Assembly: GCA_947644715.1 (NCBI GenBank)
Contig: CANSAP010000005.1
Span: forward strand, 1 to 64,000
Length of the DNA: 64,000 nucleotides
From: an uncultured Bacteroidales bacterium
GTDB taxonomy: Bacteria; Bacteroidota; Bacteroidia; Bacteroidales; Muribaculaceae
Reading direction: 5' to 3'
Of this stretch, positions 1 through 64,000 are shown one piece after another (positions within the stretch are counted from its first letter, which is position 1; every line of letters starts with the position of its first letter). The notes beneath the pieces are model-generated. The model saw only the letters and a program-made list of their open reading frames with translations. It was not told the DNA's origin and made no database searches. The position numbers and the translations under genes were made by a program.

Positions 1-69
1 ATCTTAAAGCTGCGGCCTCTGTCTTAACATATATTTTTAGACACACTCTAAGAAACCGTTTAAGAGTGT

Positions 70-87
70 GAAGTCATCTTGACTTTT
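70..87. repeat. Short dispersed repeat GAAGTCATCTTGACTTTT, copy 1
   Basis: This 18-bp word recurs at 11211-11228 and forms both arms of the hairpin at 34574-34623. Here it directly abuts the left end of the large structured repeat that starts at 87. Just upstream, CACACTCT (44-51) and AGAGTGTG (63-70) can pair into a small hairpin. No function is evident; it may be the debris of a terminator-like palindrome. Confidence 0.6.
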
Positions 88-342
88 GTGTCAAAATTCT
101 TACTGAAGTAAACGCATGGCGCGGAGCGCCTATCCCTTGTTAGCCGGGGGGCTTCAGCCCCCCGGTATGCGTATAGCGACAAGCCAGCCCCGGAAGGGCT
201 GCCCTATATTGTTGTGTGTCAATATATTGGGCAGTCCCGCCGGGACTGGATCCGTCCATCGGGCTACCGGGGGGCTGAAGCCCCCGGCTAACAAAGGATA
301 GGCGCTCCGCGCCATGCAGCGTCGGGTTCACATTTTGACACA
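87..342. repeat. MITE-like structured repeat, copy 1 (core in alternative orientation)
   Basis: A 256-bp non-coding element bounded by TGTGTCAAAAT at 87-97 and ATTTTGACACA at 332-342, an 11-bp terminal inverted repeat. Inside lie a perfect 20-bp inverted repeat (116-135 with 296-315, containing GGCGCGGAGCGCC), then GC-rich palindromes at 144-165 and 267-287, then a 101-bp core (166-266) with its own arms. Short reading frames on both strands are by-products of this symmetry. Copies lie at 10520-10776 and 45408-45664. In this copy the core points the opposite way relative to the ends compared with the other two. No transposase is present, so it would be non-autonomous if mobile. It accounts for the gene-free first 363 bases. 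Confidence 0.85.
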
Positions 343-363
343 GCCTCTTGGGAGATATGTTTA

Positions 364-2424
364 TCAGCCGAGCAGGGTGGCGGAGCGCTTGATGAAGGCG
401 CTCAGAGCCTCACCTTTCAGAAGGCCGGCACCAAGCAGCGCAAGGTCAATCACCTGACGCACCTGCGGCTGTGTGGCGGCATATTCCTTTTCGAGCTTTT
501 CTTCCTCAGCGCGGGCATCGGCCACTTTCTTCTCGGCCTCGCTGATGCTCTGCCGAAGCTTGTCTTTCTCTGCTTGGTCAGCATCCTTCTTTTCACTGAG
601 CTGCTTGCGAGCCTCGCTCATAGCCTGATTGCCGGTTTCAATGTCGGCGCGCAGCGGAGCCACTCGCTCTTGAAGAGCCTCGGTAGCCAGGTCGGTAATC
701 TTCTTCACTGCTGCCTGATCGGTGTTGATTACCAAGGCATAGGAGTCAGGCATCTCGCCGTAGAAGTTCATGCCGGGCTGCATGGCGCTCATGTCCTTCA
801 TTCGGCGCATGAACTCATTCTGAGTGATGGTGGCCGGTGCGGCGTTCTCTCCCAATGCCTCGAACTGCACGAGGAATTCGGCGCCCTTCACCTCCGGAAT
901 CTGCGAACGGAACACGGTGGTCAGGATGTCGGTCTGCGCCGGGGTCAGACCACTCTCCTTCTTGTCAGCTTTAACGATGAGGCGGTCGATGATGTCGCTG
1001 TCCACGCGAACCATGCGTGTCTTCTCAACCTTCTGCTCAAGCAGTCCGATGAAGTGCGGGTCGAGCTGGCCATCCATCAGCAACACACTGTAGCCCTTAT
1101 CCTTGGCACCCTGAATGTAGGAATACTGCTCCTGCGGGTCATTGGCATAGAGCCAGATGAGGTTGGAGTCTTTGTCAGTCTGTTCAGCCTCAGTCAGTTT
1201 CTTGTACTCCTCAATAGTGTAATAGTTGCCGTCGACATCCTTCAGCAGGACAAACTTCATGGCTTGGTCGCAGAACTTGGGATCGGTGAGCATACCATAT
1301 TCAATGAATACCTTTATGTCATCCCACTTCTGCTCATATGCCTTGCGGTCATCCTTGAACATGGAGGCGAGTTTCTCAGCCACCTTCTTGGCGATATAGG
1401 AGGAAATCTTCTTCACCTGAGAGTCAGCCTGGAGATATGAACGGCTGACATTCAGCGGGATATCCGGCGAGTCAATCACACCCTGCATCAGGGTCATGAA
1501 CTCAGGCACGACACCCTCCACCTGATCCGTCACATAGACCTGGTTGCAATAGAGCTGGATGCGGTCCTTGCGCACATCGAGGTTGCTCTTGATTTTCGGG
1601 AAGTAAAGGATACCTGTGAGCGTAAACGGGTAATCGACATTCAGATGAATCCAGAACATGGGATCCTCCATGCCGGGCATCAGCTCATGATAGAACTTGA
1701 GATAATCATCATCTGTCAGGTCAGCGGGCTTGCGGGTCCAGAGCGGCTCGGTGGCATTGATTACGTTGTCGCGGTCAGTGTCCACCATCTTGCCATCCTT
1801 CCACTCCTGCTCCTTGCCGCTGATTACGGGCACCGGCAGGAAGCGGCAATACTTCTTCAGCAGGGTGTCGATGCGCGCCTGCTCCAGGAACTCCTTACTG
1901 TCATCGTCGAGATATAGGATAATGTCAGTGCCTCGGTCGGCCTTCTCGGTCTCCTCCAAGGTGTATTCCGGGCTGCCGTCGCAAGTCCATTCCACAGCCT
2001 TGGCACCCTCCTTATAGCTCAGCGAGCGGATTACCACCTTCTTGCTCACCATGAAGGCTGAGTAGAAGCCCAGGCCGAAGTGGCCGATAATACCGTTGGC
2101 CACATCCTTATATTTCTTCAGGAACTCTTCAGCGCCGGAGAAAGCTATCTGATTGATATACTTATCAATATCCTCAGCATCCATGCCGATACCGCGGTCG
2201 CTAACGGTGAGGGTGCCCTGCTCCTTGTCGATGCTTACTTTCACCTGCATCTCGCCCAGCTCACCCTTGAACTCGCCGAAAGAGGAAAGTGTCTTCAGCT
2301 TCTGCGTGGCATCCACGGCGTTGCTCACCAGCTCACGCAGGAAAATCTCATGGTCTGAATAAAGAAACTTCTTGATGACGGGGAATATATTCTCGGTTGT
2401 AACCCCTATTTTTCCTGTTGCCAT
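364..2424 (-). CDS. htpG: Molecular chaperone HtpG (Hsp90 family)
   Basis: A 686-residue Hsp90 homologue, an ATP-dependent cytosolic chaperone dimer. The N-terminal GHKL ATPase carries ELVSNAVDA (helix with the catalytic Glu and Asn), DRGIGM and the lid motif GHFGLGFYSAF. The middle and C-terminal dimerisation domains follow. There is a Lys/Glu-rich coiled segment near residues 590-650, just before the C-terminal helices, which is longer than in E. coli HtpG (624 aa) and typical of Bacteroidetes. The ATG at 2424 precedes MATGKIGVTTENIFP, and the alignment begins at once, so the start is secure. It stands alone, with convergent or divergent neighbours. An exact 22-bp tandem duplication sits directly upstream. 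No CIRCE element was seen. Confidence 0.97.
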   Translation of the reverse strand: MATGKIGVTTENIFPVIKKFLYSDHEIFLRELVSNAVDATQKLKTLSSFGEFKGELGEMQVKVSIDKEQGTLTVSDRGIGMDAEDIDKYINQIAFSGAEEFLKKYKDVANGIIGHFGLGFYSAFMVSKKVVIRSLSYKEGAKAVEWTCDGSPEYTLEETEKADRGTDIILYLDDDSKEFLEQARIDTLLKKYCRFLPVPVISGKEQEWKDGKMVDTDRDNVINATEPLWTRKPADLTDDDYLKFYHELMPGMEDPMFWIHLNVDYPFTLTGILYFPKIKSNLDVRKDRIQLYCNQVYVTDQVEGVVPEFMTLMQGVIDSPDIPLNVSRSYLQADSQVKKISSYIAKKVAEKLASMFKDDRKAYEQKWDDIKVFIEYGMLTDPKFCDQAMKFVLLKDVDGNYYTIEEYKKLTEAEQTDKDSNLIWLYANDPQEQYSYIQGAKDKGYSVLLMDGQLDPHFIGLLEQKVEKTRMVRVDSDIIDRLIVKADKKESGLTPAQTDILTTVFRSQIPEVKGAEFLVQFEALGENAAPATITQNEFMRRMKDMSAMQPGMNFYGEMPDSYALVINTDQAAVKKITDLATEALQERVAPLRADIETGNQAMSEARKQLSEKKDADQAEKDKLRQSISEAEKKVADARAEEEKLEKEYAATQPQVRQVIDLALLGAGLLKGEALSAFIKRSATLLG

Positions 2425-2432
2425 TTTCGTAT

Positions 2433-2476
2433 GTAGTGTTTTTGATTATTCTTTGTAGTGTTTTTGATTATTCTTT
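2433..2476. repeat. Exact 22-bp tandem duplication in the htpG leader
   Basis: Two identical 22-bp units (2433-2454 and 2455-2476, each containing GTGTTTTTGATTATTC) lie 9-52 bp upstream of the htpG start codon. On the htpG strand they read as AT-rich AATAATCAAAAACAC units. They could be duplicated leader or regulator sequence, or a recent slippage event. Confidence 0.85.
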
Positions 2477-2593
2477 GAGACGATGTGGAACAATTTTTGT
2501 GCCACAGTAATATAACGCCTCCGGCTCTGAAAAGTTAACCGCGCATCAAACAACCGGCGGACATCTATTGTTAAACATCTAAAAGACTGATTT

Positions 2594-3187
2594 ATGCTCA
2601 CTCAATACATAATAAACACCTCTTCCTTAACCGATCTCGAGACCCAGCTTCGCGCCGCCCTTGATGCAGGTGCGCTATGGGTGGAAATCAATGCCGACTC
2701 CTCTGTCAGCGATGCTGACATCTCTGCCACGGTGGAGAAATTCCGTCCGGAGATGGCCGAGAAGAACGCGGTGCTCATCCTGGCTGACCGCTATGAACTG
2801 GTGAAGGAGCTGAAGGTGGATGGTGTGCATATGCGCGACCGCTCCGTGCCCCTCTCCAAGGTGCGTGTGGCTCTCGACGCATGGCCTATTCTGGGCGTCA
2901 GCGTCAGCACCCCCGAGGATGTGCAGGCGCTACGCGGCAACGATATCGACTACCTCTATCTCTCCCCCGCCCTCCCCTCAGGACTCGACTCTGTCACCGC
3001 CATAGCAGCCCTGCTCGATCAGAAAATTATCGAAGCGCCACTCGTGGCGGCCGGTGGCATCACCGCCGACAATGCCATGCAGGCAATTGAAGCCGGAGCC
3101 AACTCCCTGGCCATCAACTCCTCGATTGTAGCCGACGGCAAAGGCCTCACCGAATCAATCAAAACATTCATTGAGAAATACTCTTAA
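2594..3187 (+). CDS. ThiE/TenI-like thiamine phosphate synthase family protein
   Basis: A 197-residue TIM-barrel protein resembling thiamine phosphate synthase/TenI. GVHMRDR (near residue 77) occupies the place of the ThiE GxHLxxxD strand, YLSPALPSG the strand-6 position, and VAAGGITADNA the phosphate-binding Gly loop. The usual ThiE TxTK loop after the strand-6 segment is not recognisable, so true thiamine phosphate synthase activity is uncertain. A TenI-like or unknown role is equally possible. It ends 18 bp before sodB on the same strand, which suggests co-transcription. No other thiamine genes are nearby. Confidence 0.7.
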   Translation: MLTQYIINTSSLTDLETQLRAALDAGALWVEINADSSVSDADISATVEKFRPEMAEKNAVLILADRYELVKELKVDGVHMRDRSVPLSKVRVALDAWPILGVSVSTPEDVQALRGNDIDYLYLSPALPSGLDSVTAIAALLDQKIIEAPLVAAGGITADNAMQAIEAGANSLAINSSIVADGKGLTESIKTFIEKYS

Positions 3188-3205
3188 TCATAATTTTTTA
3201 CCGTA

Positions 3206-3790
3206 ATGAAATTCACACAACCCAAACTCCCCTACACCCCCGATGCCCTGGCTCCCGTAATCAGCCAAATGACCGTGGAATACCACTGGGGCAAACATGA
3301 GAAAGCTTACATCGACACCCTCAACCGCCTCGTGGAAGGCACCTCTTTCGCCGATGCGCCAATAGAACAAATCATTCGTGACGCCGAGGCCGGTCCGTTG
3401 CTCAACAATGCCGCTCAGGCCTGGAACCACATCTTCTATTTCTTCCAGTTCTCCCCCACCGGACGCCGCGAGCCTCAGGGTGCTCTGCATCAAAAGATTG
3501 TCGACACTTTCGGTTCCTTCGACGACTTCAAGAAGGCCGCCGAGCAGGCCGGCGCCACTCTCTTCGGCTCCGGATGGGTGTGGCTCTCCACTGACACGGA
3601 CGGCAATCTCTTCCTCACACAGGGTGCCAACGCCGACAATCCCATGCGCCACGGCCTGAAGCCACTGCTGACAATCGACGTCTGGGAACACGCCTACTAC
3701 CTCGATTACCAAAACCGTCGTCCTGACTACCTCCACACCGTCTGGGACATTATCGACTGGGAAGTAATCGAAGGCCGCTACGCCTCCTGA
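3206..3790 (+). CDS. sodB: Superoxide dismutase (Fe/Mn family)
   Basis: A 194-residue cytosolic superoxide dismutase converting superoxide to hydrogen peroxide and oxygen. The metal ligands are visible in order: HWGKHEKAY (first His), AWNHIFYFF (second His) and DVWEHAYYLDY (Asp and third His). GSGWVWLS is also conserved. Length and motifs match the Bacteroides Fe/Mn-cambialistic enzymes; metal preference cannot be read from this alone. It follows the ThiE-like gene by 18 bp and is followed by a clear terminator. The start, MKFTQPKLPY, matches the family N-terminus. Confidence 0.95.
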   Translation: MKFTQPKLPYTPDALAPVISQMTVEYHWGKHEKAYIDTLNRLVEGTSFADAPIEQIIRDAEAGPLLNNAAQAWNHIFYFFQFSPTGRREPQGALHQKIVDTFGSFDDFKKAAEQAGATLFGSGWVWLSTDTDGNLFLTQGANADNPMRHGLKPLLTIDVWEHAYYLDYQNRRPDYLHTVWDIIDWEVIEGRYAS

Positions 3791-3818
3791 TTACGCGAAA
3801 ACGAACAAATACTTGGTT

Positions 3819-3856
3819 GAAGAGGGTGTACCGTGCGGTGCACCTTCATCGTTTTA
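3819..3856 (+). terminator. Intrinsic terminator after sodB
   Basis: GGTGTACC (3825-3832) pairs with GGTGCACC (3837-3844) around a GTGC loop, extended by GAAGA/TTCATC. A T-rich GTTTTAT follows at 3851-3857. It lies 35 bp after the sodB stop codon. Confidence 0.7.
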
Positions 3857-3998
3857 TCCCCTTTCCAAACAATTCAGAATGAGAGCCCAATCTAAGCAGA
3901 GAAATCTCAAAGATATAAGTTTTTATATATAACTTTTCCGACTTAATAATCCGAGAGAGGCCAACTCACAGATGATCATGGGGCATTCGTTTAATCAA

Positions 3999-4030
3999 TT
4001 TGGTCATTCGCGCGCAATTACCTATCTTTG
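3999..4030 (+). promoter_or_regulatory. Bacteroidetes-type promoter of the LytS/LytTR-efflux locus
   Basis: TTTG at 3999-4002, a 20-bp spacer and TATCTTTG at 4023-4030 match the Bacteroides sigma-70 consensus TTTG-N19/20-TAnnTTTG. The ATG follows after only 8 nt, so transcription would start almost at the start codon. Confidence 0.8.
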
Positions 4031-4038
4031 CCGCTGTT

Positions 4039-5121
4039 ATGAAACATCTCCCTAACCGCAGAATTGAAACCACGGTCTATATCCTGGGATGGATACTGAT
4101 TGTGGGCATCATGCTGCTCGACATGATGCGCACACGCAGCTACACCGAGACCAACCTCCTGACGCCGGAGCTGCTCACGCGCCTGCTGGCCGGTGTGTGC
4201 CCCTTCATTATCCTGTTCCTCGTGAACAACTATCTGCTCATCCCCCGACTGCTGCTGCGAAACCGCCAGGTGGCCTATCTGATTGCGGCTCTTGCGGCCA
4301 TAGCTATCGTCTGGGGGCTGCAGGGCACCCTCCACCACCCCGGGCATCCGCATCCCGGTCCGCCACCATTCCTCGAATGCCGCCCGCGGCCGCTATTCTC
4401 TTTTCCCCGATTCCTGGATTTCACCTACGACCTGCTCATCGTGGGCATCAACCTCGCCATTGCGCTCATGTTCCGGCGCTACGACGAGCGCCTTGAGCTG
4501 GAAAGCCGTCGGAAAGCCGCTGCTGAAAACCGATTGAATTATCTCAAAGCGCAAATAAATCCGCACTTCTACATGAATATGCTCAACAATATTCATGGCA
4601 TGATTGAGATTAATCCCCCGAAGGCTCAGGAGATGGTGCTCGACCTCTCCCGGCTAATGCGCTACCTCCTCTATGACAGCTCACGCATGATGGTGCCCCT
4701 TGAAGCCGAGCTTGATTTCATCCGCAACTACCTCCGGCTGATGCGAATACGCTACCCCGAGAACAAGCTGAGAATCACATGCGAACTTCCTGAGACCCCG
4801 CTGACCTCCGGAGTTGATGTGCCCCCGCTCCTTTTCCTCGTCTACATTGAAAACGCATTCAAGCATGGGGTCAGCTATCGCCGCGACTCATTCATTGACA
4901 TCAGCATCCGGATTCGGGACAACCGCGTGGAATTCTCATGCGTCAACAGTTTCACCCCCTCAGCCTCACCTCACACCCCCGGCATTGGCCTGCGCAACTC
5001 AGCCCAACGCCTGCGCCTCATCTACGGCGACGACTGCGCGCTCACAACCTCATGCGCCGACGACCGCTACACCGTAACCCTCAGCATTCCCTCTCATGAA
5101 GATTCGCACAGTAATAGTTGA
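4039..5121 (+). CDS. LytS-type sensor histidine kinase
   Basis: About 360 residues if started at ATG 4039. An in-frame TTG at 4000 lies in the promoter -33 box and is rejected as the start. The N-terminal half holds about four hydrophobic membrane segments (to roughly residue 145), a His/Pro-rich extramembrane stretch near residue 110, then a short coiled linker. The His_kinase (PF06580) H-box reads KAQINPHFYMNMLNNIHG, followed by an N-box-like YIENAFKHG and a G-box GIGLRNSAQRL. It should autophosphorylate on the PHF histidine and pass the phosphate to the LytTR regulator, whose start codon overlaps its 3' end by 26 bp. The ligand sensed is unknown. The downstream efflux genes suggest an envelope or drug cue (inference). 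Confidence 0.92.
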   Translation: MKHLPNRRIETTVYILGWILIVGIMLLDMMRTRSYTETNLLTPELLTRLLAGVCPFIILFLVNNYLLIPRLLLRNRQVAYLIAALAAIAIVWGLQGTLHHPGHPHPGPPPFLECRPRPLFSFPRFLDFTYDLLIVGINLAIALMFRRYDERLELESRRKAAAENRLNYLKAQINPHFYMNMLNNIHGMIEINPPKAQEMVLDLSRLMRYLLYDSSRMMVPLEAELDFIRNYLRLMRIRYPENKLRITCELPETPLTSGVDVPPLLFLVYIENAFKHGVSYRRDSFIDISIRIRDNRVEFSCVNSFTPSASPHTPGIGLRNSAQRLRLIYGDDCALTTSCADDRYTVTLSIPSHEDSHSNS

Positions 5122-5842
5122 CGACGAGCCTATTGCTCTTGAAAAGCTGCGCAGCTACGTGCTCAAAGTCCCTTTTCTCGAGCTGGCCGGAGAATTCCAA
5201 TCAGCCCCCGATGCCGTCCCCCTGCTCAGCAGCGGAACGGTCGATGCTCTCTTTACTGACATCAACATGCCTGACCTCGACGGCCTCAGCTTCATAGCCT
5301 CCCTCCCCGACCCGCCGATGGTTGTATTCACAACGGCCTACGCACAATATGCCGTCGACAGCTACCGGCTCTCCGCCGTAGACTACCTGCTGAAGCCCTT
5401 CGGCTTCGCCGACTTCCAGCGCGCCGCCGGGAAGCTCGCCCGGCAATACAATCTGCTCAACCGCGCCACTCCGCCCGGCCCCGCAGACACTGAGCAGGAG
5501 ACCGACCATTTCTTCGTCAAAATCGACTCCCGCTTCCGCCGCGTGGACTTCCGCGACATTCTTTACATCAAGGGATATGGCGAATACCTCCAAATATTCC
5601 TCTCCGGCGATGACCAACCGCTTGTGACGCTCAGCTCCTTCGCCGCCATCAAGCGCCGGCTCCCCGCTCACTTTCTCCAGGTGCATCGCTCATACATGGT
5701 CAACATGCACCGCGCTGCACGTGTGGAACGGCTCCGGATAGTCATGGAAGATGAGACCTACATCCCGGTCTCCGACAGCTTCAAAGCCCCCTTCCTCGAA
5801 TATCTCCATGCCCGCTCTGTCGGGCTGGCAGGAAACAAATAG
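5096..5842 (+). CDS. LytTR-family response regulator
   Basis: A 248-residue two-domain regulator. The receiver domain (1-120) has the acidic pair DDE at 9-11, the phospho-acceptor Asp at about 55 in FTDINMPDLDG, and the conserved Lys in LLKPF. The C-terminal LytTR DNA-binding domain (about 140-245) includes DILYIKGYGEYLQIF and FLQVHRSYMVNM, typical of AlgR/AgrA/LytR regulators. It overlaps the kinase gene by 26 bp (translational coupling) and precedes the TolC-MacA-MacB genes by 100 bp. That layout suggests it controls them, as many Bacteroidetes LytTR pairs control adjacent operons (inference). Confidence 0.94.
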   Translation: MKIRTVIVDDEPIALEKLRSYVLKVPFLELAGEFQSAPDAVPLLSSGTVDALFTDINMPDLDGLSFIASLPDPPMVVFTTAYAQYAVDSYRLSAVDYLLKPFGFADFQRAAGKLARQYNLLNRATPPGPADTEQETDHFFVKIDSRFRRVDFRDILYIKGYGEYLQIFLSGDDQPLVTLSSFAAIKRRLPAHFLQVHRSYMVNMHRAARVERLRIVMEDETYIPVSDSFKAPFLEYLHARSVGLAGNK

Positions 5843-5883
5843 ACCCCTGTTCATTGAACGGATACGGCGATTGGTTGAAAAAA

Positions 5884-5915
5884 TTTCCCGGTCGCCGTTT
5901 TTCTGTGTAAACTTG
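5884..5915 (+). promoter_or_regulatory. Possible promoter before the efflux genes
   Basis: TTTC at 5884-5887, a 20-bp spacer and TAAACTTG at 5908-5915 match the Bacteroidetes consensus with one mismatch in each box. A position 27 nt before the ATG at 5943 is plausible. The weak boxes fit an activator-dependent promoter, but this is inference. Confidence 0.4.
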
Positions 5916-5942
5916 CACGTCCATTTCGATGTTAATAAAAAC

Positions 5943-7241
5943 ATGAAGATTAAAATCTGTCTGATCTCTACTATGTTGTTGGCCGCAGCCCACTCCTCGA
6001 ATGCCGAGGAGTGGAGCTACGCCGACTGTGTGGAGTATGCACGCACCCATAACATATCCCTGCAACAGGCCCGGCTGGCGGAAGAAACCTCCGCCTACAA
6101 TCTTGAGGAGGCCAAAGCCGCGTGGGAGCCTACACTCGAATTCGGAACCACGCAGGGTGTTTCAAACTATCCCTTCACCTCCGGCAATAAATTCGGCTAT
6201 ACAAGCTCCTACGGGCTGAATGCCGGATGGACCGTCTGGAACGGTGGCCAACGCGAGAAAACCATCGAGCGAGACAAACTTCAGCTCGAAATCGATCGCC
6301 TCAGCTCCGACAACATCCTGCGCTCGCTGGAGACCGACATGCTTCAGGCCTACCTGAACATCCTCTACGCCCGCGAGTCAATCGACATCTATCGCAGCGC
6401 AGCTGAGCTGAGCCTGGCTCAAGCCGAGCGCGCCCGACAGCTGATGGAGGCCGGACGAATCTCTCGCGTGGACTACGCACAGCTCCAAGCGCAATATGAG
6501 CAGGATTGCTATTCGCTCGTCAACGCCGAAGGCACTTATGACACCCGCCGCCTCGAGCTCAAGCAGCTCCTCGAGCTGGGAATCGACACAGACCTCCAGC
6601 TCCTTCCGCTCGACTGGACCGATGAGCATGTGCTCGCTCTCCTCCCCCCGATTGATGAGAGCTACCGACTCGCCCTCCAGACCGACCTGCAGCTCCGCAG
6701 CCTTGGCATCGAGCAGGATGCCAACGAACTCGATGTGCAGATAGCCCGCGCAGGCAAAATGCCCAAGATTTCACTCAGCGGAGGGATAGGAGCCGGATAC
6801 AATGCGCCCGGCGGTGCCTTCGGCACATCACTCAAAAACTCTTTCGGCGAGAACATAGGCGTCACTCTTTCCATCCCCATCCTCGACCAAAAGAAGACGA
6901 GCATGGCCGTGGCGCGCGCAAAAGTCCAGCAACTCGGCACCCAGCTTGAAATCGACCGGCGGAACACGGAGCTCTCGCAGCTCGTGGAAAACTGGTATGT
7001 CGACACTCGCACAGCCCAAGCCCGCTATCGCGCTGCCGGTCAGCAACTTGAAGCAGCCGAACTCACAGCCGAACTCACCGGTGAGCAATTCCGACTCGGC
7101 CTCGTCAACACCGTGGAACTGATGACGGCCCACAACAATCTCGTCGATGCCCGCCACTCCCTGCTCCAAGCCAAATACATGTCCATCCTCGGACAAAAAA
7201 TGATTCAATATTACCGAGAAGCTACCATTTCACTCCCATGA
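5943..7241 (+). CDS. TolC-family outer-membrane efflux protein
   Basis: About 432 residues from ATG 5943, which gives a signal peptide (MKIKICLISTMLLAAAHSSNA) with cleavage before EEWSY. In-frame sequence upstream overlaps the regulator gene and is not taken. WSYADCVEYARTHNISLQQARL is the standard OEP (PF02321) opening. Two long alpha-hairpin repeats follow, and NTVELMTAHNNLVDARHSLLQAKY is the classic C-terminal repeat motif. It should form the outer-membrane/periplasmic duct of a tripartite exporter with the MacA- and MacB-like proteins downstream. Its stop overlaps the next start in ATGA. Confidence 0.93.
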   Translation: MKIKICLISTMLLAAAHSSNAEEWSYADCVEYARTHNISLQQARLAEETSAYNLEEAKAAWEPTLEFGTTQGVSNYPFTSGNKFGYTSSYGLNAGWTVWNGGQREKTIERDKLQLEIDRLSSDNILRSLETDMLQAYLNILYARESIDIYRSAAELSLAQAERARQLMEAGRISRVDYAQLQAQYEQDCYSLVNAEGTYDTRRLELKQLLELGIDTDLQLLPLDWTDEHVLALLPPIDESYRLALQTDLQLRSLGIEQDANELDVQIARAGKMPKISLSGGIGAGYNAPGGAFGTSLKNSFGENIGVTLSIPILDQKKTSMAVARAKVQQLGTQLEIDRRNTELSQLVENWYVDTRTAQARYRAAGQQLEAAELTAELTGEQFRLGLVNTVELMTAHNNLVDARHSLLQAKYMSILGQKMIQYYREATISLP

Positions 7242-8416
7242 ATATGACATCACATAATAAACTGAAAATACTTCCCGCCCTGCTGCTCCTGCTCGCCTGC
7301 GCCTGCAAGAAGGAAGCGAAAGTGGAGCTTGAAACCGTAACTGTCTCCCGCGGAGAAATGGTGGAGACCGTCACCGCCACCGGCACCGTGGAATCCGTAA
7401 CCTCCGTGGATGTCGGCACCCAGGTCACAGGCATAATCGACAAGCTCTATGCCGACTATAACTCTGTCGTAAAGAAGGGTGAACTGATTGCCGAGCTGGA
7501 AAAGACCGTCCTGCAGAGCGAAGTGACCAGCGCCGAGGCAAGCGTGCAGTCAGCCAAAGCAACTTATGACTACACCCTGGCCAACTACCGCCGCGACAAA
7601 GCGCTCCATGACAAGCAGCTAATCTCCGACCTCGAATATCAAACCTCGGAGAAGGACCTCGAGGTTGCAAAGATGGCCTATGAGAAAGCGCAGGCTGACA
7701 AGGTGCGCGCCGCCAAGAACCTCAACTATGCCGAAATTTACTCCCCGATTGACGGCATCGTTATCTCACGCGATGTGGAGGTGGGACAGACCGTAGTCTC
7801 CAACATGAGCGTGGCTAACCTCTACACCATTGCCGACCTCGACCACATGCAGGTAATCGGCAATGTGGATGAAGCCGACATAGGTCAGGTAAAGATGGGG
7901 CAGCGCGTAACCTTCTCCGTCGATGCCTACCCGGATGATACATTCGAGGGGGAGGTGACCCAGGTGCGCCTATCCCCCACAACTGAGAGCAACGTCGTGA
8001 CCTACGAAGTAGTGGTCTCAGCCGACAACCCCGACCACAAGCTCATCCCCGGCCTGACAGCCAACCTGACCATCTACGTCACCGAGCAGAACAACGCCCT
8101 CACTCTCCCGGCGCAGGCGTTCAATTTCGAGCCTCAGCAGCCTGAGGAGGGTAGCAACCTTCCCCCGGTTGAGCAGGAAAAGCAACCTGCCAAACTCGCT
8201 GAGGATGAAAAGCGCGTCTGGGTGCTCGCCTCCGGTAAGCTCTCCCCCCGCGTAGTGAAAGTTGGTGAAAGCAACGGTGTGACCTTCACTATCACCTCCG
8301 GACTGAAAGAGGGTGAGGTCGTGGCTCTCGCCTACTCCGAAGAAGCCACCCAGGCACCCGCCGGCAACGGTGGCACACAAAGCCCCTTCGCTCCCAAACG
8401 CCCAGGAAAGAAGTAG
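7238..8416 (+). CDS. macA: MacA-like periplasmic adaptor (HlyD/RND MFP family)
   Basis: 392 residues. The N-terminus has a lipoprotein-type signal (LLLLLACACKKE), so it is probably anchored in the inner membrane by lipid. The split biotinyl-lipoyl domain is seen as GTVESVTSVDVGTQVTGII and IYSPIDGIVISRDVEVGQTV, flanking an alpha-helical hairpin (about residues 90-160). Beta-barrel and membrane-proximal domains follow. The C-terminus is Pro/Gln-rich with a Lys tail. It would link the ABC permease to TolC. The ATGA overlap with the TolC gene and the 4-bp gap to the ATPase gene indicate one operon. The exported substrate (drug, peptide or lipid) is not deducible. Confidence 0.92.
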   Translation: MNMTSHNKLKILPALLLLLACACKKEAKVELETVTVSRGEMVETVTATGTVESVTSVDVGTQVTGIIDKLYADYNSVVKKGELIAELEKTVLQSEVTSAEASVQSAKATYDYTLANYRRDKALHDKQLISDLEYQTSEKDLEVAKMAYEKAQADKVRAAKNLNYAEIYSPIDGIVISRDVEVGQTVVSNMSVANLYTIADLDHMQVIGNVDEADIGQVKMGQRVTFSVDAYPDDTFEGEVTQVRLSPTTESNVVTYEVVVSADNPDHKLIPGLTANLTIYVTEQNNALTLPAQAFNFEPQQPEEGSNLPPVEQEKQPAKLAEDEKRVWVLASGKLSPRVVKVGESNGVTFTITSGLKEGEVVALAYSEEATQAPAGNGGTQSPFAPKRPGKK

Positions 8417-8420
8417 CCTT

Positions 8421-9170
8421 ATGAGTGAGCACAAGGAAATAATCAAGGTTGAGAAACTGCGCCGCGAGTTCATCGTGGGTGGAGAAAAGGTCAAGGCTCT
8501 GCGAGGAGTCTCCTTCACCATCCGCGAAGGGGAATTCGTGACCATCATGGGCACATCCGGCTCCGGCAAGTCCACCCTGCTGAACATCCTCGGATGCCTC
8601 GATACTCCCACCTCCGGCGACTACATTCTCGACGGACTCTCCGTGCGCGAGATGAGCAAAAACAAGCGCGCCGTGACCCGCAACCGCAAAATCGGCTTCG
8701 TCTTTCAGAACTACAATCTGCTGCCGAAGACCACCGCCATAGAGAATGTGGAATTGCCGCTGCTCTACAACGCCGCCGTCTCCTCAAAGGAGCGACGCGA
8801 ACGAGCCATACGTGCGCTCGAAGCCGTGGGACTCCACTCACGCCTTTACCATAAGAGCAACCAGATGTCCGGCGGACAGCAGCAGCGTGTGGCCATAGCC
8901 CGTGCCCTCGTCAACGACCCGGTCATAATCCTGGCCGACGAGGCAACCGGTAACCTCGACACACGCACCTCCTTCTCCATCCTCACCCTCTTTCAGGAGC
9001 TGCATGCCCGCGGACGCACCATAATCTTCGTCACCCACAACCCCGAGCTTGCCGACTATTCCTCCCGCAACATCGTGCTGCGCGACGGCAAAATCATAGC
9101 CGACACCCTCAACCCCAACCCCGCCTCTGCCCGTGCGGCCTTCGAGGCTCTCCCCACCGATAACGACTGA
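8421..9170 (+). CDS. MacB-type ABC transporter ATP-binding protein
   Basis: 249 residues from ATG 8421, four bases after the adaptor stop codon. In-frame sequence further upstream would lie inside that gene. Walker A is [10 protein letters not shown], the Q-loop FQNYNLL, the ABC signature [15 protein letters not shown], Walker B IILADEAT and the switch His in FVTHNPE. The LolD/MacB/SalX class has this length and layout. In E. coli MacB the ATPase and permease are one polypeptide; here they are two adjacent genes, as is common in Bacteroidetes. It should power the permease encoded 3 bp downstream. Confidence 0.95.
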
Positions 9171-9172
9171 TC

Positions 9173-10390
9173 ATGAAGTTCTCCAATCTAATCAAAATAG
9201 CGCTGAAAGCACTCAACAACAATAAGTTGCGTTGCTTCCTGACCATGCTCGGAATCATCATCGGCGTGGCCTCGGTAATCACTATGCTTGCCATAGGCCA
9301 AGGCTCCAAGAATTCCATCCGCGAGCAGATTTCCGAAATGGGGTCCAATATGATTATGATTCACCCCGGCAACATGCAGAAAGGGGGCGTGCGCCAGAGT
9401 GCCGACAACATGCAGACCATCAAGGTTGAAGACTACGAAGCGCTCCGCACGCTGCCCGGCATCGCTGCCATCTCCCCCTCGGTCAACACCGGAGGTCAGC
9501 TCGTTGTCGGCAACAACAACTACCCCTCGACCATCTACGGCATCACTCCCGACTATCTCGAAATCCGTAAACTCAAAGTCAAGGATGGAGCCATGTTTAC
9601 CGACCATGACATCAAGACAGCCGCCAAGGTGTGCGTGCTTGGCAAGACAGTCGTCGACAATCTCTTCCCCGGCGGCGAAGACCCTGTGGGCAAAGTCGTG
9701 CGTTTCGGCTCCATACCGATGACCGTCGTGGGTGTGCTCGAGTCGAAGGGCACCAACTCCATGGGACAGGATCAGGACGACGTCGTGCTCGCCCCTTACA
9801 CCTCTGTAATGAAGCGCATCCTTGCCATCGACTATCTGCAAGGGCTATTCGCCAGCGCCGTCGATGAAGACCGCACTGATGAAACCATCGACCAAATCAC
9901 CGAAGTGCTCCGCACCCGCCACAAACTCAAGGAGGGTGAAGACTCCGACTTTGAAATCCGCTCCCAGCAGGAGCTGAGCGAAATGATGAGCTCCACCTCC
10001 GACATGATGACCGTCCTGCTGGCCTGCATAGCCGGCATCTCGCTGCTCGTGGGTGGCATCGGAATCATGAACATCATGTATGTCTCCGTAACCGAGCGCA
10101 CCCGCGAGATTGGCCTGCGCATGGCCATCGGCGCACGCGGCATCGACATCCTCTCCCAATTCCTCATAGAATCAATCATAATCAGTGTCACCGGAGGCAT
10201 CATAGGCATCCTGCTCGGAGTGCTTGCCTCCTGGCTCGTCACCGTCATCGCCCGTTGGCCCGTGTATATCGAGCTGTATTCCATCGGCCTTTCCTTCGCC
10301 GTCTGCACCGTCACCGGCGTCTTCTTCGGCTGGTATCCGGCCAAGAAAGCCTCCGGCCTCGACCCCATCGAAGCCCTCCGCTACGAATAG
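9173..10390 (+). CDS. MacB-type ABC transporter permease (FtsX fold)
   Basis: 405 residues. The N-terminal MacB_PCD region starts ALKALNNNKLRCFLTMLGIIIGVASVITMLAIG, with the first membrane helix at about 20-45. A large periplasmic domain (about 50-270) follows, then three C-terminal helices. The FtsX motif reads GGIGIMNIMYVSVTERTREIGLRMAIGA. The terminal FGWYPAKKASGLDPIEALRYE is diagnostic for the MacB/YknZ group. It works as a mechanotransmission-type exporter with the ATPase, adaptor and TolC. It is the last gene of the operon and is followed by a terminator at 10465. Confidence 0.95.
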   Translation: MKFSNLIKIALKALNNNKLRCFLTMLGIIIGVASVITMLAIGQGSKNSIREQISEMGSNMIMIHPGNMQKGGVRQSADNMQTIKVEDYEALRTLPGIAAISPSVNTGGQLVVGNNNYPSTIYGITPDYLEIRKLKVKDGAMFTDHDIKTAAKVCVLGKTVVDNLFPGGEDPVGKVVRFGSIPMTVVGVLESKGTNSMGQDQDDVVLAPYTSVMKRILAIDYLQGLFASAVDEDRTDETIDQITEVLRTRHKLKEGEDSDFEIRSQQELSEMMSSTSDMMTVLLACIAGISLLVGGIGIMNIMYVSVTERTREIGLRMAIGARGIDILSQFLIESIIISVTGGIIGILLGVLASWLVTVIARWPVYIELYSIGLSFAVCTVTGVFFGWYPAKKASGLDPIEALRYE

Positions 10391-10464
10391 CCCTTTCCTC
10401 ACCCTCTCCTCCCCGAGAAAAGACCTTAATCAATTAATATTTACTACCGTTAGAGTTTAGTCAG

Positions 10465-10510
10465 GAGGCCGACTCAATCCAAGCGTGGATGAGCCGGCCT
10501 CATTTTCATT
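10465..10510 (+). terminator. Intrinsic terminator after the efflux operon
   Basis: GAGGCCGACTCAATCCA (10465-10481) pairs with TGGATGAGCCGGCCTC (10486-10501), with one mismatch and one bulge around a short loop. ATTTTCATT follows. It lies 74 bp beyond the permease stop and directly before the second structured repeat. Confidence 0.8.
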
Positions 10511-10519
10511 ATAAGAGGG

Positions 10520-10776
10520 TGTGTCAAAATGTGAAACCGACGCTGCATGGCGCGGAGCGCCTTCCCTTTGTTAGCCGGGGGGCTTTAGCCCCCCGGTATG
10601 CATGTAGCGACAACCCAGCCCCGGAAGGGCTGCCCTATATCGTTGGTTGTCAATGTATTGGGCAGCCCCGCCGGGGCTGGCTCCGTCTACCGGGCTACCG
10701 GGGGGCTGAAGCCCCCCGGCTAACAATGGATAGGCGCTCCGCGCCATGCGTTTGCTTTAGTAAGAATTTTGATACA
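10520..10776. repeat. MITE-like structured repeat, copy 2
   Basis: A 257-bp copy bounded by TGTGTCAAAAT (10520-10530) and ATTTTGATACA (10766-10776). The terminal pairing extends outward (TAAGAGGG at 10512 with CCCTCTTA ending at 10784). The GC-rich palindromes are at 10575-10596 and 10698-10719, with a 101-bp core (10597-10697) between them. Read from its reverse complement, it has the same end/core arrangement as copy 3 and the opposite core orientation to copy 1. Together with the terminator it fills most of the 397-bp gap between the permease gene and the small ORF at 10788. Confidence 0.85.
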
Positions 10777-10787
10777 CCCTCTTACTA

Positions 10788-10976
10788 TCATTTACTCATT
10801 TTCTGCAAATACTCTTCAAGAGCCTCACGGGCAGGTACTACCCGAGGCATACCATTCTCGTCAGCAAACACCATATCCTGACCCAACGCAGCTTTACGCC
10901 TAAGCAACGCTTCGTATGACATGCGAAGCCCGCGGCATACCTTTTCACGCAACTCTATTCTTTCCTGTTCTGACAT
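10788..10976 (-). CDS. Small hypothetical protein, putative partner of a zeta-toxin-like kinase
   Basis: 62 residues, acidic N-terminus then basic (MSEQERIELREKVCRGLRMSYEALLRRKAALGQDMV...). The LREKV-GL-SYE-LL-KA pattern followed by a short beta-like stretch with VVPAR is reminiscent of the small proteins encoded beside zeta-toxin/AAA kinases in Bacteroides (recalled, not searched). Its start lies 22 bp inside the end of the truncated kinase fragment upstream, so it was probably coupled to it. If it is an antitoxin, its toxin is now broken. Function is otherwise unknown. Confidence 0.55.
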   Translation of the reverse strand: MSEQERIELREKVCRGLRMSYEALLRRKAALGQDMVFADENGMPRVVPAREALEEYLQKMSK

Positions 10977-11176
10977 AATTCCTTGATTTCATTAAACAGT
11001 TCATCAACCACCCCATCTTGATCCGCCAACAACCTGCTACTATCCATATTATCAAAAAACATCCAGCTATCCACAATAGGCTCAAAAATATTAAATAAAT
11101 TATTTAATCCTAACCAATATCGCCTTATAAATGCTGTTTGATTTGCAAAAGTAATAAAAAAACTCTGACCTCGCAA
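10955..11176 (-). pseudogene. C-terminal remnant of a zeta-toxin/AAA-family kinase
   Basis: A 73-codon frame opening at a TTG with an in-frame stop two codons upstream (TAA CAA TTG). The residues FIRRYWLGLNNLFNIFEPIVDSWMFFDN resemble the C-terminal helix and strand of Bacteroides zeta-toxin-like kinases (an RRY..GLNNL..I..PI.D.W...DN pattern). There is no P-loop, so the catalytic N-terminus is missing. The homology break lies near 11176, and the short repeat GAAGTCATCTTGACTTTT sits 35 bp beyond it. I read it as a deletion remnant rather than a functional small gene. Confidence 0.55.
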
Positions 11177-11210
11177 TTGTTATATCATGTTACTTCATCC
11201 TGGCGATCCG

Positions 11211-11228
11211 GAAGTCATCTTGACTTTT
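11211..11228. repeat. Short dispersed repeat GAAGTCATCTTGACTTTT, copy 2
   Basis: Identical to the word at 70-87 and to the arms of the hairpin at 34574-34623. It lies between the kinase remnant and the rpoC terminator. As at 70-87, it is a single arm without its partner. Confidence 0.6.
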
Positions 11229-11252
11229 CTTTACTTCCATCACGATAAACGA

Positions 11253-11296
11253 CATCAGGGGTGCACTCCGGCAAAAGTCGTAGTGCACCCCTGATG
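11253..11296 (-). terminator. Hairpin terminator downstream of rpoC
   Basis: A perfect 15-bp inverted repeat: CATCAGGGGTGCACT at 11253-11267 and AGTGCACCCCTGATG at 11282-11296, with a 14-nt loop. It begins 22 bp past the rpoC stop codon. The T tract after the stem on the minus strand is weak (TCGTTTATC), so termination may be partial or the hairpin may protect the 3' end. Confidence 0.75.
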
Positions 11297-11317
11297 GGTT
11301 CTGTTTTATTTCAGTTA

Positions 11318-15610
<4,293 letters not shown>

Positions 15611-15730
15611 ATATTGTTTTTCCTAAAAGGTCATGAATGAATTTAACGGATTCGGAGGCATGGAAAGTGTATGTAACAACCCATTTAACAGGGTTTTAAC
15701 ATTCCTCTCCGATGCTCCGATATGGCTCGC

Positions 15731-18700
15731 TTAGTCAAGCGAGATGCTCAGGCCGAGACCGCGGAGCTCGTGCAGGAGCACGTTCAGCGACTCGGGGATG
15801 CCGGGAGTAGGCATCGGCTCACCCTTTACGATGGCCTCATAAGCCTTGCTGCGGCCGGTCACGTCATCACTCTTGATGGTGAGAATCTCCTGAAGGATGT
15901 GCGCTGCGCCGAAGGCCTCGAGCGCCCAAACCTCCATCTCACCGAAACGCTGACCACCGAACTGCGCCTTACCACCCAGAGGCTGCTGAGTAATCAGCGA
16001 GTAAGGACCGATGGAACGGGCGTGCATCTTATCCTCAACCATGTGGCCGAGCTTAAGCATGTAAATCACACCCACGGTGGCCGGCTGGTCGAAACGGTCG
16101 CCGGTGCCGCCGTCATACAGATAGGTCTTACCGTAGCGGGGAACGCCGGCCTTATCTGTCCACGCGTTCAGGTCGTCGAGCGAAGCACCGTCGAAGATGG
16201 GGGTAGCGAATTTTTCGCCCAGCTCACGGCCGGCCCAGCCAAGTACGGTCTCGAAAATCTGACCCAGGTTCATACGTGAAGGCACACCCAGCGGGTTCAG
16301 ACAGATATCCACGGGAGTACCATCCTCGAGGAAAGGCATATCCTCCTGACGCACTACGCGCGACACGATACCCTTGTTACCGTGACGACCAGCCATCTTA
16401 TCACCCACACCAATCTTACGCTTCTTGGCGATGTACACCTTAGCCATCTGAAGGATGCCGGAGGGAAGTTCATCGCCGATAGTGATGTCGAACTTCTTGC
16501 GACGCAGCTCGGAGTCGATTTCCTTGCTCTTGCGCAGATAGTTGGTGATTACGGCTGCCACCATCTTATTGACGCGGGCGTCGGCGCTCCACTTCGAGAG
16601 GTTAACGGTCTCGAAGTCCATGGTTGCGAAGTTCACGTCGTCAAACTTCATACCCTTGGGCACGAGGTCAACTCCGATGAAGTCCTTCACGCCGGCGCTG
16701 ACCACACCCTTGGTGATAGTGTTCAGCTTCTCCAGCAGAATTCCTTTCAGCTTCTCCTGCTTTGCTTCATACTCCTCGTCGAGCTTGGGCAGGATGGCGT
16801 TGGTCTTGGCGCGGCTCTTCTTCACAGCTTTGGAGAAGAGGTTGGTGCCGATGACAACACCCTTCAATGAGGGGCTGGCCTTCAACGAAGCGTCCTTCAC
16901 ATCGCCGGCCTTGTCGCCGAAGATAGCGCGGAGCAGCTTCTCCTCAGGAGTGGGATCGCTCTCACCCTTCGGAGTAATCTTACCGATCATGATGTCGCCG
17001 GGCACAACGTAGGCACCCACGCGGATGATGCCGCGCTCATCAAGATCTTTGGTTGCATCCTCACTCACGTTGGGGATATCGCTGGTGAGTTCCTCCATGC
17101 CGCGCTTGGTCTCGCGCACCTCCAGAGTGTACTCATCAACATGGATACTGGTCAGGATATCCTCACGCACCATGCGCTCGTTCAGCACGATAGCATCCTC
17201 ATAGTTATAACCCTTCCAGGGCATGAACGCCACTTTCAGGTTGCGGCCAAGAGCCAGCTCACCCTTCTCGGTTGAGTAACCCTCGGTCAGGATGTCACCT
17301 TTCTTCACACGCTGACCCTTGTCACAGATGGGGCGCAGGTCAATCGTGGTGCCCTGGTTGGTGCGACGGAACTTGGGCAGCTTGTATTCTTTAACGGAAG
17401 ACTCGAAGCTTACATACTCCTCATCCTCTGTGCGGTCATAATTGATGCGGATTACGGTTGCATCTACATATTCGATGGTGCCGTCACCCTCAGCCATAAT
17501 CTGAGTGCGGGAGTCGCGGATAAGCTGACCCTCGATGCCGGTGCCCACGATGGGAGCCTCGGAACGAAGCAGAGGCACGGCCTGACGCATCATGTTAGAT
17601 CCCATCAACGCACGGTTAGCATCATCATGCTCAAGGAAGGGAATCAAAGATGCTGCGATGGAGGCAATCTGAATGGGAGCCACATCCATCAACTCAACCT
17701 GCTCGGGAGCGATGATCGGGAAGTCAGCATCCTGACGGGCCTTTACCTTGTTCAGGATGAAGGTGCCGTCATCATTCAGAGGCGCATTGCCCTGAGCGAT
17801 GAGCTTGCCCTCCTCGTTCTCGGCAGTGAGATAGATAACATCGTCGTTGTTCAGGTCAACCTTGGAGTTCTCAACCTTGCGATACGGAGTCTCGATAAAG
17901 CCCAGGTCATTGATTTTCGCATACACACAGAGTGAGGAAATCAGACCGATGTTAGGACCTTCAGGAGTCTCGATAGGGCAGAGACGACCGTAGTGGGTAT
18001 AGTGCACGTCACGCACCTCGAAGCCTGCACGCTCACGACTCAGACCGCCGGGGCCCAGAGCCGACATACGGCGCTTGTGAGTAATTTCAGCCAGAGGGTT
18101 GGTCTGGTCCATGAACTGGCTCAGAGCGTTGGTGCCGAAGAATGTATTGATAACGCTTGAGATAGTCTTGGCGTTAATCAGGTCAATGGGAGTGAACACC
18201 TCATTGTCACGCACATTCATGCGCTCGCGGATGGTGCGGCTCATGCGGGCCAGACCCACGCCGAACTGATTGTAGAGCTGCTCGCCCACGGTGCGCACAC
18301 GACGGTTGCTCAAGTGGTCGATATCATCCACATCGCTCTTGGCGTTGATAAGCTCGATGAGATACTTGATAATGGCAATGATATCCTCGCGGGTCAGAAC
18401 CTTTACATCCATCGAAGTGTCGAGACCCAGCTTCTTATTGATGCGGAAGCGGCCTACTTCACCCAGGTCATAACGCTTCTCTGAGAAGAACAGGTTCTGG
18501 ATAACCTCACGTGCGGAAGCATCATCTGGCGGCTCGGCGTTGCGCAGCTGCCGGTAGATGTACTGGATAGCCTCCTTCTCAGAGTTGGAGGTATCCTTCT
18601 GAAGGGTGTTGAAGATGATGGAGTAGTCCACAGAGCTTACGCCATCCTTCTTCAGCAGAATAGTCTTGGCGCCACTCTCGAGGATTGCGGGGATATCCTC

Positions 18701-19540
18701 CTCAGTGAGCTCTGTCTCACGCTCCACGGCCACATCGTTTCGCTCGATGGAAACAACCTCACCGGTGTCCTCATCAACGAAGTCTTCAATCCAGGAATGA
18801 AGCACACGGGCAGCCAGACGACGACCTACGGCCTTCTTCAGATTTTTCTCTGTAACCTTAACCTCTTCGGCCAGGTCAAAGATTTCAATAATGTCCTTAT
18901 CGCTCTCCAGACCAATCGCACGCAACAGGGTTGTTACGGGCAATTTCTTCTTACGGTCGATGTAAGCATACATCACATTATTGATGTCAGTAGCAAACTC
19001 AATCCAGCTGCCGCGGAAAGGAATGATACGGGCTGAATAAAGCTTTGTGCCGTTAGCATGGGTGCTCTGACCGAAGAACACACCGGGAGAACGGTGCAGC
19101 TGACTTACAACTACGCGCTCAGCACCATTGATGATGAAGGTGCCCTGCTCGGTCATGTAAGGAATCAGACCCAAGTACACATCCTGAATCACAGTTGCGA
19201 AATCCTCATGGTCAGGGTCAGTGCAGTAAAGTTTGAGCTTAGCCTTGAGGGGCACGGAATATGTAAGGCCGCGAGTAAGACATTCGTCGATGCTGTAACG
19301 CGGGGGATCGATGTAGTAATCGAGGAACTCGAGCACGAAATTATTGCGGGTGTCGGCGATGGGGAAATTCTCGGCAAACACCTTATACAGACCCTCGTTC
19401 TTACGATTCTCAGGAGGGGTGTCGAGTTGCAGGAAGTCTCTGAACGACTTCAGCTGAATTTCCAGGAAATCCGGGTAAGGAAGCGGATTCTTGGTGGTGC
19501 CAAAATTTACGCGTGGCTTTTCAGTAAGTGATGCGGACAT
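15731..19540 (-). CDS. rpoB: DNA-directed RNA polymerase subunit beta
   Basis: 1269 residues. The rifampicin-pocket region around residues 455-530 reads [28 protein letters not shown] with wild-type Asp, His and Ser residues at the usual resistance positions. The C-terminal part has [18 protein letters not shown] and [11 protein letters not shown], contributing to the active centre and the beta' contact. It is separated from rplL by an unusually structured 266-bp gap with a terminator-like hairpin, and from rpoC by 120 bp. The start [14 protein letters not shown] matches the family. Confidence 0.99.
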
Positions 19541-19744
19541 TTGGTCAGAGTTAAAAAATTATCTATGAGGAAGAGGTGATATCAGGGAGTGAGGAAACTT
19601 GGATAGGAGAAAAGAGGAGAAAAGAGGCGAAATCAGAACGGTCAAAAACAACCGACAGAGTTGAAGAGATTCGATGATTAAGTTAAACTTTCTTAAACTT
19701 TCATAAACATATATAAAAGTTTGTTTCCGAATCAATTCTTAATA

Positions 19745-19791
19745 CGCAAAAAGGTTAAGACCACCCGAAGGTGTTCTTAACCGTTTTTGCG
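19745..19791 (-). terminator. UUCG-capped intrinsic terminator/attenuator between rplL and rpoB
   Basis: On the operon strand GGTTAAGAACACC pairs with GGTGGTCTTAACC across a C(UUCG)G tetraloop and is followed at once by TTTTT. The stem extends to CGCAAAAA/TTTTTGCG (19745-19765 with 19770-19791, one mismatch and one bulge). It starts 16 bp after the rplL stop. Placement and structure predict partial termination or processing that lowers rpoBC expression relative to the ribosomal genes (inference). No confident promoter was found between it and rpoB. The remainder of the 266-bp gap is AT-rich with purine-rich repeats. Confidence 0.8.
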
Positions 19792-19806
19792 GTGTATGTT
19801 AGAAGC

Positions 19807-20181
19807 TTACTTCAGTTCTACCTCAGCGCCAGCCTCTTCGAGCTGCTTCTTGAGGCCCTCGGCGTCAGCCTTGGGAAGACCTTCCTTAACGGGGCTGGGA
19901 GCGTTGTCAACGAGTTCCTTAGCCTCCTTCAGACCGAGACCGGTGAGCTCCTTAACGAGCTTAACTACAGCGAGCTTGCTTGCGCCGGCAGCCTTCAGGA
20001 TTACGTCGAAGCTGCTCTTCTCTTCAGCTGCTTCACCTGCAGCGGCGGGGCCGGCTGCTACTGCTACTGCTGCAGCGGCGGGTTCGATGCCATACTCTTC
20101 CTTAAGGATCTGTGCGAGTTCGTTTACTTCCTTTACGGTGAGGTTAACTAATTGCTCTGCAAAAGCTTTCAAATCTGCCAT
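19807..20181 (-). CDS. rplL: 50S ribosomal protein L7/L12
   Basis: 124 residues. The N-terminal dimerisation helices ([31 protein letters not shown]) lead to an Ala/Val-rich flexible hinge (residues 32-52) and the conserved C-terminal domain with [35 protein letters not shown], which recruits translation GTPases. It follows rplJ by 32 bp, in the normal order. Confidence 0.99.
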
Positions 20182-20213
20182 TGTTGTATAGTTTTTTTGT
20201 TTTATTTCTTGAG

Positions 20214-20738
20214 TTAGTTTTCTTTGTTGGAGAGGGTTTCGAGGATGCCGTGAATCTTGCCGGCACCGCTCTGGAGAGCGCTGATAACGTTCTTAGCAGG
20301 CGACTGCAGCAGAGCCACAACGTCGGCGATAAGTTCGTTCTTGCTCTTGATATTGGCGAGGGTCTCCAAGTTCTCTTCGCCGATATAAGCGGTTTCTTCT
20401 ACATAAGCACCCTTGAGAATGGGCAGCTTGTCCTCCTTCTTGCGGAAAGACTTCAGGAGCTTGGCGGGAACATTGCCCGTATTGCTCAGCAGAAGCGTGG
20501 TTTCGCCGTGAAGCAGATCGTAGAGTCCTGAGTAATCGAGCTCGCTACGCTCAAAAGCCACCTTAAGCAAGGTGTTCTTAACGCACAGCATCTTCACGCC
20601 ATCCTTAAAGCAGGCACGACGCAGCTCGCTTGTCTTTTCGGCATCCATACCCTGTGTCTGGGTAAGGTACACGCAGCTGTATTCAGCCAGCGTATTGCCA
20701 ATCAATTCTATTACTTGAGCTTTTTCTTCCTTTTTCAT
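20214..20738 (-). CDS. rplJ: 50S ribosomal protein L10
   Basis: 174 residues. The N-terminal globular domain binds 23S rRNA (L10/P0 family: [32 protein letters not shown]). The C-terminal helix that carries L7/L12 dimers reads [27 protein letters not shown]. Only 13 bp separate it from rplA, so the long L10-binding leader known from E. coli is absent in front of this gene. Confidence 0.98.
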
Positions 20739-20751
20739 GTGTTGCAGTGCG

Positions 20752-21447
20752 TTAATCGGTTACACCTTTAGTCTCGACTTTCACGCCGGGGCTCATGGTA
20801 CTTGAAAGATAAATGCTCTTGATGTAAGTGCCCTTGGCAGTGGCAGGCTTAAGCTTAATCAGAGTGTTGATGAACTCCTTGGCGTTGCCCATCATCTGGT
20901 CAGCAGTGAAGCTAACCTTACCGATGGAGGCGTGAACGATACCGTTCTTGTCAACCTTGAAGTCAATCTTACCCTGCTTAACCTCCTTGACAGCCTTAGC
21001 AACATCCTGTGTTACAGTGCCGCTCTTGGGGTTAGGCATCAAGCCGCGCGGACCGAGGATACGGCCAAGTGCGCCTATCTTACCCATGATAGCAGGCTGA
21101 GTGATGATTACATCAACATCAGTCCAACCACCCTTGATTTTCTGAATGTATTCGTCGAGACCCACGTAGTCAGCGCCGGCTGCCTTGGCAGCTTCTTCCT
21201 GATCGGGGTTGCAGAGCACGAGCACGCGAACCTGCTTACCGGTGCCGTTAGGCAGCGATACAACGCCGCGCACCATCTGGTTGGCCTTACGGGGATCTAC
21301 ACCCAGGCGAACATCGATGTCAAGTGAAGCGTCGAACTTGGTGAAAGTGATTTCCTTTACCTTCTCAACTGCTTCGGCAAGCGTATAGGCTTTCCCTGCT
21401 TCAATCTTCGACAAAGCCAACTTTTGATTCTTTGTAAGTTTACTCAT
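20752..21447 (-). CDS. rplA: 50S ribosomal protein L1
   Basis: 231 residues. Signature stretches include the RNA-binding [27 protein letters not shown] and [19 protein letters not shown], plus GKISFTADQ-like [15 protein letters not shown] near the C-terminus. It binds 23S rRNA at the L1 stalk. It lies 15 bp after rplK and 13 bp before rplJ in the operon. Confidence 0.99.
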
Positions 21448-21462
21448 TTCTAATTGAAGTAT

Positions 21463-21906
21463 TTAGTTTAATTCAGGGAATGTGCCTTTAACGGTGATAC
21501 CCATGCTTCTGGCTGTGCCGGCTACCATACGCATAGCCGAATCGAGAGTGAAACAGTTCAGATCAGGCATCTTGTCTTCTGCAATTGTCTTAACCTGCTC
21601 CCAAGTGATTTCGGCCACCTTATTACGGTTAGGCTGTGCAGAACCGCTCTTGAGCTTTGCTACCTCTTTGAGCTGCACGGCTACCGGGGGAGTCTTGACG
21701 ATGAAATCAAAGCTCTTGTCGGTATAATAAGTAATGACAACCGGAAGTACCTTACCGGCCTTGTCCTGGGTGCGGGCATTGAATTGCTTGCAGAATTCCA
21801 TGATGTTGATACCCTTGGAACCCAGCGCCGGGCCTACCGGAGGCGAGGGGTTTGCGGCACCACCCTTGATCTGCAATTTGATCTGTCCAGCAATTTCTTT
21901 AGCCAT
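21463..21906 (-). CDS. rplK: 50S ribosomal protein L11
   Basis: 147 residues. The N-terminus [36 protein letters not shown] and the C-terminal RNA-binding end [13 protein letters not shown] are diagnostic. It sits in the GTPase-associated centre on 23S rRNA. It follows nusG by 64 bp and precedes rplA by 15 bp. Confidence 0.99.
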
Positions 21907-21970
21907 TGTTGTTTTTGTTTAAAAGTATTGAACGCGTGAGAATCGGCTCGGGGCGTAACACCTCCCTCGC

Positions 21971-22522
21971 TTACTCTCTCTCTACCTGATTGCTCTCAAG
22001 TTCCAAGTCTGTGGCACGGCCAAAAATCTTGACCTCCACTTTCAACTTCTTCTTCTCGTTATTCACCTCTTTAATCACACCGGAGAAACCATTGAAGGGA
22101 CCAACAATCACCTTCACAGCCTCACCTTCGAGGAAGTCACTGCCTTCAACAATTTCTGCCTCTTGCAGTTCGTCGGCACGGCCTAACATGCGTTTAACAT
22201 CCTGCTCGGAGATTACTTCGGGCTTCGCACCCTTCTCTCTTCCGCGCAGAAAGTCAATTACGTTAGTGGTGTTGCGCAGCTCATACTCGACCTCACCCTG
22301 AAGGTTAGCCTCGATGAATACGTAACCTGAATACAGTGTACGCTCCTTGAGCACACGCTTCCCGTTGCGATTGGTGTAAACCTTCTCAGTGGGAATCAAT
22401 ACCTGTGAGACATACTTTCCGAGGGTGCCGTTCTTGATTGCAGCATCAAGAACTTCCTTTACCTTGGCTTCTTTGCCGGAGATGGCACGCAATACGTACC
22501 AGCACTTTTTATTCTCAGCCAT
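21971..22522 (-). CDS. nusG: Transcription termination/antitermination factor NusG
   Basis: 183 residues. The N-terminal NGN domain begins KCWYVLRAISGKEAKVKEVLDAAIK and includes IPTEKVY and YSGYVFIEANL, which binds the RNA polymerase clamp helices. The C-terminal KOW motif is EGEAVKVIVGPFNGFSGVIKEVN. It lies 18 bp downstream of secE, the conserved secE-nusG pair. Length is normal, with no extra inserted domain. Confidence 0.98.
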   Translation of the reverse strand: MAENKKCWYVLRAISGKEAKVKEVLDAAIKNGTLGKYVSQVLIPTEKVYTNRNGKRVLKERTLYSGYVFIEANLQGEVEYELRNTTNVIDFLRGREKGAKPEVISEQDVKRMLGRADELQEAEIVEGSDFLEGEAVKVIVGPFNGFSGVIKEVNNEKKKLKVEVKIFGRATDLELESNQVERE

Positions 22523-22540
22523 TGATACCTACATTAAAGA

Positions 22541-22732
22541 TTAAAACGAAAGCCCGTAGATGAATTCCATCAACAGGTTAAATATCTTGTCAACAACCCA
22601 AATGAACACGGCGATGATAATGGAAGCGATCAACACCAGCACCGCGCTGCTGACAAGCTGCTTTTGAGTCGGCCAGGATACCTTATAGACGAGTTCGTCA
22701 TAAGATGCCTTGATAGCGCCAAGTAGTTTCAT
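22541..22732 (-). CDS. secE: Preprotein translocase subunit SecE
   Basis: 63 residues with a single membrane helix (about 30-52, LVSSAVLVLIASIIIAVFIWV), preceded by the conserved amphipathic segment YDELVYKVSWPTQKQL. It belongs to the SecYEG channel. The position between tRNA-Trp and nusG is the standard arrangement. Confidence 0.97.
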   Translation of the reverse strand: MKLLGAIKASYDELVYKVSWPTQKQLVSSAVLVLIASIIIAVFIWVVDKIFNLLMEFIYGLSF

Positions 22733-22750
22733 ATTATTCTATAAAATTAG

Positions 22751-22823
22751 CACGGGAAGAGAGGCTCGAACTCCCGACACCTGGTTTTGGAGACCAGTGC
22801 TCTACCAACTGAGCTATTCCCGT
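22751..22823 (-). tRNA. tRNA-Trp (anticodon CCA)
   Basis: On the minus strand the acceptor stem is ACGGGAA/TTCCCGT with discriminator G. The anticodon loop CTCCAAA (anticodon CCA) sits between CTGGT and ACCAG. The T arm is GGGAG-TTCGAGC-CTCTC. CCA is not encoded. It lies 18 bp before secE. Confidence 0.95.
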
Positions 22824-22829
22824 GTATAA

Positions 22830-22857
22830 GGGCTTACCGCGGTTAGGCGATAAGCCC
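22830..22857 (-). other. Hairpin between tuf and tRNA-Trp
   Basis: GGGCTTA (22830-22836) pairs with TAAGCCC (22851-22857) across a 14-nt loop, 7 bp from the tRNA 5' end. There is no T tract on the operon strand. An RNA-processing structure that helps release the tRNA and the tuf 3' end is more likely than a terminator (inference). Confidence 0.5.
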
Positions 22858-22927
22858 CAGTATGTTTTTATTTCTTTAAGACTTCAGATGGAAATTACTT
22901 ACCACCCTTGTCTTGGGGATTGACTTA

Positions 22928-24115
22928 TTAGTCTTCGATGATGCCGGTAATCTGACCGGAGCCTACTGTGCGGCCACCTTCACGGATAGCGAAACGCAGA
23001 CCGGGATCGCATGCTACGGGAGTGATGAGCTTAACGTCGATTTCAACGTTGTCACCGGGCATTACCATTTCTACACCCTCGGGAAGAGTGATCTCACCGG
23101 TTACGTCAAGAGTACGGATGTAGAACTGAGGACGATAGTGGTTGTGGAAAGGAGTGTGACGGCCACCTTCTTCTTTCTTCAGGATATAAACCTGAGCCTT
23201 GAAGTGATCGTGGGGCTTAACCATTCCGGGGTGGCAGATAACCATACCACGCTTAACCTCGTTCTTGTCGATACCACGGAGGAGCAGACCTACGTTATCA
23301 CCGGCTTCACCCTGATCGAGGAGCTTGCGGAACATTTCCACACCGGTTACAACAGACTTCTTGTCAGCACCGAGACCGAGGATCTGAACTTCGTCACCAA
23401 CCTTTACGATACCAGCTTCGATACGACCGGTAGCAACAGTACCACGACCGGTGATTGAGAATACATCCTCAACAGGCATCAAGAAGGGTTTATCGATATC
23501 GCGGGGAGGCAGGGGAATCCAGTTGTCAACAGCTTCCATCAGCTCCATTACTTTGTCAACCCACTGGGGTTCGCCGTTGAGGGCACCGAGAGCTGAACCT
23601 TGGATGATGGGAGTTTCGTCGCCATCGTAGTCATACTGAGAAAGGAGGTCGCGCATATCCATTTCAACGAGCTCAAGCATCTCAGCGTCGTCCACCATAT
23701 CGCACTTGTTCATGAATACAACAAGACGGGGAACGTTTACCTGACGGGCGAGGAGGATGTGCTCACGAGTCTGGGGCATGGGGCCGTCAGTAGCAGCAAC
23801 TACGATGATAGCACCGTCCATCTGAGCAGCACCGGTTACCATGTTCTTCACATAGTCAGCGTGACCCGGGCAGTCAACGTGAGCGTAGTGACGGTTAGCG
23901 GTCTGATACTCAACGTGAGCAGTATTAATAGTGATACCACGCTCCTTCTCCTCGGGAGCGTTGTCGATGGAGTCAAATGAACGAGCTTCAGAGAGACCCT
24001 TCTCGGCAAGCACCTTAGTGATAGCGGCAGTAAGAGTAGTCTTACCGTGGTCAACGTGACCAATGGTACCGATATTTACGTGCGGCTTGGTTCTTTCGAA
24101 TTTTTCTTTAGCCAT
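22928..24115 (-). CDS. tuf: Elongation factor Tu
   Basis: 395 residues. The G domain carries [14 protein letters not shown] (P-loop), the switch I region [32 protein letters not shown] and GSALGAL. Domains 2 and 3 follow, with [12 protein letters not shown] and the end [15 protein letters not shown]. It delivers aminoacyl-tRNA to the ribosome. It lies between tRNA-Thr and tRNA-Trp in one transcription unit and is the only tuf copy in the window. Confidence 0.99.
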
Positions 24116-24167
24116 AAGATTGCTATGTTATTTTGATTTATGATTAACGGCTTAATCGAGAAAAGAT

Positions 24168-24242
<75 letters not shown>

Positions 24243-24265
24243 AAGTAGGATTCTCCGGGGAATCC

Positions 24266-24341
24266 TGGAGCGGAAGACGAGGTTCGAACTCGCGACCCAT
24301 AGCTTGGAAGGCTATTGCTCTACCAACTGAGCTACTTCCGC
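24266..24341 (-). tRNA. tRNA-Gly (anticodon TCC)
   Basis: Acceptor GCGGAAG/CTTCCGC pairs perfectly, with discriminator T and an encoded CCA (24266-24268). Anticodon loop CTTCCAA (anticodon TCC) lies between ATAGC and GCTAT. The T arm is GCGAG-TTCGAAC-CTCGT. It sits between tRNA-Tyr and tRNA-Thr. Confidence 0.95.
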
Positions 24342-24376
24342 ATCTCGTCATGCCGCCTCTGCCGAGGCGAGTGATG

Positions 24377-24459
24377 TGGGCGAAGATGGATTCGAACCAC
24401 CGAAGGCATACGCCAGCAGATTTACAGTCTGCCCCATTTGGCCACTCTGGTATTCGCCC
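24377..24459 (-). tRNA. tRNA-Tyr (anticodon GTA)
   Basis: Acceptor GGGCGAA/TTCGCCC with discriminator A. Anticodon loop CTGTAAA (anticodon GTA) lies between GCAGA and TCTGC. A long class II variable arm (TGGCGTATGCCTTC) and T arm follow. CCA is not encoded. It is the first gene of the tRNA-tuf-ribosomal protein-RNA polymerase transcript. Confidence 0.95.
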
Positions 24460-24521
24460 GAGATACTGAATTTAAGCGCTTTTGTCAACCTCTCGCGGTT
24501 GTTATCGCCTTAATTCGGGTG

Positions 24522-24552
24522 CAAAGTTAGGCATTATTTTTGAACCCGCAAA
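24522..24552 (-). promoter_or_regulatory. Promoter of the tRNA-Tyr/tuf/rpl/rpo operon
   Basis: On the minus strand TTTG (24552-24549), a 19-bp spacer and TAACTTTG (24529-24522) match the Bacteroidetes consensus exactly. The tRNA-Tyr 5' end is 62 bp downstream, leaving room for a trimmed leader. This is the only strong promoter seen for the 13-kb operon. Confidence 0.85.
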
Positions 24553-24679
24553 ATTTTCAGTAAAAATTTTTCAAATATTTTTCGATGCCGGTAGCGGACT
24601 CCTACGTTAACAGACTCACTGATAGTTCGTTTAGCGGCAAGCTCACCGGAGGCTCTGCCGCCACACGAATGAAATGACA

Positions 24680-27600
24680 TTACTTCTCAACGCCGGGGCT
24701 TATGGAATCCACTGCCGCTTCGAGCGCATCAATCAGATGCTGCACACGGAAGGAGATGTAACGTCGATAAGTCGGACGAAGCGTCTCGGCCCACTCGCGA
24801 TAGGCGCGCAGCCTCATCAGCTCCTGCATCCTGGCTGACACGGCGCGCTTGTGAAGCTCGGTGCGGTTTAGGGTGGAAGCCGCCTGCTCCCAGGCATCGG
24901 CAAGCATCAAGCCCTCCGTGGTATATTCACTGGCACCACCCTGCTTGAGGATAGCTTCGTAAGGGGCAGCCGCCGCGGGCATCTCCTTCTCCACGAGTTC
25001 CAGCAGCTGCACCGCATATGGGGCTTTCAGAGTGTCGGCCGCAAGCTTCAGCGCAGCCTGAATGACCACCCTTCGTTGAACCGAAAGATTATGCGCGGCC
25101 ACGGGGTCGAAATATGGAGTCGGCTGACTGCCGGCACCACCGTATCGCCACTTATGCAATGCCAGACGAGCCACATCGGAGGCATCCAAGCCCGGATGAC
25201 CGGGACGCAGTTCGCTCACCGTGCCCACCTGCGAGAGATAGGGCTGAAGCTGCCCGCCCAGCAGGCTGTTGGCTACGCTCGTCACTATATATATAGGACG
25301 CGGATTGCGAGAAGCGGCATTCGTGGCAATCAAATCAAGGGCAATCAACTGGTCTACGCGCAGGAACGAGGAACGTCCTCCCCCGGCCTTTGTCAAATCA
25401 ATTTTCAGAGTGTCACCCTGCATATCAATGAATAGTCGCGGCGTGGGGAGCAGCACAAAGCCGGAGCCGTCATGGCGCTCGGCATCGGCATAGAGCTTGC
25501 GGAGCGCCGGTAGCGCCTCGGTCCATTCCATATCATTGCCGAGCGAAACATTAGTGAGATAAGAGGAGGCAAGCAGCCCTTCCGGGCCGGTCAGCTCCAG
25601 GCGGGAGCCGTCACGCAGAGGAAGACGCAACTGTGATGAATACCAGTCAGTCACCAGGTAAGGCATACTGATCATGCGCACATCCGGCCGCCTACGCTCC
25701 ACCTGCTGCATGTAAAGCAGCGGGAAGAGATAATTATCTTCGGCGGCAAAGATGATGGCGCGCGGCTTCAGCGAGGCGAGCTGATTGTCGGCCAGGTCGC
25801 GGGCAGCCGTGCGTCCGGAACGGTCATGGTCATCCCATGTCTGCGACAGCATCTGCACAGGCACACACACAGCCAGCAGCAGCGCACCGGCCACGGCGCC
25901 CTTCGGATGTTTTGCCGCCAGCGAGCGAAGCAGACGCCACAGGCCGATCACGCCCAACCCCATCCACATGCACCAGGCATAGAAGGAGCCGGCAAACGAG
26001 TAGTCGCGGTCTCGCGCTTGCGCCGGACCCTGGTTCAGATAAAAGACAATCGCCACTCCGGTGACAATGAACAGCACGAGCAACACGAGCGCCTGGCGAC
26101 GCCCGGCCACTCCGCTGCGGCACTGCGCCACGATGCCCAGTATACCAAGCAGCAGCGGCAGGAAATAATAAACATTGCGGCCCTTGTTGGCGGAGGCAAT
26201 CTCGCCGGGGGCACTGTGCACATTATCAAGCATGGCTTCATCAATCGGAGTGAAGCCGGTTATGAAGTTGCCGCAGTCTGGCTCGCCGCGACCCGTAAAG
26301 TCATTCTGGCGCCCCACGAAATTCCACATGAAGTATCGCCAGTACATATATCCGAACTGATAGACGAGGAAGAAGCGCAGATTCTGCACATATGTCGGGC
26401 GCAGCAAACGCTGGCGGGGGGCATCCGCCCACTCCACTCTGTTGCCGGCCGAGTCCACAGCCAGCGTTACATTCTCCATCACCTCCATCGTCGACGAGTC
26501 GGCACCGCTCCATCCCGTGTAGCCATTCACATCATAGGCCGAGCGGGAAGTCATGCGCGGAAACCACATGCACATCTCCGGCTGATAGGCCAGGTCATAG
26601 TCATAGCTCGTGAGCATATATCCGGCACTGTCAGCCAGTGCCGCCGCATTCTGCATCGAGTCCTGCCGTGTGGCAAAGGCATTGCGGGGTTTCGCTTTCA
26701 TGCCCGGAATGGTGCGCACGATGTGAGGCCGCGGATTAATGATTCTGAAGAGATTGAAGTTGGGGCGAGGGGTTCCGTCAGCATTCTTTGACCAGGAGCG
26801 CATCCGCAGCGGCTGAGCCGTGAAGGCAGGGCCATAGACGAGCGGCGTCTTGCCATATTGCTCGCGGGCGAAATATCGCTGAAAGGCAAATATATCGGCC
26901 GGGGCACCCGTGTTCAACGGGGGGCGGGCATCGGCACGCACAATCATCAGCGCATAGGATGAGAATCCGAGCAGCACCATGGCCAGACACCAGATGCTGA
27001 TGCGTAGCCTGCGGATATTAAGCCGGCCACGCCAGGCACGCACCCCGAGAAGCACCCCGACAGCGAGGGTCAGGCTGACACCCACGATGAGCTTCCCGGA
27101 GAAAAAGAACAGCCCGGAACAACCTACGGCCACACAGCTGACTGCCACACTTATAAGATTGCTCCTGCGGCCACCCCCGGCATTGAGAGTAGCCACCGCG
27201 GCTATAAGCAGCAGCATAACAATCACCCACCAGGCAAGCGCCCCGAGGTTATAGTCCCAGCCCAAACTATTTGCGCAGAAGTATTCCATGCGTGAGGCCA
27301 AGGACAAGAAGCCGGGAATCAGGCCATAGAGCACCAGCGCTATCGCCACAATCGAACCTGCCATGAACAGGGCTATGCTCCCCCGCTTCAATTCCCCCCG
27401 CAGAGAGAAAGCCACAATCAGGAGCAGAGCCGGCAAGCAGAGCAGATTCAGCTCATGCACGCCGATGGAGAGACCCAGCAAGTAAGCAATGGCTATCAGA
27501 TAACGGTCGGAATGCGGCCTCGACACCCGCCGGCTCCAGACCAAAGTCAGCCAAAAGAGCAGCGCCGTCGTGAGCGAGGAGAAAGCATACACTTCCGCCT

Positions 27601-28039
27601 CAACCGCCGAGAACCAGAACGTATCGCTCCAGCACAGAGCGAGGGCAGCCACCACGCCTGCACCCTCACAGAGCAGTGCGCGCACCCGGCGCGACATCCC
27701 CTCCGGCGACAACAACTGTCTCGCCAGAATAACCGTAGTCAAGAAGGTCAGCAGCACGGTCAAAGCCGAACACACCGCGCTCATCGCATTCACCATCAGC
27801 GGAATAAACTCCCGGCTCGGCGCGAAGTTTATGAAAAAGCGGGCAACAAGCATCCAGACCGGATTGCCGGGTGGATGCCCTGCCTGCATGCCATAGGCTG
27901 ACGTGACATACTCCGGGCAGTCCCAGTAACTCACAGTCGGCTCCAGCGTCAGCAAATAAGTTAACAACGAAATAACCAGCACGCCCCAGCCAAGAGCCAG
28001 ATGCGCGCGTCTTTCAAGGCGTGATTCCGGAGTATTCAT
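24680..28039 (-). CDS. DUF2723 polytopic membrane protein (TMEM260-like glycosyltransferase fold)
   Basis: 1119 residues. The family signature near the N-terminus reads TVSYWDCPEYVTSAYGMQAGHPPGNPVWML, with acidic residues in the first periplasmic loop as in GT-C enzymes. About a dozen hydrophobic segments run through residues 20-360 and again 590-720. The C-terminal 380 residues are soluble, TPR-like and Ala-rich. The family relative TMEM260 is a eukaryotic protein O-mannosyltransferase, so a role in surface-protein or lipid glycosylation is plausible but not shown. The ATG lies four bases after a perfect promoter and faces the divergent purN gene. It is monocistronic here. Confidence 0.85.
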   Translation of the reverse strand: MNTPESRLERRAHLALGWGVLVISLLTYLLTLEPTVSYWDCPEYVTSAYGMQAGHPPGNPVWMLVARFFINFAPSREFIPLMVNAMSAVCSALTVLLTFLTTVILARQLLSPEGMSRRVRALLCEGAGVVAALALCWSDTFWFSAVEAEVYAFSSLTTALLFWLTLVWSRRVSRPHSDRYLIAIAYLLGLSIGVHELNLLCLPALLLIVAFSLRGELKRGSIALFMAGSIVAIALVLYGLIPGFLSLASRMEYFCANSLGWDYNLGALAWWVIVMLLLIAAVATLNAGGGRRSNLISVAVSCVAVGCSGLFFFSGKLIVGVSLTLAVGVLLGVRAWRGRLNIRRLRISIWCLAMVLLGFSSYALMIVRADARPPLNTGAPADIFAFQRYFAREQYGKTPLVYGPAFTAQPLRMRSWSKNADGTPRPNFNLFRIINPRPHIVRTIPGMKAKPRNAFATRQDSMQNAAALADSAGYMLTSYDYDLAYQPEMCMWFPRMTSRSAYDVNGYTGWSGADSSTMEVMENVTLAVDSAGNRVEWADAPRQRLLRPTYVQNLRFFLVYQFGYMYWRYFMWNFVGRQNDFTGRGEPDCGNFITGFTPIDEAMLDNVHSAPGEIASANKGRNVYYFLPLLLGILGIVAQCRSGVAGRRQALVLLVLFIVTGVAIVFYLNQGPAQARDRDYSFAGSFYAWCMWMGLGVIGLWRLLRSLAAKHPKGAVAGALLLAVCVPVQMLSQTWDDHDRSGRTAARDLADNQLASLKPRAIIFAAEDNYLFPLLYMQQVERRRPDVRMISMPYLVTDWYSSQLRLPLRDGSRLELTGPEGLLASSYLTNVSLGNDMEWTEALPALRKLYADAERHDGSGFVLLPTPRLFIDMQGDTLKIDLTKAGGGRSSFLRVDQLIALDLIATNAASRNPRPIYIVTSVANSLLGGQLQPYLSQVGTVSELRPGHPGLDASDVARLALHKWRYGGAGSQPTPYFDPVAAHNLSVQRRVVIQAALKLAADTLKAPYAVQLLELVEKEMPAAAAPYEAILKQGGASEYTTEGLMLADAWEQAASTLNRTELHKRAVSARMQELMRLRAYREWAETLRPTYRRYISFRVQHLIDALEAAVDSISPGVEK

Positions 28040-28043
28040 GCCG

Positions 28044-28075
28044 CAAAATTACAAAATCCCCGTCGCTTTACCAAA
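28044..28075 (-). promoter_or_regulatory. Promoter of the DUF2723 gene, abutting its start codon
   Basis: Minus-strand TTTG (28075-28072), a 20-bp spacer and TAATTTTG (28051-28044) are followed by CGGC and then the ATG at 28039. The gap of only four bases predicts a leaderless or near-leaderless mRNA. Confidence 0.85.
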
Positions 28076-28110
28076 ACTGAACTTCTGCAACACTTTTTTA
28101 GCATCTTAAG

Positions 28111-28142
28111 ATTGGCCGAGTGAGTTTTTCTTCGTAATTTTG
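28111..28142 (+). promoter_or_regulatory. Promoter of the purN-CD225 gene, abutting its start codon
   Basis: ATTG (28111-28114), a 20-bp spacer and TAATTTTG (28135-28142) are followed by TGAC and then ATG at 28147. It is divergent from the DUF2723 promoter, with 35 bp between the two -33 boxes. Confidence 0.8.
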
Positions 28143-28146
28143 TGAC

Positions 28147-29265
28147 ATGAAGCAGTTAGCGATATTTGCATCGGGCAGCGGCAGCAACGCCGAGAACATA
28201 GCCCGTCTTTTTCATCAGGGCAACCGCATACGTGTGGGGGTAGTGCTCTGCAACCGGAAAGAATGCGGAGTCTACCAACGCATGGAGGCTCTCGGCGTGC
28301 CGGTGATCTACATGCCCAATTCCTCCTGGGACTCTGACCCTGAGCGCGTCATCGAAACCCTCCGTCCCTACGGCATCGACATGATTGTGCTGGCCGGATT
28401 CATGCGCGCCGTGCGTCCTGAGATAATAGACTTCGTGGATGGTCGTGTGCTCAACATCCATCCCTCGCTGCTGCCGGCCTACGGTGGCAAAGGGATGTTC
28501 GGCCACCATGTGCATGAGGCCGTCATCGCCGCCGGCGAAAAACGGAGCGGCGTGACGGTGCACTACGTCACTGAAGAGATTGACGGAGGCGACATCATCA
28601 TGCAGCAGGAGCTTGAGGTGCTCCCCGGCGACACTGCCGCCACCCTCGAAGAGCGAATCCACGCCTTGGAATATGACCTCTATCCCCGCGCCATAGTCAA
28701 GGCTTTGGGCGAAATGACGTCGGCCGCCGTGCCCCCTCAGATACCGGTGCCGCACCCTCAGGCTGCCGACTCAGCGCCGAAGCCCGCCGCCCCGGCCTCA
28801 CCCTCAGCCGCGCCGGTCACCCCTCCCCCCGCCTCCCCTGACGAGGCTTGGGCCAAGGCTCTGCATATCAACAACTACTCCGACCGCGAGGCGGAGCGTG
28901 CCCGCGCCCGCGCCGAAGAGCGCCGCGTGCCCCCACCGACAGGTGTCGCTGCCGGATCCCCCGCCACTCCTCCCCCCGCAGGCTCGCTGATGCACCCCGC
29001 CGTGGCCGAGGCGCTCGCCGAAGGGAAACAGATTCCCAAGAGCTACATGTGGGTCAGCATCCTGATGGCAGTAATCTTCTCAACCATACCGGGCATCGTG
29101 GCCATAGTCTACTCCGCCTCCGTCAGCAGCCGCCTGAGCTGCGGCGACCTGGCCGGAGCCGAGAAAGCCAGCCGCATGGTCCAGGGATGGATTATAGCAT
29201 CCTTCGTCATCGGTGTGCTCTCCGCCACCCTTTGGGTGCCCATCTCCATCCTCACCGGGTTCTAA
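28147..29265 (+). CDS. purN: PurN (GAR transformylase) fused to a CD225/dispanin membrane domain
   Basis: 372 residues in one unbroken frame. Residues 1-195 are a complete phosphoribosylglycinamide formyltransferase: GSGSN substrate loop (10-14), catalytic Asn103 and His105 in NIHPSLLP, and Asp146 in EEIDGGDII. It transfers formyl from 10-formyl-THF in step 3 of purine synthesis. Residues 196-295 are a Pro/Ala-rich linker with a charged RERARARAEERR-like patch. Residues 297-372 match the CD225/dispanin two-helix module (PGIVAIVYSASVSSRLSCGDLAGAEKAS followed by a second helix). Such a fusion would tether PurN to the membrane. The stop lies inside a 23-bp tandem repeat. A secondary start inside the linker, giving a separate CD225 protein, cannot be excluded. 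Confidence 0.88.
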   Translation: MKQLAIFASGSGSNAENIARLFHQGNRIRVGVVLCNRKECGVYQRMEALGVPVIYMPNSSWDSDPERVIETLRPYGIDMIVLAGFMRAVRPEIIDFVDGRVLNIHPSLLPAYGGKGMFGHHVHEAVIAAGEKRSGVTVHYVTEEIDGGDIIMQQELEVLPGDTAATLEERIHALEYDLYPRAIVKALGEMTSAAVPPQIPVPHPQAADSAPKPAAPASPSAAPVTPPPASPDEAWAKALHINNYSDREAERARARAEERRVPPPTGVAAGSPATPPPAGSLMHPAVAEALAEGKQIPKSYMWVSILMAVIFSTIPGIVAIVYSASVSSRLSCGDLAGAEKASRMVQGWIIASFVIGVLSATLWVPISILTGF

Positions 29266-29303
29266 CTACCATCCTCACCGGATTCTAACGACCATCCTCA
29301 CCG
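29247..29303. repeat. 23-bp tandem repeat spanning the purN-CD225 stop codon
   Basis: Two 23-bp units (29247-29269 and 29270-29292) differ at only two positions (shared word CATCCTCACCGG, then TTCTAAC). A third copy breaks off after CATCCTCACCG. Each full unit would encode the terminal Leu-Thr-Gly-Phe-stop, so the duplication leaves the protein end unchanged. Confidence 0.85.
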
Positions 29304-29335
29304 AATCTCTCTGATACCTTCAACTTCAAACAGCT

Positions 29336-31090
29336 ATGAATCTCACCGCCGTCGAGCAAGCCATGATTGACAGCGCCTTCCGCGAGGTGCTGGATGCCTA
29401 CGTCTCCAGCCACCACCGCAAAAAAGTGGAGCTGATTACCCGCGCCTTTGAATTTGCCCAGATGGCTCACAAGGGGATGCGGCGCCGCAGCGGCGAGCCT
29501 TACATAATGCACCCCCTGGCCGTGGCCCGCATCGTTATCTGCGACCTTGGACTGGGATCCACCTCAATCTGCGCCGCGCTCCTGCATGACGTGATTGAAC
29601 GCACGGAGTTTACCCGCGAGGACATAGCCCGCAACTTCGGCTCCCGCATAGCTGACATAGTGGAGGGTATCACCAAAATCTCCGGCGGCATCTTCGGCAT
29701 CAATGCTTCAGTGCAGGCCGAGAATTTCCGCCGCCTGCTGCTGTCGATGAGCACCGACGTGCGAGTGGTGCTGATTAAAATGGCCGACCGTCTTCACAAC
29801 ATGCGCTCAATCAGCTTCATGCGCAAGGAGAAGCAGAAGAAGGTGGCCGGCGAGACACTTTACGTCTATGCCCCCTTGGCAGAGCGTCTCGGCCTCTTCA
29901 GAATGAAAGAGGAGTTTGAGGATCTGGCTTTCCGCTACGAACACCCCGACAAATATGCCGAGATTACAGCCCTCGTGCAGGAGGGCATGAGTCAGCGCGA
30001 CCGGATGGTCGAAGAGTTTGTGGCGCCGGTGCGTCGCCAGCTCGACGAAGCCGGATTCCGCTACACCATCAAGGCGCGCGTCAAGAGTGCTTACAGCATT
30101 TGGCGCAAGATGGAGAAGAAGAAAGTGGGGTTTCATGACATCTACGACATATACGCCGTCAGAGTGGTCTTCGAGAATGATGACGACTCGCTTGAAGCGC
30201 TTCGCTGCTGGCAAATATATACTTTCTTCTCCGACGGGCGCCGCATTCACCCCGACCGGCTGCGCGACTGGGTCACCGCACCGAAGAGCAACGGCTACCG
30301 CGCGCTGCATCTGACCGTGATGGGACCGGAAGGCAAATGGATTGAGGTGCAGATACGCTCCGAGAAAATGGACCGGCTGGCTGAGCAGGGCTTGGCCGCC
30401 CATTGGAAATACAAAACCGGCGAAGGGGATGACGAAACCGAGCTGGACACCTTCATGAATACCATCAAGGATATTCTGGCTAATCCCGAGCCAAATGCAA
30501 TTGACTTCCTTGACACGGTTCAGTTCAATCTCTTTGCCCGCAAAATCTACGTCTTCACCCCGAAGGGTGACCTGATATCGCTCCCCTCGGGAGCAACCGT
30601 GCTCGACATGGCCTTCGCCATCCACACCCATCTCGGGCTGAAATGCATCGGAGGAAAGATAGCCCACCGGCTCGTGCCGCTGAGCCACACTTTGGAAAGT
30701 GGCGACCAGGTGGAAATCATCACCTCCGAATCGCAGATGCCCGTGGCTGAATGGCTCGAGTTCTGCCACACTCCCACGGCCAAGAACCGTCTGCGCACAG
30801 CCCTGCGCAAGGAGAAAGATGCCGGGCTGAAAATCCATGCCACCCGGCCGGCCAAACGCGACATCTCGCTGGCACTGGAAGCTGCTCCGCGCCACACATT
30901 GGCTGAGGAGCTGATGAGGGTCGTGTGCAGCGGAATGCGCATCGAGCTTTGCCTCCTGGCCATGAAGCGGGAGCAGGGATGCGTGCGCTGCACTCTGAAT
31001 CTGCGCATCTCCGAGCACACCCCGGTTGAGGCCATCATAACCGAATTGCAAAAGTTGAAAGGGATTACCCGCTGTCTTCAAATTGGTTGA
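29336..31090 (+). CDS. RelA/SpoT homologue, (p)ppGpp synthetase with altered HD hydrolase motif
   Basis: 584 residues, shorter than the usual 730 or so. The HD domain (about 30-200) keeps His45, His84-Asp85 and Asp151 (ADRLHNMR), but the acidic pair after HD reads Glu88-Arg89 instead of Glu-Asp, which may impair hydrolysis. The synthetase (about 230-370) has RVKSAYSIWRKM, YDIYAVRVVF, SNGYRALHLTV and EVQIRSEKMDRLAEQGLAAHW. A TGS domain follows (YVFTPKGDLISLPSGATVLD). The last 70 residues resemble a compact ACT/RRM domain, and the helical and zinc-finger segments normally before it are missing. It is 7 bp upstream of the PgpH-like gene, suggesting coupled alarmone and cyclic-nucleotide control. 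Confidence 0.9.
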   Translation: MNLTAVEQAMIDSAFREVLDAYVSSHHRKKVELITRAFEFAQMAHKGMRRRSGEPYIMHPLAVARIVICDLGLGSTSICAALLHDVIERTEFTREDIARNFGSRIADIVEGITKISGGIFGINASVQAENFRRLLLSMSTDVRVVLIKMADRLHNMRSISFMRKEKQKKVAGETLYVYAPLAERLGLFRMKEEFEDLAFRYEHPDKYAEITALVQEGMSQRDRMVEEFVAPVRRQLDEAGFRYTIKARVKSAYSIWRKMEKKKVGFHDIYDIYAVRVVFENDDDSLEALRCWQIYTFFSDGRRIHPDRLRDWVTAPKSNGYRALHLTVMGPEGKWIEVQIRSEKMDRLAEQGLAAHWKYKTGEGDDETELDTFMNTIKDILANPEPNAIDFLDTVQFNLFARKIYVFTPKGDLISLPSGATVLDMAFAIHTHLGLKCIGGKIAHRLVPLSHTLESGDQVEIITSESQMPVAEWLEFCHTPTAKNRLRTALRKEKDAGLKIHATRPAKRDISLALEAAPRHTLAEELMRVVCSGMRIELCLLAMKREQGCVRCTLNLRISEHTPVEAIITELQKLKGITRCLQIG

Positions 31091-31097
31091 CTGACTT

Positions 31098-33119
31098 ATG
31101 AAAACAAAGAATCACATCTACCGCATACTCATCATGCTCGCCGCCGTGGCTCTCATTGTAGTGGCTCTGCCGCGCAATGACCGCCAGACCTATGCCTATG
31201 AGCAGGGACACCCCTGGCGCTATCCGCTGCTGACGGCTCCCTTCGACATCCCGATCTATCTGGATTCGGCCACCGTGCAACGCGCCACCGACAGCGTCAC
31301 GCGCAACTTCGCCCCATTCGTGGTCTATGCCGACACGGCTCGCAGCGCTTCGCTCTCACGCCTGGAGCATAGCGGCATTCCCGCCGTCAAGCTCAGTCAG
31401 CTGCGCTCGCTGCTGGCAAACGTCTACGAGAAGGGGGTGATGAGCACGCAACTGCGCAAGCGCGTGAAAAGCACGGCCGACCGACAGGTGCGCGTGCTTG
31501 CCAAAGACAACTCAGCCACAGCCATCGATGCCTCCGAAGCCATGTCGACCGAAGAGGCCTGCAAATGGATCACCGACCACTATCAGGAGGGCTGGGGCGG
31601 AACCTTCTCGCTGACCGCTGAAGATGTGGAGCGCCTGCGCAAATCCCTTGCGCCCAACATTATCTCCGACGCTGCCACTGACAGCGTCTTCCTCGGACAG
31701 GCTCTGCTGAGCATCAGTTCCGGCCAGGGAAAGATTACCCAGGGACAACGCATCGTTGACCGTGGCGAAATCGTCACTCCGCAGATTTACACCAACCTGC
31801 GCACCTACGAGGAAATGCTTGCCAAGAATGGCAACGATGCCTCCGAAACCCTCATGGTGATTCTCGGCCAGCTGCTCTACGTCATAGCCATCTTCTCCAC
31901 CTTATATATATATATGGCTCTCTACCGGCCTGCGGTCTACCGGAATCTGCGCATGATGGTCTTCCTGATGAGCATCATAACCCTGTTCGTGCTCTTTGCC
32001 GTGCTCATGTTCGAGACCTTCACGCTGGGCATCTACATTGTGCCCTTCGCCACAGTGCCGGTCATGGTGCTGATTTTCATCGACTCGCGCACAGCCGTGT
32101 TCTCGCTCGTAGCCACCGTGCTTATCTCGGCGCTCATAGCCATCTACCAATTCCAGTTCATCTTCATGGAGTTCCTGGTTGGGGTCATGGCCGCCTTCAG
32201 CCTGCGGCAGCTCTCGCGCCGCTCGCAGTTGCTGCGCACTTCGCTGGTCACCTTTCTCACCTACTGCCTCTCCTTCACCATAGCAGCGCTCGTCTCGCAG
32301 GGTTCATTCGACGGACTCGACCCGAAGCTCTATCTTTCCTTCGGCATCAACGCCGTGCTGCTCTCGCTCACCTACGTGCTTATCTTCCTGATTGAGAAGA
32401 TATTCGGCTTCACCTCCCGAGTGACTCTCGTTGAGCTTAGCGACATCAACAACCCGCTGCTGCGCCGGCTGGCCGAGGAGGCTCCCGGCACCTTCCAGCA
32501 CTCCATGCAGGTCAGCACACTGGCCACCGAGGGAGCGCGCGCCATCGGTGCCAACACGACTCTAGTGCGCACCGGCGCCCTCTATCATGACATAGGCAAG
32601 CTCACCAGCCCCATCTTCTTCACTGAGAATCAGCATGGTGTCAACCCGCATGACGGACTCGACCCGGCCACCTCCGCCCGCAAAATCATCAGCCACGTGA
32701 CCGAGGGGGACAAGATGGCCGAACATGCCAAGCTGCCCCAGGTGATTCGCAACTTCATCCTTGAGCATCATGGCCGCGGCCTGACGAAATATTTCTACAA
32801 CACGGCCTGCAACACCGCCGGAGGCCCGGTTGATCCGACCCCGTTCCGATACCCCGGACCAAACCCGCGCTCACGCGAGACGGCTATCCTGATGATGGCC
32901 GATGCCGTGGAGGCTGCATCCCGAAGCCTTAAGGAATACACCCCGGAGGCTATCGACTCTCTCGTCAATAAGATTATCGATGGCCAGGTGGCCGACGGAC
33001 TCTTCCGCGAAAGCCCTATCAGCTTCGCCGACGTTGAGAAAATCAAAGACACTTTCAAGAAGCGACTGGCCACAATCTACCACACCCGCGTGGCCTATCC
33101 TGACCGCAAGCAGGCCTGA
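31098..33119 (+). CDS. PgpH-type 7TM-HD phosphodiesterase (probable c-di-AMP hydrolase)
   Basis: 673 residues. An N-terminal membrane helix is followed by an extracytoplasmic 7TMR-HDED-like region (about 40-250), then roughly seven membrane helices (about 255-445). The cytosolic HD domain has STLATEGARAIGANTTLVRTGALYHDIGK, FTENQHGVNPHD, IRNFILEHHG and MMADAVEAASRS, the complete HDIG metal-site set. Listeria PgpH of this architecture hydrolyses c-di-AMP and is inhibited by ppGpp, so its position 7 bp after a (p)ppGpp synthetase gene is suggestive. No c-di-AMP cyclase gene is in the window. Confidence 0.9.
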   Translation: MKTKNHIYRILIMLAAVALIVVALPRNDRQTYAYEQGHPWRYPLLTAPFDIPIYLDSATVQRATDSVTRNFAPFVVYADTARSASLSRLEHSGIPAVKLSQLRSLLANVYEKGVMSTQLRKRVKSTADRQVRVLAKDNSATAIDASEAMSTEEACKWITDHYQEGWGGTFSLTAEDVERLRKSLAPNIISDAATDSVFLGQALLSISSGQGKITQGQRIVDRGEIVTPQIYTNLRTYEEMLAKNGNDASETLMVILGQLLYVIAIFSTLYIYMALYRPAVYRNLRMMVFLMSIITLFVLFAVLMFETFTLGIYIVPFATVPVMVLIFIDSRTAVFSLVATVLISALIAIYQFQFIFMEFLVGVMAAFSLRQLSRRSQLLRTSLVTFLTYCLSFTIAALVSQGSFDGLDPKLYLSFGINAVLLSLTYVLIFLIEKIFGFTSRVTLVELSDINNPLLRRLAEEAPGTFQHSMQVSTLATEGARAIGANTTLVRTGALYHDIGKLTSPIFFTENQHGVNPHDGLDPATSARKIISHVTEGDKMAEHAKLPQVIRNFILEHHGRGLTKYFYNTACNTAGGPVDPTPFRYPGPNPRSRETAILMMADAVEAASRSLKEYTPEAIDSLVNKIIDGQVADGLFRESPISFADVEKIKDTFKKRLATIYHTRVAYPDRKQA

Positions 33120-33157
33120 CAAGCAGCCCCTGCCTAACCGGAGTGGCGGAAAAGTTT

Positions 33158-33189
33158 TTTGGCACTTTTACGATTTTTTTGTAATTTAG
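33158..33189 (+). promoter_or_regulatory. Promoter abutting the TPR/PD40 gene start
   Basis: TTTG (33158-33161), a 20-bp spacer and TAATTTAG (33182-33189, one mismatch to TAnnTTTG) are followed after five bases by the ATG at 33195. Spacing matches the other start-proximal promoters in this window. Confidence 0.65.
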
Positions 33190-33194
33190 CGCTC

Positions 33195-34568
33195 ATGAAA
33201 CTATTTGCCACTCTTTTCGCATCTCTGGCAGTTGCAGCAAGCGCCTCTGCACAGAGTCTTGATGAGGTCAATGCCCTGATTGCCGCCGGCAACTATGGCG
33301 AAGCTCAGGAAATGCTCGACTATCTTATTGCCACCACCAAGGCCAACAATGCCGGTCAGCTTAACCTCATGGCCGGCGAATGTGCTCTGAATCTTCAGGA
33401 CACGGATGCCGCCGCCAACTATTTCAATAAAGCGGCACAGCGCGGTGTGGCCGATGCGCATCTGTATCTCGGCCGAATGGCTATGGCCGACTATGACTTC
33501 GCGCGCGCCAAAGAGCAATATGGCAAATACATCTCCCTGCGTGAAAAAGCAGGCAAAGAGACCGACGAGGGGCGCGCCGCCCTCGCCTCCGCCAACATGG
33601 CCACCGACATGCTCGACCGCGTGGAGCAGCTGGAATTCATCGATGCCGTGGATGTCCCGGCTGACCGTGTGCTCAGCGCCTTACTGATTTCGCCTGAGGC
33701 CGGCTCGGTCTTCACCGACGAGCAGGGGGAGCCGGGATTCCTCAGCAGCGACGGGCGGCTGAAATACACCACGGCGACCTTCACCGACGAAGAGGGGAAT
33801 GAATACACCCGAATCTTCGAGCAGACCCGCCTCCTCTCCGGAGACTATGACACCCCGGAGCCAATCATGGACGAAGAGCAGGCCTCATACCCCTTCATGA
33901 TGCCTGACGGCTGCACCTTCTATTTCGCCTCCGCCCGCGAGGGGGGACTCGGAGGCCTGGATATTTACCGCTCCAACCGCGACTCTGAGGATGGCTCTTT
34001 CATGGGGGCGGTCAATATGGGTATGCCTTACAACTCCCCGGCTAACGATTACATGCTGGCCATTGATGAGTACACCGGGGTTGGCTGGCTGATAACAGAC
34101 CGCGGACATGATGCCGACGGACTTGCCACGGCCTATGTCTTCGTTCCCCGCGATGTGCGCAAGAACTACGACCCTGACACTGAAGATATTATCTCCTACG
34201 CCCGCATCGATAACATAGAAGCCACCCGCGACCCCGCAAAGGACTACACCACGCTGCTGCAAGCCGTGGACGCGCTCCGCACTCCGGCTGTCCGGAAGGA
34301 AGCCCGCTACAGTTTCACTATGCCTGACGGCCGAGTTGTCACCGACTTCTCCGACAATAAGTCGCTGATGGCCATGAAGCAATACGCCACTAACCTCGAT
34401 GCGCTCAACAAAGCCGAGCAGAGACTCACTGACCTGCGGTCCCGATATGGCGCCGGGCGCACAGACCTCGCTCAGGAAATACTGGAAGCAGAGTCCACAA
34501 TGGAGAGTCTGGCGCGCACCGTGCGCGAGCAGAAACAGCGGCTCATCAACATTCTCAGCTCCCGCTGA
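33195..34568 (+). CDS. Secreted TPR and PD40 repeat protein
   Basis: About 457 residues from ATG 33195, which gives a signal peptide (MKLFATLFASLAVAASASAQS). Residues 20-140 form TPR-like helical repeats (LIAAGNYGEAQEMLDYLIATT, AANYFNKAAQRGVADAHLYLGRMAM). Residues 180-340 contain PD40/beta-propeller-like strands with PFMMPDGCTFYFASAREGGLGGLDIYRS. The C-terminus is a coiled coil. The layout recalls the first two modules of PorE/OmpA-type envelope proteins but lacks an OmpA peptidoglycan-binding domain. It is probably periplasmic and in protein-protein contact; no specific function can be assigned. Confidence 0.75.
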   Translation: MKLFATLFASLAVAASASAQSLDEVNALIAAGNYGEAQEMLDYLIATTKANNAGQLNLMAGECALNLQDTDAAANYFNKAAQRGVADAHLYLGRMAMADYDFARAKEQYGKYISLREKAGKETDEGRAALASANMATDMLDRVEQLEFIDAVDVPADRVLSALLISPEAGSVFTDEQGEPGFLSSDGRLKYTTATFTDEEGNEYTRIFEQTRLLSGDYDTPEPIMDEEQASYPFMMPDGCTFYFASAREGGLGGLDIYRSNRDSEDGSFMGAVNMGMPYNSPANDYMLAIDEYTGVGWLITDRGHDADGLATAYVFVPRDVRKNYDPDTEDIISYARIDNIEATRDPAKDYTTLLQAVDALRTPAVRKEARYSFTMPDGRVVTDFSDNKSLMAMKQYATNLDALNKAEQRLTDLRSRYGAGRTDLAQEILEAESTMESLARTVREQKQRLINILSSR

Positions 34569-34573
34569 GGGAC

Positions 34574-34623
34574 GGAAGGCATCTTGACTTTTTGCGAAAA
34601 CAGAAAAAGTCAAGATGACTTCC
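34574..34623 (+). terminator. Near-perfect 20-bp palindromic terminator-like hairpin
   Basis: The left arm (34574-34593, ending CTTGACTTTTT) and right arm (34604-34623) pair over 20 bp with one mismatch around a 10-nt loop. It begins 5 bp after the TPR/PD40 stop. Each arm contains the dispersed word also found alone at 70-87 and 11211-11228. The T-run is in the stem, so termination would be unconventional; it may be a palindromic repeat doing double duty. Confidence 0.65.
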
Positions 34624-34667
34624 CGCGTCAAAATCATTCCGGCTAACCATTCCAAACCTATACAACC

Positions 34668-36140
34668 TTGATATCCTTTACCTTAGCTCTTCTGCTGCTC
34701 ATTGGCGGCTATTTCATCTACGGCACCTTCGTGAGCCGTGTGTTCGGTCAGGACAACTCCCGCCCCACCCCGGTCAAGACCATGGCCGACGGAGTGGACT
34801 ACGTGCCTCTGCCCGCATGGAAAATCTTCCTTATCCAGTTTCTGAACATTGCCGGCCTCGGCCCCATCTTCGGTGCCATCATGGGCGTGATGTTCGGTCC
34901 GGCAGCATTCCTCTGGATAGTGCTGGGCACCATCTTTGCCGGCGGTGTGCATGACTACATCTCCGGGATGCTCTCTCTGCGCATGAACGGCGCATCCCTT
35001 CCCGAAATTGTGGGTAGCCAGCTGGGAGGGGGCGTGAAGAACGTAATGCGCGTCTTCGCCCTGCTGCTGATGATTCTCGTGGGAGCAGTCTTCGTCTACA
35101 ACCCCGCGGATCTTCTGGCGCGACTCACCCCCGACCATCTCGACTCGATGTTCTGGATTGTGGTCATTTTCATCTACTACATGGCCGCCACCCTCCTTCC
35201 CATCGATAAACTCATAGGCAAGCTCTACCCTATCTTCGGCTTCGCCCTCCTGTTTATGGCTGTCGGCATCTGCGTGATGCTCTACGTCCATGCAGACTCA
35301 GTGCCGGAATTCTGGGCGGAGTTCTACAACCACAAGCCTGACCCGCAGGCCAACCCGATTTTTCCGATGATGTTTGTCTCGATAGCCTGCGGCGCCATCA
35401 GCGGCTTCCATGCCACGCAGTCACCCATGATGGCACGCTGCATGAGCAGCGAGCGCCACGCGCGCCCCATCTTCTACGGCGCCATGGTGGCCGAAGGGAT
35501 TGTGGCACTCATCTGGGCTGCGGCAGCCGTGGCCTTCACCGGCGGCTACGGCGAACTTCAGCAATACCTGGGAAGCGGCTCTCCGGCCCCCCTCGTCGAC
35601 CACCTGTCGCGCACCTGGCTCGGCACCTTCGGCGGCATCCTGGCCATACTCGGTGTGATTGCCGCCCCCATCACCAGCGGCGACACCGCCCTGCGCTCCG
35701 CCCGCCTCATCGCCGCCGACTTCCTGCGCATCTCCCAGCGCCACATCTTCAAGCGCCTGCTCGTGAGTGTGCCCATCTTCCTGCTCTGCTTTGTCATAAT
35801 GTTAATGCCCTACGACGTGCTGTGGCGTTACTTCGCTTGGTGCAACCAGGTGCTGGCTGTCTTCACTCTCTGGACCGCCACCGTCTGGCTGGCGCGCCGA
35901 TGCAAGTTCTATCTCATCACTCTCATTCCGGCTCTGTTCATGACCTGCGTGACCGTCACCTATATAATTTTCGCACCTGAAGGGATGCAGGGAATCACAC
36001 AAAATATGTGGGGAATCAGCATAAGTTACAATGTGGCATGCGCCGCCGGTTGCCTCGTTGCTCTCATCTTTCTTGCACTCTTCGCACGCATGCTATCAAA
36101 ATTTTCCGCACAAAAAATGCTCGAAAATTTGGAAAAGTAA
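34668..36140 (+). CDS. cstA: Carbon starvation protein CstA (peptide/pyruvate transporter family)
   Basis: 490 residues, all-membrane with about 13-15 helices. The opening ISFTLALLLLIGGYFIYGTFVSRVFG and GPIFGAIMGVMFGPAAFLWIVLGTIFAGGVHDYISGMLSLR are CstA hallmarks. Also present are CGAISGFHATQSPMMARCM and PITSGDTALRSARL. CstA proteins import peptides or pyruvate during nutrient limitation; the substrate here is unknown. The start is an inferred TTG at 34668, since no in-frame ATG lies upstream. It is shorter than the 700-residue E. coli form but normal for Bacteroidetes. Confidence 0.92.
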   Translation: MISFTLALLLLIGGYFIYGTFVSRVFGQDNSRPTPVKTMADGVDYVPLPAWKIFLIQFLNIAGLGPIFGAIMGVMFGPAAFLWIVLGTIFAGGVHDYISGMLSLRMNGASLPEIVGSQLGGGVKNVMRVFALLLMILVGAVFVYNPADLLARLTPDHLDSMFWIVVIFIYYMAATLLPIDKLIGKLYPIFGFALLFMAVGICVMLYVHADSVPEFWAEFYNHKPDPQANPIFPMMFVSIACGAISGFHATQSPMMARCMSSERHARPIFYGAMVAEGIVALIWAAAAVAFTGGYGELQQYLGSGSPAPLVDHLSRTWLGTFGGILAILGVIAAPITSGDTALRSARLIAADFLRISQRHIFKRLLVSVPIFLLCFVIMLMPYDVLWRYFAWCNQVLAVFTLWTATVWLARRCKFYLITLIPALFMTCVTVTYIIFAPEGMQGITQNMWGISISYNVACAAGCLVALIFLALFARMLSKFSAQKMLENLEK

Positions 36141-36159
36141 AGTTTATGACTTAAATTTG
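36128..36159 (+). promoter_or_regulatory. Promoter of the secreted-protein cluster
   Basis: TTTG (36128-36131), a 20-bp spacer and TAAATTTG (36152-36159) fit the consensus exactly. The -33 box lies inside the end of cstA. The start codon at 36275 leaves a leader of about 110 nt that is AT-rich. Confidence 0.75.
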
Positions 36160-36274
36160 TCGGCGAATAAATACGTTGATTTACGCTTTTTATCTTACCC
36201 TTCCTATTCTCTCACATCATTAATTTGATGTTATTGCAATAAAACCTAAGATCTTCACTTTTTATTCTTACCAT

Positions 36275-38641
36275 ATGGTGAAATTTTTACATTTACTACC
36301 GACAGCAGCCTTGGCGTTGGCAATGGGCTGGACGTCTGCCGCACAAGCGGAAACTTTTGAAATCGAAGAGAACTTCGATAATTCCGCATCCTTCAGTCAG
36401 GGAGGTGAACTCCCCGACGGATGGACTCAGGCAGCTCCGGCCAATTTCCTCCACCGCACCGGGTCATACTACGGTCTGACTCCCCATTCCGGCGACTATG
36501 TGCTCGGCATGTCAACCGGCCAGCCCGGCGGTGTGCTGTACTCCGCTCCCGTGAAGCTGGCTGCCGGTGGTGAGGCTGCCATTGAGTTCCAGGCTTATAT
36601 GCCCGGCGGAACTTCGGCCTACTACAATCTGGGTCTTACCGTTTTTGCAGGCACTTCAGCCGACATTGCCTCCATGAAGGAGATTGGCAAGCGCGAGGCC
36701 GGCGCCGGATCCGCTTGGGAAAAACTCGTATATACTTTCACTCCCGAAACTGACGGAGAATATTACTACGCCATCCGCATCGATGCCGGCCAGCTCACTC
36801 CCGGCGGCACCGTGCTGCTCGACACTTTCTTCTTCTCCGGAAATGCTCCCGAGGAGATTAACGAGGGTGATCCCCCCAGCACTTACGCTGGTATGGAGCT
36901 GCTTGAGCCGGACCCCGAGAACCTTTCTCTCTGTCAGGAACTCCCCTACTTCGAGAACTTCTCCGATCCCTCTCACTATGACGGTCTCTCCGTGCTCCCG
37001 AAAGGATGGAGCAACACCGGCTCCAACATCTGGCGCACAGCCAGCACCGACGACCTGCCCGCAGCCTCCGGCGACTGGTATATGATTACAGATGAGAGTG
37101 GCCTGGACCGCGACGAGCGTGCCTACACCCCCTTCTTCAACCTGCAGAAAGGTGTGACCTACACTCTGACCTTCAGCTCCTATCAGCAGAGCACTCTCTA
37201 TGATGAGGACAACAACATCCGCCGCATCACCACCATCGACGTGAAGGTGGGCACCCAGCATGATGCCGAATTCATCCCCGTGCGCATGCTCGAAATCGAG
37301 CAGGACAACCCCGCCGGCCGCTGGATTGAACACAGCGTGACCTTCTGTCCCGCCGAAAGCGGTCCCTACTGCTTCTGCTTCCAGCTCCATGGTCTTCCCT
37401 GGTCAGGTCTTGCCGCCATCGACGATATCCGCATCACCTCTCCCGTAGACCTGGCTCGCCCCGAACCCGGCTTCGCTCCCATGGGCATCTTCAACCTCAT
37501 GAACTCCAGCCTGTTGAGCATGGACCAGGATCCCGTGCGCTTCATCAACATTTCCAACTACGCTGAAGAATATGAATGGGACACCCACGGCGCCCAATTC
37601 AATCAGCTGCCCAACGGCGACATTGATGTGTTCATGCCCTCAAGCAACCTCTACACCATCGAGCTGACCGCCACCAACGCCCGCGGCTCACGCTCCACCA
37701 GCCGCTCCTTCAACGTGGAGCACGTGGCTGAAGAGTCAAGCCAGATGGCACTGATGGGCTACGACCCCGAGCTCTCCAACATGTACACCCGCATGACCCT
37801 GCCCAAGTTCCCCACCGACCCCGAATTTGACTTCGTCAGCGGCTACAACCACTACTATCGCACCTACGCTGAATACTATCAGCTCCCCCCCTCCGCCGAG
37901 TTCAATATCACCAACATCTCCGTGTGGCTCTCCTGGCTCAACTACCGCAGCCTCACCACCTCTTCCGACGACCAGCGCATCAAGCCCTTCAACGTGAAGA
38001 TTTATGGTGCCGACGAGAATGGCAAGCTCGACGAAAGCAAATACTTCGGCGGTGTTGAAACCACTATGGACAAAGTCTTCGGCGGCTCAGGCACCAACGA
38101 GCTCAATGCCCGCGACGTAACCTTCCCCGAGCCCGTGCACTGCCAGGGTCCCATCTACATCGTCTTCGAATACTCCGAAGAGATGGATATGCACCCCACT
38201 GACCCCAACTTCACCCGCTCCTACATCGCTCTGAACATGCTCCGCCACAACCATGGCCGCACCACAATGTATGTTAAGCCCTACGCCGTGCCCGAAGACA
38301 GCAATGCAAAGGTTGGCGAATGGTGCCCCGTGACTGACATTGACAAGTCTCTGAAGGGTCTTGGCCTTGCTTTCCAGCTCTGGGCAGCCTATAAGCCCGG
38401 CGAATCGTCAGTGGCAGTTAACAATGTAGGCGAGACTCTCTTCGCTGCCCGCTATGCCGACGGCAACATCCAGGTGAGCGGCACCGTTGAGGGTGAATGG
38501 CTGGCCGTATATGACCTCGCAGGCAAGTGCGTGGCTATGGCTCAGGCTTCCAACAACGCCACCGTAATCGAAGCTTCCGAGCTGCCCGCAGGTCTCTACA
38601 TCGTGCGCGGCAACAACGGTTCTGCCCGATTCCTGAAATAA
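36275..38641 (+). CDS. Large secreted multidomain protein (choice-of-anchor/PKD-like, sorting-type C-terminus)
   Basis: 788 residues with a signal peptide (cleavage probably after AAQA). Residues 30-195 form one jelly-roll, cleaved-adhesin-like domain. Residues 200-400 hold a second, with DERAYTPFFNLQKGVTYTLTFSSYQ and GPYCFCFQL. A PKD-like module (about 415-490) comes next, then another jelly-roll unit (about 505-700). The last 70 residues resemble a type A sorting tail, with YDLAGKCVAMAQ and GLYIVRGNNGSARFLK. Residues from 200 onward are paralogous to the protein encoded next. It is probably exported to the surface, perhaps as an adhesin or glycan/protein-binding factor; no catalytic residues were recognised. 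The 110-nt leader carries its own promoter. Confidence 0.78.
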   Translation: MVKFLHLLPTAALALAMGWTSAAQAETFEIEENFDNSASFSQGGELPDGWTQAAPANFLHRTGSYYGLTPHSGDYVLGMSTGQPGGVLYSAPVKLAAGGEAAIEFQAYMPGGTSAYYNLGLTVFAGTSADIASMKEIGKREAGAGSAWEKLVYTFTPETDGEYYYAIRIDAGQLTPGGTVLLDTFFFSGNAPEEINEGDPPSTYAGMELLEPDPENLSLCQELPYFENFSDPSHYDGLSVLPKGWSNTGSNIWRTASTDDLPAASGDWYMITDESGLDRDERAYTPFFNLQKGVTYTLTFSSYQQSTLYDEDNNIRRITTIDVKVGTQHDAEFIPVRMLEIEQDNPAGRWIEHSVTFCPAESGPYCFCFQLHGLPWSGLAAIDDIRITSPVDLARPEPGFAPMGIFNLMNSSLLSMDQDPVRFINISNYAEEYEWDTHGAQFNQLPNGDIDVFMPSSNLYTIELTATNARGSRSTSRSFNVEHVAEESSQMALMGYDPELSNMYTRMTLPKFPTDPEFDFVSGYNHYYRTYAEYYQLPPSAEFNITNISVWLSWLNYRSLTTSSDDQRIKPFNVKIYGADENGKLDESKYFGGVETTMDKVFGGSGTNELNARDVTFPEPVHCQGPIYIVFEYSEEMDMHPTDPNFTRSYIALNMLRHNHGRTTMYVKPYAVPEDSNAKVGEWCPVTDIDKSLKGLGLAFQLWAAYKPGESSVAVNNVGETLFAARYADGNIQVSGTVEGEWLAVYDLAGKCVAMAQASNNATVIEASELPAGLYIVRGNNGSARFLK

Positions 38642-38653
38642 TTTCCACCTCCC

Positions 38654-38730
38654 GAGGGTGTGTCAAAAGAGGACCGGGCGGAGCGCAATTCCGCATTGAG
38701 GCTTCGATTGACACACCTCTCCATTTTTTA
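38654..38730 (+). terminator. Terminator built from the repeat-family end sequence
   Basis: GAGGGTGTGTCAA (38654-38666) pairs with TTGACACACCTC (38708-38719), with one bulged G. An inner CGGA/TCCG hairpin is present, and ATTTTTTAG follows. The outer arms equal the terminal word of the MITE-like elements. It lies between the two paralogous secreted-protein genes and may be an element remnant acting as a terminator. Confidence 0.6.
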
Positions 38731-38765
38731 GTTAATTATATTTCAATCATACAGCTTACTCCATT

Positions 38766-40604
38766 ATGACTTACAGACTACTGACCTCCATCCTTCTGTC
38801 TGCATCTCTGGCTGCCCCGGTGATTGCAGCAGACTACAATGACCCGGCAAGCACATATGCCGGCATGGAGCTGCTCGAACCGGATCCTGAGAATCTGAAC
38901 CTTTGCCAGCCGCTCCCCCTCGCAGAGAACTTCTCTGACGCCACCCACTATGACGGACAGTCCTACCTGCCCATCGGCTGGGCCACCACCGGCTCCGCCA
39001 TTTGGCGCACCGGCTCCGTCGATGCCCTCAGCCCCTACTCAGGCACTTATTATATGCTCACTACGGAGACCATGCTCAACCGCGATGAGCGTGCTTACAC
39101 CCCCTTCTTCAATCTGCAAAAGGGTATCACCTACACCATCTCCTTCGCTACCCACCAGGATGCCACCGAGCTGAACGGCGTCACCAATCTGAACACCATC
39201 GTTCTGAAGGTAGGCACTCAGCAGGATGCCGACTTCCTGCCCGTGACCATCGCCTCCATCTCCAAAGCCAACAAGCCCAACGTCTGGGATCTTCATTCCT
39301 ACACTTTCTGCCCCGCTGAGAGCGGCCCTTATTGCTTCTGCTTTGAGCTGCAGGGTGTGCCCCTCTCCGGCTTCCCGGCCATCGACGATGTGCGCATCAC
39401 CTCTGCCGTTGACCTGGAACGCGTGGAACCTCTGTTCCATCCCTTCGGCATCTACAATGTGGCCGACGATGGTCTGATTTCCATGAAGGATGACCCGGTT
39501 TACATGGTCAGCTACACCCCCAACGGCACCCCCACCGCATGGACCGCCGACGGCGCCTCCACCATCGACATGCTCCCCTCCGGACATGCTGCCGCCCGCT
39601 TCAATGCATCAGGCGAATATGAAGTGACTCTTGAGGCTGCCAATGCTGTCTCCACAAAGACACTGACAAAGACCGTTAAGATCTCTCATTTCGATGAGGC
39701 CACTGACAACCTCACTATCCGTTCCTTCGACATTAACACCGCCAAGACCTACGGTCGCCGCGAAGTGCCCGCCTACGCATCCGACCCCAATGGTCTGGAC
39801 TACATCACCGGCCCCAACCACTACTACTCAGCTTTCGGTGAATATTTCCAGGTGCCCTGGAACGCCGAGCTCTCAATCTCCTCCATCCAGATTCTGCTGA
39901 CCGGCATCCGCTACTGCCCCACTCAGAGCAACAAGGATTATCAGGCTGACAAAATCATCCGCGTGAAATTCTACGGCACCGATGGCGCCGGACGTCCTGA
40001 CGAGTCAAAGAACTACGGACAGTTCACCTACAAGCTGGGCGACGTGCTCGGCACTACCGGGCTGGGTGCCTCCGGCGGCGAGCTCCGCAACTTCATGCTC
40101 CCCCGCCCCGTGAACGTGACCGGGCCCTTCTTCCTCGTCTTTGAATTCTCTGAGGATATCATCATCGACCCCATCGATCCCAACGTGGGCCGCACATTCG
40201 GCTCCTTCGGCGTAGGCCAGCACATGCATGGCTACACCACTCTCTGGTGCAAGCCCTACGCTCTGCCCTTGTACTGCCCCGCCGAGCTTGACGAATGGTG
40301 TCCCGTGAGCGATCTGGACAAGAACCTCAAAGGCATGGCTCTCAACGCCGTGCTGAGCGCCTCCTACACCCCGAGCTCCTCCGGCGTAAGCATCGAAGAG
40401 GCTCAGAACGAAATCAGCTGCCGCCTGGAGGGTTCCTCCATCATCATCAGCGGTGCCGAGGCTTCAGCCCCCGTGAAGGTGTACAACACTGCCGGCGCTC
40501 TGCTCATCAACACCACTGCCGCAGGCTCAATCGACGCTTCCGCTCTCGATTCCGGCATCTATCTTATCACTGTGAATAACCACACCTTCCGCATTGCGAA
40601 ATGA
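38766..40604 (+). CDS. Secreted multidomain protein, paralogue of the preceding gene
   Basis: 612 residues with a signal peptide (MTYRLLTSILLSASLAAPVIAA). It begins directly with the domain that is second in its neighbour: PASTYAGMELLEPDPENLNLCQ and DERAYTPFFNLQKGITYTISF are almost shared. A PKD-like module (about 245-310), a jelly-roll module (about 325-525) and a sorting-type tail (VKVYNTAGALLIN, GIYLITVNNHTFRIAK) follow. Its absent first domain and close similarity point to tandem gene duplication followed by domain gain or loss. Its stop overlaps the protease start in ATGA, so the two are translationally coupled. Confidence 0.8.
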   Translation: MTYRLLTSILLSASLAAPVIAADYNDPASTYAGMELLEPDPENLNLCQPLPLAENFSDATHYDGQSYLPIGWATTGSAIWRTGSVDALSPYSGTYYMLTTETMLNRDERAYTPFFNLQKGITYTISFATHQDATELNGVTNLNTIVLKVGTQQDADFLPVTIASISKANKPNVWDLHSYTFCPAESGPYCFCFELQGVPLSGFPAIDDVRITSAVDLERVEPLFHPFGIYNVADDGLISMKDDPVYMVSYTPNGTPTAWTADGASTIDMLPSGHAAARFNASGEYEVTLEAANAVSTKTLTKTVKISHFDEATDNLTIRSFDINTAKTYGRREVPAYASDPNGLDYITGPNHYYSAFGEYFQVPWNAELSISSIQILLTGIRYCPTQSNKDYQADKIIRVKFYGTDGAGRPDESKNYGQFTYKLGDVLGTTGLGASGGELRNFMLPRPVNVTGPFFLVFEFSEDIIIDPIDPNVGRTFGSFGVGQHMHGYTTLWCKPYALPLYCPAELDEWCPVSDLDKNLKGMALNAVLSASYTPSSSGVSIEEAQNEISCRLEGSSIIISGAEASAPVKVYNTAGALLINTTAAGSIDASALDSGIYLITVNNHTFRIAK

Positions 40605-43339
40605 AACTGAGACAGCTCCTTCCCGCATCCCTGCTTGCGCTCACAGCCGTGGGCGCACAGGGGGTGCCGGCTGTGCCCGGGCTTATAACCACCCGCCAGC
40701 CTGACGGCACCTCAATCTCCATAAACCTGTATGGCGACGAGACCTTCTCCTGGGCCCGCAGCGCCGACGGCTACACCCTGCTGCGCGACGCTCAGGGTTA
40801 CTGGACCGTCGCCCGCCCCGAGCCTTCAGGTAAACTCGTGGCCTCCGACATGCGTCTGACCGGCACCTCAGCCGCCGCTCAGGCCGCCCGAATCGGAGTG
40901 AACCCGATGCTCCCCATGACCATCGAGACAGCCAACGCCCTGCGTCGCGCTCCGCAGCGTGCCGCCGTCTCCAACCTGCAGGTGGACGCAACATTCCCCA
41001 CCACCGGCAAGCGCAAGTTGCTCATGCTGCTCGTGAACTTCGCCGACACCCGCACCACTTATTCCCGCACTGATTTCGACAACTTCATGAATCAGAAGGG
41101 CTACAAGGGTATCGGCTCCTTCCGCGACTTCTATCTGGAGAACTCCTACGGTCAGTTTGACATCGAGACAACCGTGACCGAATGGATTACGCTCCCCTCT
41201 GACAAGCGCGAATATAACGCCGACAACGTGGCCAACATGATTAAATGGGCGCTCACGCTCGTGGCTCAGGAGATGGATATCACGCAGTTTGACAACGACG
41301 GCGACGGCATCCTCGACGGCCTGGCAATCATTCACCAGGGTCCCGGCGGTGAGGCCACCGGCAGCTCCGCTGACATATGGAGTCACTCAAGCATCATCTA
41401 CGGCCTGGAAGTGGGTGGTCTGGAAGTGCGCCGCTACACAATCCAGCCCGAGACCTTCGGCAACACCGGCAAGATGAGTGAGATCGGCGTTATGTGCCAC
41501 GAGTTCGGACATAACCTCGGCGCTCCCGACTTCTATGACACTGACTATTCCGGCTCCGGAGGTGAATACTGCGGCACCGGAGTCTGGGACCTTCTCGGTT
41601 CCGGCGCATGGAACGGCCCGGACGATGCCAAAGGCAGCCGTCCTCCCCACGTGAACATGTGGCAGAAAATCCAATTCGGATGGGTCACTCCGGAGATTCT
41701 CTCCGACAGCAAGAGCATTGCCGCCATGCCCGACGCCACAAATTCTCCTGCGGCTTATCGCTTCGACACGACCGCAGCCAATGACTATTTCATCATTGAG
41801 AACCGTCAGGCCTCAGGTGAGTTCAACTCTGCTCTTCCCGGCCATGGCCTGATTATCACTCATGCCAACGACAAGATTATCTCGACCAACGTGATGGCCA
41901 ACACCATCAATGCGACCTATCCGCAGGGATGCTACACGGTAGCGGCCAACGCCACCACCGACCCCGGCGTCGAGACCTATTCCTACGGCTATCTGCAGCT
42001 CCCCACTGCACCCTTCCCCTCAGAGGGCAAGAATGAGTTCACCGATACTTCGGTGCCCTCCTGCCGCGCCGTAGATGGCCGCTGGGCTTACAAGGGCCTC
42101 AAGAATATCACTGAGGCTGCCGACGGCTCCATCAGCTTTGACTTCGTGGCCACTGATGTGCCCGCCTCACCTTCCGACCTTCAGGCCGCCTCCGAAGGTG
42201 CCGACGTGCGTCTCTCTTGGAACGCTCCGGCCGGTGCCGCTCCCGTGGGCTATAACATCTATCGCAACACCAAGCTGATTGACTTCGTGACCGAGACCTC
42301 ATATCTCGACCCCGCTCCCGAAGCCACAGGCCGCATTGAGTACATGGTTGATGCCAAGTATGCCGATGACCGTGTTTCTCCTCCGGTAGAAATCGCTATC
42401 CGCGTGCCCGCTCCGAAAGTGACTAAACTCACCGGCACTACCCATGAGGATGCCGTGCAGCTCAGCTGGGAACTTGAGCCTAACATCTCCCGCATCCAGA
42501 ATCCCGGCAACGTGCCCGGCGACTTCCAGATCAGCGACGTGCGCGGCGAGACAATCGAATTCGGCCACCGCTTCACGGCTGCCGACCTCGTGACCTATGT
42601 GGGCACCAAGATTCGTCGTGTGTCCTTCATCCCATACCAGAGCCTCCAGGAAGCAAAATACGTAATCAACATCTATGAGGCTGACGCCGACGGCTCCAAT
42701 CCTCAGGTGGTTTCCTCCCGTGAGGTCAAAGAGATGGGCACCGGCATCTGGAACAGTATCCTGCTCACCAAGGCCGTTGAAATCAAGGCTGACCATGAGT
42801 ATCTCATCACCATAGAAGCCACCCCGACCGTGAAGGTAGCCCAGCTGCTCACCGAACCGTCAGACATGCTTGACGGCTTCGGCAACATCCTCCGCATCAA
42901 CGGCGGCGACTGGACCACCAACGCCGATGGTGCCGGCAATTTCTTCATCTACGCCATCACGGCCGATGCCGCTTCCGAGCAGGCAGCTCCCGTGGCCAAC
43001 GATGACTCCGAGATTGACCCCGACATCGACCTCTACTTCCCCGTAGGCTTCCGCGTTTACCGCGACGGACAGCTGATTGGCGAAACCTCCACCCGCACCT
43101 TCTTTGAATCCCCCCGCCCCGGCGGCGAGCACAGCTACACTGTGACCACCCTCTACAAGGGTAACAGTGAGACCGCTCCCTGCGAGGCTGTCAAAGTTGA
43201 CTCCGGCGTGGTCGGCATCCAGTCAGTAGGCACAACAACTGAAGAACAACCCCTCTATCGTCTTGACGGCACCCGTGTGCCCGCCGGCACTACGGCCAAA
43301 GGCCTGTATCTGCGCAAAGGGGAAAAGATTCTGAAATAG
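40601..43339 (+). CDS. Secreted M6-family metalloprotease with FnIII and sorting-type tail
   Basis: 912 residues. After a signal peptide (cleavage near AVGAQG), a propeptide leads to the catalytic domain: LLMLLVNFADTRTTY, FYLENSYGQFD, and zinc motif HEFGH at residues 300-304 followed by NLGAPDFYD. GVWDLLGSGAWNG is another M6 (immune inhibitor A-like) hallmark. A fibronectin type III-like domain (about 530-605) and a beta-rich region follow, with a final YRLDGTRVPAGTTAKGLYLRKGEKILK tail. It should cleave extracellular proteins; targets are unknown. The 4-bp overlap with the upstream paralogue suggests that the protein acts with, or on, its neighbours (inference). A strong terminator follows. 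Confidence 0.9.
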   Translation: MKLRQLLPASLLALTAVGAQGVPAVPGLITTRQPDGTSISINLYGDETFSWARSADGYTLLRDAQGYWTVARPEPSGKLVASDMRLTGTSAAAQAARIGVNPMLPMTIETANALRRAPQRAAVSNLQVDATFPTTGKRKLLMLLVNFADTRTTYSRTDFDNFMNQKGYKGIGSFRDFYLENSYGQFDIETTVTEWITLPSDKREYNADNVANMIKWALTLVAQEMDITQFDNDGDGILDGLAIIHQGPGGEATGSSADIWSHSSIIYGLEVGGLEVRRYTIQPETFGNTGKMSEIGVMCHEFGHNLGAPDFYDTDYSGSGGEYCGTGVWDLLGSGAWNGPDDAKGSRPPHVNMWQKIQFGWVTPEILSDSKSIAAMPDATNSPAAYRFDTTAANDYFIIENRQASGEFNSALPGHGLIITHANDKIISTNVMANTINATYPQGCYTVAANATTDPGVETYSYGYLQLPTAPFPSEGKNEFTDTSVPSCRAVDGRWAYKGLKNITEAADGSISFDFVATDVPASPSDLQAASEGADVRLSWNAPAGAAPVGYNIYRNTKLIDFVTETSYLDPAPEATGRIEYMVDAKYADDRVSPPVEIAIRVPAPKVTKLTGTTHEDAVQLSWELEPNISRIQNPGNVPGDFQISDVRGETIEFGHRFTAADLVTYVGTKIRRVSFIPYQSLQEAKYVINIYEADADGSNPQVVSSREVKEMGTGIWNSILLTKAVEIKADHEYLITIEATPTVKVAQLLTEPSDMLDGFGNILRINGGDWTTNADGAGNFFIYAITADAASEQAAPVANDDSEIDPDIDLYFPVGFRVYRDGQLIGETSTRTFFESPRPGGEHSYTVTTLYKGNSETAPCEAVKVDSGVVGIQSVGTTTEEQPLYRLDGTRVPAGTTAKGLYLRKGEKILK

Positions 43340-43358
43340 AATCCGATAATTCCAACAC

Positions 43359-43399
43359 CTGCCGGGCAGCTAAAAATCAGAGCTGCCCGGCAGTTTTTT
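43359..43399 (+). terminator. Intrinsic terminator after the M6 protease
   Basis: A perfect 13-bp stem, CTGCCGGGCAGCT (43359-43371) with AGCTGCCCGGCAG (43381-43393), a 9-nt loop and TTTTTT immediately after. It is the clearest intrinsic terminator in the window and closes the secreted-protein operon. Confidence 0.93.
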
Positions 43400-43400
43400 C

Positions 43401-43431
43401 TTTGGAGGTATGCAAATTTTTCGTAACTTTG
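43401..43431 (+). promoter_or_regulatory. Promoter of the first lipoprotein gene
   Basis: TTTG (43401-43404), a 19-bp spacer and TAACTTTG (43424-43431) match the consensus exactly. The -33 box directly follows the preceding terminator. The ATG at 43458 is 26 nt past the -7 box. Confidence 0.8.
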
Positions 43432-43457
43432 TCGCGAAACCAAAACACAACTACACC

Positions 43458-44309
43458 ATGACACAGAAATTTCTTTGTTTCGCAGCCGCCGCGCTGCTCT
43501 GTCTTGTTTCCGCATGTTCAAAAAAGGAAATAAAACCGGTGTCAACCGAAGTTGAAGGCCCCCTGTCAGGCGCCTTCACGGTTGTTGACGAAGTCTACCC
43601 CATAGAGACCGAGGGGGATGTGAGCACCGTAGTAATCAAGCTGAAGCGCACCGACGTATCTCTCCCCTTCACCTCCGAAACCGTAGGCAACATCGCCTCC
43701 CCCAATGATGAGGCCTGTGTGCTGGCCGGCATCGGCTACAACCTCCTCGACGCCGCCGGTGATGAAATCAAATCCTGCCCGGCCGACAAAAATCAGAAAG
43801 CAGAGAAAGAAGTGCTCGCACTGCTGACGCTCCAACCCGGCGAAACCGGCACCCTCACCCTCACTTTCAACAAAGAATCAAACCCCACAGAATTCAAGCT
43901 GACCTCCGACATGAAGCTGCTGCGCACAGGCAAAGTGCGTTTTGACGGCGCCATCGGCAAATACACCGTAAAGAACTTCGACCTCGAGACCAGCTTTGAG
44001 AATGGCACCATTAAGGGTCAATATCAATACAGCAGCTCGCCGGCCGGTGCGTTCCTCCCCCTGACCGGCTTTGGCGAAATGCAAAAGCCCGACAACGGAG
44101 TCTACACCTTCAACTGCTCAATCACCGAAGAGGGCAACGGCGCAATGCGCTCAGGCGCATTCGTAGGCAAGCTCCAGCTCACCCGCGACTCAAAGACCTC
44201 CCCTTATTATTACGTGCTTGAGGGCGAATTCACCAACTTTAACTACGAAATCTTCAAATTCAACCTCGTGTCTGCACCCCTGACCGACACCAAGGAAGTC
44301 GCCAAATAA
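43458..44309 (+). CDS. Hypothetical lipoprotein
   Basis: About 283 residues from ATG 43458, with a lipoprotein signal (MTQKFLCFAAAALLCLVSACSKKE, lipid Cys at 20). The mature part is predicted all-beta, with no catalytic motif or known domain that I recognise. Residues 25-150 show an immunoglobulin-like alternation (STVVIKLKRTDVSLPF, LTLQPGETGTLTLTF). The second half contains a strand-rich FDLETSFENGTIKGQYQY stretch. It sits between its own promoter and a strong terminator, so it is a single-gene unit. The start inside the promoter (43410) is rejected. Confidence 0.75.
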   Translation: MTQKFLCFAAAALLCLVSACSKKEIKPVSTEVEGPLSGAFTVVDEVYPIETEGDVSTVVIKLKRTDVSLPFTSETVGNIASPNDEACVLAGIGYNLLDAAGDEIKSCPADKNQKAEKEVLALLTLQPGETGTLTLTFNKESNPTEFKLTSDMKLLRTGKVRFDGAIGKYTVKNFDLETSFENGTIKGQYQYSSSPAGAFLPLTGFGEMQKPDNGVYTFNCSITEEGNGAMRSGAFVGKLQLTRDSKTSPYYYVLEGEFTNFNYEIFKFNLVSAPLTDTKEVAK

Positions 44310-44336
44310 CGACTGAATAGGAAAACCTCCCATAGA

Positions 44337-44376
44337 GCGGGAAAGCTTGTGATTACAGGCTTTCCCGCCGTTTTTT
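44337..44376 (+). terminator. Intrinsic terminator after the first lipoprotein
   Basis: GCGGGAAAGC (44337-44346) pairs perfectly with GCTTTCCCGC (44359-44368) around a 12-nt loop. CGTTTTTTG follows. It begins 28 bp after the stop codon. Confidence 0.9.
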
Positions 44377-44474
44377 GTATTACTTATACACAATACACAC
44401 TTTTTGACATGCAAGTCAATGCAACTATTTAATTTTGTTTAATCATATTATTTATATAAAAAGATTACAAAAAA

Positions 44475-44506
44475 TTTGGAATCCACAAAAATATCGATTA
44501 TCTTTG
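44475..44506 (+). promoter_or_regulatory. Promoter of the second lipoprotein gene
   Basis: TTTG (44475-44478), a 20-bp spacer and TATCTTTG (44499-44506) match the consensus exactly, in a markedly AT-rich stretch (44380-44500). The ATG at 44539 is 32 nt past the -7 box. Confidence 0.82.
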
Positions 44507-44538
44507 CAGCGAAGTATCAACCCAAAAACTCTCGACCA

Positions 44539-45297
44539 ATGAAACATTTCCTCTCGTTCATCGCTGTCTTAGGCCTTCTGCTGACTGCTTGCAGCAGCGA
44601 AGAGCCGGCTATGCCTGATGGCGCTATGACCCGTAGCACTGAACAGGCTGATATGCCCCATGTCAGAAAAGCTGACTTCGATAAATATGTGTCCGGCAAA
44701 ATATGGACTTCCCTCGCAACAGAGTCGGATCCTATCTCTCCGACAACATTTGTGAATGCCTACGGCGCATACGACCTATTGCCATGGAGCGGCACGTGGC
44801 ACTCACGCAGAGGATTCCGCATTTCCGGCGACCGTTATCAGCAGTTTGACCAGATGGGACCCGGTTGGGATGACCGGAACGGGCCTCGTATGCAAATCAA
44901 TTCTTGCAGTTTTGTATATGACGAAACTACGGGAATGCTTACTTGCAGCGACTGCATCAATTATTTTTCCGCACACCCGCAATCGCTGTATGTCGAGTCA
45001 GTGTCGGAGGATAGGATTGTAATTCGCGAAGAGTATGGCTGCCTGCCGGTAGGCTATCGCGGAGACATCAATGAGGAATGCAGCGGAGAGATTGACCCGG
45101 AGAGTTATTTCCGTACTGAATACCATGCAGTGCCCCAACAGGAGGAGGCAAAATGGTATGGCTCCTATACCGATATCCGCCTTTGGAGGCAGATAGTCAA
45201 CTCTCCGGAGTATCAGCTGCAACCGACTCAGTCAATCTTAGAACGCATCCGGGCTATCCAGCTTCAAGATATCGAACTCTTGGAGACTGCAATCTGA
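44539..45297 (+). CDS. Hypothetical lipoprotein
   Basis: About 252 residues from ATG 44539, with a lipoprotein signal (MKHFLSFIAVLGLLLTACSSEEP). Aromatic- and acid-rich mature part with several Cys (NSCSFVYDETTGMLTCSDCINYF, REEYGCLPVG). No family is recognised. The stretch FDKYVSGKIWTSLATESD resembles the opening of small Bacteroidales 'lipocalin-like' lipoproteins, but this is weak. The coding sequence and its upstream region are less GC-rich than the neighbours, and the gene is flanked downstream by the third structured repeat. It may be a lineage-specific or acquired gene. Confidence 0.7.
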   Translation: MKHFLSFIAVLGLLLTACSSEEPAMPDGAMTRSTEQADMPHVRKADFDKYVSGKIWTSLATESDPISPTTFVNAYGAYDLLPWSGTWHSRRGFRISGDRYQQFDQMGPGWDDRNGPRMQINSCSFVYDETTGMLTCSDCINYFSAHPQSLYVESVSEDRIVIREEYGCLPVGYRGDINEECSGEIDPESYFRTEYHAVPQQEEAKWYGSYTDIRLWRQIVNSPEYQLQPTQSILERIRAIQLQDIELLETAI

Positions 45298-45407
45298 CAA
45301 CAGCGCCCACACCCGGGGCTTCAGTTTTTGTTGAATCCATATTTTGGCTCACCCACACTGACGATGGCGGTCAGCTCCCCGGATTTGCTTTCGAATGTCT
45401 GAGAGTG

Positions 45408-45665
45408 TGTGTCAAAATTCTTACTGAAGCAAACGCATGGCGCGGAGCGCCTATCCCTTGTTAGCCGGGGGGCTTCAGCCCCCCGGTCGCCCGGCAGACA
45501 GATCCAGCCCCGGAAGGGCTGCCCAATACATTGACAACCAACGATATAGGGCAGCCCTTCCGGGGCTGGGTTGTCGCTACATGCATACCGGGGGGCTGAA
45601 GCCCCCCGGCTAACAAAGGATAGGCGCTCCGCGCCATTCAGCGTCGGGTTCACGTTTTGACACAC
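45408..45665. repeat. MITE-like structured repeat, copy 3
   Basis: A copy of about 257 bp from TGTGTCAAAAT (45408-45418) to TTTTGACACA (45655-45664). GC-rich palindromes are at 45465-45486 and 45588-45609, and the core is 45487-45587, again exactly 101 bp. Outer ends run in the same direction as in copy 1, but the core is flipped relative to copy 1. The 3' end is followed by four further tandem copies of its terminal sequence. With those repeats it fills most of the 551-bp gap between 45297 and 45849; 45298-45407 shows nothing else. Confidence 0.85.
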
Positions 45666-45820
45666 TCGCCCTCATTAAGCGTCGGGTTTACGTTTTGACA
45701 CACACTCCCTCATTCAGCGTCGGGTTCACGTTTTGACACACCCGCCCTCATTAAGCGTCGAGTTTACGTTTTGACACACTCCCTCATGCAGCGTCGGGTT
45801 CACGTTTTGACACACTCTGA
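45635..45820. repeat. Tandem array of the structured repeat's right end (38/38/38/36 bp)
   Basis: Five units start at 45635, 45673, 45711, 45749 and 45785. Each has CATTCAGCGTC or CATTAAGCGTC, then GGGTT(C/T)ACGTTTTGACACAC and a C/T-rich joint. The first unit is the genuine right end of element copy 3. Units alternate CATTCAG and CATTAAG, so a 76-bp dimer was probably duplicated. No spacer-like unique sequences occur between units, so this is not a CRISPR. Confidence 0.88.
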
Positions 45821-45848
45821 GGGGTTGACCGCTATGGCTGTCCCCGCA

Positions 45849-47222
45849 TTAGAGATTGCGAATGCGCCAGGGAGCGGGATAGAGGTTGTTGGCGCGATTG
45901 CCGAGATTCTTCAGGAAGCCGAGGGGGAGTCCGGCGTAGGTAGCCAGCAGATAGCCTCGCGGTGCGTCCGGCGAGAGGGTGAGTGGCTGACGACGCAGGT
46001 AGTCAAGCGCTTGCTCTCGGCTCAAGGAGCATGAGGGGAAGTGCTCCGGATTCAATTCTCGACTCAGGGCGAGAGCCTGGTGAGGTATCAGGTCACGCCC
46101 TTTTTCAGTGACGAGCGGAATGCCGGCCTGAAGTACTTTGGTCTGTGAGGCGAGCTGCTGATAGAGCGGGAGATAAGCCTTCGGAATAGCGCTCCATTCC
46201 CCCTCGCCGATTGGCACCGGTTCATAAGCGGAAGGGGTGCGAAGTAATTCGCGCAGCCCTGAGGGTGACGCCTTGCCGCTGCCCCCTTTCCTTTTCTTGG
46301 AGGGGCGGGGAGTGATGCGCTGACCGTTACCCGGTTTGCGCAGCATGGAGAGAAAGAGTCCCTCGCCGCGGGTGAGGTGAGGCATGAAGCGCAGGGCATG
46401 CAGATCCGGCAGACGGGAGGCACCTATCCCCCACTCAGTCGGACAGGGTATTTCGACTGACTCCGCGCCATATTCGTGCATCAGGAATCTCACCTGCATC
46501 TCGTCTTCCGCAAGGTTGAAGGTGCAGGTGGAATAAATGAGTATTCCCCCCGGGCGCAGTGTCGGCCATAGATTGGATAGAATCTCTTGTTGCAGAGTGG
46601 CACACTGCCGCACGAGTCCCTGACTCCACTGCGAGCGGGCAGTCTCATCCTTGCGCATCATTCCCTCGCCGGAGCAGGGGGCATCCACAAGAATCAGGTC
46701 GAAGCATTCGCGCATTGCCGAGAGGCGTGCGGTGTCTCCCTGCGTGACTATTACATTGGGAAGCCCCCACTTCGTTAAATTCTCAACAAGGATTTGCGCC
46801 CTGCGGGCATCATATTCGTTGGCCACCAGCAGACTCCCCTCCGGCAGTGCGTCGGCGGCCGCGGTGCTCTTTCCCCCGGGTGCGGCGCAGGCATCGAGCA
46901 TGGTCAGCTCCCCCGGGAGCAGCGTGGCGGCATGAGCCACGGCATGAGATATGAACATTGAAGAGGGGTCCTGCACATAAAAGGCGCCGGCATGAAACTC
47001 CGGCATCAGAGTGAATTGCGGTCTGTCGGTCAGTCGGCGGGATTGCGGATGCCACTCCACCGGCTCACCTTCCGGCAGGGGAGACGCAATCGGGCGCGCC
47101 GGATTCATTCTGACGGCTACCGTAGCCGGTTCATCAAGCGCCCGGCAAAGTGCCTGACACTCCTGCTCGCCAAGCAGCGAGCGCATTTCATCGATAAATC
47201 CCTGTGGTATCTCAGTAGTCAT
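45849..47222 (-). CDS. RsmF/YebU-like rRNA (cytosine-5) methyltransferase
   Basis: 457 residues of the NOL1/NOP2/Sun family. SAM-binding DACAAPGGKSTAAADAL, the Cys-containing DAPCSGEGMMRKDETARSQW and the second Cys in IYSTCTFNLAEDE are all present, so both catalytic and resolving Cys are intact. The C-terminal 150 residues are the extra RNA-binding region seen in RsmF proteins. The likely substrate is a cytosine of 16S rRNA. It is the last gene of the parC-like operon, its start overlapping the S41 gene's stop in ATGA. Confidence 0.9.
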   Translation of the reverse strand: MTTEIPQGFIDEMRSLLGEQECQALCRALDEPATVAVRMNPARPIASPLPEGEPVEWHPQSRRLTDRPQFTLMPEFHAGAFYVQDPSSMFISHAVAHAATLLPGELTMLDACAAPGGKSTAAADALPEGSLLVANEYDARRAQILVENLTKWGLPNVIVTQGDTARLSAMRECFDLILVDAPCSGEGMMRKDETARSQWSQGLVRQCATLQQEILSNLWPTLRPGGILIYSTCTFNLAEDEMQVRFLMHEYGAESVEIPCPTEWGIGASRLPDLHALRFMPHLTRGEGLFLSMLRKPGNGQRITPRPSKKRKGGSGKASPSGLRELLRTPSAYEPVPIGEGEWSAIPKAYLPLYQQLASQTKVLQAGIPLVTEKGRDLIPHQALALSRELNPEHFPSCSLSREQALDYLRRQPLTLSPDAPRGYLLATYAGLPLGFLKNLGNRANNLYPAPWRIRNL

Positions 47223-48235
47223 TGCAAATGATTTAACGCGTAATCGAGAATCGGGTCGCGCCCTTCCGCGAGGTCAACATCAGGACTGTGCACCTCGATG
47301 TCGGGGTCAATCCCCTCCTCGGTCGAGCGCCCCTGAGCATCAGTAGTTGGGCAGGCTGAGAAGCGCACGTTCCAGCCATTGGGAAGCCCGGCAGAGAAGG
47401 GCATACCGGCACCTCCCCCCGTGCGCGCACCTATAATAGACACCTGCGGCAGCTGCTTCATAACCATCACGAAGTCATTGGCCGCTGAGAAGCAGGCTCG
47501 GTTAGTGAGCACCGCTACTGAGCCGTTCCAGGAGAGTTGCCCCTGCGGAGCCGGGTCATAAACAAGGGGATAAGGCTCTGAGAAATCGGAGTGCCCGGGG
47601 CCGGTCTTATGCCGGATGTAACCCACAGTCGTGGGGGCAAAGATGAAACGGCGGGCGAGCGTCTCGGCTGAGGTGAGAAGCCCACCCCCATTGTTGCGGA
47701 TGTCGATAATGAGGTGGTCACAATCGGCGAATGAGGCGAGAATGTAGCTGAGGCTCGTCTCGCTGATTACGGAGGAGAAGGAGCCGCAATAGATGTAGCC
47801 TGCCTTCCGGCCGGAGTCGTTGGTCAGCACCTTATAGTTCAGGCCGCTGACGGTGTGATAGTCGAAGTTCAGGTAGTATTGCTGGAGAGTGCGCAGATTG
47901 AAGTCCTGGGGATAGTCGGTCCACCAGGCGCGATAATAGGAGACGTCGAAACGGGAAGAGAGGTTCACATGTCCGTCCCTGAGTTCCGCAAGCATCTCGG
48001 CGCAGAGGTCAAACAGGGCGCGCTGCGACATATCAGGGGTAACTCTCGCCCGATAGCGGGAGGTAACCTCCTGCCAATCAATTCCTTTTTCGTCAAGATA
48101 GCAGTAATGCTCATCGATTATTGTGGCGAGCGCATCGAAATTACCGGCAGGGTCGTCAGGCCATTCCTCGAATGAATGACAGCCCGCGAGGCTGAGGCTG
48201 AGCAGCAGCGTCAGTATATAACAGAGGATTTTCAT
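47219..48235 (-). CDS. S41-family serine protease lipoprotein
   Basis: About 338 residues from ATG 48235, which gives a lipoprotein signal (MKILCYILTLLLSLSLAGCHS). An upstream in-frame start at 48295 lies inside the preceding gene. The C-terminal-processing-protease core is visible as LIIDIRNNGGG, LTNRACFSAANDFVMVM (nucleophile Ser) and GARTGGGAGMPF. No clear PDZ domain; the N-terminal part is the helical cap with LRDGHVNL. It probably acts at the periplasmic face of a membrane. Overlaps of 4 bp on both sides tie it to the DUF3316 and RsmF genes. Confidence 0.88.
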   Translation of the reverse strand: MKILCYILTLLLSLSLAGCHSFEEWPDDPAGNFDALATIIDEHYCYLDEKGIDWQEVTSRYRARVTPDMSQRALFDLCAEMLAELRDGHVNLSSRFDVSYYRAWWTDYPQDFNLRTLQQYYLNFDYHTVSGLNYKVLTNDSGRKAGYIYCGSFSSVISETSLSYILASFADCDHLIIDIRNNGGGLLTSAETLARRFIFAPTTVGYIRHKTGPGHSDFSEPYPLVYDPAPQGQLSWNGSVAVLTNRACFSAANDFVMVMKQLPQVSIIGARTGGGAGMPFSAGLPNGWNVRFSACPTTDAQGRSTEEGIDPDIEVHSPDVDLAEGRDPILDYALNHLQ

Positions 48236-49050
48236 GGGCGCAAGCGGGTTTTGCGGGTTACATTGACCCAGTCGGTGCTGATGCCCACCACGCATTCATG
48301 CGTAGTGATTCGGGTGTTTATTCCGGAGGCAAGCGACGAGAGGATGCTGAAGCGATAGCCAAGCCGCAGGCGAATGCCGCAGACTGAGGCCTCGGCTGCC
48401 AGCAGGTTGCGCAGCTGGAAGCGGTTGCCCCACCATCCGCAGTGCGCCAGTCCGGCACGTTCGCCGAGGTAGATTTCATAGTAGGACTGACCGTAGTGAG
48501 GCGAGAAGAAAACCCCGAGCGAGGGGAGCGAGACACGGTCAATGAGGCGCATGGGGAGAGGGCCAAGCTGAAAATCGTAAGCTGCGGAGAGATTGAGCGT
48601 GAGCGCCACTGCGACGCGAGCCGCCACCGGATTATTACTGTTGCGTGGCAGGTAGAGGAGGCCGCCGTCGAGTTGCAGGCCGGCACCGGCACCGAGAAGC
48701 AGCCCCTCCGCGGGGCGGAACTCGCGCTGCAAATCCCAGGCCAGGAGCAGCGAGAGGTCGGTCATGGCTGACGCCCCGGCAGCATCAGTCAGGAAGCCCA
48801 TGCCAAAGGTGGCCTCATAGGTCTGACGCAGAGGAAAGCGCCGGCAGCCGAGCGCCCGGCTCCATTCGCCATTGAGGGAGAGGGTCGTGCCTGAGTGAGG
48901 AATCGGAGTGAGATAGGAGCAGCGGGCGCTCGAGCGGCCCACCCCCACCTGATAGGTCGAAGTGAGCGGACGTGGCGCGGGAATACTGTCGGCAAACGCA
49001 CCGAGCGCCCCCAACAGCAAAGCAGTCAGCAACTTAATCCTGCGCATCAC
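48232..49050 (-). CDS. DUF3316 family outer-membrane-like protein
   Basis: 272 residues with a signal peptide (about 20 residues, ending GAFA). The body has alternating hydrophobic strands (GVGRSSARCSYLTPIPHSGTTLSLNGEW, GLLLGAGAGLQLDGGLLYLP) and ends in aromatic/polar strands, typical of a small beta-barrel. The match to DUF3316 of Bacteroidetes rests on layout and these motifs. Function is unknown. It overlaps the parC-like gene by 17 bp and the S41 gene by 4 bp, so it is part of that operon. Confidence 0.75.
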   Translation of the reverse strand: MMRRIKLLTALLLGALGAFADSIPAPRPLTSTYQVGVGRSSARCSYLTPIPHSGTTLSLNGEWSRALGCRRFPLRQTYEATFGMGFLTDAAGASAMTDLSLLLAWDLQREFRPAEGLLLGAGAGLQLDGGLLYLPRNSNNPVAARVAVALTLNLSAAYDFQLGPLPMRLIDRVSLPSLGVFFSPHYGQSYYEIYLGERAGLAHCGWWGNRFQLRNLLAAEASVCGIRLRLGYRFSILSSLASGINTRITTHECVVGISTDWVNVTRKTRLRP

Positions 49051-51733
49051 CCTCCTCCTGCTCCGGCGTGAAGAGTTGCTGCTGGCCGGTCAGCTCATCG
49101 CGCACATCAACCATGCTGACAGGCTCCTCCTCAATGTTTTCATCGGAGTCACCCTCCGGTTCGGCGGGGGCCTCGGGCTGACGGGTAGGCTCAAGCTCCT
49201 CTACGGAAGCCAGTTCGTAGGTAGTAAGCCGCTTGCCGCGAGCCTTGTAGCTCTTCACGGCAATATACTCTTCCGCATCCACCTCCTGCGCCGGGCGCTC
49301 GGCATCAGCACCGCCGAACGTCAGCAGCAGACGGGGGAAGGGGGTGGAGGTGAGCAGCAACAGTCGGGATTTCTCATCCTCCCCCACGAAGCGCTGGCGC
49401 TTGGAGGCCGCCTCGAAGCTGAAGCGCTTCAGATAAGGATAGCCTTGCGAGGCATCGAACAGGGCGGCAGTCCACACCTGTGCGGAATTGAATTTGCCGA
49501 TGTAGCGGATACCCTCGTCATAGTGATTGGTGTCGGAGAAGGTGGTCGTGTAGTACTCACCGTTGTTCATCACCACGAGCACGAGGTCAGTGGGCTGGAA
49601 CTCACCGAGATACTCTCCACGGCCATCATAGTTGAGGCGGAGCACGTCAGGATCCCACCAGACCTTGCGCCCCCCCAGTGTGCTCGTGCCCTTCTCTTTG
49701 AGCGTGATGCGCGCCACCGGATTCTTGGTCACGAGATTGCCAAGCGCATCCTTGCCCTTGATTTCCAGATCGGCGAAGTTGACGTCAAGCTGGAGCACTT
49801 TCAGGCGCTTCTGCGGGCGCAGAGTGACGCGCAGCACCTCAGCCTCGCCGTTGGGATTGGCCGTGAACCAAAGCACACGGCTGCCGGGGAGACCCTTGGT
49901 CAGGTCATATTCTTTGTCGCGGGTAAGGCCGGTTAGTTTGAAGCGCTTCTTATAGTAGGCGCCACCCTTACCGTTCAGATAGACAGCATTGTAGACCATG
50001 CGCTTGTCGCCGCGCTTGAAGACCTGCATGTGGATTACACCGGGACCGACATAGAACTTGTCGGCCACCTTGACGAGCTTATACTTGCCATCCTTATAGA
50101 AAATCAGAATGTCATCAATGTCGGAGCACATGGTCACAAACTCGGCATCCTTCAGTGCCGTGCCGGCAAATCCCCCCTCACGGTCGAGGCAGAGGCGCTT
50201 GTTGGCTTCAGCCACACGGGTTGCCTCGATGGAGTCGAAACCGCGAATCACCGTGCGACGGGGGAAGCGTTCTCCATATTTGGAGTCGAGATGCTCGAAC
50301 CAGGATATGGTGTAGTCAGTGATATGCTCTATGTCATGAGTGAGCTGCGCTATGATGCCGTTCAAGGCCTCGATGCGGTCAGTGGCCTTGTCAGCATTGA
50401 ACTTGAGGATGCGCCCCATGCGAATCTCCCACAGCTTCATGATGTCGTCGCGCGTAATCTCACGATAGAACTGCGGCTTCCACGGCTCCAGGCGCTTGTC
50501 GATATGCGCCACGGCGGCATCCATGTGGGGCGCCTGCTCCAGAGGCTTGTCCTTGTAAATGCGCTCCTCGATGAAGATTTTCTCCAACGAGGCAAAGAGC
50601 TGCTCCTCGCGGGCTTCGCCAAGCTTTATCTCCAGCTCGGCATGAAGCATGCGGCGGGTGTGGTCGGCGCTGTGGCGGAGCACATCGGAGATGGATAGGA
50701 AGTGGGGCTTCCTGTCGCAGATTACGCAGCAGTTCGGCGAAATGCTCACCTCGCAGTCAGTGAAGGCATAGAGGGCATCAATGGCCTTGTCGGAGGAGGT
50801 GCCGGGCATCAGGTGCACCAGAATGTTGGCTGTGGCAGCCGTGTGGTCTACCACAGAGCGTATCTTGATTTTACCCTTCTCCTGAGCCGATATGATAGAG
50901 GTAATCAGCGACGAGGTGGTCTTGCCGAAGGGGAGTTCGGTGATGGCGAGCGTCTTGGAGTCAATCTTGTCAATCTTGGCGCGCACCTTCACCGCCCCGC
51001 CCCGCTCGCCGTCGTTATAGCGGGAGACATCGATGTAGCCTCCGGTCTGGAAGTCGGGGAACAGTCGGAACTCCTCCCCTTTCAGGCAGGCTATGGCCGC
51101 CTTACAGATTTCCGAGAAGTTGTGCGGAAGAATCTTTGAGCTGAGACCCACGGCAATACCCTCCACACCCTGCGCCAGCAGCAGCGGGAACTTGACGGGG
51201 AGCGTCACAGGCTCCTTCTTTCGGCCGTCATAGGAGGGTGTCCACTCCGTAATCTTCGGGCTGTAGACGGCCTCCAGCGCGAACTCCGAGAGGCGGGCTT
51301 CAATGTAACGGGGTGCGGCGGCCGAGTCGCCGGTCAGGATGTTGCCCCAGTTACCCTGGGTGTCAATGAGCAGCTCTTTCTGGCCGAGCTGCACGAGTGC
51401 GTCGCCGATGGAGGCATCGCCGTGCGGGTGATACTGCATGGTGTTGCCCACCACGTTGGCCACTTTGTTGAAGCGGCCATCGTCAAGCGTGTACATGGAA
51501 TGCAGAATGCGCCTCTGCACCGGTTTGAGTCCATCCTCAATGTGAGGCACGGCGCGCTCCAGGATAACGTAGGAGGCATACTCCAGGAACCAACCCTGGA
51601 ACATGCCGGAGAGCTGAGTGCTCCGGTCAGCGCCGGGGAATGTATAGTTTTTTGCAGCCGATTCTGTTGCGGAGTCGGCTGCTTGATTTAATGTATTTTC
51701 GTTGTTGGGATCACTCGGATTTTTCTCGGCCAT
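49034..51733 (-). CDS. parC: DNA topoisomerase IV/gyrase subunit A (ParC-like)
   Basis: 899 residues. The breakage-reunion domain has YASYVILERAVPHIEDGLKPVQRRIL, ANVVGNTMQYHPHGDASIGDALV and the catalytic Tyr in AAPRYIEARLSEFA. Residues 500-800 form the C-terminal beta-propeller. A GyrA-box (QRRGGKG) is not seen, favouring ParC over GyrA. An acidic tail (EGDSDENIEEEPV) and a Gln-rich end follow. It pairs with a ParE subunit not in the window to decatenate DNA. It starts an operon with DUF3316, S41 and RsmF genes, an arrangement whose meaning is unknown. Confidence 0.88.
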   Translation of the reverse strand: MAEKNPSDPNNENTLNQAADSATESAAKNYTFPGADRSTQLSGMFQGWFLEYASYVILERAVPHIEDGLKPVQRRILHSMYTLDDGRFNKVANVVGNTMQYHPHGDASIGDALVQLGQKELLIDTQGNWGNILTGDSAAAPRYIEARLSEFALEAVYSPKITEWTPSYDGRKKEPVTLPVKFPLLLAQGVEGIAVGLSSKILPHNFSEICKAAIACLKGEEFRLFPDFQTGGYIDVSRYNDGERGGAVKVRAKIDKIDSKTLAITELPFGKTTSSLITSIISAQEKGKIKIRSVVDHTAATANILVHLMPGTSSDKAIDALYAFTDCEVSISPNCCVICDRKPHFLSISDVLRHSADHTRRMLHAELEIKLGEAREEQLFASLEKIFIEERIYKDKPLEQAPHMDAAVAHIDKRLEPWKPQFYREITRDDIMKLWEIRMGRILKFNADKATDRIEALNGIIAQLTHDIEHITDYTISWFEHLDSKYGERFPRRTVIRGFDSIEATRVAEANKRLCLDREGGFAGTALKDAEFVTMCSDIDDILIFYKDGKYKLVKVADKFYVGPGVIHMQVFKRGDKRMVYNAVYLNGKGGAYYKKRFKLTGLTRDKEYDLTKGLPGSRVLWFTANPNGEAEVLRVTLRPQKRLKVLQLDVNFADLEIKGKDALGNLVTKNPVARITLKEKGTSTLGGRKVWWDPDVLRLNYDGRGEYLGEFQPTDLVLVVMNNGEYYTTTFSDTNHYDEGIRYIGKFNSAQVWTAALFDASQGYPYLKRFSFEAASKRQRFVGEDEKSRLLLLTSTPFPRLLLTFGGADAERPAQEVDAEEYIAVKSYKARGKRLTTYELASVEELEPTRQPEAPAEPEGDSDENIEEEPVSMVDVRDELTGQQQLFTPEQEEGDAQD

Positions 51734-51754
51734 GGTTTATGGGTAATTTACGCA

Positions 51755-51786
51755 CAAATTTACACATTATTCTCCGCACGCACAAA
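51755..51786 (-). promoter_or_regulatory. Promoter of the parC-like operon
   Basis: Minus-strand TTTG (51786-51783), a 20-bp spacer and TAAATTTG (51762-51755) match the consensus exactly, 21 nt before the ATG at 51733. It is divergent from the promoter at 51800-51831. Confidence 0.8.
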
Positions 51787-51799
51787 TTTTACCTCTGAA

Positions 51800-51831
51800 A
51801 TTGCTCTCTCGAAATTAATTGTTTAATTTTG
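51800..51831 (+). promoter_or_regulatory. Promoter abutting the TIGR02757 gene start
   Basis: ATTG (51800-51803), a 20-bp spacer and TAATTTTG (51824-51831), followed by CACC and the ATG at 51836. This is the same four-base gap as for the purN, DUF2723 and GtrB-like genes. Confidence 0.78.
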
Positions 51832-51835
51832 CACC

Positions 51836-52609
51836 ATGAAGTTGAGTGACCACCTGGCCGAGCGGCTCGAAGCAGCCTGCCGGCGCATCAATACGCCTGA
51901 TTTTATCGCCGACGACCCGGTGCAGTTTCCGCGCCGCTTTGCCTCGCAGCCTGACATCGAGATTATGTCGCTGCTGGCCGCAGTGATTGCCTGGGGCAGA
52001 CGTCCGCAGATCCTAAAGGACTGCGAGAAACTGGTGGAGATTATGGACGCACAGCCCCACCGCTATCTGATGAGCGGCGAGTGGCAGAGCCTCGACCCCC
52101 GGCTGAATATTCATCGCACTTGCTTCGGCTCCCATCTCCAATACCTGCTGCGCGGCCTCCGCGCCATCTATCAACGTTACGGCTCTCTGGAAGAGTTTGC
52201 GGCAGCCTGCGGCGCACCCGCCTCTGAAGCCCCCGCGTGGACTCTGATTCAGGCTATGCAGCAGGTGATGCGTGATGAGAACGAGGGGGCTTATTGCCCC
52301 GAGGTGCTCCCATCAAACCTCGCCTCCACGGCTCTGAAGCGCTACAATATGGCGCTGCGCTGGCTCGTGCGCGACGACGGTATTGTCGACATGGGAGTCT
52401 GGAAAGCACTCAAGCCCTCGCAGCTGTTCATTCCGCTCGATGTGCATGTGGGCAACACATCACGCGCTCTCGGGCTGCTTGAGCGCAAGAGCAATGACCG
52501 CAAGGCTGTGGTGCAGCTGACTGAGGCCCTCCGCAGGTTCGACAGCCATGACCCGGTGCGCTTTGATTTCGCGCTTTTCGGGCTGGGCATTGAGGGTTCC
52601 GAACTTTAA
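51836..52609 (+). CDS. TIGR02757 family protein
   Basis: 257 residues, matching the conserved Bacteroidetes/Chlorobi family TIGR02757 by its opening (DFIADDPVQFPRRFASQPDIEIMSLLAAVIAWGRR) and its ending, IPLDVHVGNTSRALGLLERKSNDRKAVVQLTEALRRFDSHDPVRFDFALFGLG. The latter resembles the HhH-GPD-like LDxHV region of base-excision glycosylases, but the enzymatic role is undefined. Predicted cytosolic. It is followed 40 bp later by NDH-2 on the same strand. Confidence 0.85.
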   Translation: MKLSDHLAERLEAACRRINTPDFIADDPVQFPRRFASQPDIEIMSLLAAVIAWGRRPQILKDCEKLVEIMDAQPHRYLMSGEWQSLDPRLNIHRTCFGSHLQYLLRGLRAIYQRYGSLEEFAAACGAPASEAPAWTLIQAMQQVMRDENEGAYCPEVLPSNLASTALKRYNMALRWLVRDDGIVDMGVWKALKPSQLFIPLDVHVGNTSRALGLLERKSNDRKAVVQLTEALRRFDSHDPVRFDFALFGLGIEGSEL

Positions 52610-52649
52610 TTGATTTTCCGTGGTTTAATATATAGTAGTATCTACAGAC

Positions 52650-53930
52650 ATGGCAGAAGTACACGAAAAAGAAAAGGTAGTAATCATTGGCGGCGGCTTC
52701 GCGGGGATGAATCTCGCGAATAAGCTCGACCGCAACAAATATGCAGTGGAGGTTATTGACCGCAATAATTTCCACTCTTTCCCCCCTCTGTTTTATCAGA
52801 TAGCATCCTCCGGCCTGGATGCCTCCAACATCTCTTTCCCGCTGCGCCGCGAGTTCAAGAAGCGTCCTGACACGACTTACCACATGGGCCACATCAAGAA
52901 GATTGATGTGCAGGCGCGCACGGTGACCACCAGCTATGAGACCCTCCCCTATGACCGGCTGATTATCGCTGCCGGCTCCACCAACAATTATTTCGGAATG
53001 CAGGGTCTGGCAGAGACCGTGTTCGGCATCAAGACTGTGGCTGAGGCCTCCCACACTCGCGACGAGATTCTTGACCGTCTGGAGCGTGGTGCCATCGAAA
53101 AGGATCCAGACCGACGTCGCAAGCTGCTCTCCTTCCTCGTGGTTGGAGGTGGCCCGAGCGGTGTGGAGATTGCCGGGGCGCTGGGCGAGATGAAGCGCGA
53201 CATTCTCCCCCGGGAGTATCCGGAACTGAATCCCGATGATGTGCGCATAGTGCTCGTGGAGGGTGCTCCGCAGCTGCTTGGCGCAATGGGTGAGAAAGCC
53301 GGTCAGAAGGCGCTGGAGTATCTGAAAGACCTGCTTGTGGAGGTGCGACTGAACACGGTCATGAAAGGATACGACGATAAGCTCGTGACCTTCGCCGACG
53401 GCACCCGCGAGTATTGGGAGACGCTGATATGGACGGCCGGTGTCTGCGGCGAACCTATGCCCGGACTTCCGGCTGAGACTTTGGGTCGCGGTGGTCGCAT
53501 CAAGGTGGATGAATACAACCGTGTGGAGGGGCTGGAAAATGTCTTTGCCATCGGAGATATCTGCCTGATGACCACACCTGATTATCCCCACGGACATCCG
53601 CAGGTGGCGCAGGTGGCCATCCAGCAGGCCCGCAATCTCGCCCGGATGATGAATGATGTGAAGCAGGCCCGCCCGTTCCGCTACCGCGACAAAGGGTCGA
53701 TGGCCACCGTGGGCAAGAACCGTGCGGTTGTGAACATCGGCAACAGCTTCCTGAGCGGCCGCATCGCCTGGTGGGCATGGATGTTCATCCATCTGATTTC
53801 AATCATGGGTATGCGCAACAAGCTGAACGTTATGCTCAACTGGGTTTGGAACTATGTGACCTATTCCACTTCGCTGCGTCTGCTCATGCGCCCGGCTAAA
53901 TATCCGCTGCGCAAGCACTGGGGTGATTAA
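52650..53930 (+). CDS. ndh: Type II NADH:quinone oxidoreductase (NDH-2)
   Basis: 426 residues. The FAD Rossmann motif VVIIGGGFAGMNLANKLD is at the N-terminus, the NADH Rossmann motif FLVVGGGPSGVEIAGALGE near residue 165, and the second FAD motif NVFAIGDICLM near 297. The C-terminal 60 residues hold a hydrophobic segment (RIAWWAWMFIHLISIMG) that anchors the enzyme to the membrane. It oxidises NADH and reduces quinone without pumping protons. Full-length and intact. The nearest neighbour upstream is TIGR02757; no other respiratory genes are close. Confidence 0.92.
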   Translation: MAEVHEKEKVVIIGGGFAGMNLANKLDRNKYAVEVIDRNNFHSFPPLFYQIASSGLDASNISFPLRREFKKRPDTTYHMGHIKKIDVQARTVTTSYETLPYDRLIIAAGSTNNYFGMQGLAETVFGIKTVAEASHTRDEILDRLERGAIEKDPDRRRKLLSFLVVGGGPSGVEIAGALGEMKRDILPREYPELNPDDVRIVLVEGAPQLLGAMGEKAGQKALEYLKDLLVEVRLNTVMKGYDDKLVTFADGTREYWETLIWTAGVCGEPMPGLPAETLGRGGRIKVDEYNRVEGLENVFAIGDICLMTTPDYPHGHPQVAQVAIQQARNLARMMNDVKQARPFRYRDKGSMATVGKNRAVVNIGNSFLSGRIAWWAWMFIHLISIMGMRNKLNVMLNWVWNYVTYSTSLRLLMRPAKYPLRKHWGD

Positions 53931-53984
53931 TCCCCGGGCACAGAGGATTGGTCTAATCAATTAAGAATAAAAAAGAATACTGTT

Positions 53985-54842
53985 ATGAATAAGTCATTAT
54001 TGGCAATCGGCGCCGCAATGTTGTGCGTCATGATGGGGAGCTGCTCCCTGTTCCAGAAGAATGTGCGTACGGAGGCTCAACTCCCCTCCGACCGCCATAG
54101 TGTAGAGGCAGGTTCCACCCGCAAGCCCTATCGCTCGCAGAAGCTCGAGCAGGGAGAAATCGGTGGTGACTGGCTGATTGAAAAGGTGTTCGGGCAGGTG
54201 GCCAAAGGGCAGGATACACCTTACCTGAAGTTTGAGCCCTCCACCCATATGGTGTATGGTTCCAACGGCTGCAACACGGTCAATGCAACGTATAAGAACA
54301 ATGCGGCTGACTCCACTCTCTCGTTCGACAATATGATTACCACCATGCGCCTGTGTGCCGAAGAGGGGCTTTCGGAGACCGCTATCAATGAGGCTCTCGA
54401 CATGACTGCCCGCTACACTTGGGCCCTTAACTCAGGCCGCTACACGCTGCAATTCTATAATGCCGCCGGGGAGCCGATTATGACCTTGGCCCGTCAGGAC
54501 TTCGATTTCCTGAACGGCACTTGGGGCGTGGCTGAGATTGACGGCCAGAAGATTGACAACGATGAGATGCAGCTCGTGCTCGACATCGACGAGATGAAGA
54601 TCCATGGCAACACGGGTTGCAATGTGCTGAACGGAAGCATAGTCACTGATATGGCTGTGCAGGGTTCCATCTCCTTCCAGAATATGGCCACGACCCGCAT
54701 GATGTGTCCCGACATCAATCAGGAGACTGCGCTGCTCGTGGCTCTGGAGGCTGCCGCTCAGGTGCGCCCCGTTGACAAGAATACGGTTGAACTGCTGAAT
54801 GCACATGGCGACGTAGTGCTCCGCCTTGTGCGCGAAAACTGA
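53985..54842 (+). CDS. Double META-domain (HslJ-like) lipoprotein
   Basis: 285 residues, lipoprotein signal (MNKSLLAIGAAMLCVMMGSCSLFQ). Two tandem META domains (DUF306, HslJ-like): residues about 60-165, with GDWLIEKV, GSNGCNTVNATY and MITTMRLCAEEG, and residues about 170-283, with GTWGVAEIDG, GNTGCNVLNGS and MATTRMMCPD. In each, the Cys pair of the GC...C pattern is preserved. HslJ is linked to heat shock and novobiocin resistance in E. coli; the role here is not known. The SGNH hydrolase gene starts 7 bp after its stop, so the two likely form an operon. Confidence 0.9.
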   Translation: MNKSLLAIGAAMLCVMMGSCSLFQKNVRTEAQLPSDRHSVEAGSTRKPYRSQKLEQGEIGGDWLIEKVFGQVAKGQDTPYLKFEPSTHMVYGSNGCNTVNATYKNNAADSTLSFDNMITTMRLCAEEGLSETAINEALDMTARYTWALNSGRYTLQFYNAAGEPIMTLARQDFDFLNGTWGVAEIDGQKIDNDEMQLVLDIDEMKIHGNTGCNVLNGSIVTDMAVQGSISFQNMATTRMMCPDINQETALLVALEAAAQVRPVDKNTVELLNAHGDVVLRLVREN

Positions 54843-54849
54843 TGCGGCG

Positions 54850-55497
54850 ATGAGGAAATTCGTAACGACGTTGCTCCTGGGAGTGCTCTGTGTGTTGAGT
54901 TCATCGGCCTCGGTTAGCCGAGTGCTCTTTATAGGGGATTCTATGACCGGCTGGCTCAGTGAGCGTCTGGAAGCTTACGGCGCTCTGAACGGCTTCGAGG
55001 TGTCAACCGTGATTTGGGACGGCTCTACGCTGACCAAGTGGGTTAACACGGGCAAAATTCCCGGCTTCATCGCGCAGTATAAGCCTGACGTGGTCTTCGT
55101 CTGCCTCGGGCTGAATGAGCTGCTTGTGAAGAATCCCGGCACACGCATGGCCGCTCCGCTCGAGAAGCTTGAGAAGCAGCTTGGAGATGTGCCGATGGTG
55201 TGGGTAGGTCCCCCGACATGGCCCGGCAAGGGTGACGGCGCTGCCTTCAATCAATGGATGGGGGCGCATATGCCCGCAGACGGCCATTACTTCAACTCTC
55301 AGAGCCAGCAGCTCGCGCGGCAGTCAGCCACAAACCCGCACCCCACTCGCCCGGCCTGCGCCAAATGGATGGATGCAGTCGTGAAGTGGCTCCCCTCCAC
55401 CGGGCTCGGCTTCCCGGCTCAATTCAAGGCTCCGGCTGCCGGAGAGATGAAGAGGAGCAAGAACTACATCTATCGCCGCATGAAGCAGACTCTGTGA
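54850..55497 (+). CDS. SGNH/GDSL-like hydrolase, secreted
   Basis: About 215 residues from ATG 54850 with a signal peptide (MRKFVTTLLLGVLCVLSSSASVS). An upstream in-frame ATG at 54826 overlaps the previous gene and weakens the signal. The block I motif FIGDSMTGWL carries the nucleophile Ser, the block III-like segment is CLGLNELL, and a HPTRPACAKWMDAV segment supplies the His. The Asp-x-x-His pair is not strict, so activity needs testing. SGNH enzymes de-acylate glycans or lipids. It likely works in the envelope with the META lipoprotein. Confidence 0.78.
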   Translation: MRKFVTTLLLGVLCVLSSSASVSRVLFIGDSMTGWLSERLEAYGALNGFEVSTVIWDGSTLTKWVNTGKIPGFIAQYKPDVVFVCLGLNELLVKNPGTRMAAPLEKLEKQLGDVPMVWVGPPTWPGKGDGAAFNQWMGAHMPADGHYFNSQSQQLARQSATNPHPTRPACAKWMDAVVKWLPSTGLGFPAQFKAPAAGEMKRSKNYIYRRMKQTL

Positions 55498-55516
55498 GGA
55501 GGCTGACGCGCTCCTT

Positions 55517-55600
55517 GAGAGCGGAATAAGCGAAATGAGAGGAATAATGTTGCAGCAGCCGTCTGCCGAACTTATTCCTCTCATTTCGCTTATTCCTCTC
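55517..55600. terminator. Long (about 29-bp) inverted repeat between convergent genes
   Basis: Left arm 55517-55547 and right arm 55572-55600 are complementary over 29 bp (GGAATAAGCGAAATGAGAGG within the stem), with a single extra C in the left arm, around a 24-nt loop. It sits 20 bp after the SGNH stop and 33 bp before the YitT stop. It may be a bidirectional terminator or a palindromic mobile repeat. No oligo-T follows on the plus strand. Confidence 0.75.
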
Positions 55601-55632
55601 ATGAAGAGAATAGCCTTACCCCGGCCTCTGCC

Positions 55633-56643
55633 TCAATCGCCGGCGAGGTTCGGAGCCTCTTCGGGGCGATAGGGATGCGCGGCCTCCTCGGCTTTGTGGG
55701 CAGGGAGGGTCGGAATGTGTTTCTTTTTGATTTTGACTTTCATGGTGTCGAAGCCTTTGCCATAGACTCCGTTGGCTTTCGTCTGGGCTATGAAGGCATC
55801 CGGGTCGATGCTCTTGATGATGCGGAACAGGGTTACGCTCTCAATCTTTCTGCACCACACGAGCAGCACCTTCACTTCATGCTTTGTGTACCAACCCATT
55901 CCATCCATGACCGTCACGCCGCGGTGAGCCTCGTTGTTGATGGCGTCGGCTATGGCTCTCCATTCGCGGGAGAAGATGGTAAACTGCACCGCCTGACGAT
56001 TGGTGTTGATAATCAGGTCGGTCATGAATGAGATTATGTAGGTAACCACCAGACCGTAGACAATAATCGGGAGGCGCACTTCCAGGCGCTCGGCGAAGGT
56101 TCCCTCGAAGGGGAGGAAGATGGAGCATGAGACGATGCCCATGTCGACGAAAATCATTGTGCGCCCGATGGAGACATTGCTGAGTTTGCTGACCATGGCG
56201 GCCACGATATCGGTGCCACCGCTGGAGCCGTTGTGGATGAAAATAGTGCCAACGCCTGCGCCACACATGATTGCACCGAGCACCACGCTGATGGTTATGT
56301 CATCCATCAGGGGCTTGTGAAGGTTCATGAAGATGGGCTGCATCCAGCCAATCATGATAGCCACTACGGTTGCACCGAAGATGGTGCGCTTCACGAAGGC
56401 TTTGCCCACGATTTTGAAGGCAATGGCAAGCAGTGTGAGGTTGAGCACGTAGCCGGTGACGGCCACCGGGATATGCTCGTTGGAGGCGTAGAAGACGAGT
56501 GTACCGACACCGGTCAATCCCCCCATCACGACTTTGTGAGGAAGGATGAAGGCGCAGAAGCCCAAAGCGTAGAGCGCCAGGCCAAAGACTATGAAGAAAT
56601 AGTCCTTGGCATTGTGGAATAGAGAATCGTAGTGTGGTTTCAT
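55633..56643 (-). CDS. YitT family membrane protein
   Basis: About 336 residues from ATG 56643; the longer frame to 56703 would run into the EamA gene. Five or six membrane helices (FFIVFGLALYALGFCAFILPHKVVMGGLTGVGTLVFY, GATVVAIMIGWMQPIF, and others) form the YitT/DUF161 domain. The C-terminal DUF2179 domain has RGVTVMDGMGWYTKHEVKVLLVWCRKIE. The family is widespread, and the transported compound or role is not established. It follows the EamA-type transporter by 26 bp on the same strand, so the two are probably co-transcribed. Confidence 0.88.
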   Translation of the reverse strand: MKPHYDSLFHNAKDYFFIVFGLALYALGFCAFILPHKVVMGGLTGVGTLVFYASNEHIPVAVTGYVLNLTLLAIAFKIVGKAFVKRTIFGATVVAIMIGWMQPIFMNLHKPLMDDITISVVLGAIMCGAGVGTIFIHNGSSGGTDIVAAMVSKLSNVSIGRTMIFVDMGIVSCSIFLPFEGTFAERLEVRLPIIVYGLVVTYIISFMTDLIINTNRQAVQFTIFSREWRAIADAINNEAHRGVTVMDGMGWYTKHEVKVLLVWCRKIESVTLFRIIKSIDPDAFIAQTKANGVYGKGFDTMKVKIKKKHIPTLPAHKAEEAAHPYRPEEAPNLAGD

Positions 56644-56669
56644 AGATTGAATGTTCAGAATTTCACCTG

Positions 56670-57608
56670 TCAGTCCCTGCGGCTGAGGCGCAGCTCGGGG
56701 CATTTGTCGCTGAGCACGAGTCCGCCGACGATGAGCACGCAGCCGATGGCGCCACCGATGGTCAGGGGGTCATGCAGAATTATGGCTGCTGCAATCATTG
56801 TCACGAGCGGCTGTCCGTAGAGGTAGTTGTTGGCTGTCACGGAGCCGAGGATTTTCATCGACTCGTTCCAAAGCAGATAGGCCGCTACGGAGCACATCAC
56901 CACAAGGAATGCAAAGTTAAGCAAAAATTCCGGATGGCTCAAATCCACGAGCACGCCTATGTGCAACGGCTGTTGCTGGCTCAGCAGCAGGGGGAGCGAG
57001 GTGAGCACGCCGTAGAAGAAGAGTTTGCGCGTGATAAAGAAGGAGTTGTAGTGGGGAATCAGGCGTTTTACGGCTATGGAGTAGACACCCCATGAGAGCG
57101 CGGCTGAGAGTGCCAGCAGGTCGCCGGCAGGATGGATTTCCACACCTTCCCCCTTGCCAAAGACTATGAAACCGACCCCGACGGCTGCTATGAGCGAGCC
57201 GAGGATTACTCCGGGACCGATGCGCATCTTATAGAAGATGCCGAGCAGGATGGTGGTGAAGATGGGTGACAGCGACGCCAGGAGCGAAACGTTGCCGGCC
57301 GTGGTGTGGAGCAACGCTACATTCTCTGTGATAAAGTAGAGCGAGCCGGAACAGACACCGCAGAGCAGGAATAATGCTTCGTCGCTCCAGCTCTTGGAGA
57401 GCAGTGAGCGGCGGCAGGTGTATAGCAACAGTAAAAGGTAGGCGCAGGCAAAACGATAGGTGAACATCTCTACCGGGGTCAGTCCCCCTTTGTCCATGAG
57501 CACTTTGGTACTGATGAAAGATGAGCCCCAAGCAGCCACGGTAATGATGGTGGCCACGTGGGCTATTAGCTTGATGTATTTGCTGCGCAGTGGATTAGAC
57601 TGTGACAT
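56670..57608 (-). CDS. EamA-family drug/metabolite transporter
   Basis: 312 residues with ten predicted helices forming two EamA repeats: the first from AWGSSFISTKVLMDKGGLTPVEMFTYRFACAYLLLLL, the second from ALSWGVYSIAVKRLIPHYNSF. A C-terminal arginine-rich tail follows. It belongs to the DMT superfamily of metabolite exporters; substrate unknown. Its promoter interleaves with that of the divergent glycosyltransferase gene. YitT is encoded 26 bp downstream. Confidence 0.9.
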   Translation of the reverse strand: MSQSNPLRSKYIKLIAHVATIITVAAWGSSFISTKVLMDKGGLTPVEMFTYRFACAYLLLLLYTCRRSLLSKSWSDEALFLLCGVCSGSLYFITENVALLHTTAGNVSLLASLSPIFTTILLGIFYKMRIGPGVILGSLIAAVGVGFIVFGKGEGVEIHPAGDLLALSAALSWGVYSIAVKRLIPHYNSFFITRKLFFYGVLTSLPLLLSQQQPLHIGVLVDLSHPEFLLNFAFLVVMCSVAAYLLWNESMKILGSVTANNYLYGQPLVTMIAAAIILHDPLTIGGAIGCVLIVGGLVLSDKCPELRLSRRD

Positions 57609-57633
57609 GGTAAAAGATTCTCTAAAGGTTGTG

Positions 57634-57664
57634 CGAAATTACTCATTTTTTTGCACACGGCAAA
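57634..57664 (-). promoter_or_regulatory. Promoter of the EamA-YitT genes
   Basis: Minus-strand TTTG (57664-57661), a 19-bp spacer and TAATTTCG (57641-57634, one mismatch), 25 nt before the ATG at 57608. Its -33 box lies inside the spacer of the divergent promoter at 57650-57681. Confidence 0.65.
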
Positions 57665-57681
57665 AATAATTCGTAATTTTG
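57650..57681 (+). promoter_or_regulatory. Promoter of the GtrB-like gene, abutting its start codon
   Basis: TTTG (57650-57653), a 20-bp spacer and TAATTTTG (57674-57681) match the consensus exactly, followed by CCAC and the ATG at 57686. It overlaps the divergent EamA promoter by 15 bp, so the two could exclude one another. Confidence 0.82.
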
Positions 57682-57685
57682 CCAC

Positions 57686-58678
57686 ATGCAAACCTCCCCC
57701 ATAAACCCGCATCCGGTCCGGAACGATGAACGCCCTCCCCGGCTGGCAATTGTTGTGCCCTGCTATAAGGAAACGGAGGCGCTTCCGGCCTCGTTGCCCC
57801 GCCTGCTTGAAGTGCTCGACGAGCTTGCCTGCGAAGGGCTTGCCTCTGCGGAGAGCTTTCTGCTCTGTGTGGATGACGGCTCTCCTGACGCCACTTGGCA
57901 GACCATTCTTGCTGCCGCGTGCAATGACAGCCGCGTGCGGGGGCTCGCACTGGCTCACAATGCGGGGCATCAGTATGCTCTGCTGGCCGGGTTGATGGAG
58001 GTCAGGGAGCAGTGTGAGGCGGCAGTGAGCATTGATGCCGATCTTCAGGATGACCCGCGCGCTATCATTGACATGGTGCGCGCTTTCAGAGCCGGGGCGG
58101 AGATTGTCTATGGCGTGCGCCGTTCGCGCGCTACCGACACTTGGTTCAAGCGCAATTCGGCCCGCGCCTTCTATAAGCTTCAGCGCTCCATGGGGCTGGA
58201 GAGCATCTACGACCATGCTGACTACCGCCTGATGAGTGCCCGCGCCTTGCAGGAGCTGAGCAGATTCCGGGAGCAGAATCTTTTCCTGCGCGGCATAGTC
58301 CCCCTGATTGGTCTATCCACATCAATAGTCTATTATGACCGGGCCGAACGTGTAGCAGGGGAGTCGAAGTATCCTTTTGCCAAGATGCTGTCGTTCAGCG
58401 TGGATGGCATCACCTCCTTCTCGGCGCGCCCGCTGCGCTGGATTTTCTTCACCGGACTCACACTGCTGGGTGTGGATTTGCTCGTCGGGCTCTACGTTTT
58501 AATCTCTATTTTGCGCGGCCACACGGTGTGGGGTTGGAGTTCGCTGATGCTGTCAGTGTGGTTCTTGGGGAGTCTGATTCTGATGGCCGTCGGAGTTGTG
58601 GGGGAATACATCGGCAAAATCTTCACCGAAGTCAAAGCGCGCCCGCGATACATTGTTCGCGAGCGCACTGTCAAGTAA
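57686..58678 (+). CDS. GtrB/ArnC-like polyprenyl-phosphate glycosyltransferase
   Basis: 330 residues. The GT2 domain (about 15-240) has LAIVVPCYKETEALPASL, LLCVDDGSPDATW and the DxD-type SIDADLQDDPRAI. The motif YDRAERVAGESKYPF is typical for the DPM/GtrB/ArnC group. Two C-terminal membrane helices (about 250-275 and 287-310) anchor it. It should transfer a sugar from a nucleotide donor onto undecaprenyl phosphate at the inner membrane for later envelope glycosylation. The sugar is unknown. The acceptor user could include the DUF2723 protein (speculative). Confidence 0.9.
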   Translation: MQTSPINPHPVRNDERPPRLAIVVPCYKETEALPASLPRLLEVLDELACEGLASAESFLLCVDDGSPDATWQTILAAACNDSRVRGLALAHNAGHQYALLAGLMEVREQCEAAVSIDADLQDDPRAIIDMVRAFRAGAEIVYGVRRSRATDTWFKRNSARAFYKLQRSMGLESIYDHADYRLMSARALQELSRFREQNLFLRGIVPLIGLSTSIVYYDRAERVAGESKYPFAKMLSFSVDGITSFSARPLRWIFFTGLTLLGVDLLVGLYVLISILRGHTVWGWSSLMLSVWFLGSLILMAVGVVGEYIGKIFTEVKARPRYIVRERTVK

Positions 58679-58723
58679 CATCGTCGGACGGAGCCCCCGG
58701 CAGTGGTCCGGCCAAAGGTTCGA

Positions 58724-61015
58724 TTACCGTTGCAGGATAGCGGAGCCGGAGTCTTTATTCTCAAGCGAGCGGCGGCCGGTGCGGAAGATGGAACCGAAGT
58801 CTGTGTTATAGCTTACGGAGAGCAGAACCATGTTGCCGTTGTTTTTGATGTATCTCTCGCGATGTCCCGGGTTTATCTCCGAGTAATTCCACGTGGGATA
58901 CTTCGTTCCTTTAGGGTCAAACATGTAGTTCCAGCTCAGCTCAACAGAGAAATGCCGATTGGGCTTCCATTCAAATGACAGGGCGTCGCCATTCTCTTCC
59001 TGACTCACCATATAGCCACTCAGGGTTTTAGCCGGCAACTTCCGCCAATATGATATGGTGTAAGGGCCGTGGTTCCACCATAGGTTGATGGCTCCGGAAA
59101 AATTAGTCAGGTGAGTGTTCCAATGTTCTACGGCGCTGTAATAATGGCTAAGTCGGAGGTTGATGTTAAAACCGAAGCCGTAGATGTCGCTCATCTGCAC
59201 CTGAAGCATTCCTACATAGCAGCGGTTGCCTGTGGAGTTTACGGATTGGGAGAGGAATTTGCCGTCACCCAGATAGGAGATGTCAGAGAAAGTCGCATTA
59301 TGCATATCGTTGACGTATCCCATCAGTGAAGCCGAGAGTTTTTTATAGGTGTAGCTGGCAGAGAGTTGGTAGGTAAAAGTCTGAGTGGATTTCAGGTTTG
59401 GGTTACCGTTAGTGAAAAGGTAGGGGGTTGATTGCTGGTAATAGTCAGTCAGCGACGCCAGTCCGGGGATTCCCGGCATATAGTAGAACTGACCGGTCAG
59501 TTGCCAGTTTGGGGAAATGCGCCAGGAAGCGAGCAGGGTCGTGCGGTTTCTCAGGAAGTGGCGTTTCACTTCATCATTCTTCAGCCAAAAGAATTTGGCT
59601 CCGGTGGATGCAGAGAGATAGACATTACCAATCTGCTGACTCAGTCGCGCATACAGATAATTATTATTCTCTGTCAACACCGGTTCATAGTCAGAGGTAG
59701 TGTAGGTGTTGCGGCTGTGGGAGATTGTATTCTGATAGCCTACGGCCAACGAAGTGAAGTCGCTGAAGCTGTGGGTATAGTTCAGTTCTGTTATGAGCGA
59801 ACGGCGATGGCTGTCGATATCAAGCGGATAGGAGAAGTTTTCTCCGGAATCATATTTATACTGATTCGTGCGTTTATAATCCTGAGAGTTGAGCGTTCCG
59901 GTCACTTCTGCTTCCAGCGAATTTTTCTCGTTGAAATCCTGACGGAAGAATATGTCGAGCGATGGTGAGAAGCTATTCGAGGATTGAGTGTTATAGTAGT
60001 CGTAAGCCCCCATATAGGAGTCAGCGGCATCGCCGATAGCCCGGCGTGCGCTCGTAAGCCTTTCTCCGGAAAATGTTACTGACAGCAGTGTCTTCGTTGA
60101 AGGCACGAAGTTGTAGCGCAGTCTGAAGGGATTCATGAAGTAGTGGAACGGGTTGCGGTCATGCTCCTCCATATCAACGCGGAAGTCAGGTGCAATCAGG
60201 GATTCAGTCACATTGTCATACACTTGGGCATAATTACGCCAGGAGGGGCTATAGGCTATTGTGAATTCCGACGGACCCTGATGGTAGGAGGTTTGCAATG
60301 TGCCATCCATAAAGGCGGTATTGAGCGCGCTGCGCCCCCATAGATACAATCGGCCTCCATCGTCGCGTTTCTTCAGCGTTATGCTCAGAAAGCCCGTTGT
60401 CCCTTTGTCGGCATATCTTGCGGGTGTAAGACGTGTGAATTCTATTTTCTCAATCTCCTTGGGCTGGAGTGCGTTGACATCATCCATTGATGAGGGCACT
60501 CCGTTAATCAAAATCATTGGTGAGCCTCCATCGACACTCAGGGTGCGGCTGAAGGGATTGGCTGTCAGCCCGGGCAACGGAAGTTTCTGAAAAAGGCTCA
60601 GGCTTGACGATGAGGCTTTCACTTCATGGTCAGAGGGGAAAACTATGGTACGCCCACGCGCGTCAATCATAGCTTTGCCGGTGACGGTCACCTCTTCCAA
60701 CTCTGTGCCGCTGTTGAGAAAAATGATGCCGAGAGTGATGTTCTTTTTCCCGTTTTCAATGAGGATGTTGGTTGAATTGAATCCGGGGGCACTCACCTCA
60801 AGGCGCAAAGCCGTCTTCTCCTCAGTGGAAAGCTGAAATCTTCCGGCCTCGTCAGTCATTACGTTCAGCAGAGTTTTGTCAGAGGTCTGCAGGCGGCAGG
60901 TAGCACCTATGACCGCTGTGGAGTCTTTGTCGGAAAGCACTGTTCCCGAAATGGTACGCGCGCATAGAGGAAGCGCGGCAAGCGTTAAAAGCAATAGGGA
61001 TAGGAAGCGTGTCAT
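58724..61015 (-). CDS. Outer-membrane beta-barrel protein with carboxypeptidase-like N-terminal domain (OMP_b-brl_3 type)
   Basis: 763 residues with a signal peptide (MTRFLSLLLLTLAALPLCA). Residues 20-105 are the CarboxypepD_reg-like domain (ISGTVLSDKDSTAVIGATCRL, VMTDEAGRFQLS). Residues 115-210 are plug-like (ASSSSLSLFQKLPLPGLTANPFSRTLSVDGGSPMILINGVPS, EIEKIEFTRLTPARYADKGTTGFLSITLKK). Barrel strands fill the remainder. There is no visible TonB box, SusD partner or sigma/anti-sigma genes nearby, so this belongs to the stand-alone beta-barrel family rather than a SusC/D pair. Ligand unknown. It starts 51 nt after its probable -7 box. Confidence 0.88.
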   Translation of the reverse strand: MTRFLSLLLLTLAALPLCARTISGTVLSDKDSTAVIGATCRLQTSDKTLLNVMTDEAGRFQLSTEEKTALRLEVSAPGFNSTNILIENGKKNITLGIIFLNSGTELEEVTVTGKAMIDARGRTIVFPSDHEVKASSSSLSLFQKLPLPGLTANPFSRTLSVDGGSPMILINGVPSSMDDVNALQPKEIEKIEFTRLTPARYADKGTTGFLSITLKKRDDGGRLYLWGRSALNTAFMDGTLQTSYHQGPSEFTIAYSPSWRNYAQVYDNVTESLIAPDFRVDMEEHDRNPFHYFMNPFRLRYNFVPSTKTLLSVTFSGERLTSARRAIGDAADSYMGAYDYYNTQSSNSFSPSLDIFFRQDFNEKNSLEAEVTGTLNSQDYKRTNQYKYDSGENFSYPLDIDSHRRSLITELNYTHSFSDFTSLAVGYQNTISHSRNTYTTSDYEPVLTENNNYLYARLSQQIGNVYLSASTGAKFFWLKNDEVKRHFLRNRTTLLASWRISPNWQLTGQFYYMPGIPGLASLTDYYQQSTPYLFTNGNPNLKSTQTFTYQLSASYTYKKLSASLMGYVNDMHNATFSDISYLGDGKFLSQSVNSTGNRCYVGMLQVQMSDIYGFGFNINLRLSHYYSAVEHWNTHLTNFSGAINLWWNHGPYTISYWRKLPAKTLSGYMVSQEENGDALSFEWKPNRHFSVELSWNYMFDPKGTKYPTWNYSEINPGHRERYIKNNGNMVLLSVSYNTDFGSIFRTGRRSLENKDSGSAILQR

Positions 61016-61065
61016 AGGCCTTTGTTGTTAGAGTTATGGAGAACACAATATCTTTTCTCCGGCAA

Positions 61066-61095
61066 CAAAGGTAGGCAAAATAATCTAAATCACAA
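61066..61095 (-). promoter_or_regulatory. Probable promoter of the beta-barrel protein gene
   Basis: Minus-strand TTG (61095-61093), a 19-bp spacer and TACCTTTG (61073-61066) match the -7 consensus exactly and the -33 in part. The ATG is at 61015, giving a leader of about 45 nt. The rest of 61016-61150 is AT-rich without further features. Confidence 0.6.
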
Positions 61096-61150
61096 CAAAT
61101 TTACTGAAATATTTTCAAGAAACAGACAAAGGCGTCATCTGCGAGTGTGA

Positions 61151-62134
61151 TTAATGGAAGGCGTACCAACGGGTCGGTTGGAAACGGGGAAGGGCTTGCA
61201 ATTGCAGGTCGGCAGCTCTGTCTTCAATGGTTTCATTCCCCTCCCCTACTGTGAAGCCTTTTTCTTCCAGTGCTGTGCGCACGGCTGTCAGTGCCTTTTC
61301 GGGGGTATTGTTATCGTTGCTAAGGTGACAGAGGAAGATGTGGTGCAGGTGAGGACCGGCAATTTCGCTGACGAGACGGGCCGTGTCTGCGTTGTCGAGG
61401 TGGCCGCGCTCGGTGGCAATGCGGGCTTTCAGGTATTCGGGATATGGGCCGCGCCGCAGCATCTGAAGGTCGTAGTTAGCTTCAATCATCAGGTAGTTGG
61501 CCATGCTCATGTAGTGGCGCGCACGGTCGGATACAGCCCCGAGGTCAGTGGCCATTACGAAGTGTTTGCCTCCGGGGGTGAGGAAGTGGAAGCCGGCGTT
61601 GTCGTTGGCATCATGCGGCACATCAAAGGCGGTTATCTCGAAGTCGGCAATCTTGAAGGGTATCTCTTTGAAGATGGGCTGATGATAGTCCTTTATGCGC
61701 TTTGAGATGCCGTGGCGACGCAGGATTGCGTTCAGCACACGCAGGGTGCAGTAAAGACGCAGGTGCTTGTGAGCACGCAGCAGGGAGTAAGCGTAGCGCA
61801 CATGGTCGGAATGATCATGCGTCAGGCAGACTCCTTTCACCATTTTCATATCCACGCCGTTAGCCTTCAGGGCACTCTCTATCACATCAGCCTTCACTCC
61901 GACATCCACTATGACACCACCACGCGGGGTGCCTATGTAGCATGAATTGCCTGAGGAGCCTGACCCGAACGACATGTAGTAAATCGGCTCGCGCTTGCGG
62001 TCCTCTTCGAGGATGCGGTTGCGCATGGCCACAGATGCCTCGATTGACAAATCAGGGCGGGAGGGGATGGATGCCGGCGCTGCCTCGTCGTCGAAATTAA
62101 TGGTGAACTGCAGAGGGTTGTGTTTGCCGGTCAT
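61151..62134 (-). CDS. YycJ/WalJ-like MBL-fold metallohydrolase
   Basis: 327 residues. The zinc motif CLTHDHSDH (HxHxDH) lies near residue 110. The FGSGSSGNSCYIGTPRGGVIVDVGVKA opening and GHLDNADTARLV are typical of the YycJ exonuclease-like subgroup of beta-lactamase-fold proteins. Later His and Asp ligands in VMATDLG and FLCHLSNDNNTPE complete the two-metal site. It is a probable DNA-related hydrolase in the cytosol; E. coli has no counterpart. The N-terminal 45 residues are an extra segment. The gene overlaps the rsmI stop by 4 bp. Confidence 0.85.
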   Translation of the reverse strand: MTGKHNPLQFTINFDDEAAPASIPSRPDLSIEASVAMRNRILEEDRKREPIYYMSFGSGSSGNSCYIGTPRGGVIVDVGVKADVIESALKANGVDMKMVKGVCLTHDHSDHVRYAYSLLRAHKHLRLYCTLRVLNAILRRHGISKRIKDYHQPIFKEIPFKIADFEITAFDVPHDANDNAGFHFLTPGGKHFVMATDLGAVSDRARHYMSMANYLMIEANYDLQMLRRGPYPEYLKARIATERGHLDNADTARLVSEIAGPHLHHIFLCHLSNDNNTPEKALTAVRTALEEKGFTVGEGNETIEDRAADLQLQALPRFQPTRWYAFH

Positions 62135-62841
62135 GATCGGGAATGGATAAGGAAGATGGTCGGCACTTTATCGAGCGTGGGCTTATGGCGCCGCCAATCG
62201 GCCACGCTGCGGGTCAGGATGCTTTCCCCCTCGGGGGAGGTAATGTCGCGCCCGATGCAGAGCTGCGTGGAGGGTTGCAGTGTGCGCAGCAGGCTCTCAA
62301 GGAGTTTGGCGTTACGATAGGGGGTCTCTATGAAGATGTGTGTGCGACCGGAATTGCGGGAGTCTGCCTCCATCCCCCGCAGCGCTTTGTCGCGGGCTGA
62401 CTGCTCGATGGGGAGATAGCCATGGAAGGTGAATCCCTGACCATTGAAGCCGCTTGCCATCAGGGATAGCAGAATGGAGCTTGGACCGGTCAGTGGCACT
62501 ACTTTATAGCCTCGCTGCTGGGCTATGGCCACAACCTGTGAGCCGGGATCGGCTATCGCCGGGCATCCGGCCTCGCTCATGACCCCCATATCCTCGCCGC
62601 GCTCCATGGGAGCGAGCAGCGAGGGGATGGAGGCCGGCGGGGTGTGGCCGTTAAGTTCCTGAAAAGTGAGGGCATCGATGTCGGTGGCCGGGTCACATTT
62701 CTTTAGAAAGCGACGGGCGGTGCGCACATTCTCGACAATGAAGTGACGCAGACGGGCTGCCACCTCCAGATTGTAGGCGGGGAGCACACGACGCGGGTCG
62801 ACGTCGCTTAGCGTCACGGGGAGCAGATAGAGTGTGGGCAT
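62131..62841 (-). CDS. rsmI: RsmI-type SAM-dependent rRNA ribose methyltransferase (short form)
   Basis: 236 residues of the tetrapyrrole-methylase fold. GVMSEAGCPAIADPGSQVVAIA and LTGPSSILLSLMASGFNGQGFTFHGYLP are the RsmI signatures, and IFIETPYRN is the conserved strand. RsmI 2'-O-methylates C1402 of 16S rRNA in E. coli. This short form lacks the C-terminal domain of the E. coli protein, as in many Bacteroidetes. It lies 13 bp after yidC and overlaps the MBL gene by 4 bp. Confidence 0.87.
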   Translation of the reverse strand: MPTLYLLPVTLSDVDPRRVLPAYNLEVAARLRHFIVENVRTARRFLKKCDPATDIDALTFQELNGHTPPASIPSLLAPMERGEDMGVMSEAGCPAIADPGSQVVAIAQQRGYKVVPLTGPSSILLSLMASGFNGQGFTFHGYLPIEQSARDKALRGMEADSRNSGRTHIFIETPYRNAKLLESLLRTLQPSTQLCIGRDITSPEGESILTRSVADWRRHKPTLDKVPTIFLIHSRS

Positions 62842-62854
62842 CGATGCGTTTTAA

Positions 62855-64000
62855 TTATCGGCGGTTCTTGCGATTGGCGGCCTGCTGGGCTTTGAGCATC
62901 TCCTGCTGCTTGCGCTGAGCCTCTTCAAGACGAGCCATGAAGCCACTCTTCTTTTTGGGCTTCTTGGCATTCTCAGCCATGGCTTTACGCACATCTTCTT
63001 CCTTCACAAACCAGCGGCGGATGGCGTAGGTCTGCGCTATGGTGATGAGCAGGGAGAGGAAATAGTAGTAAGACAGGCCGGCAGCGTAGTTGTTGAAGAA
63101 AATCATGAAGAAGACGGGCATCATGTACATCATCCACTTCATGCCGGGAGCGCCGGCGCTCTGTGTCTGCATGTTGATGCGGGTGTAGATGATGTTGGTC
63201 ACGGTCATCAGCAGACAGAACAGGGAGATGTGGTTGCCGAAGTAGTCAGACACCAGGGGGATGTGGGTGTTCCAGGAGATGATTGCATCCGGGGCTGACA
63301 GGTCGTGAGCCCAAAGGAAGGACTGGCCGCGCAGTTCGATGGCTGAGGGGAAGAAGCTGAACATGGCGAAGAGAATGGGCATCTGCAAGAGCAGGGGGAG
63401 ACAGCCTGACAGGGGGCTTGCTCCGGCCTTGGAGTAGAGCGCCATGGTTTTCTGCTGACGCACCATTGCGTTCTCCTGCCCGGGATATTTATCGTTGATT
63501 GCCTTCACATCGGGGGCCAGCACACGCATCTTGGCCTGACTCACGTAGCTCTTATAGGTGAGCGGGAAGAGCACTATCTTGATGAAGATGGTGAGCAGCA
63601 GGATGATGATGCCGTAGTTCCAATTGAATGAGCCGAGGAAGTTGAAGACAGGGATGATAACGCATGTGTTAATCCAGCGGAAGAGGCTCCAACCCAGGGG
63701 TATGAGTTTGGTCAGATGGAGGTCTTCGTCGGTTTCGATACGGTCATCGAGGTCAGAGAGCAGCGGATAGAGGTTCGGGCCGAGGAAGAGGTCGAATGTT
63801 GCAGGGTTGGCCGCACTCCAGTCATAGTCGGTCACTGTGGCTGAGGCTGTCAGATACTTCAGGTAGTAGTCGCTTTCTTCTCCGTAGTTGTCTTTGTCGA
63901 GCTTGATGGAGGCCAAGTCGGTACTGTTGAAGGGTTTGCGGGGAATCAGCACTGATGAGAAGAACTGGTTTTTGAAGCCAATCCATTTCACTTTCATCTG
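62855..64000 (-). CDS. yidC: Membrane protein insertase YidC (5' part outside the window)
   Basis: The final 380 or so residues of an expected 600. The frame continues past the window edge, so the start is not visible. It includes the end of the periplasmic P1 domain, then five membrane segments: LGSFNWNYGIIILLLTIFIKIVLFPLTYKSY with the groove Lys/Arg region, LPLLLQMPILFAMFSFFPSAIELRGQSFLW, and MYMMPVFFMIFFNNYAAGLSYYYFLS. The tail is Lys/Gln-rich (RLEEAQRKQQEMLKAQQAANRKNRR). It inserts membrane proteins with or without SecYEG. It heads the yidC-rsmI-MBL transcript. Confidence 0.96.
   Translation of the reverse strand, partial: QMKVKWIGFKNQFFSSVLIPRKPFNSTDLASIKLDKDNYGEESDYYLKYLTASATVTDYDWSAANPATFDLFLGPNLYPLLSDLDDRIETDEDLHLTKLIPLGWSLFRWINTCVIIPVFNFLGSFNWNYGIIILLLTIFIKIVLFPLTYKSYVSQAKMRVLAPDVKAINDKYPGQENAMVRQQKTMALYSKAGASPLSGCLPLLLQMPILFAMFSFFPSAIELRGQSFLWAHDLSAPDAIISWNTHIPLVSDYFGNHISLFCLLMTVTNIIYTRINMQTQSAGAPGMKWMMYMMPVFFMIFFNNYAAGLSYYYFLSLLITIAQTYAIRRWFVKEEDVRKAMAENAKKPKKKSGFMARLEEAQRKQQEMLKAQQAANRKNRR

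Follow-up and report, generated by a model that had tools for sequence, protein, structure and literature searches.

GAR transformylases of the PurN family (TIGR00639) are characterized by a phosphate loop and by catalytic Asn, His, and Asp residues, and the chains of the 15 solved relatives considered here count 184 to 229 amino acids. In the trifunctional purine protein (GART, adenosine-3), a name found among the PDB hits, PurN is one domain of a larger protein that joins purine enzymes to each other. On the other side, the CD225/dispanin proteins (IFITM3, PRRT1/PRRT2, and the mycobacterial IFITMs) share two hydrophobic helices, a GxxxG loop, and a Pro-rich stretch before the domain. A section of PMC7665892 describes IFITM3 as a type II protein with a cytosolic N terminus, an intramembrane helix, a cytosolic GxxxG loop, and a transmembrane helix. 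As for bacteria, a passage of a 2015 paper (PMC4488726) states that the function of CD225 proteins "has not been studied."

We analyzed a stretch of 64,000 nucleotides (the window) from an uncultured Bacteroidales bacterium of the Muribaculaceae (contig CANSAP010000005.1), in which a single ATG-to-TAA frame of 372 amino acids (28147–29265, + strand) joins both families. Its residues 1–189 are those of a full PurN, including the phosphate loop and the catalytic Asn, His, and Asp, to which the protein adds 183 residues with a membrane module as compared with the solved PurN chains. PurN is likewise part of a larger protein in GART, but its partner in the window is not a purine enzyme. With regard to other CD225/dispanin proteins, the window protein is distinct by an enzyme as N-terminal head and by a missing CC pair. 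Our literature search found no paper naming the PurN and CD225 pair, the matches in PMC554113 being unrelated. Both domains are known; to judge from our searches, neither their combination nor its conservation and graded decay within one genus has been described.

Domain organization of the PurN-CD225 protein

The sequence-only reading of this locus had proposed a complete PurN continuing in frame, through a Pro/Ala linker, into a CD225 domain with two helices and a GDLAGAEKAS loop, and this description holds. The features are as follows (all on the + strand).

28135–28142, +: TAATTTTG, promoter-like TAnnTTTG match
28147–28713, +: PurN (GAR transformylase) domain, residues 1–189 (TIGR00639, PF00551, 3av3, AF2, Foldseek)
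28453–28461, +: catalytic Asn103 and His105 (NIHPS); N-x-H-P-S in 19/19 fusions
28582–28584, +: catalytic Asp146 (IDGGD); Asp kept in 19/19 fusions
28714–29034, +: Pro/Ala-rich linker, residues 190–296 (composition, low pLDDT)
28849–28863, +: WAKAL, the genus-specific WAx(2-3)L linker motif (motif count)
29035–29232, +: CD225/dispanin domain, residues 297–362 (PF04505)
29143–29157, +: GxxxG (GDLAG), residues 333–337, between both helices (sequence position)

The protein scores above the cut-off of the PurN equivalog TIGR00639 (156.0 bits vs 150.1), and Asn103, His105, and Asp146, found at the residue numbers already proposed, are invariant across a 22-row PurN alignment. Residues 3–183 match PF00551 in Pfam (E 4.9e-43), a GSGSN phosphate loop occupies residues 10–14, and the best solved relative of residues 1–189 is the PurN chain 3av3 (E 5.3e-36). 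Furthermore, the PurN part is confident, with pLDDT blocks mostly at or above 90, in an AlphaFold2 (AF2) model built from 22 sequences, of which only two carry the tail, and PurN structures rank first in a Foldseek search with this model (3p9x, E 1.4e-18). Upstream of the gene, the match to TAnnTTTG, which we take to be a promoter consensus, ends 4 bases before the ATG, so that the transcript would be nearly leaderless.

Residues 188–295 contain 20% Pro and 24% Ala, and the pLDDT falls below 50 at the linker stretches 194–223 and 261–280; a short helix is predicted by AF2 at residues 231–238, at the WAKAL motif. The tail that follows in the same frame matches PF04505 (E 1.6e-14, 54.2 bits vs a gathering cut-off of 27.1) and, among solved chains, finds as its sole match up to E 10 the PRRT1 chain 9zks_M (E 2.3e-6). 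Hydropathy delineates two hydrophobic segments (303–321 and 350–368), which lie within or at the ends of the helices predicted by AF2 at residues 298–331 and 335–363 (pLDDT about 75–85). The GDLAGAEKAS loop starts at residue 333 and contains the GxxxG motif, which is kept in all 17 fusions extractable by pattern (of 19); a part of PMC7665892 attributes the oligomerization of IFITM3 to GxxxG in the corresponding loop. Two hydrophobic helices within a CD225 domain make membrane tethering the natural inference, and the window protein is thus predicted to associate with the membrane.

The window protein lacks the CC pair of CD225, which is found in 45 of the 46 genus proteins (all but this one) and in 18 of 20 from other genera. 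This pair is the palmitoylation site in IFITM, and the Pfam model does not demand it. Between the window protein and that of G027, dN reaches 0.446 in the CD225 part and 0.21 in the PurN part. The loss of the CC pair, together with the faster divergence of CD225, suggests that the anchor may be weakening in the window. At 29234–29303, three tandem copies of a 23-base repeat extend over the stop of the PurN-CD225 frame.

Distribution of the fusion and of its decayed forms

The domain pair was searched across the family, as the sequence-only reading had advised, in genomes at least 90% complete: 48 genomes of the window's genus for the genus survey and 225 genomes from 26 genera for the family survey, 177 of which belong to other genera. 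Nineteen of the 48 genus genomes encode the fusion in full and in frame, namely the window's own and 18 others whose proteins share 44–73% identity with the window protein over the best segment; four less complete genomes of the genus (G012, G017, G018, and G019) encode it too. Outside the genus, no fusion occurs among the matches listed by score in the 177 family genomes, no other match listed by score reaches the CD225 part in 391 genomes of the order (392 including the window's own), and CD225 is absent from all 12 loci with a long PurN frame that were read. A pattern scan of named genomes, covering 72 loci, gave a full-length match in one, L053 ("Prevotella sp. isolate NALB_7963_9"), with a PurN domain identical to that of G150.

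Because 18 congeners share the in-frame fusion, the architecture can be put down neither to chance nor to a local error. Two genes separated by a stop codon within the linker, the arrangement that would have pointed to an assembly error or a read-through in one genome, were not found; the 18 congeners have an open frame, and with the same architecture in L053 such an artifact is ruled out for all practical purposes. A candidate triple fusion in G144 (793-aa frame) was rejected, as the ABC gene upstream is read in a frame of its own and no Pfam family matches residues 1–447 of the long frame. Elsewhere in the family, a 401-aa frame of another genus (L262, G268:C21) carries PurN followed by about 190 in-frame residues without CD225, which by eye resemble the start of an acetyltransferase (GNAT).

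Within the genus, the enzyme part of the protein is found in several states of decay. A half-PurN without the catalytic stretch precedes CD225 in 16 of the 48 genomes, a shorter remnant in three (G140, G159, and G155, matching the half-domain HMM with E 1.2e-9, 2.2e-9, and 7.6e-7, respectively), and eight genomes encode the CD225 tail only. The half-domains align to about residues 1–105 of PurN, some of them also to the stretch around the final helix of PurN (seven relatives shown), and N-x-H-P and the SGxGxN loop are absent from 19/19 half and remnant frames. Both forms arise from deletions inside PurN, the linker being without stop. The remnants retained in these 19 genomes directly show that the half and remnant proteins descend from fusions. 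Neither a PurN part nor the tail was found in the last two genomes, G142 and G165. In G142, a sister species for which a clean loss is possible, the contig breaks off about 197 bases 5' of its RelA/SpoT gene, and this flank holds no trace of CD225; elsewhere the genome has no PurN over the cut-off and no CD225 tail, only a weaker CD225 match.

The WAx(2-3)L motif precedes CD225 in 46/46 genus proteins (19 full, 16 half, 3 remnant, and 8 tail-only) and in 0/20 CD225 proteins from other genera. WAxxL-CD225 is retained without a whole PurN in 27 of the 29 non-fused congeners, which indicates that the tail has its own task; the tail is conserved more than the tethering of PurN. The existence of CD225-only relatives also suggests a tail able to function by itself, which, with the long low-confidence linker, would suit a post-translational cut in the linker that releases PurN in soluble form along with a small CD225 protein; we regard such processing as very unlikely. 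Among the eight tail-only proteins, six (L161, L046, L041, L162, L045, and L044) have the first glycine of GxxxG replaced, possibly by a single event since the placed ones form one rpoB clade.

Gene neighborhood and GYF_2-CD225 relatives

Neighboring genes were counted within flanks of only about 1500 bases at many loci. An MsbA-like ABC transporter gene lies upstream of 16/19 fusions, and a DUF2752 gene lies downstream of 8/19. The half forms have the ABC gene in 15/16 cases (13 on the same strand, two on the opposite one) and DUF2752 in 11/16, the remnants in 0/3 and 3/3, and the tail-only forms in 8/8 (same strand) and 8/8, respectively. The three fusions without the ABC gene form the window clade and are positioned before a RelA/SpoT gene. 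A genus-like ABC gene also directly precedes stand-alone purN at three of nine other-genus purN loci (L138, L140, and L143; Pfam match confirmed for L138 and L140), and a homolog of the TMEM260-like gene (PF11028) found upstream in the window is near stand-alone purN at L130 (G110). With the ABC-purN arrangement in only 3/9 loci and this homolog at L130, the ancestral site is unsure, and the window site might be older.

The CD225 proteins of other genera were compared on 20 of 24 rows from 11 genomes, after L247, L248, and L257 (from G142 and G165 of the genus) and L246 were dropped. Sixteen of the 20 resemble a protein encoded elsewhere in the window genome (L052), the GYF_2 domain of which was confirmed by Pfam. 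These GYF_2-CD225 proteins share with the fusions the same CD225 module and an often adjoining DUF2752 gene (11/20 rows, two of which share one locus, vs the 8/19 fusions), but their head is GYF_2-like instead of PurN and they are devoid of WAxxL. The GYF_2-CD225 of the window genome, its second CD225 protein, counts 177 amino acids (G000:C18:32864-33037; L032, L052).

Other GAR transformylases in the genus

A second PurN was found in none of the 19 fused genomes, and a full fusion is thus never accompanied by another PurN across the 48 genomes; the weak second matches sit in frames of 313–354 amino acids, which we read from their length as Fmt-like. PurT exceeds its cut-off in 25 of the 48 genomes, including the window genome and six further fused ones. 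As neither another PurN nor PurT is over the cut-off in 12 of the 19 fused genomes, the fused PurN is probably their sole GAR transformylase. The window genome has PurT, and its fused PurN need not be essential. The fused PurN of G141 and G034 fall just below the PurN cut-off (148.7 and 144.6 bits).

A stand-alone PurN or PurT is present in 28 of the 29 congeners lacking the full fusion. A separate, divergent PurN (196–225 bits) is encoded in G139 and in each of the 16 genomes with a half-domain; a purM match is directly adjacent to it in 17/17 cases according to coordinates (loci L165–L181). On its other side, a family match identifies purH in G008, and a gene of similar length occupies this place in some others. 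This purM-linked PurN possibly belongs to a purine cluster gained by horizontal transfer, which would have displaced the native PurN. Over the genus, purM exceeds the cut-off in 36/48 genomes, ten (including the window's) have a divergent match below it, and two have none. A third lineage of stand-alone PurN occurs in G143, G001, G030, G167, G009, and G165 (148.9 bits in the latter, just below the 150.1 cut-off), next to a CDF transporter in G143, G030, and G167, and five genomes have PurT only (G140, G159, G023, G162, and G142). The exception, G155 (90% complete), has a decayed PurN and neither another PurN nor PurT over the cut-off, and counts against replacement.

These data bear on the possibility that PurN is held at the membrane for the sake of metabolism, in an array or purinosome-like assembly or near substrate uptake. 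That 19 congeners keep the fusion, that its loop has a GxxxG as in oligomerizing IFITM3, and that most fusions follow an ABC transporter gene would fit such a role. Nevertheless, 29 of the 48 congeners live without the full fusion, 28 of these with a stand-alone PurN or PurT, and the CD225 tail outlives PurN in the half, remnant, and tail-only forms, which argues against purine synthesis needing the tether and makes this explanation rather unlikely. Of the interpretation first put forward, membrane tethering stands as the natural inference from a conserved fusion, and the purinosome-like assembly is a possible but unsupported reading.

Phylogeny and selection

In a PurN tree of 81 rows, built with a quick method, the fused domains fall into a group of 33 rows with stand-alone PurN from other family genera (support 89, not starred). 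The purM-linked PurN are separate, as one starred long-branch clade of 17 rows, and so is the third PurN type (9 rows), nearest to Prevotella dentasini (support 91). The rpoB tree holds 49 rows (42 of the 48 genus genomes plus seven others; the G208 row was left out) and sets the genus apart from the others as a clade (100/100). The window clade (G000, G142, G027, and G150) splits first with weak support (91/55), the deep branches being weak as well. The species with a full fusion are not grouped in a single clade; those with a remnant or the tail only are, together with G165. The half state needs three changes on the best tree, two of them forced by starred branches. This pattern makes the fusion the likely ancestral state in the genus. 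An independent-pairs test of decay against the presence of a second PurN comprised three pairs, too few for such a test (median p 0.5).

Substitution rates were compared for each part of the protein. The two parts of the fused PurN have dN of 0.03–0.21 in seven pairs, and the linkers 0.41–0.75 in seven pairs. For the half-domains, dS is saturated in eight of nine pairs (dN 0.19–0.53), which leaves one usable dN/dS ratio, that of G008/G149 (dN 0.135, dS 1.55, dN/dS about 0.09); in the same pair, CD225 has a dN of 0.033 and a dS of 1.26. Judged from these values, the half-domain is constrained, less so than CD225.

The loss of a stop codon may simply have joined two neighboring genes whose products work separately, with no functional coupling. 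The fast divergence of the linkers is compatible with such a neutral event, as is the occurrence of purN alone behind the same ABC gene in other genera. However, the frame is still open in 19 species, 16 others have lost the catalytic stretch and kept the frame into CD225 rather than separating the genes, and the half-domain is constrained in the one unsaturated pair; a neutral origin and maintenance is accordingly unlikely. In a more speculative proposal, improbable in our opinion, a purine enzyme recruited as head of an IFITM-like membrane module would have become, in at least 16 species, a dead yet constrained half-Rossmann domain acting as a sensor, which may bind GAR or another nucleotide and report the purine state to CD225 and its ABC and DUF2752 partners. 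If true, this would be an enzyme turning into a membrane sensor, with the intermediates alive in one genus.

Proposed role of the fusion

We favor, with a probability of roughly 0.6, an active membrane-anchored PurN that would be an exchangeable head on a more durable WAxxL-CD225 anchor. An intact PurN, the linker, and CD225, conserved across 19 species, are directly apparent from the sequences, and the best reading of the window gene is that its product would be a working, membrane-anchored PurN, probably self-associating. We infer its membrane insertion with the N terminus inside, its self-association through the GxxxG loop, and its activity. The C-terminal end of PurN would be anchored in the cytoplasmic membrane by the helical hairpin of CD225, and a topology of the IFITM3 type would keep the enzyme on the cytosolic side, where its substrates are.

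A single origin of the fusion in the ancestor of the genus is most likely: CD225 and DUF2752, as a pair, would have landed behind purN, PurN taking the place of the GYF_2-like head usual on CD225 in other genera. The durable function would be that of the WAxxL and CD225 anchor, mostly beside the MsbA-like ABC gene and often DUF2752, and the tail's own task is perhaps performed together with the ABC and DUF2752 proteins. Once another PurN or PurT was available, the fused PurN may have decayed to a dead Rossmann half, then to a third, and then to nothing, the tail staying in place; replacement would have come first and decay second.

The genus thus offers a natural experiment on domain fusion, with a full enzyme, a half, a third, or no enzyme before the same anchor. 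It gives a handle on the function of bacterial CD225 and a means to test whether a soluble biosynthetic enzyme gains from tethering.

Downstream of the fusion, positions 29336–31090 of the window encode a RelA/SpoT-type protein of 584 amino acids with HD, RelA_SpoT, and TGS domains, in which Pfam found no ACT domain. G142 has a similarly short frame (587), and the RelA/SpoT-type protein of L053 counts 741 amino acids with an ACT_4 domain.
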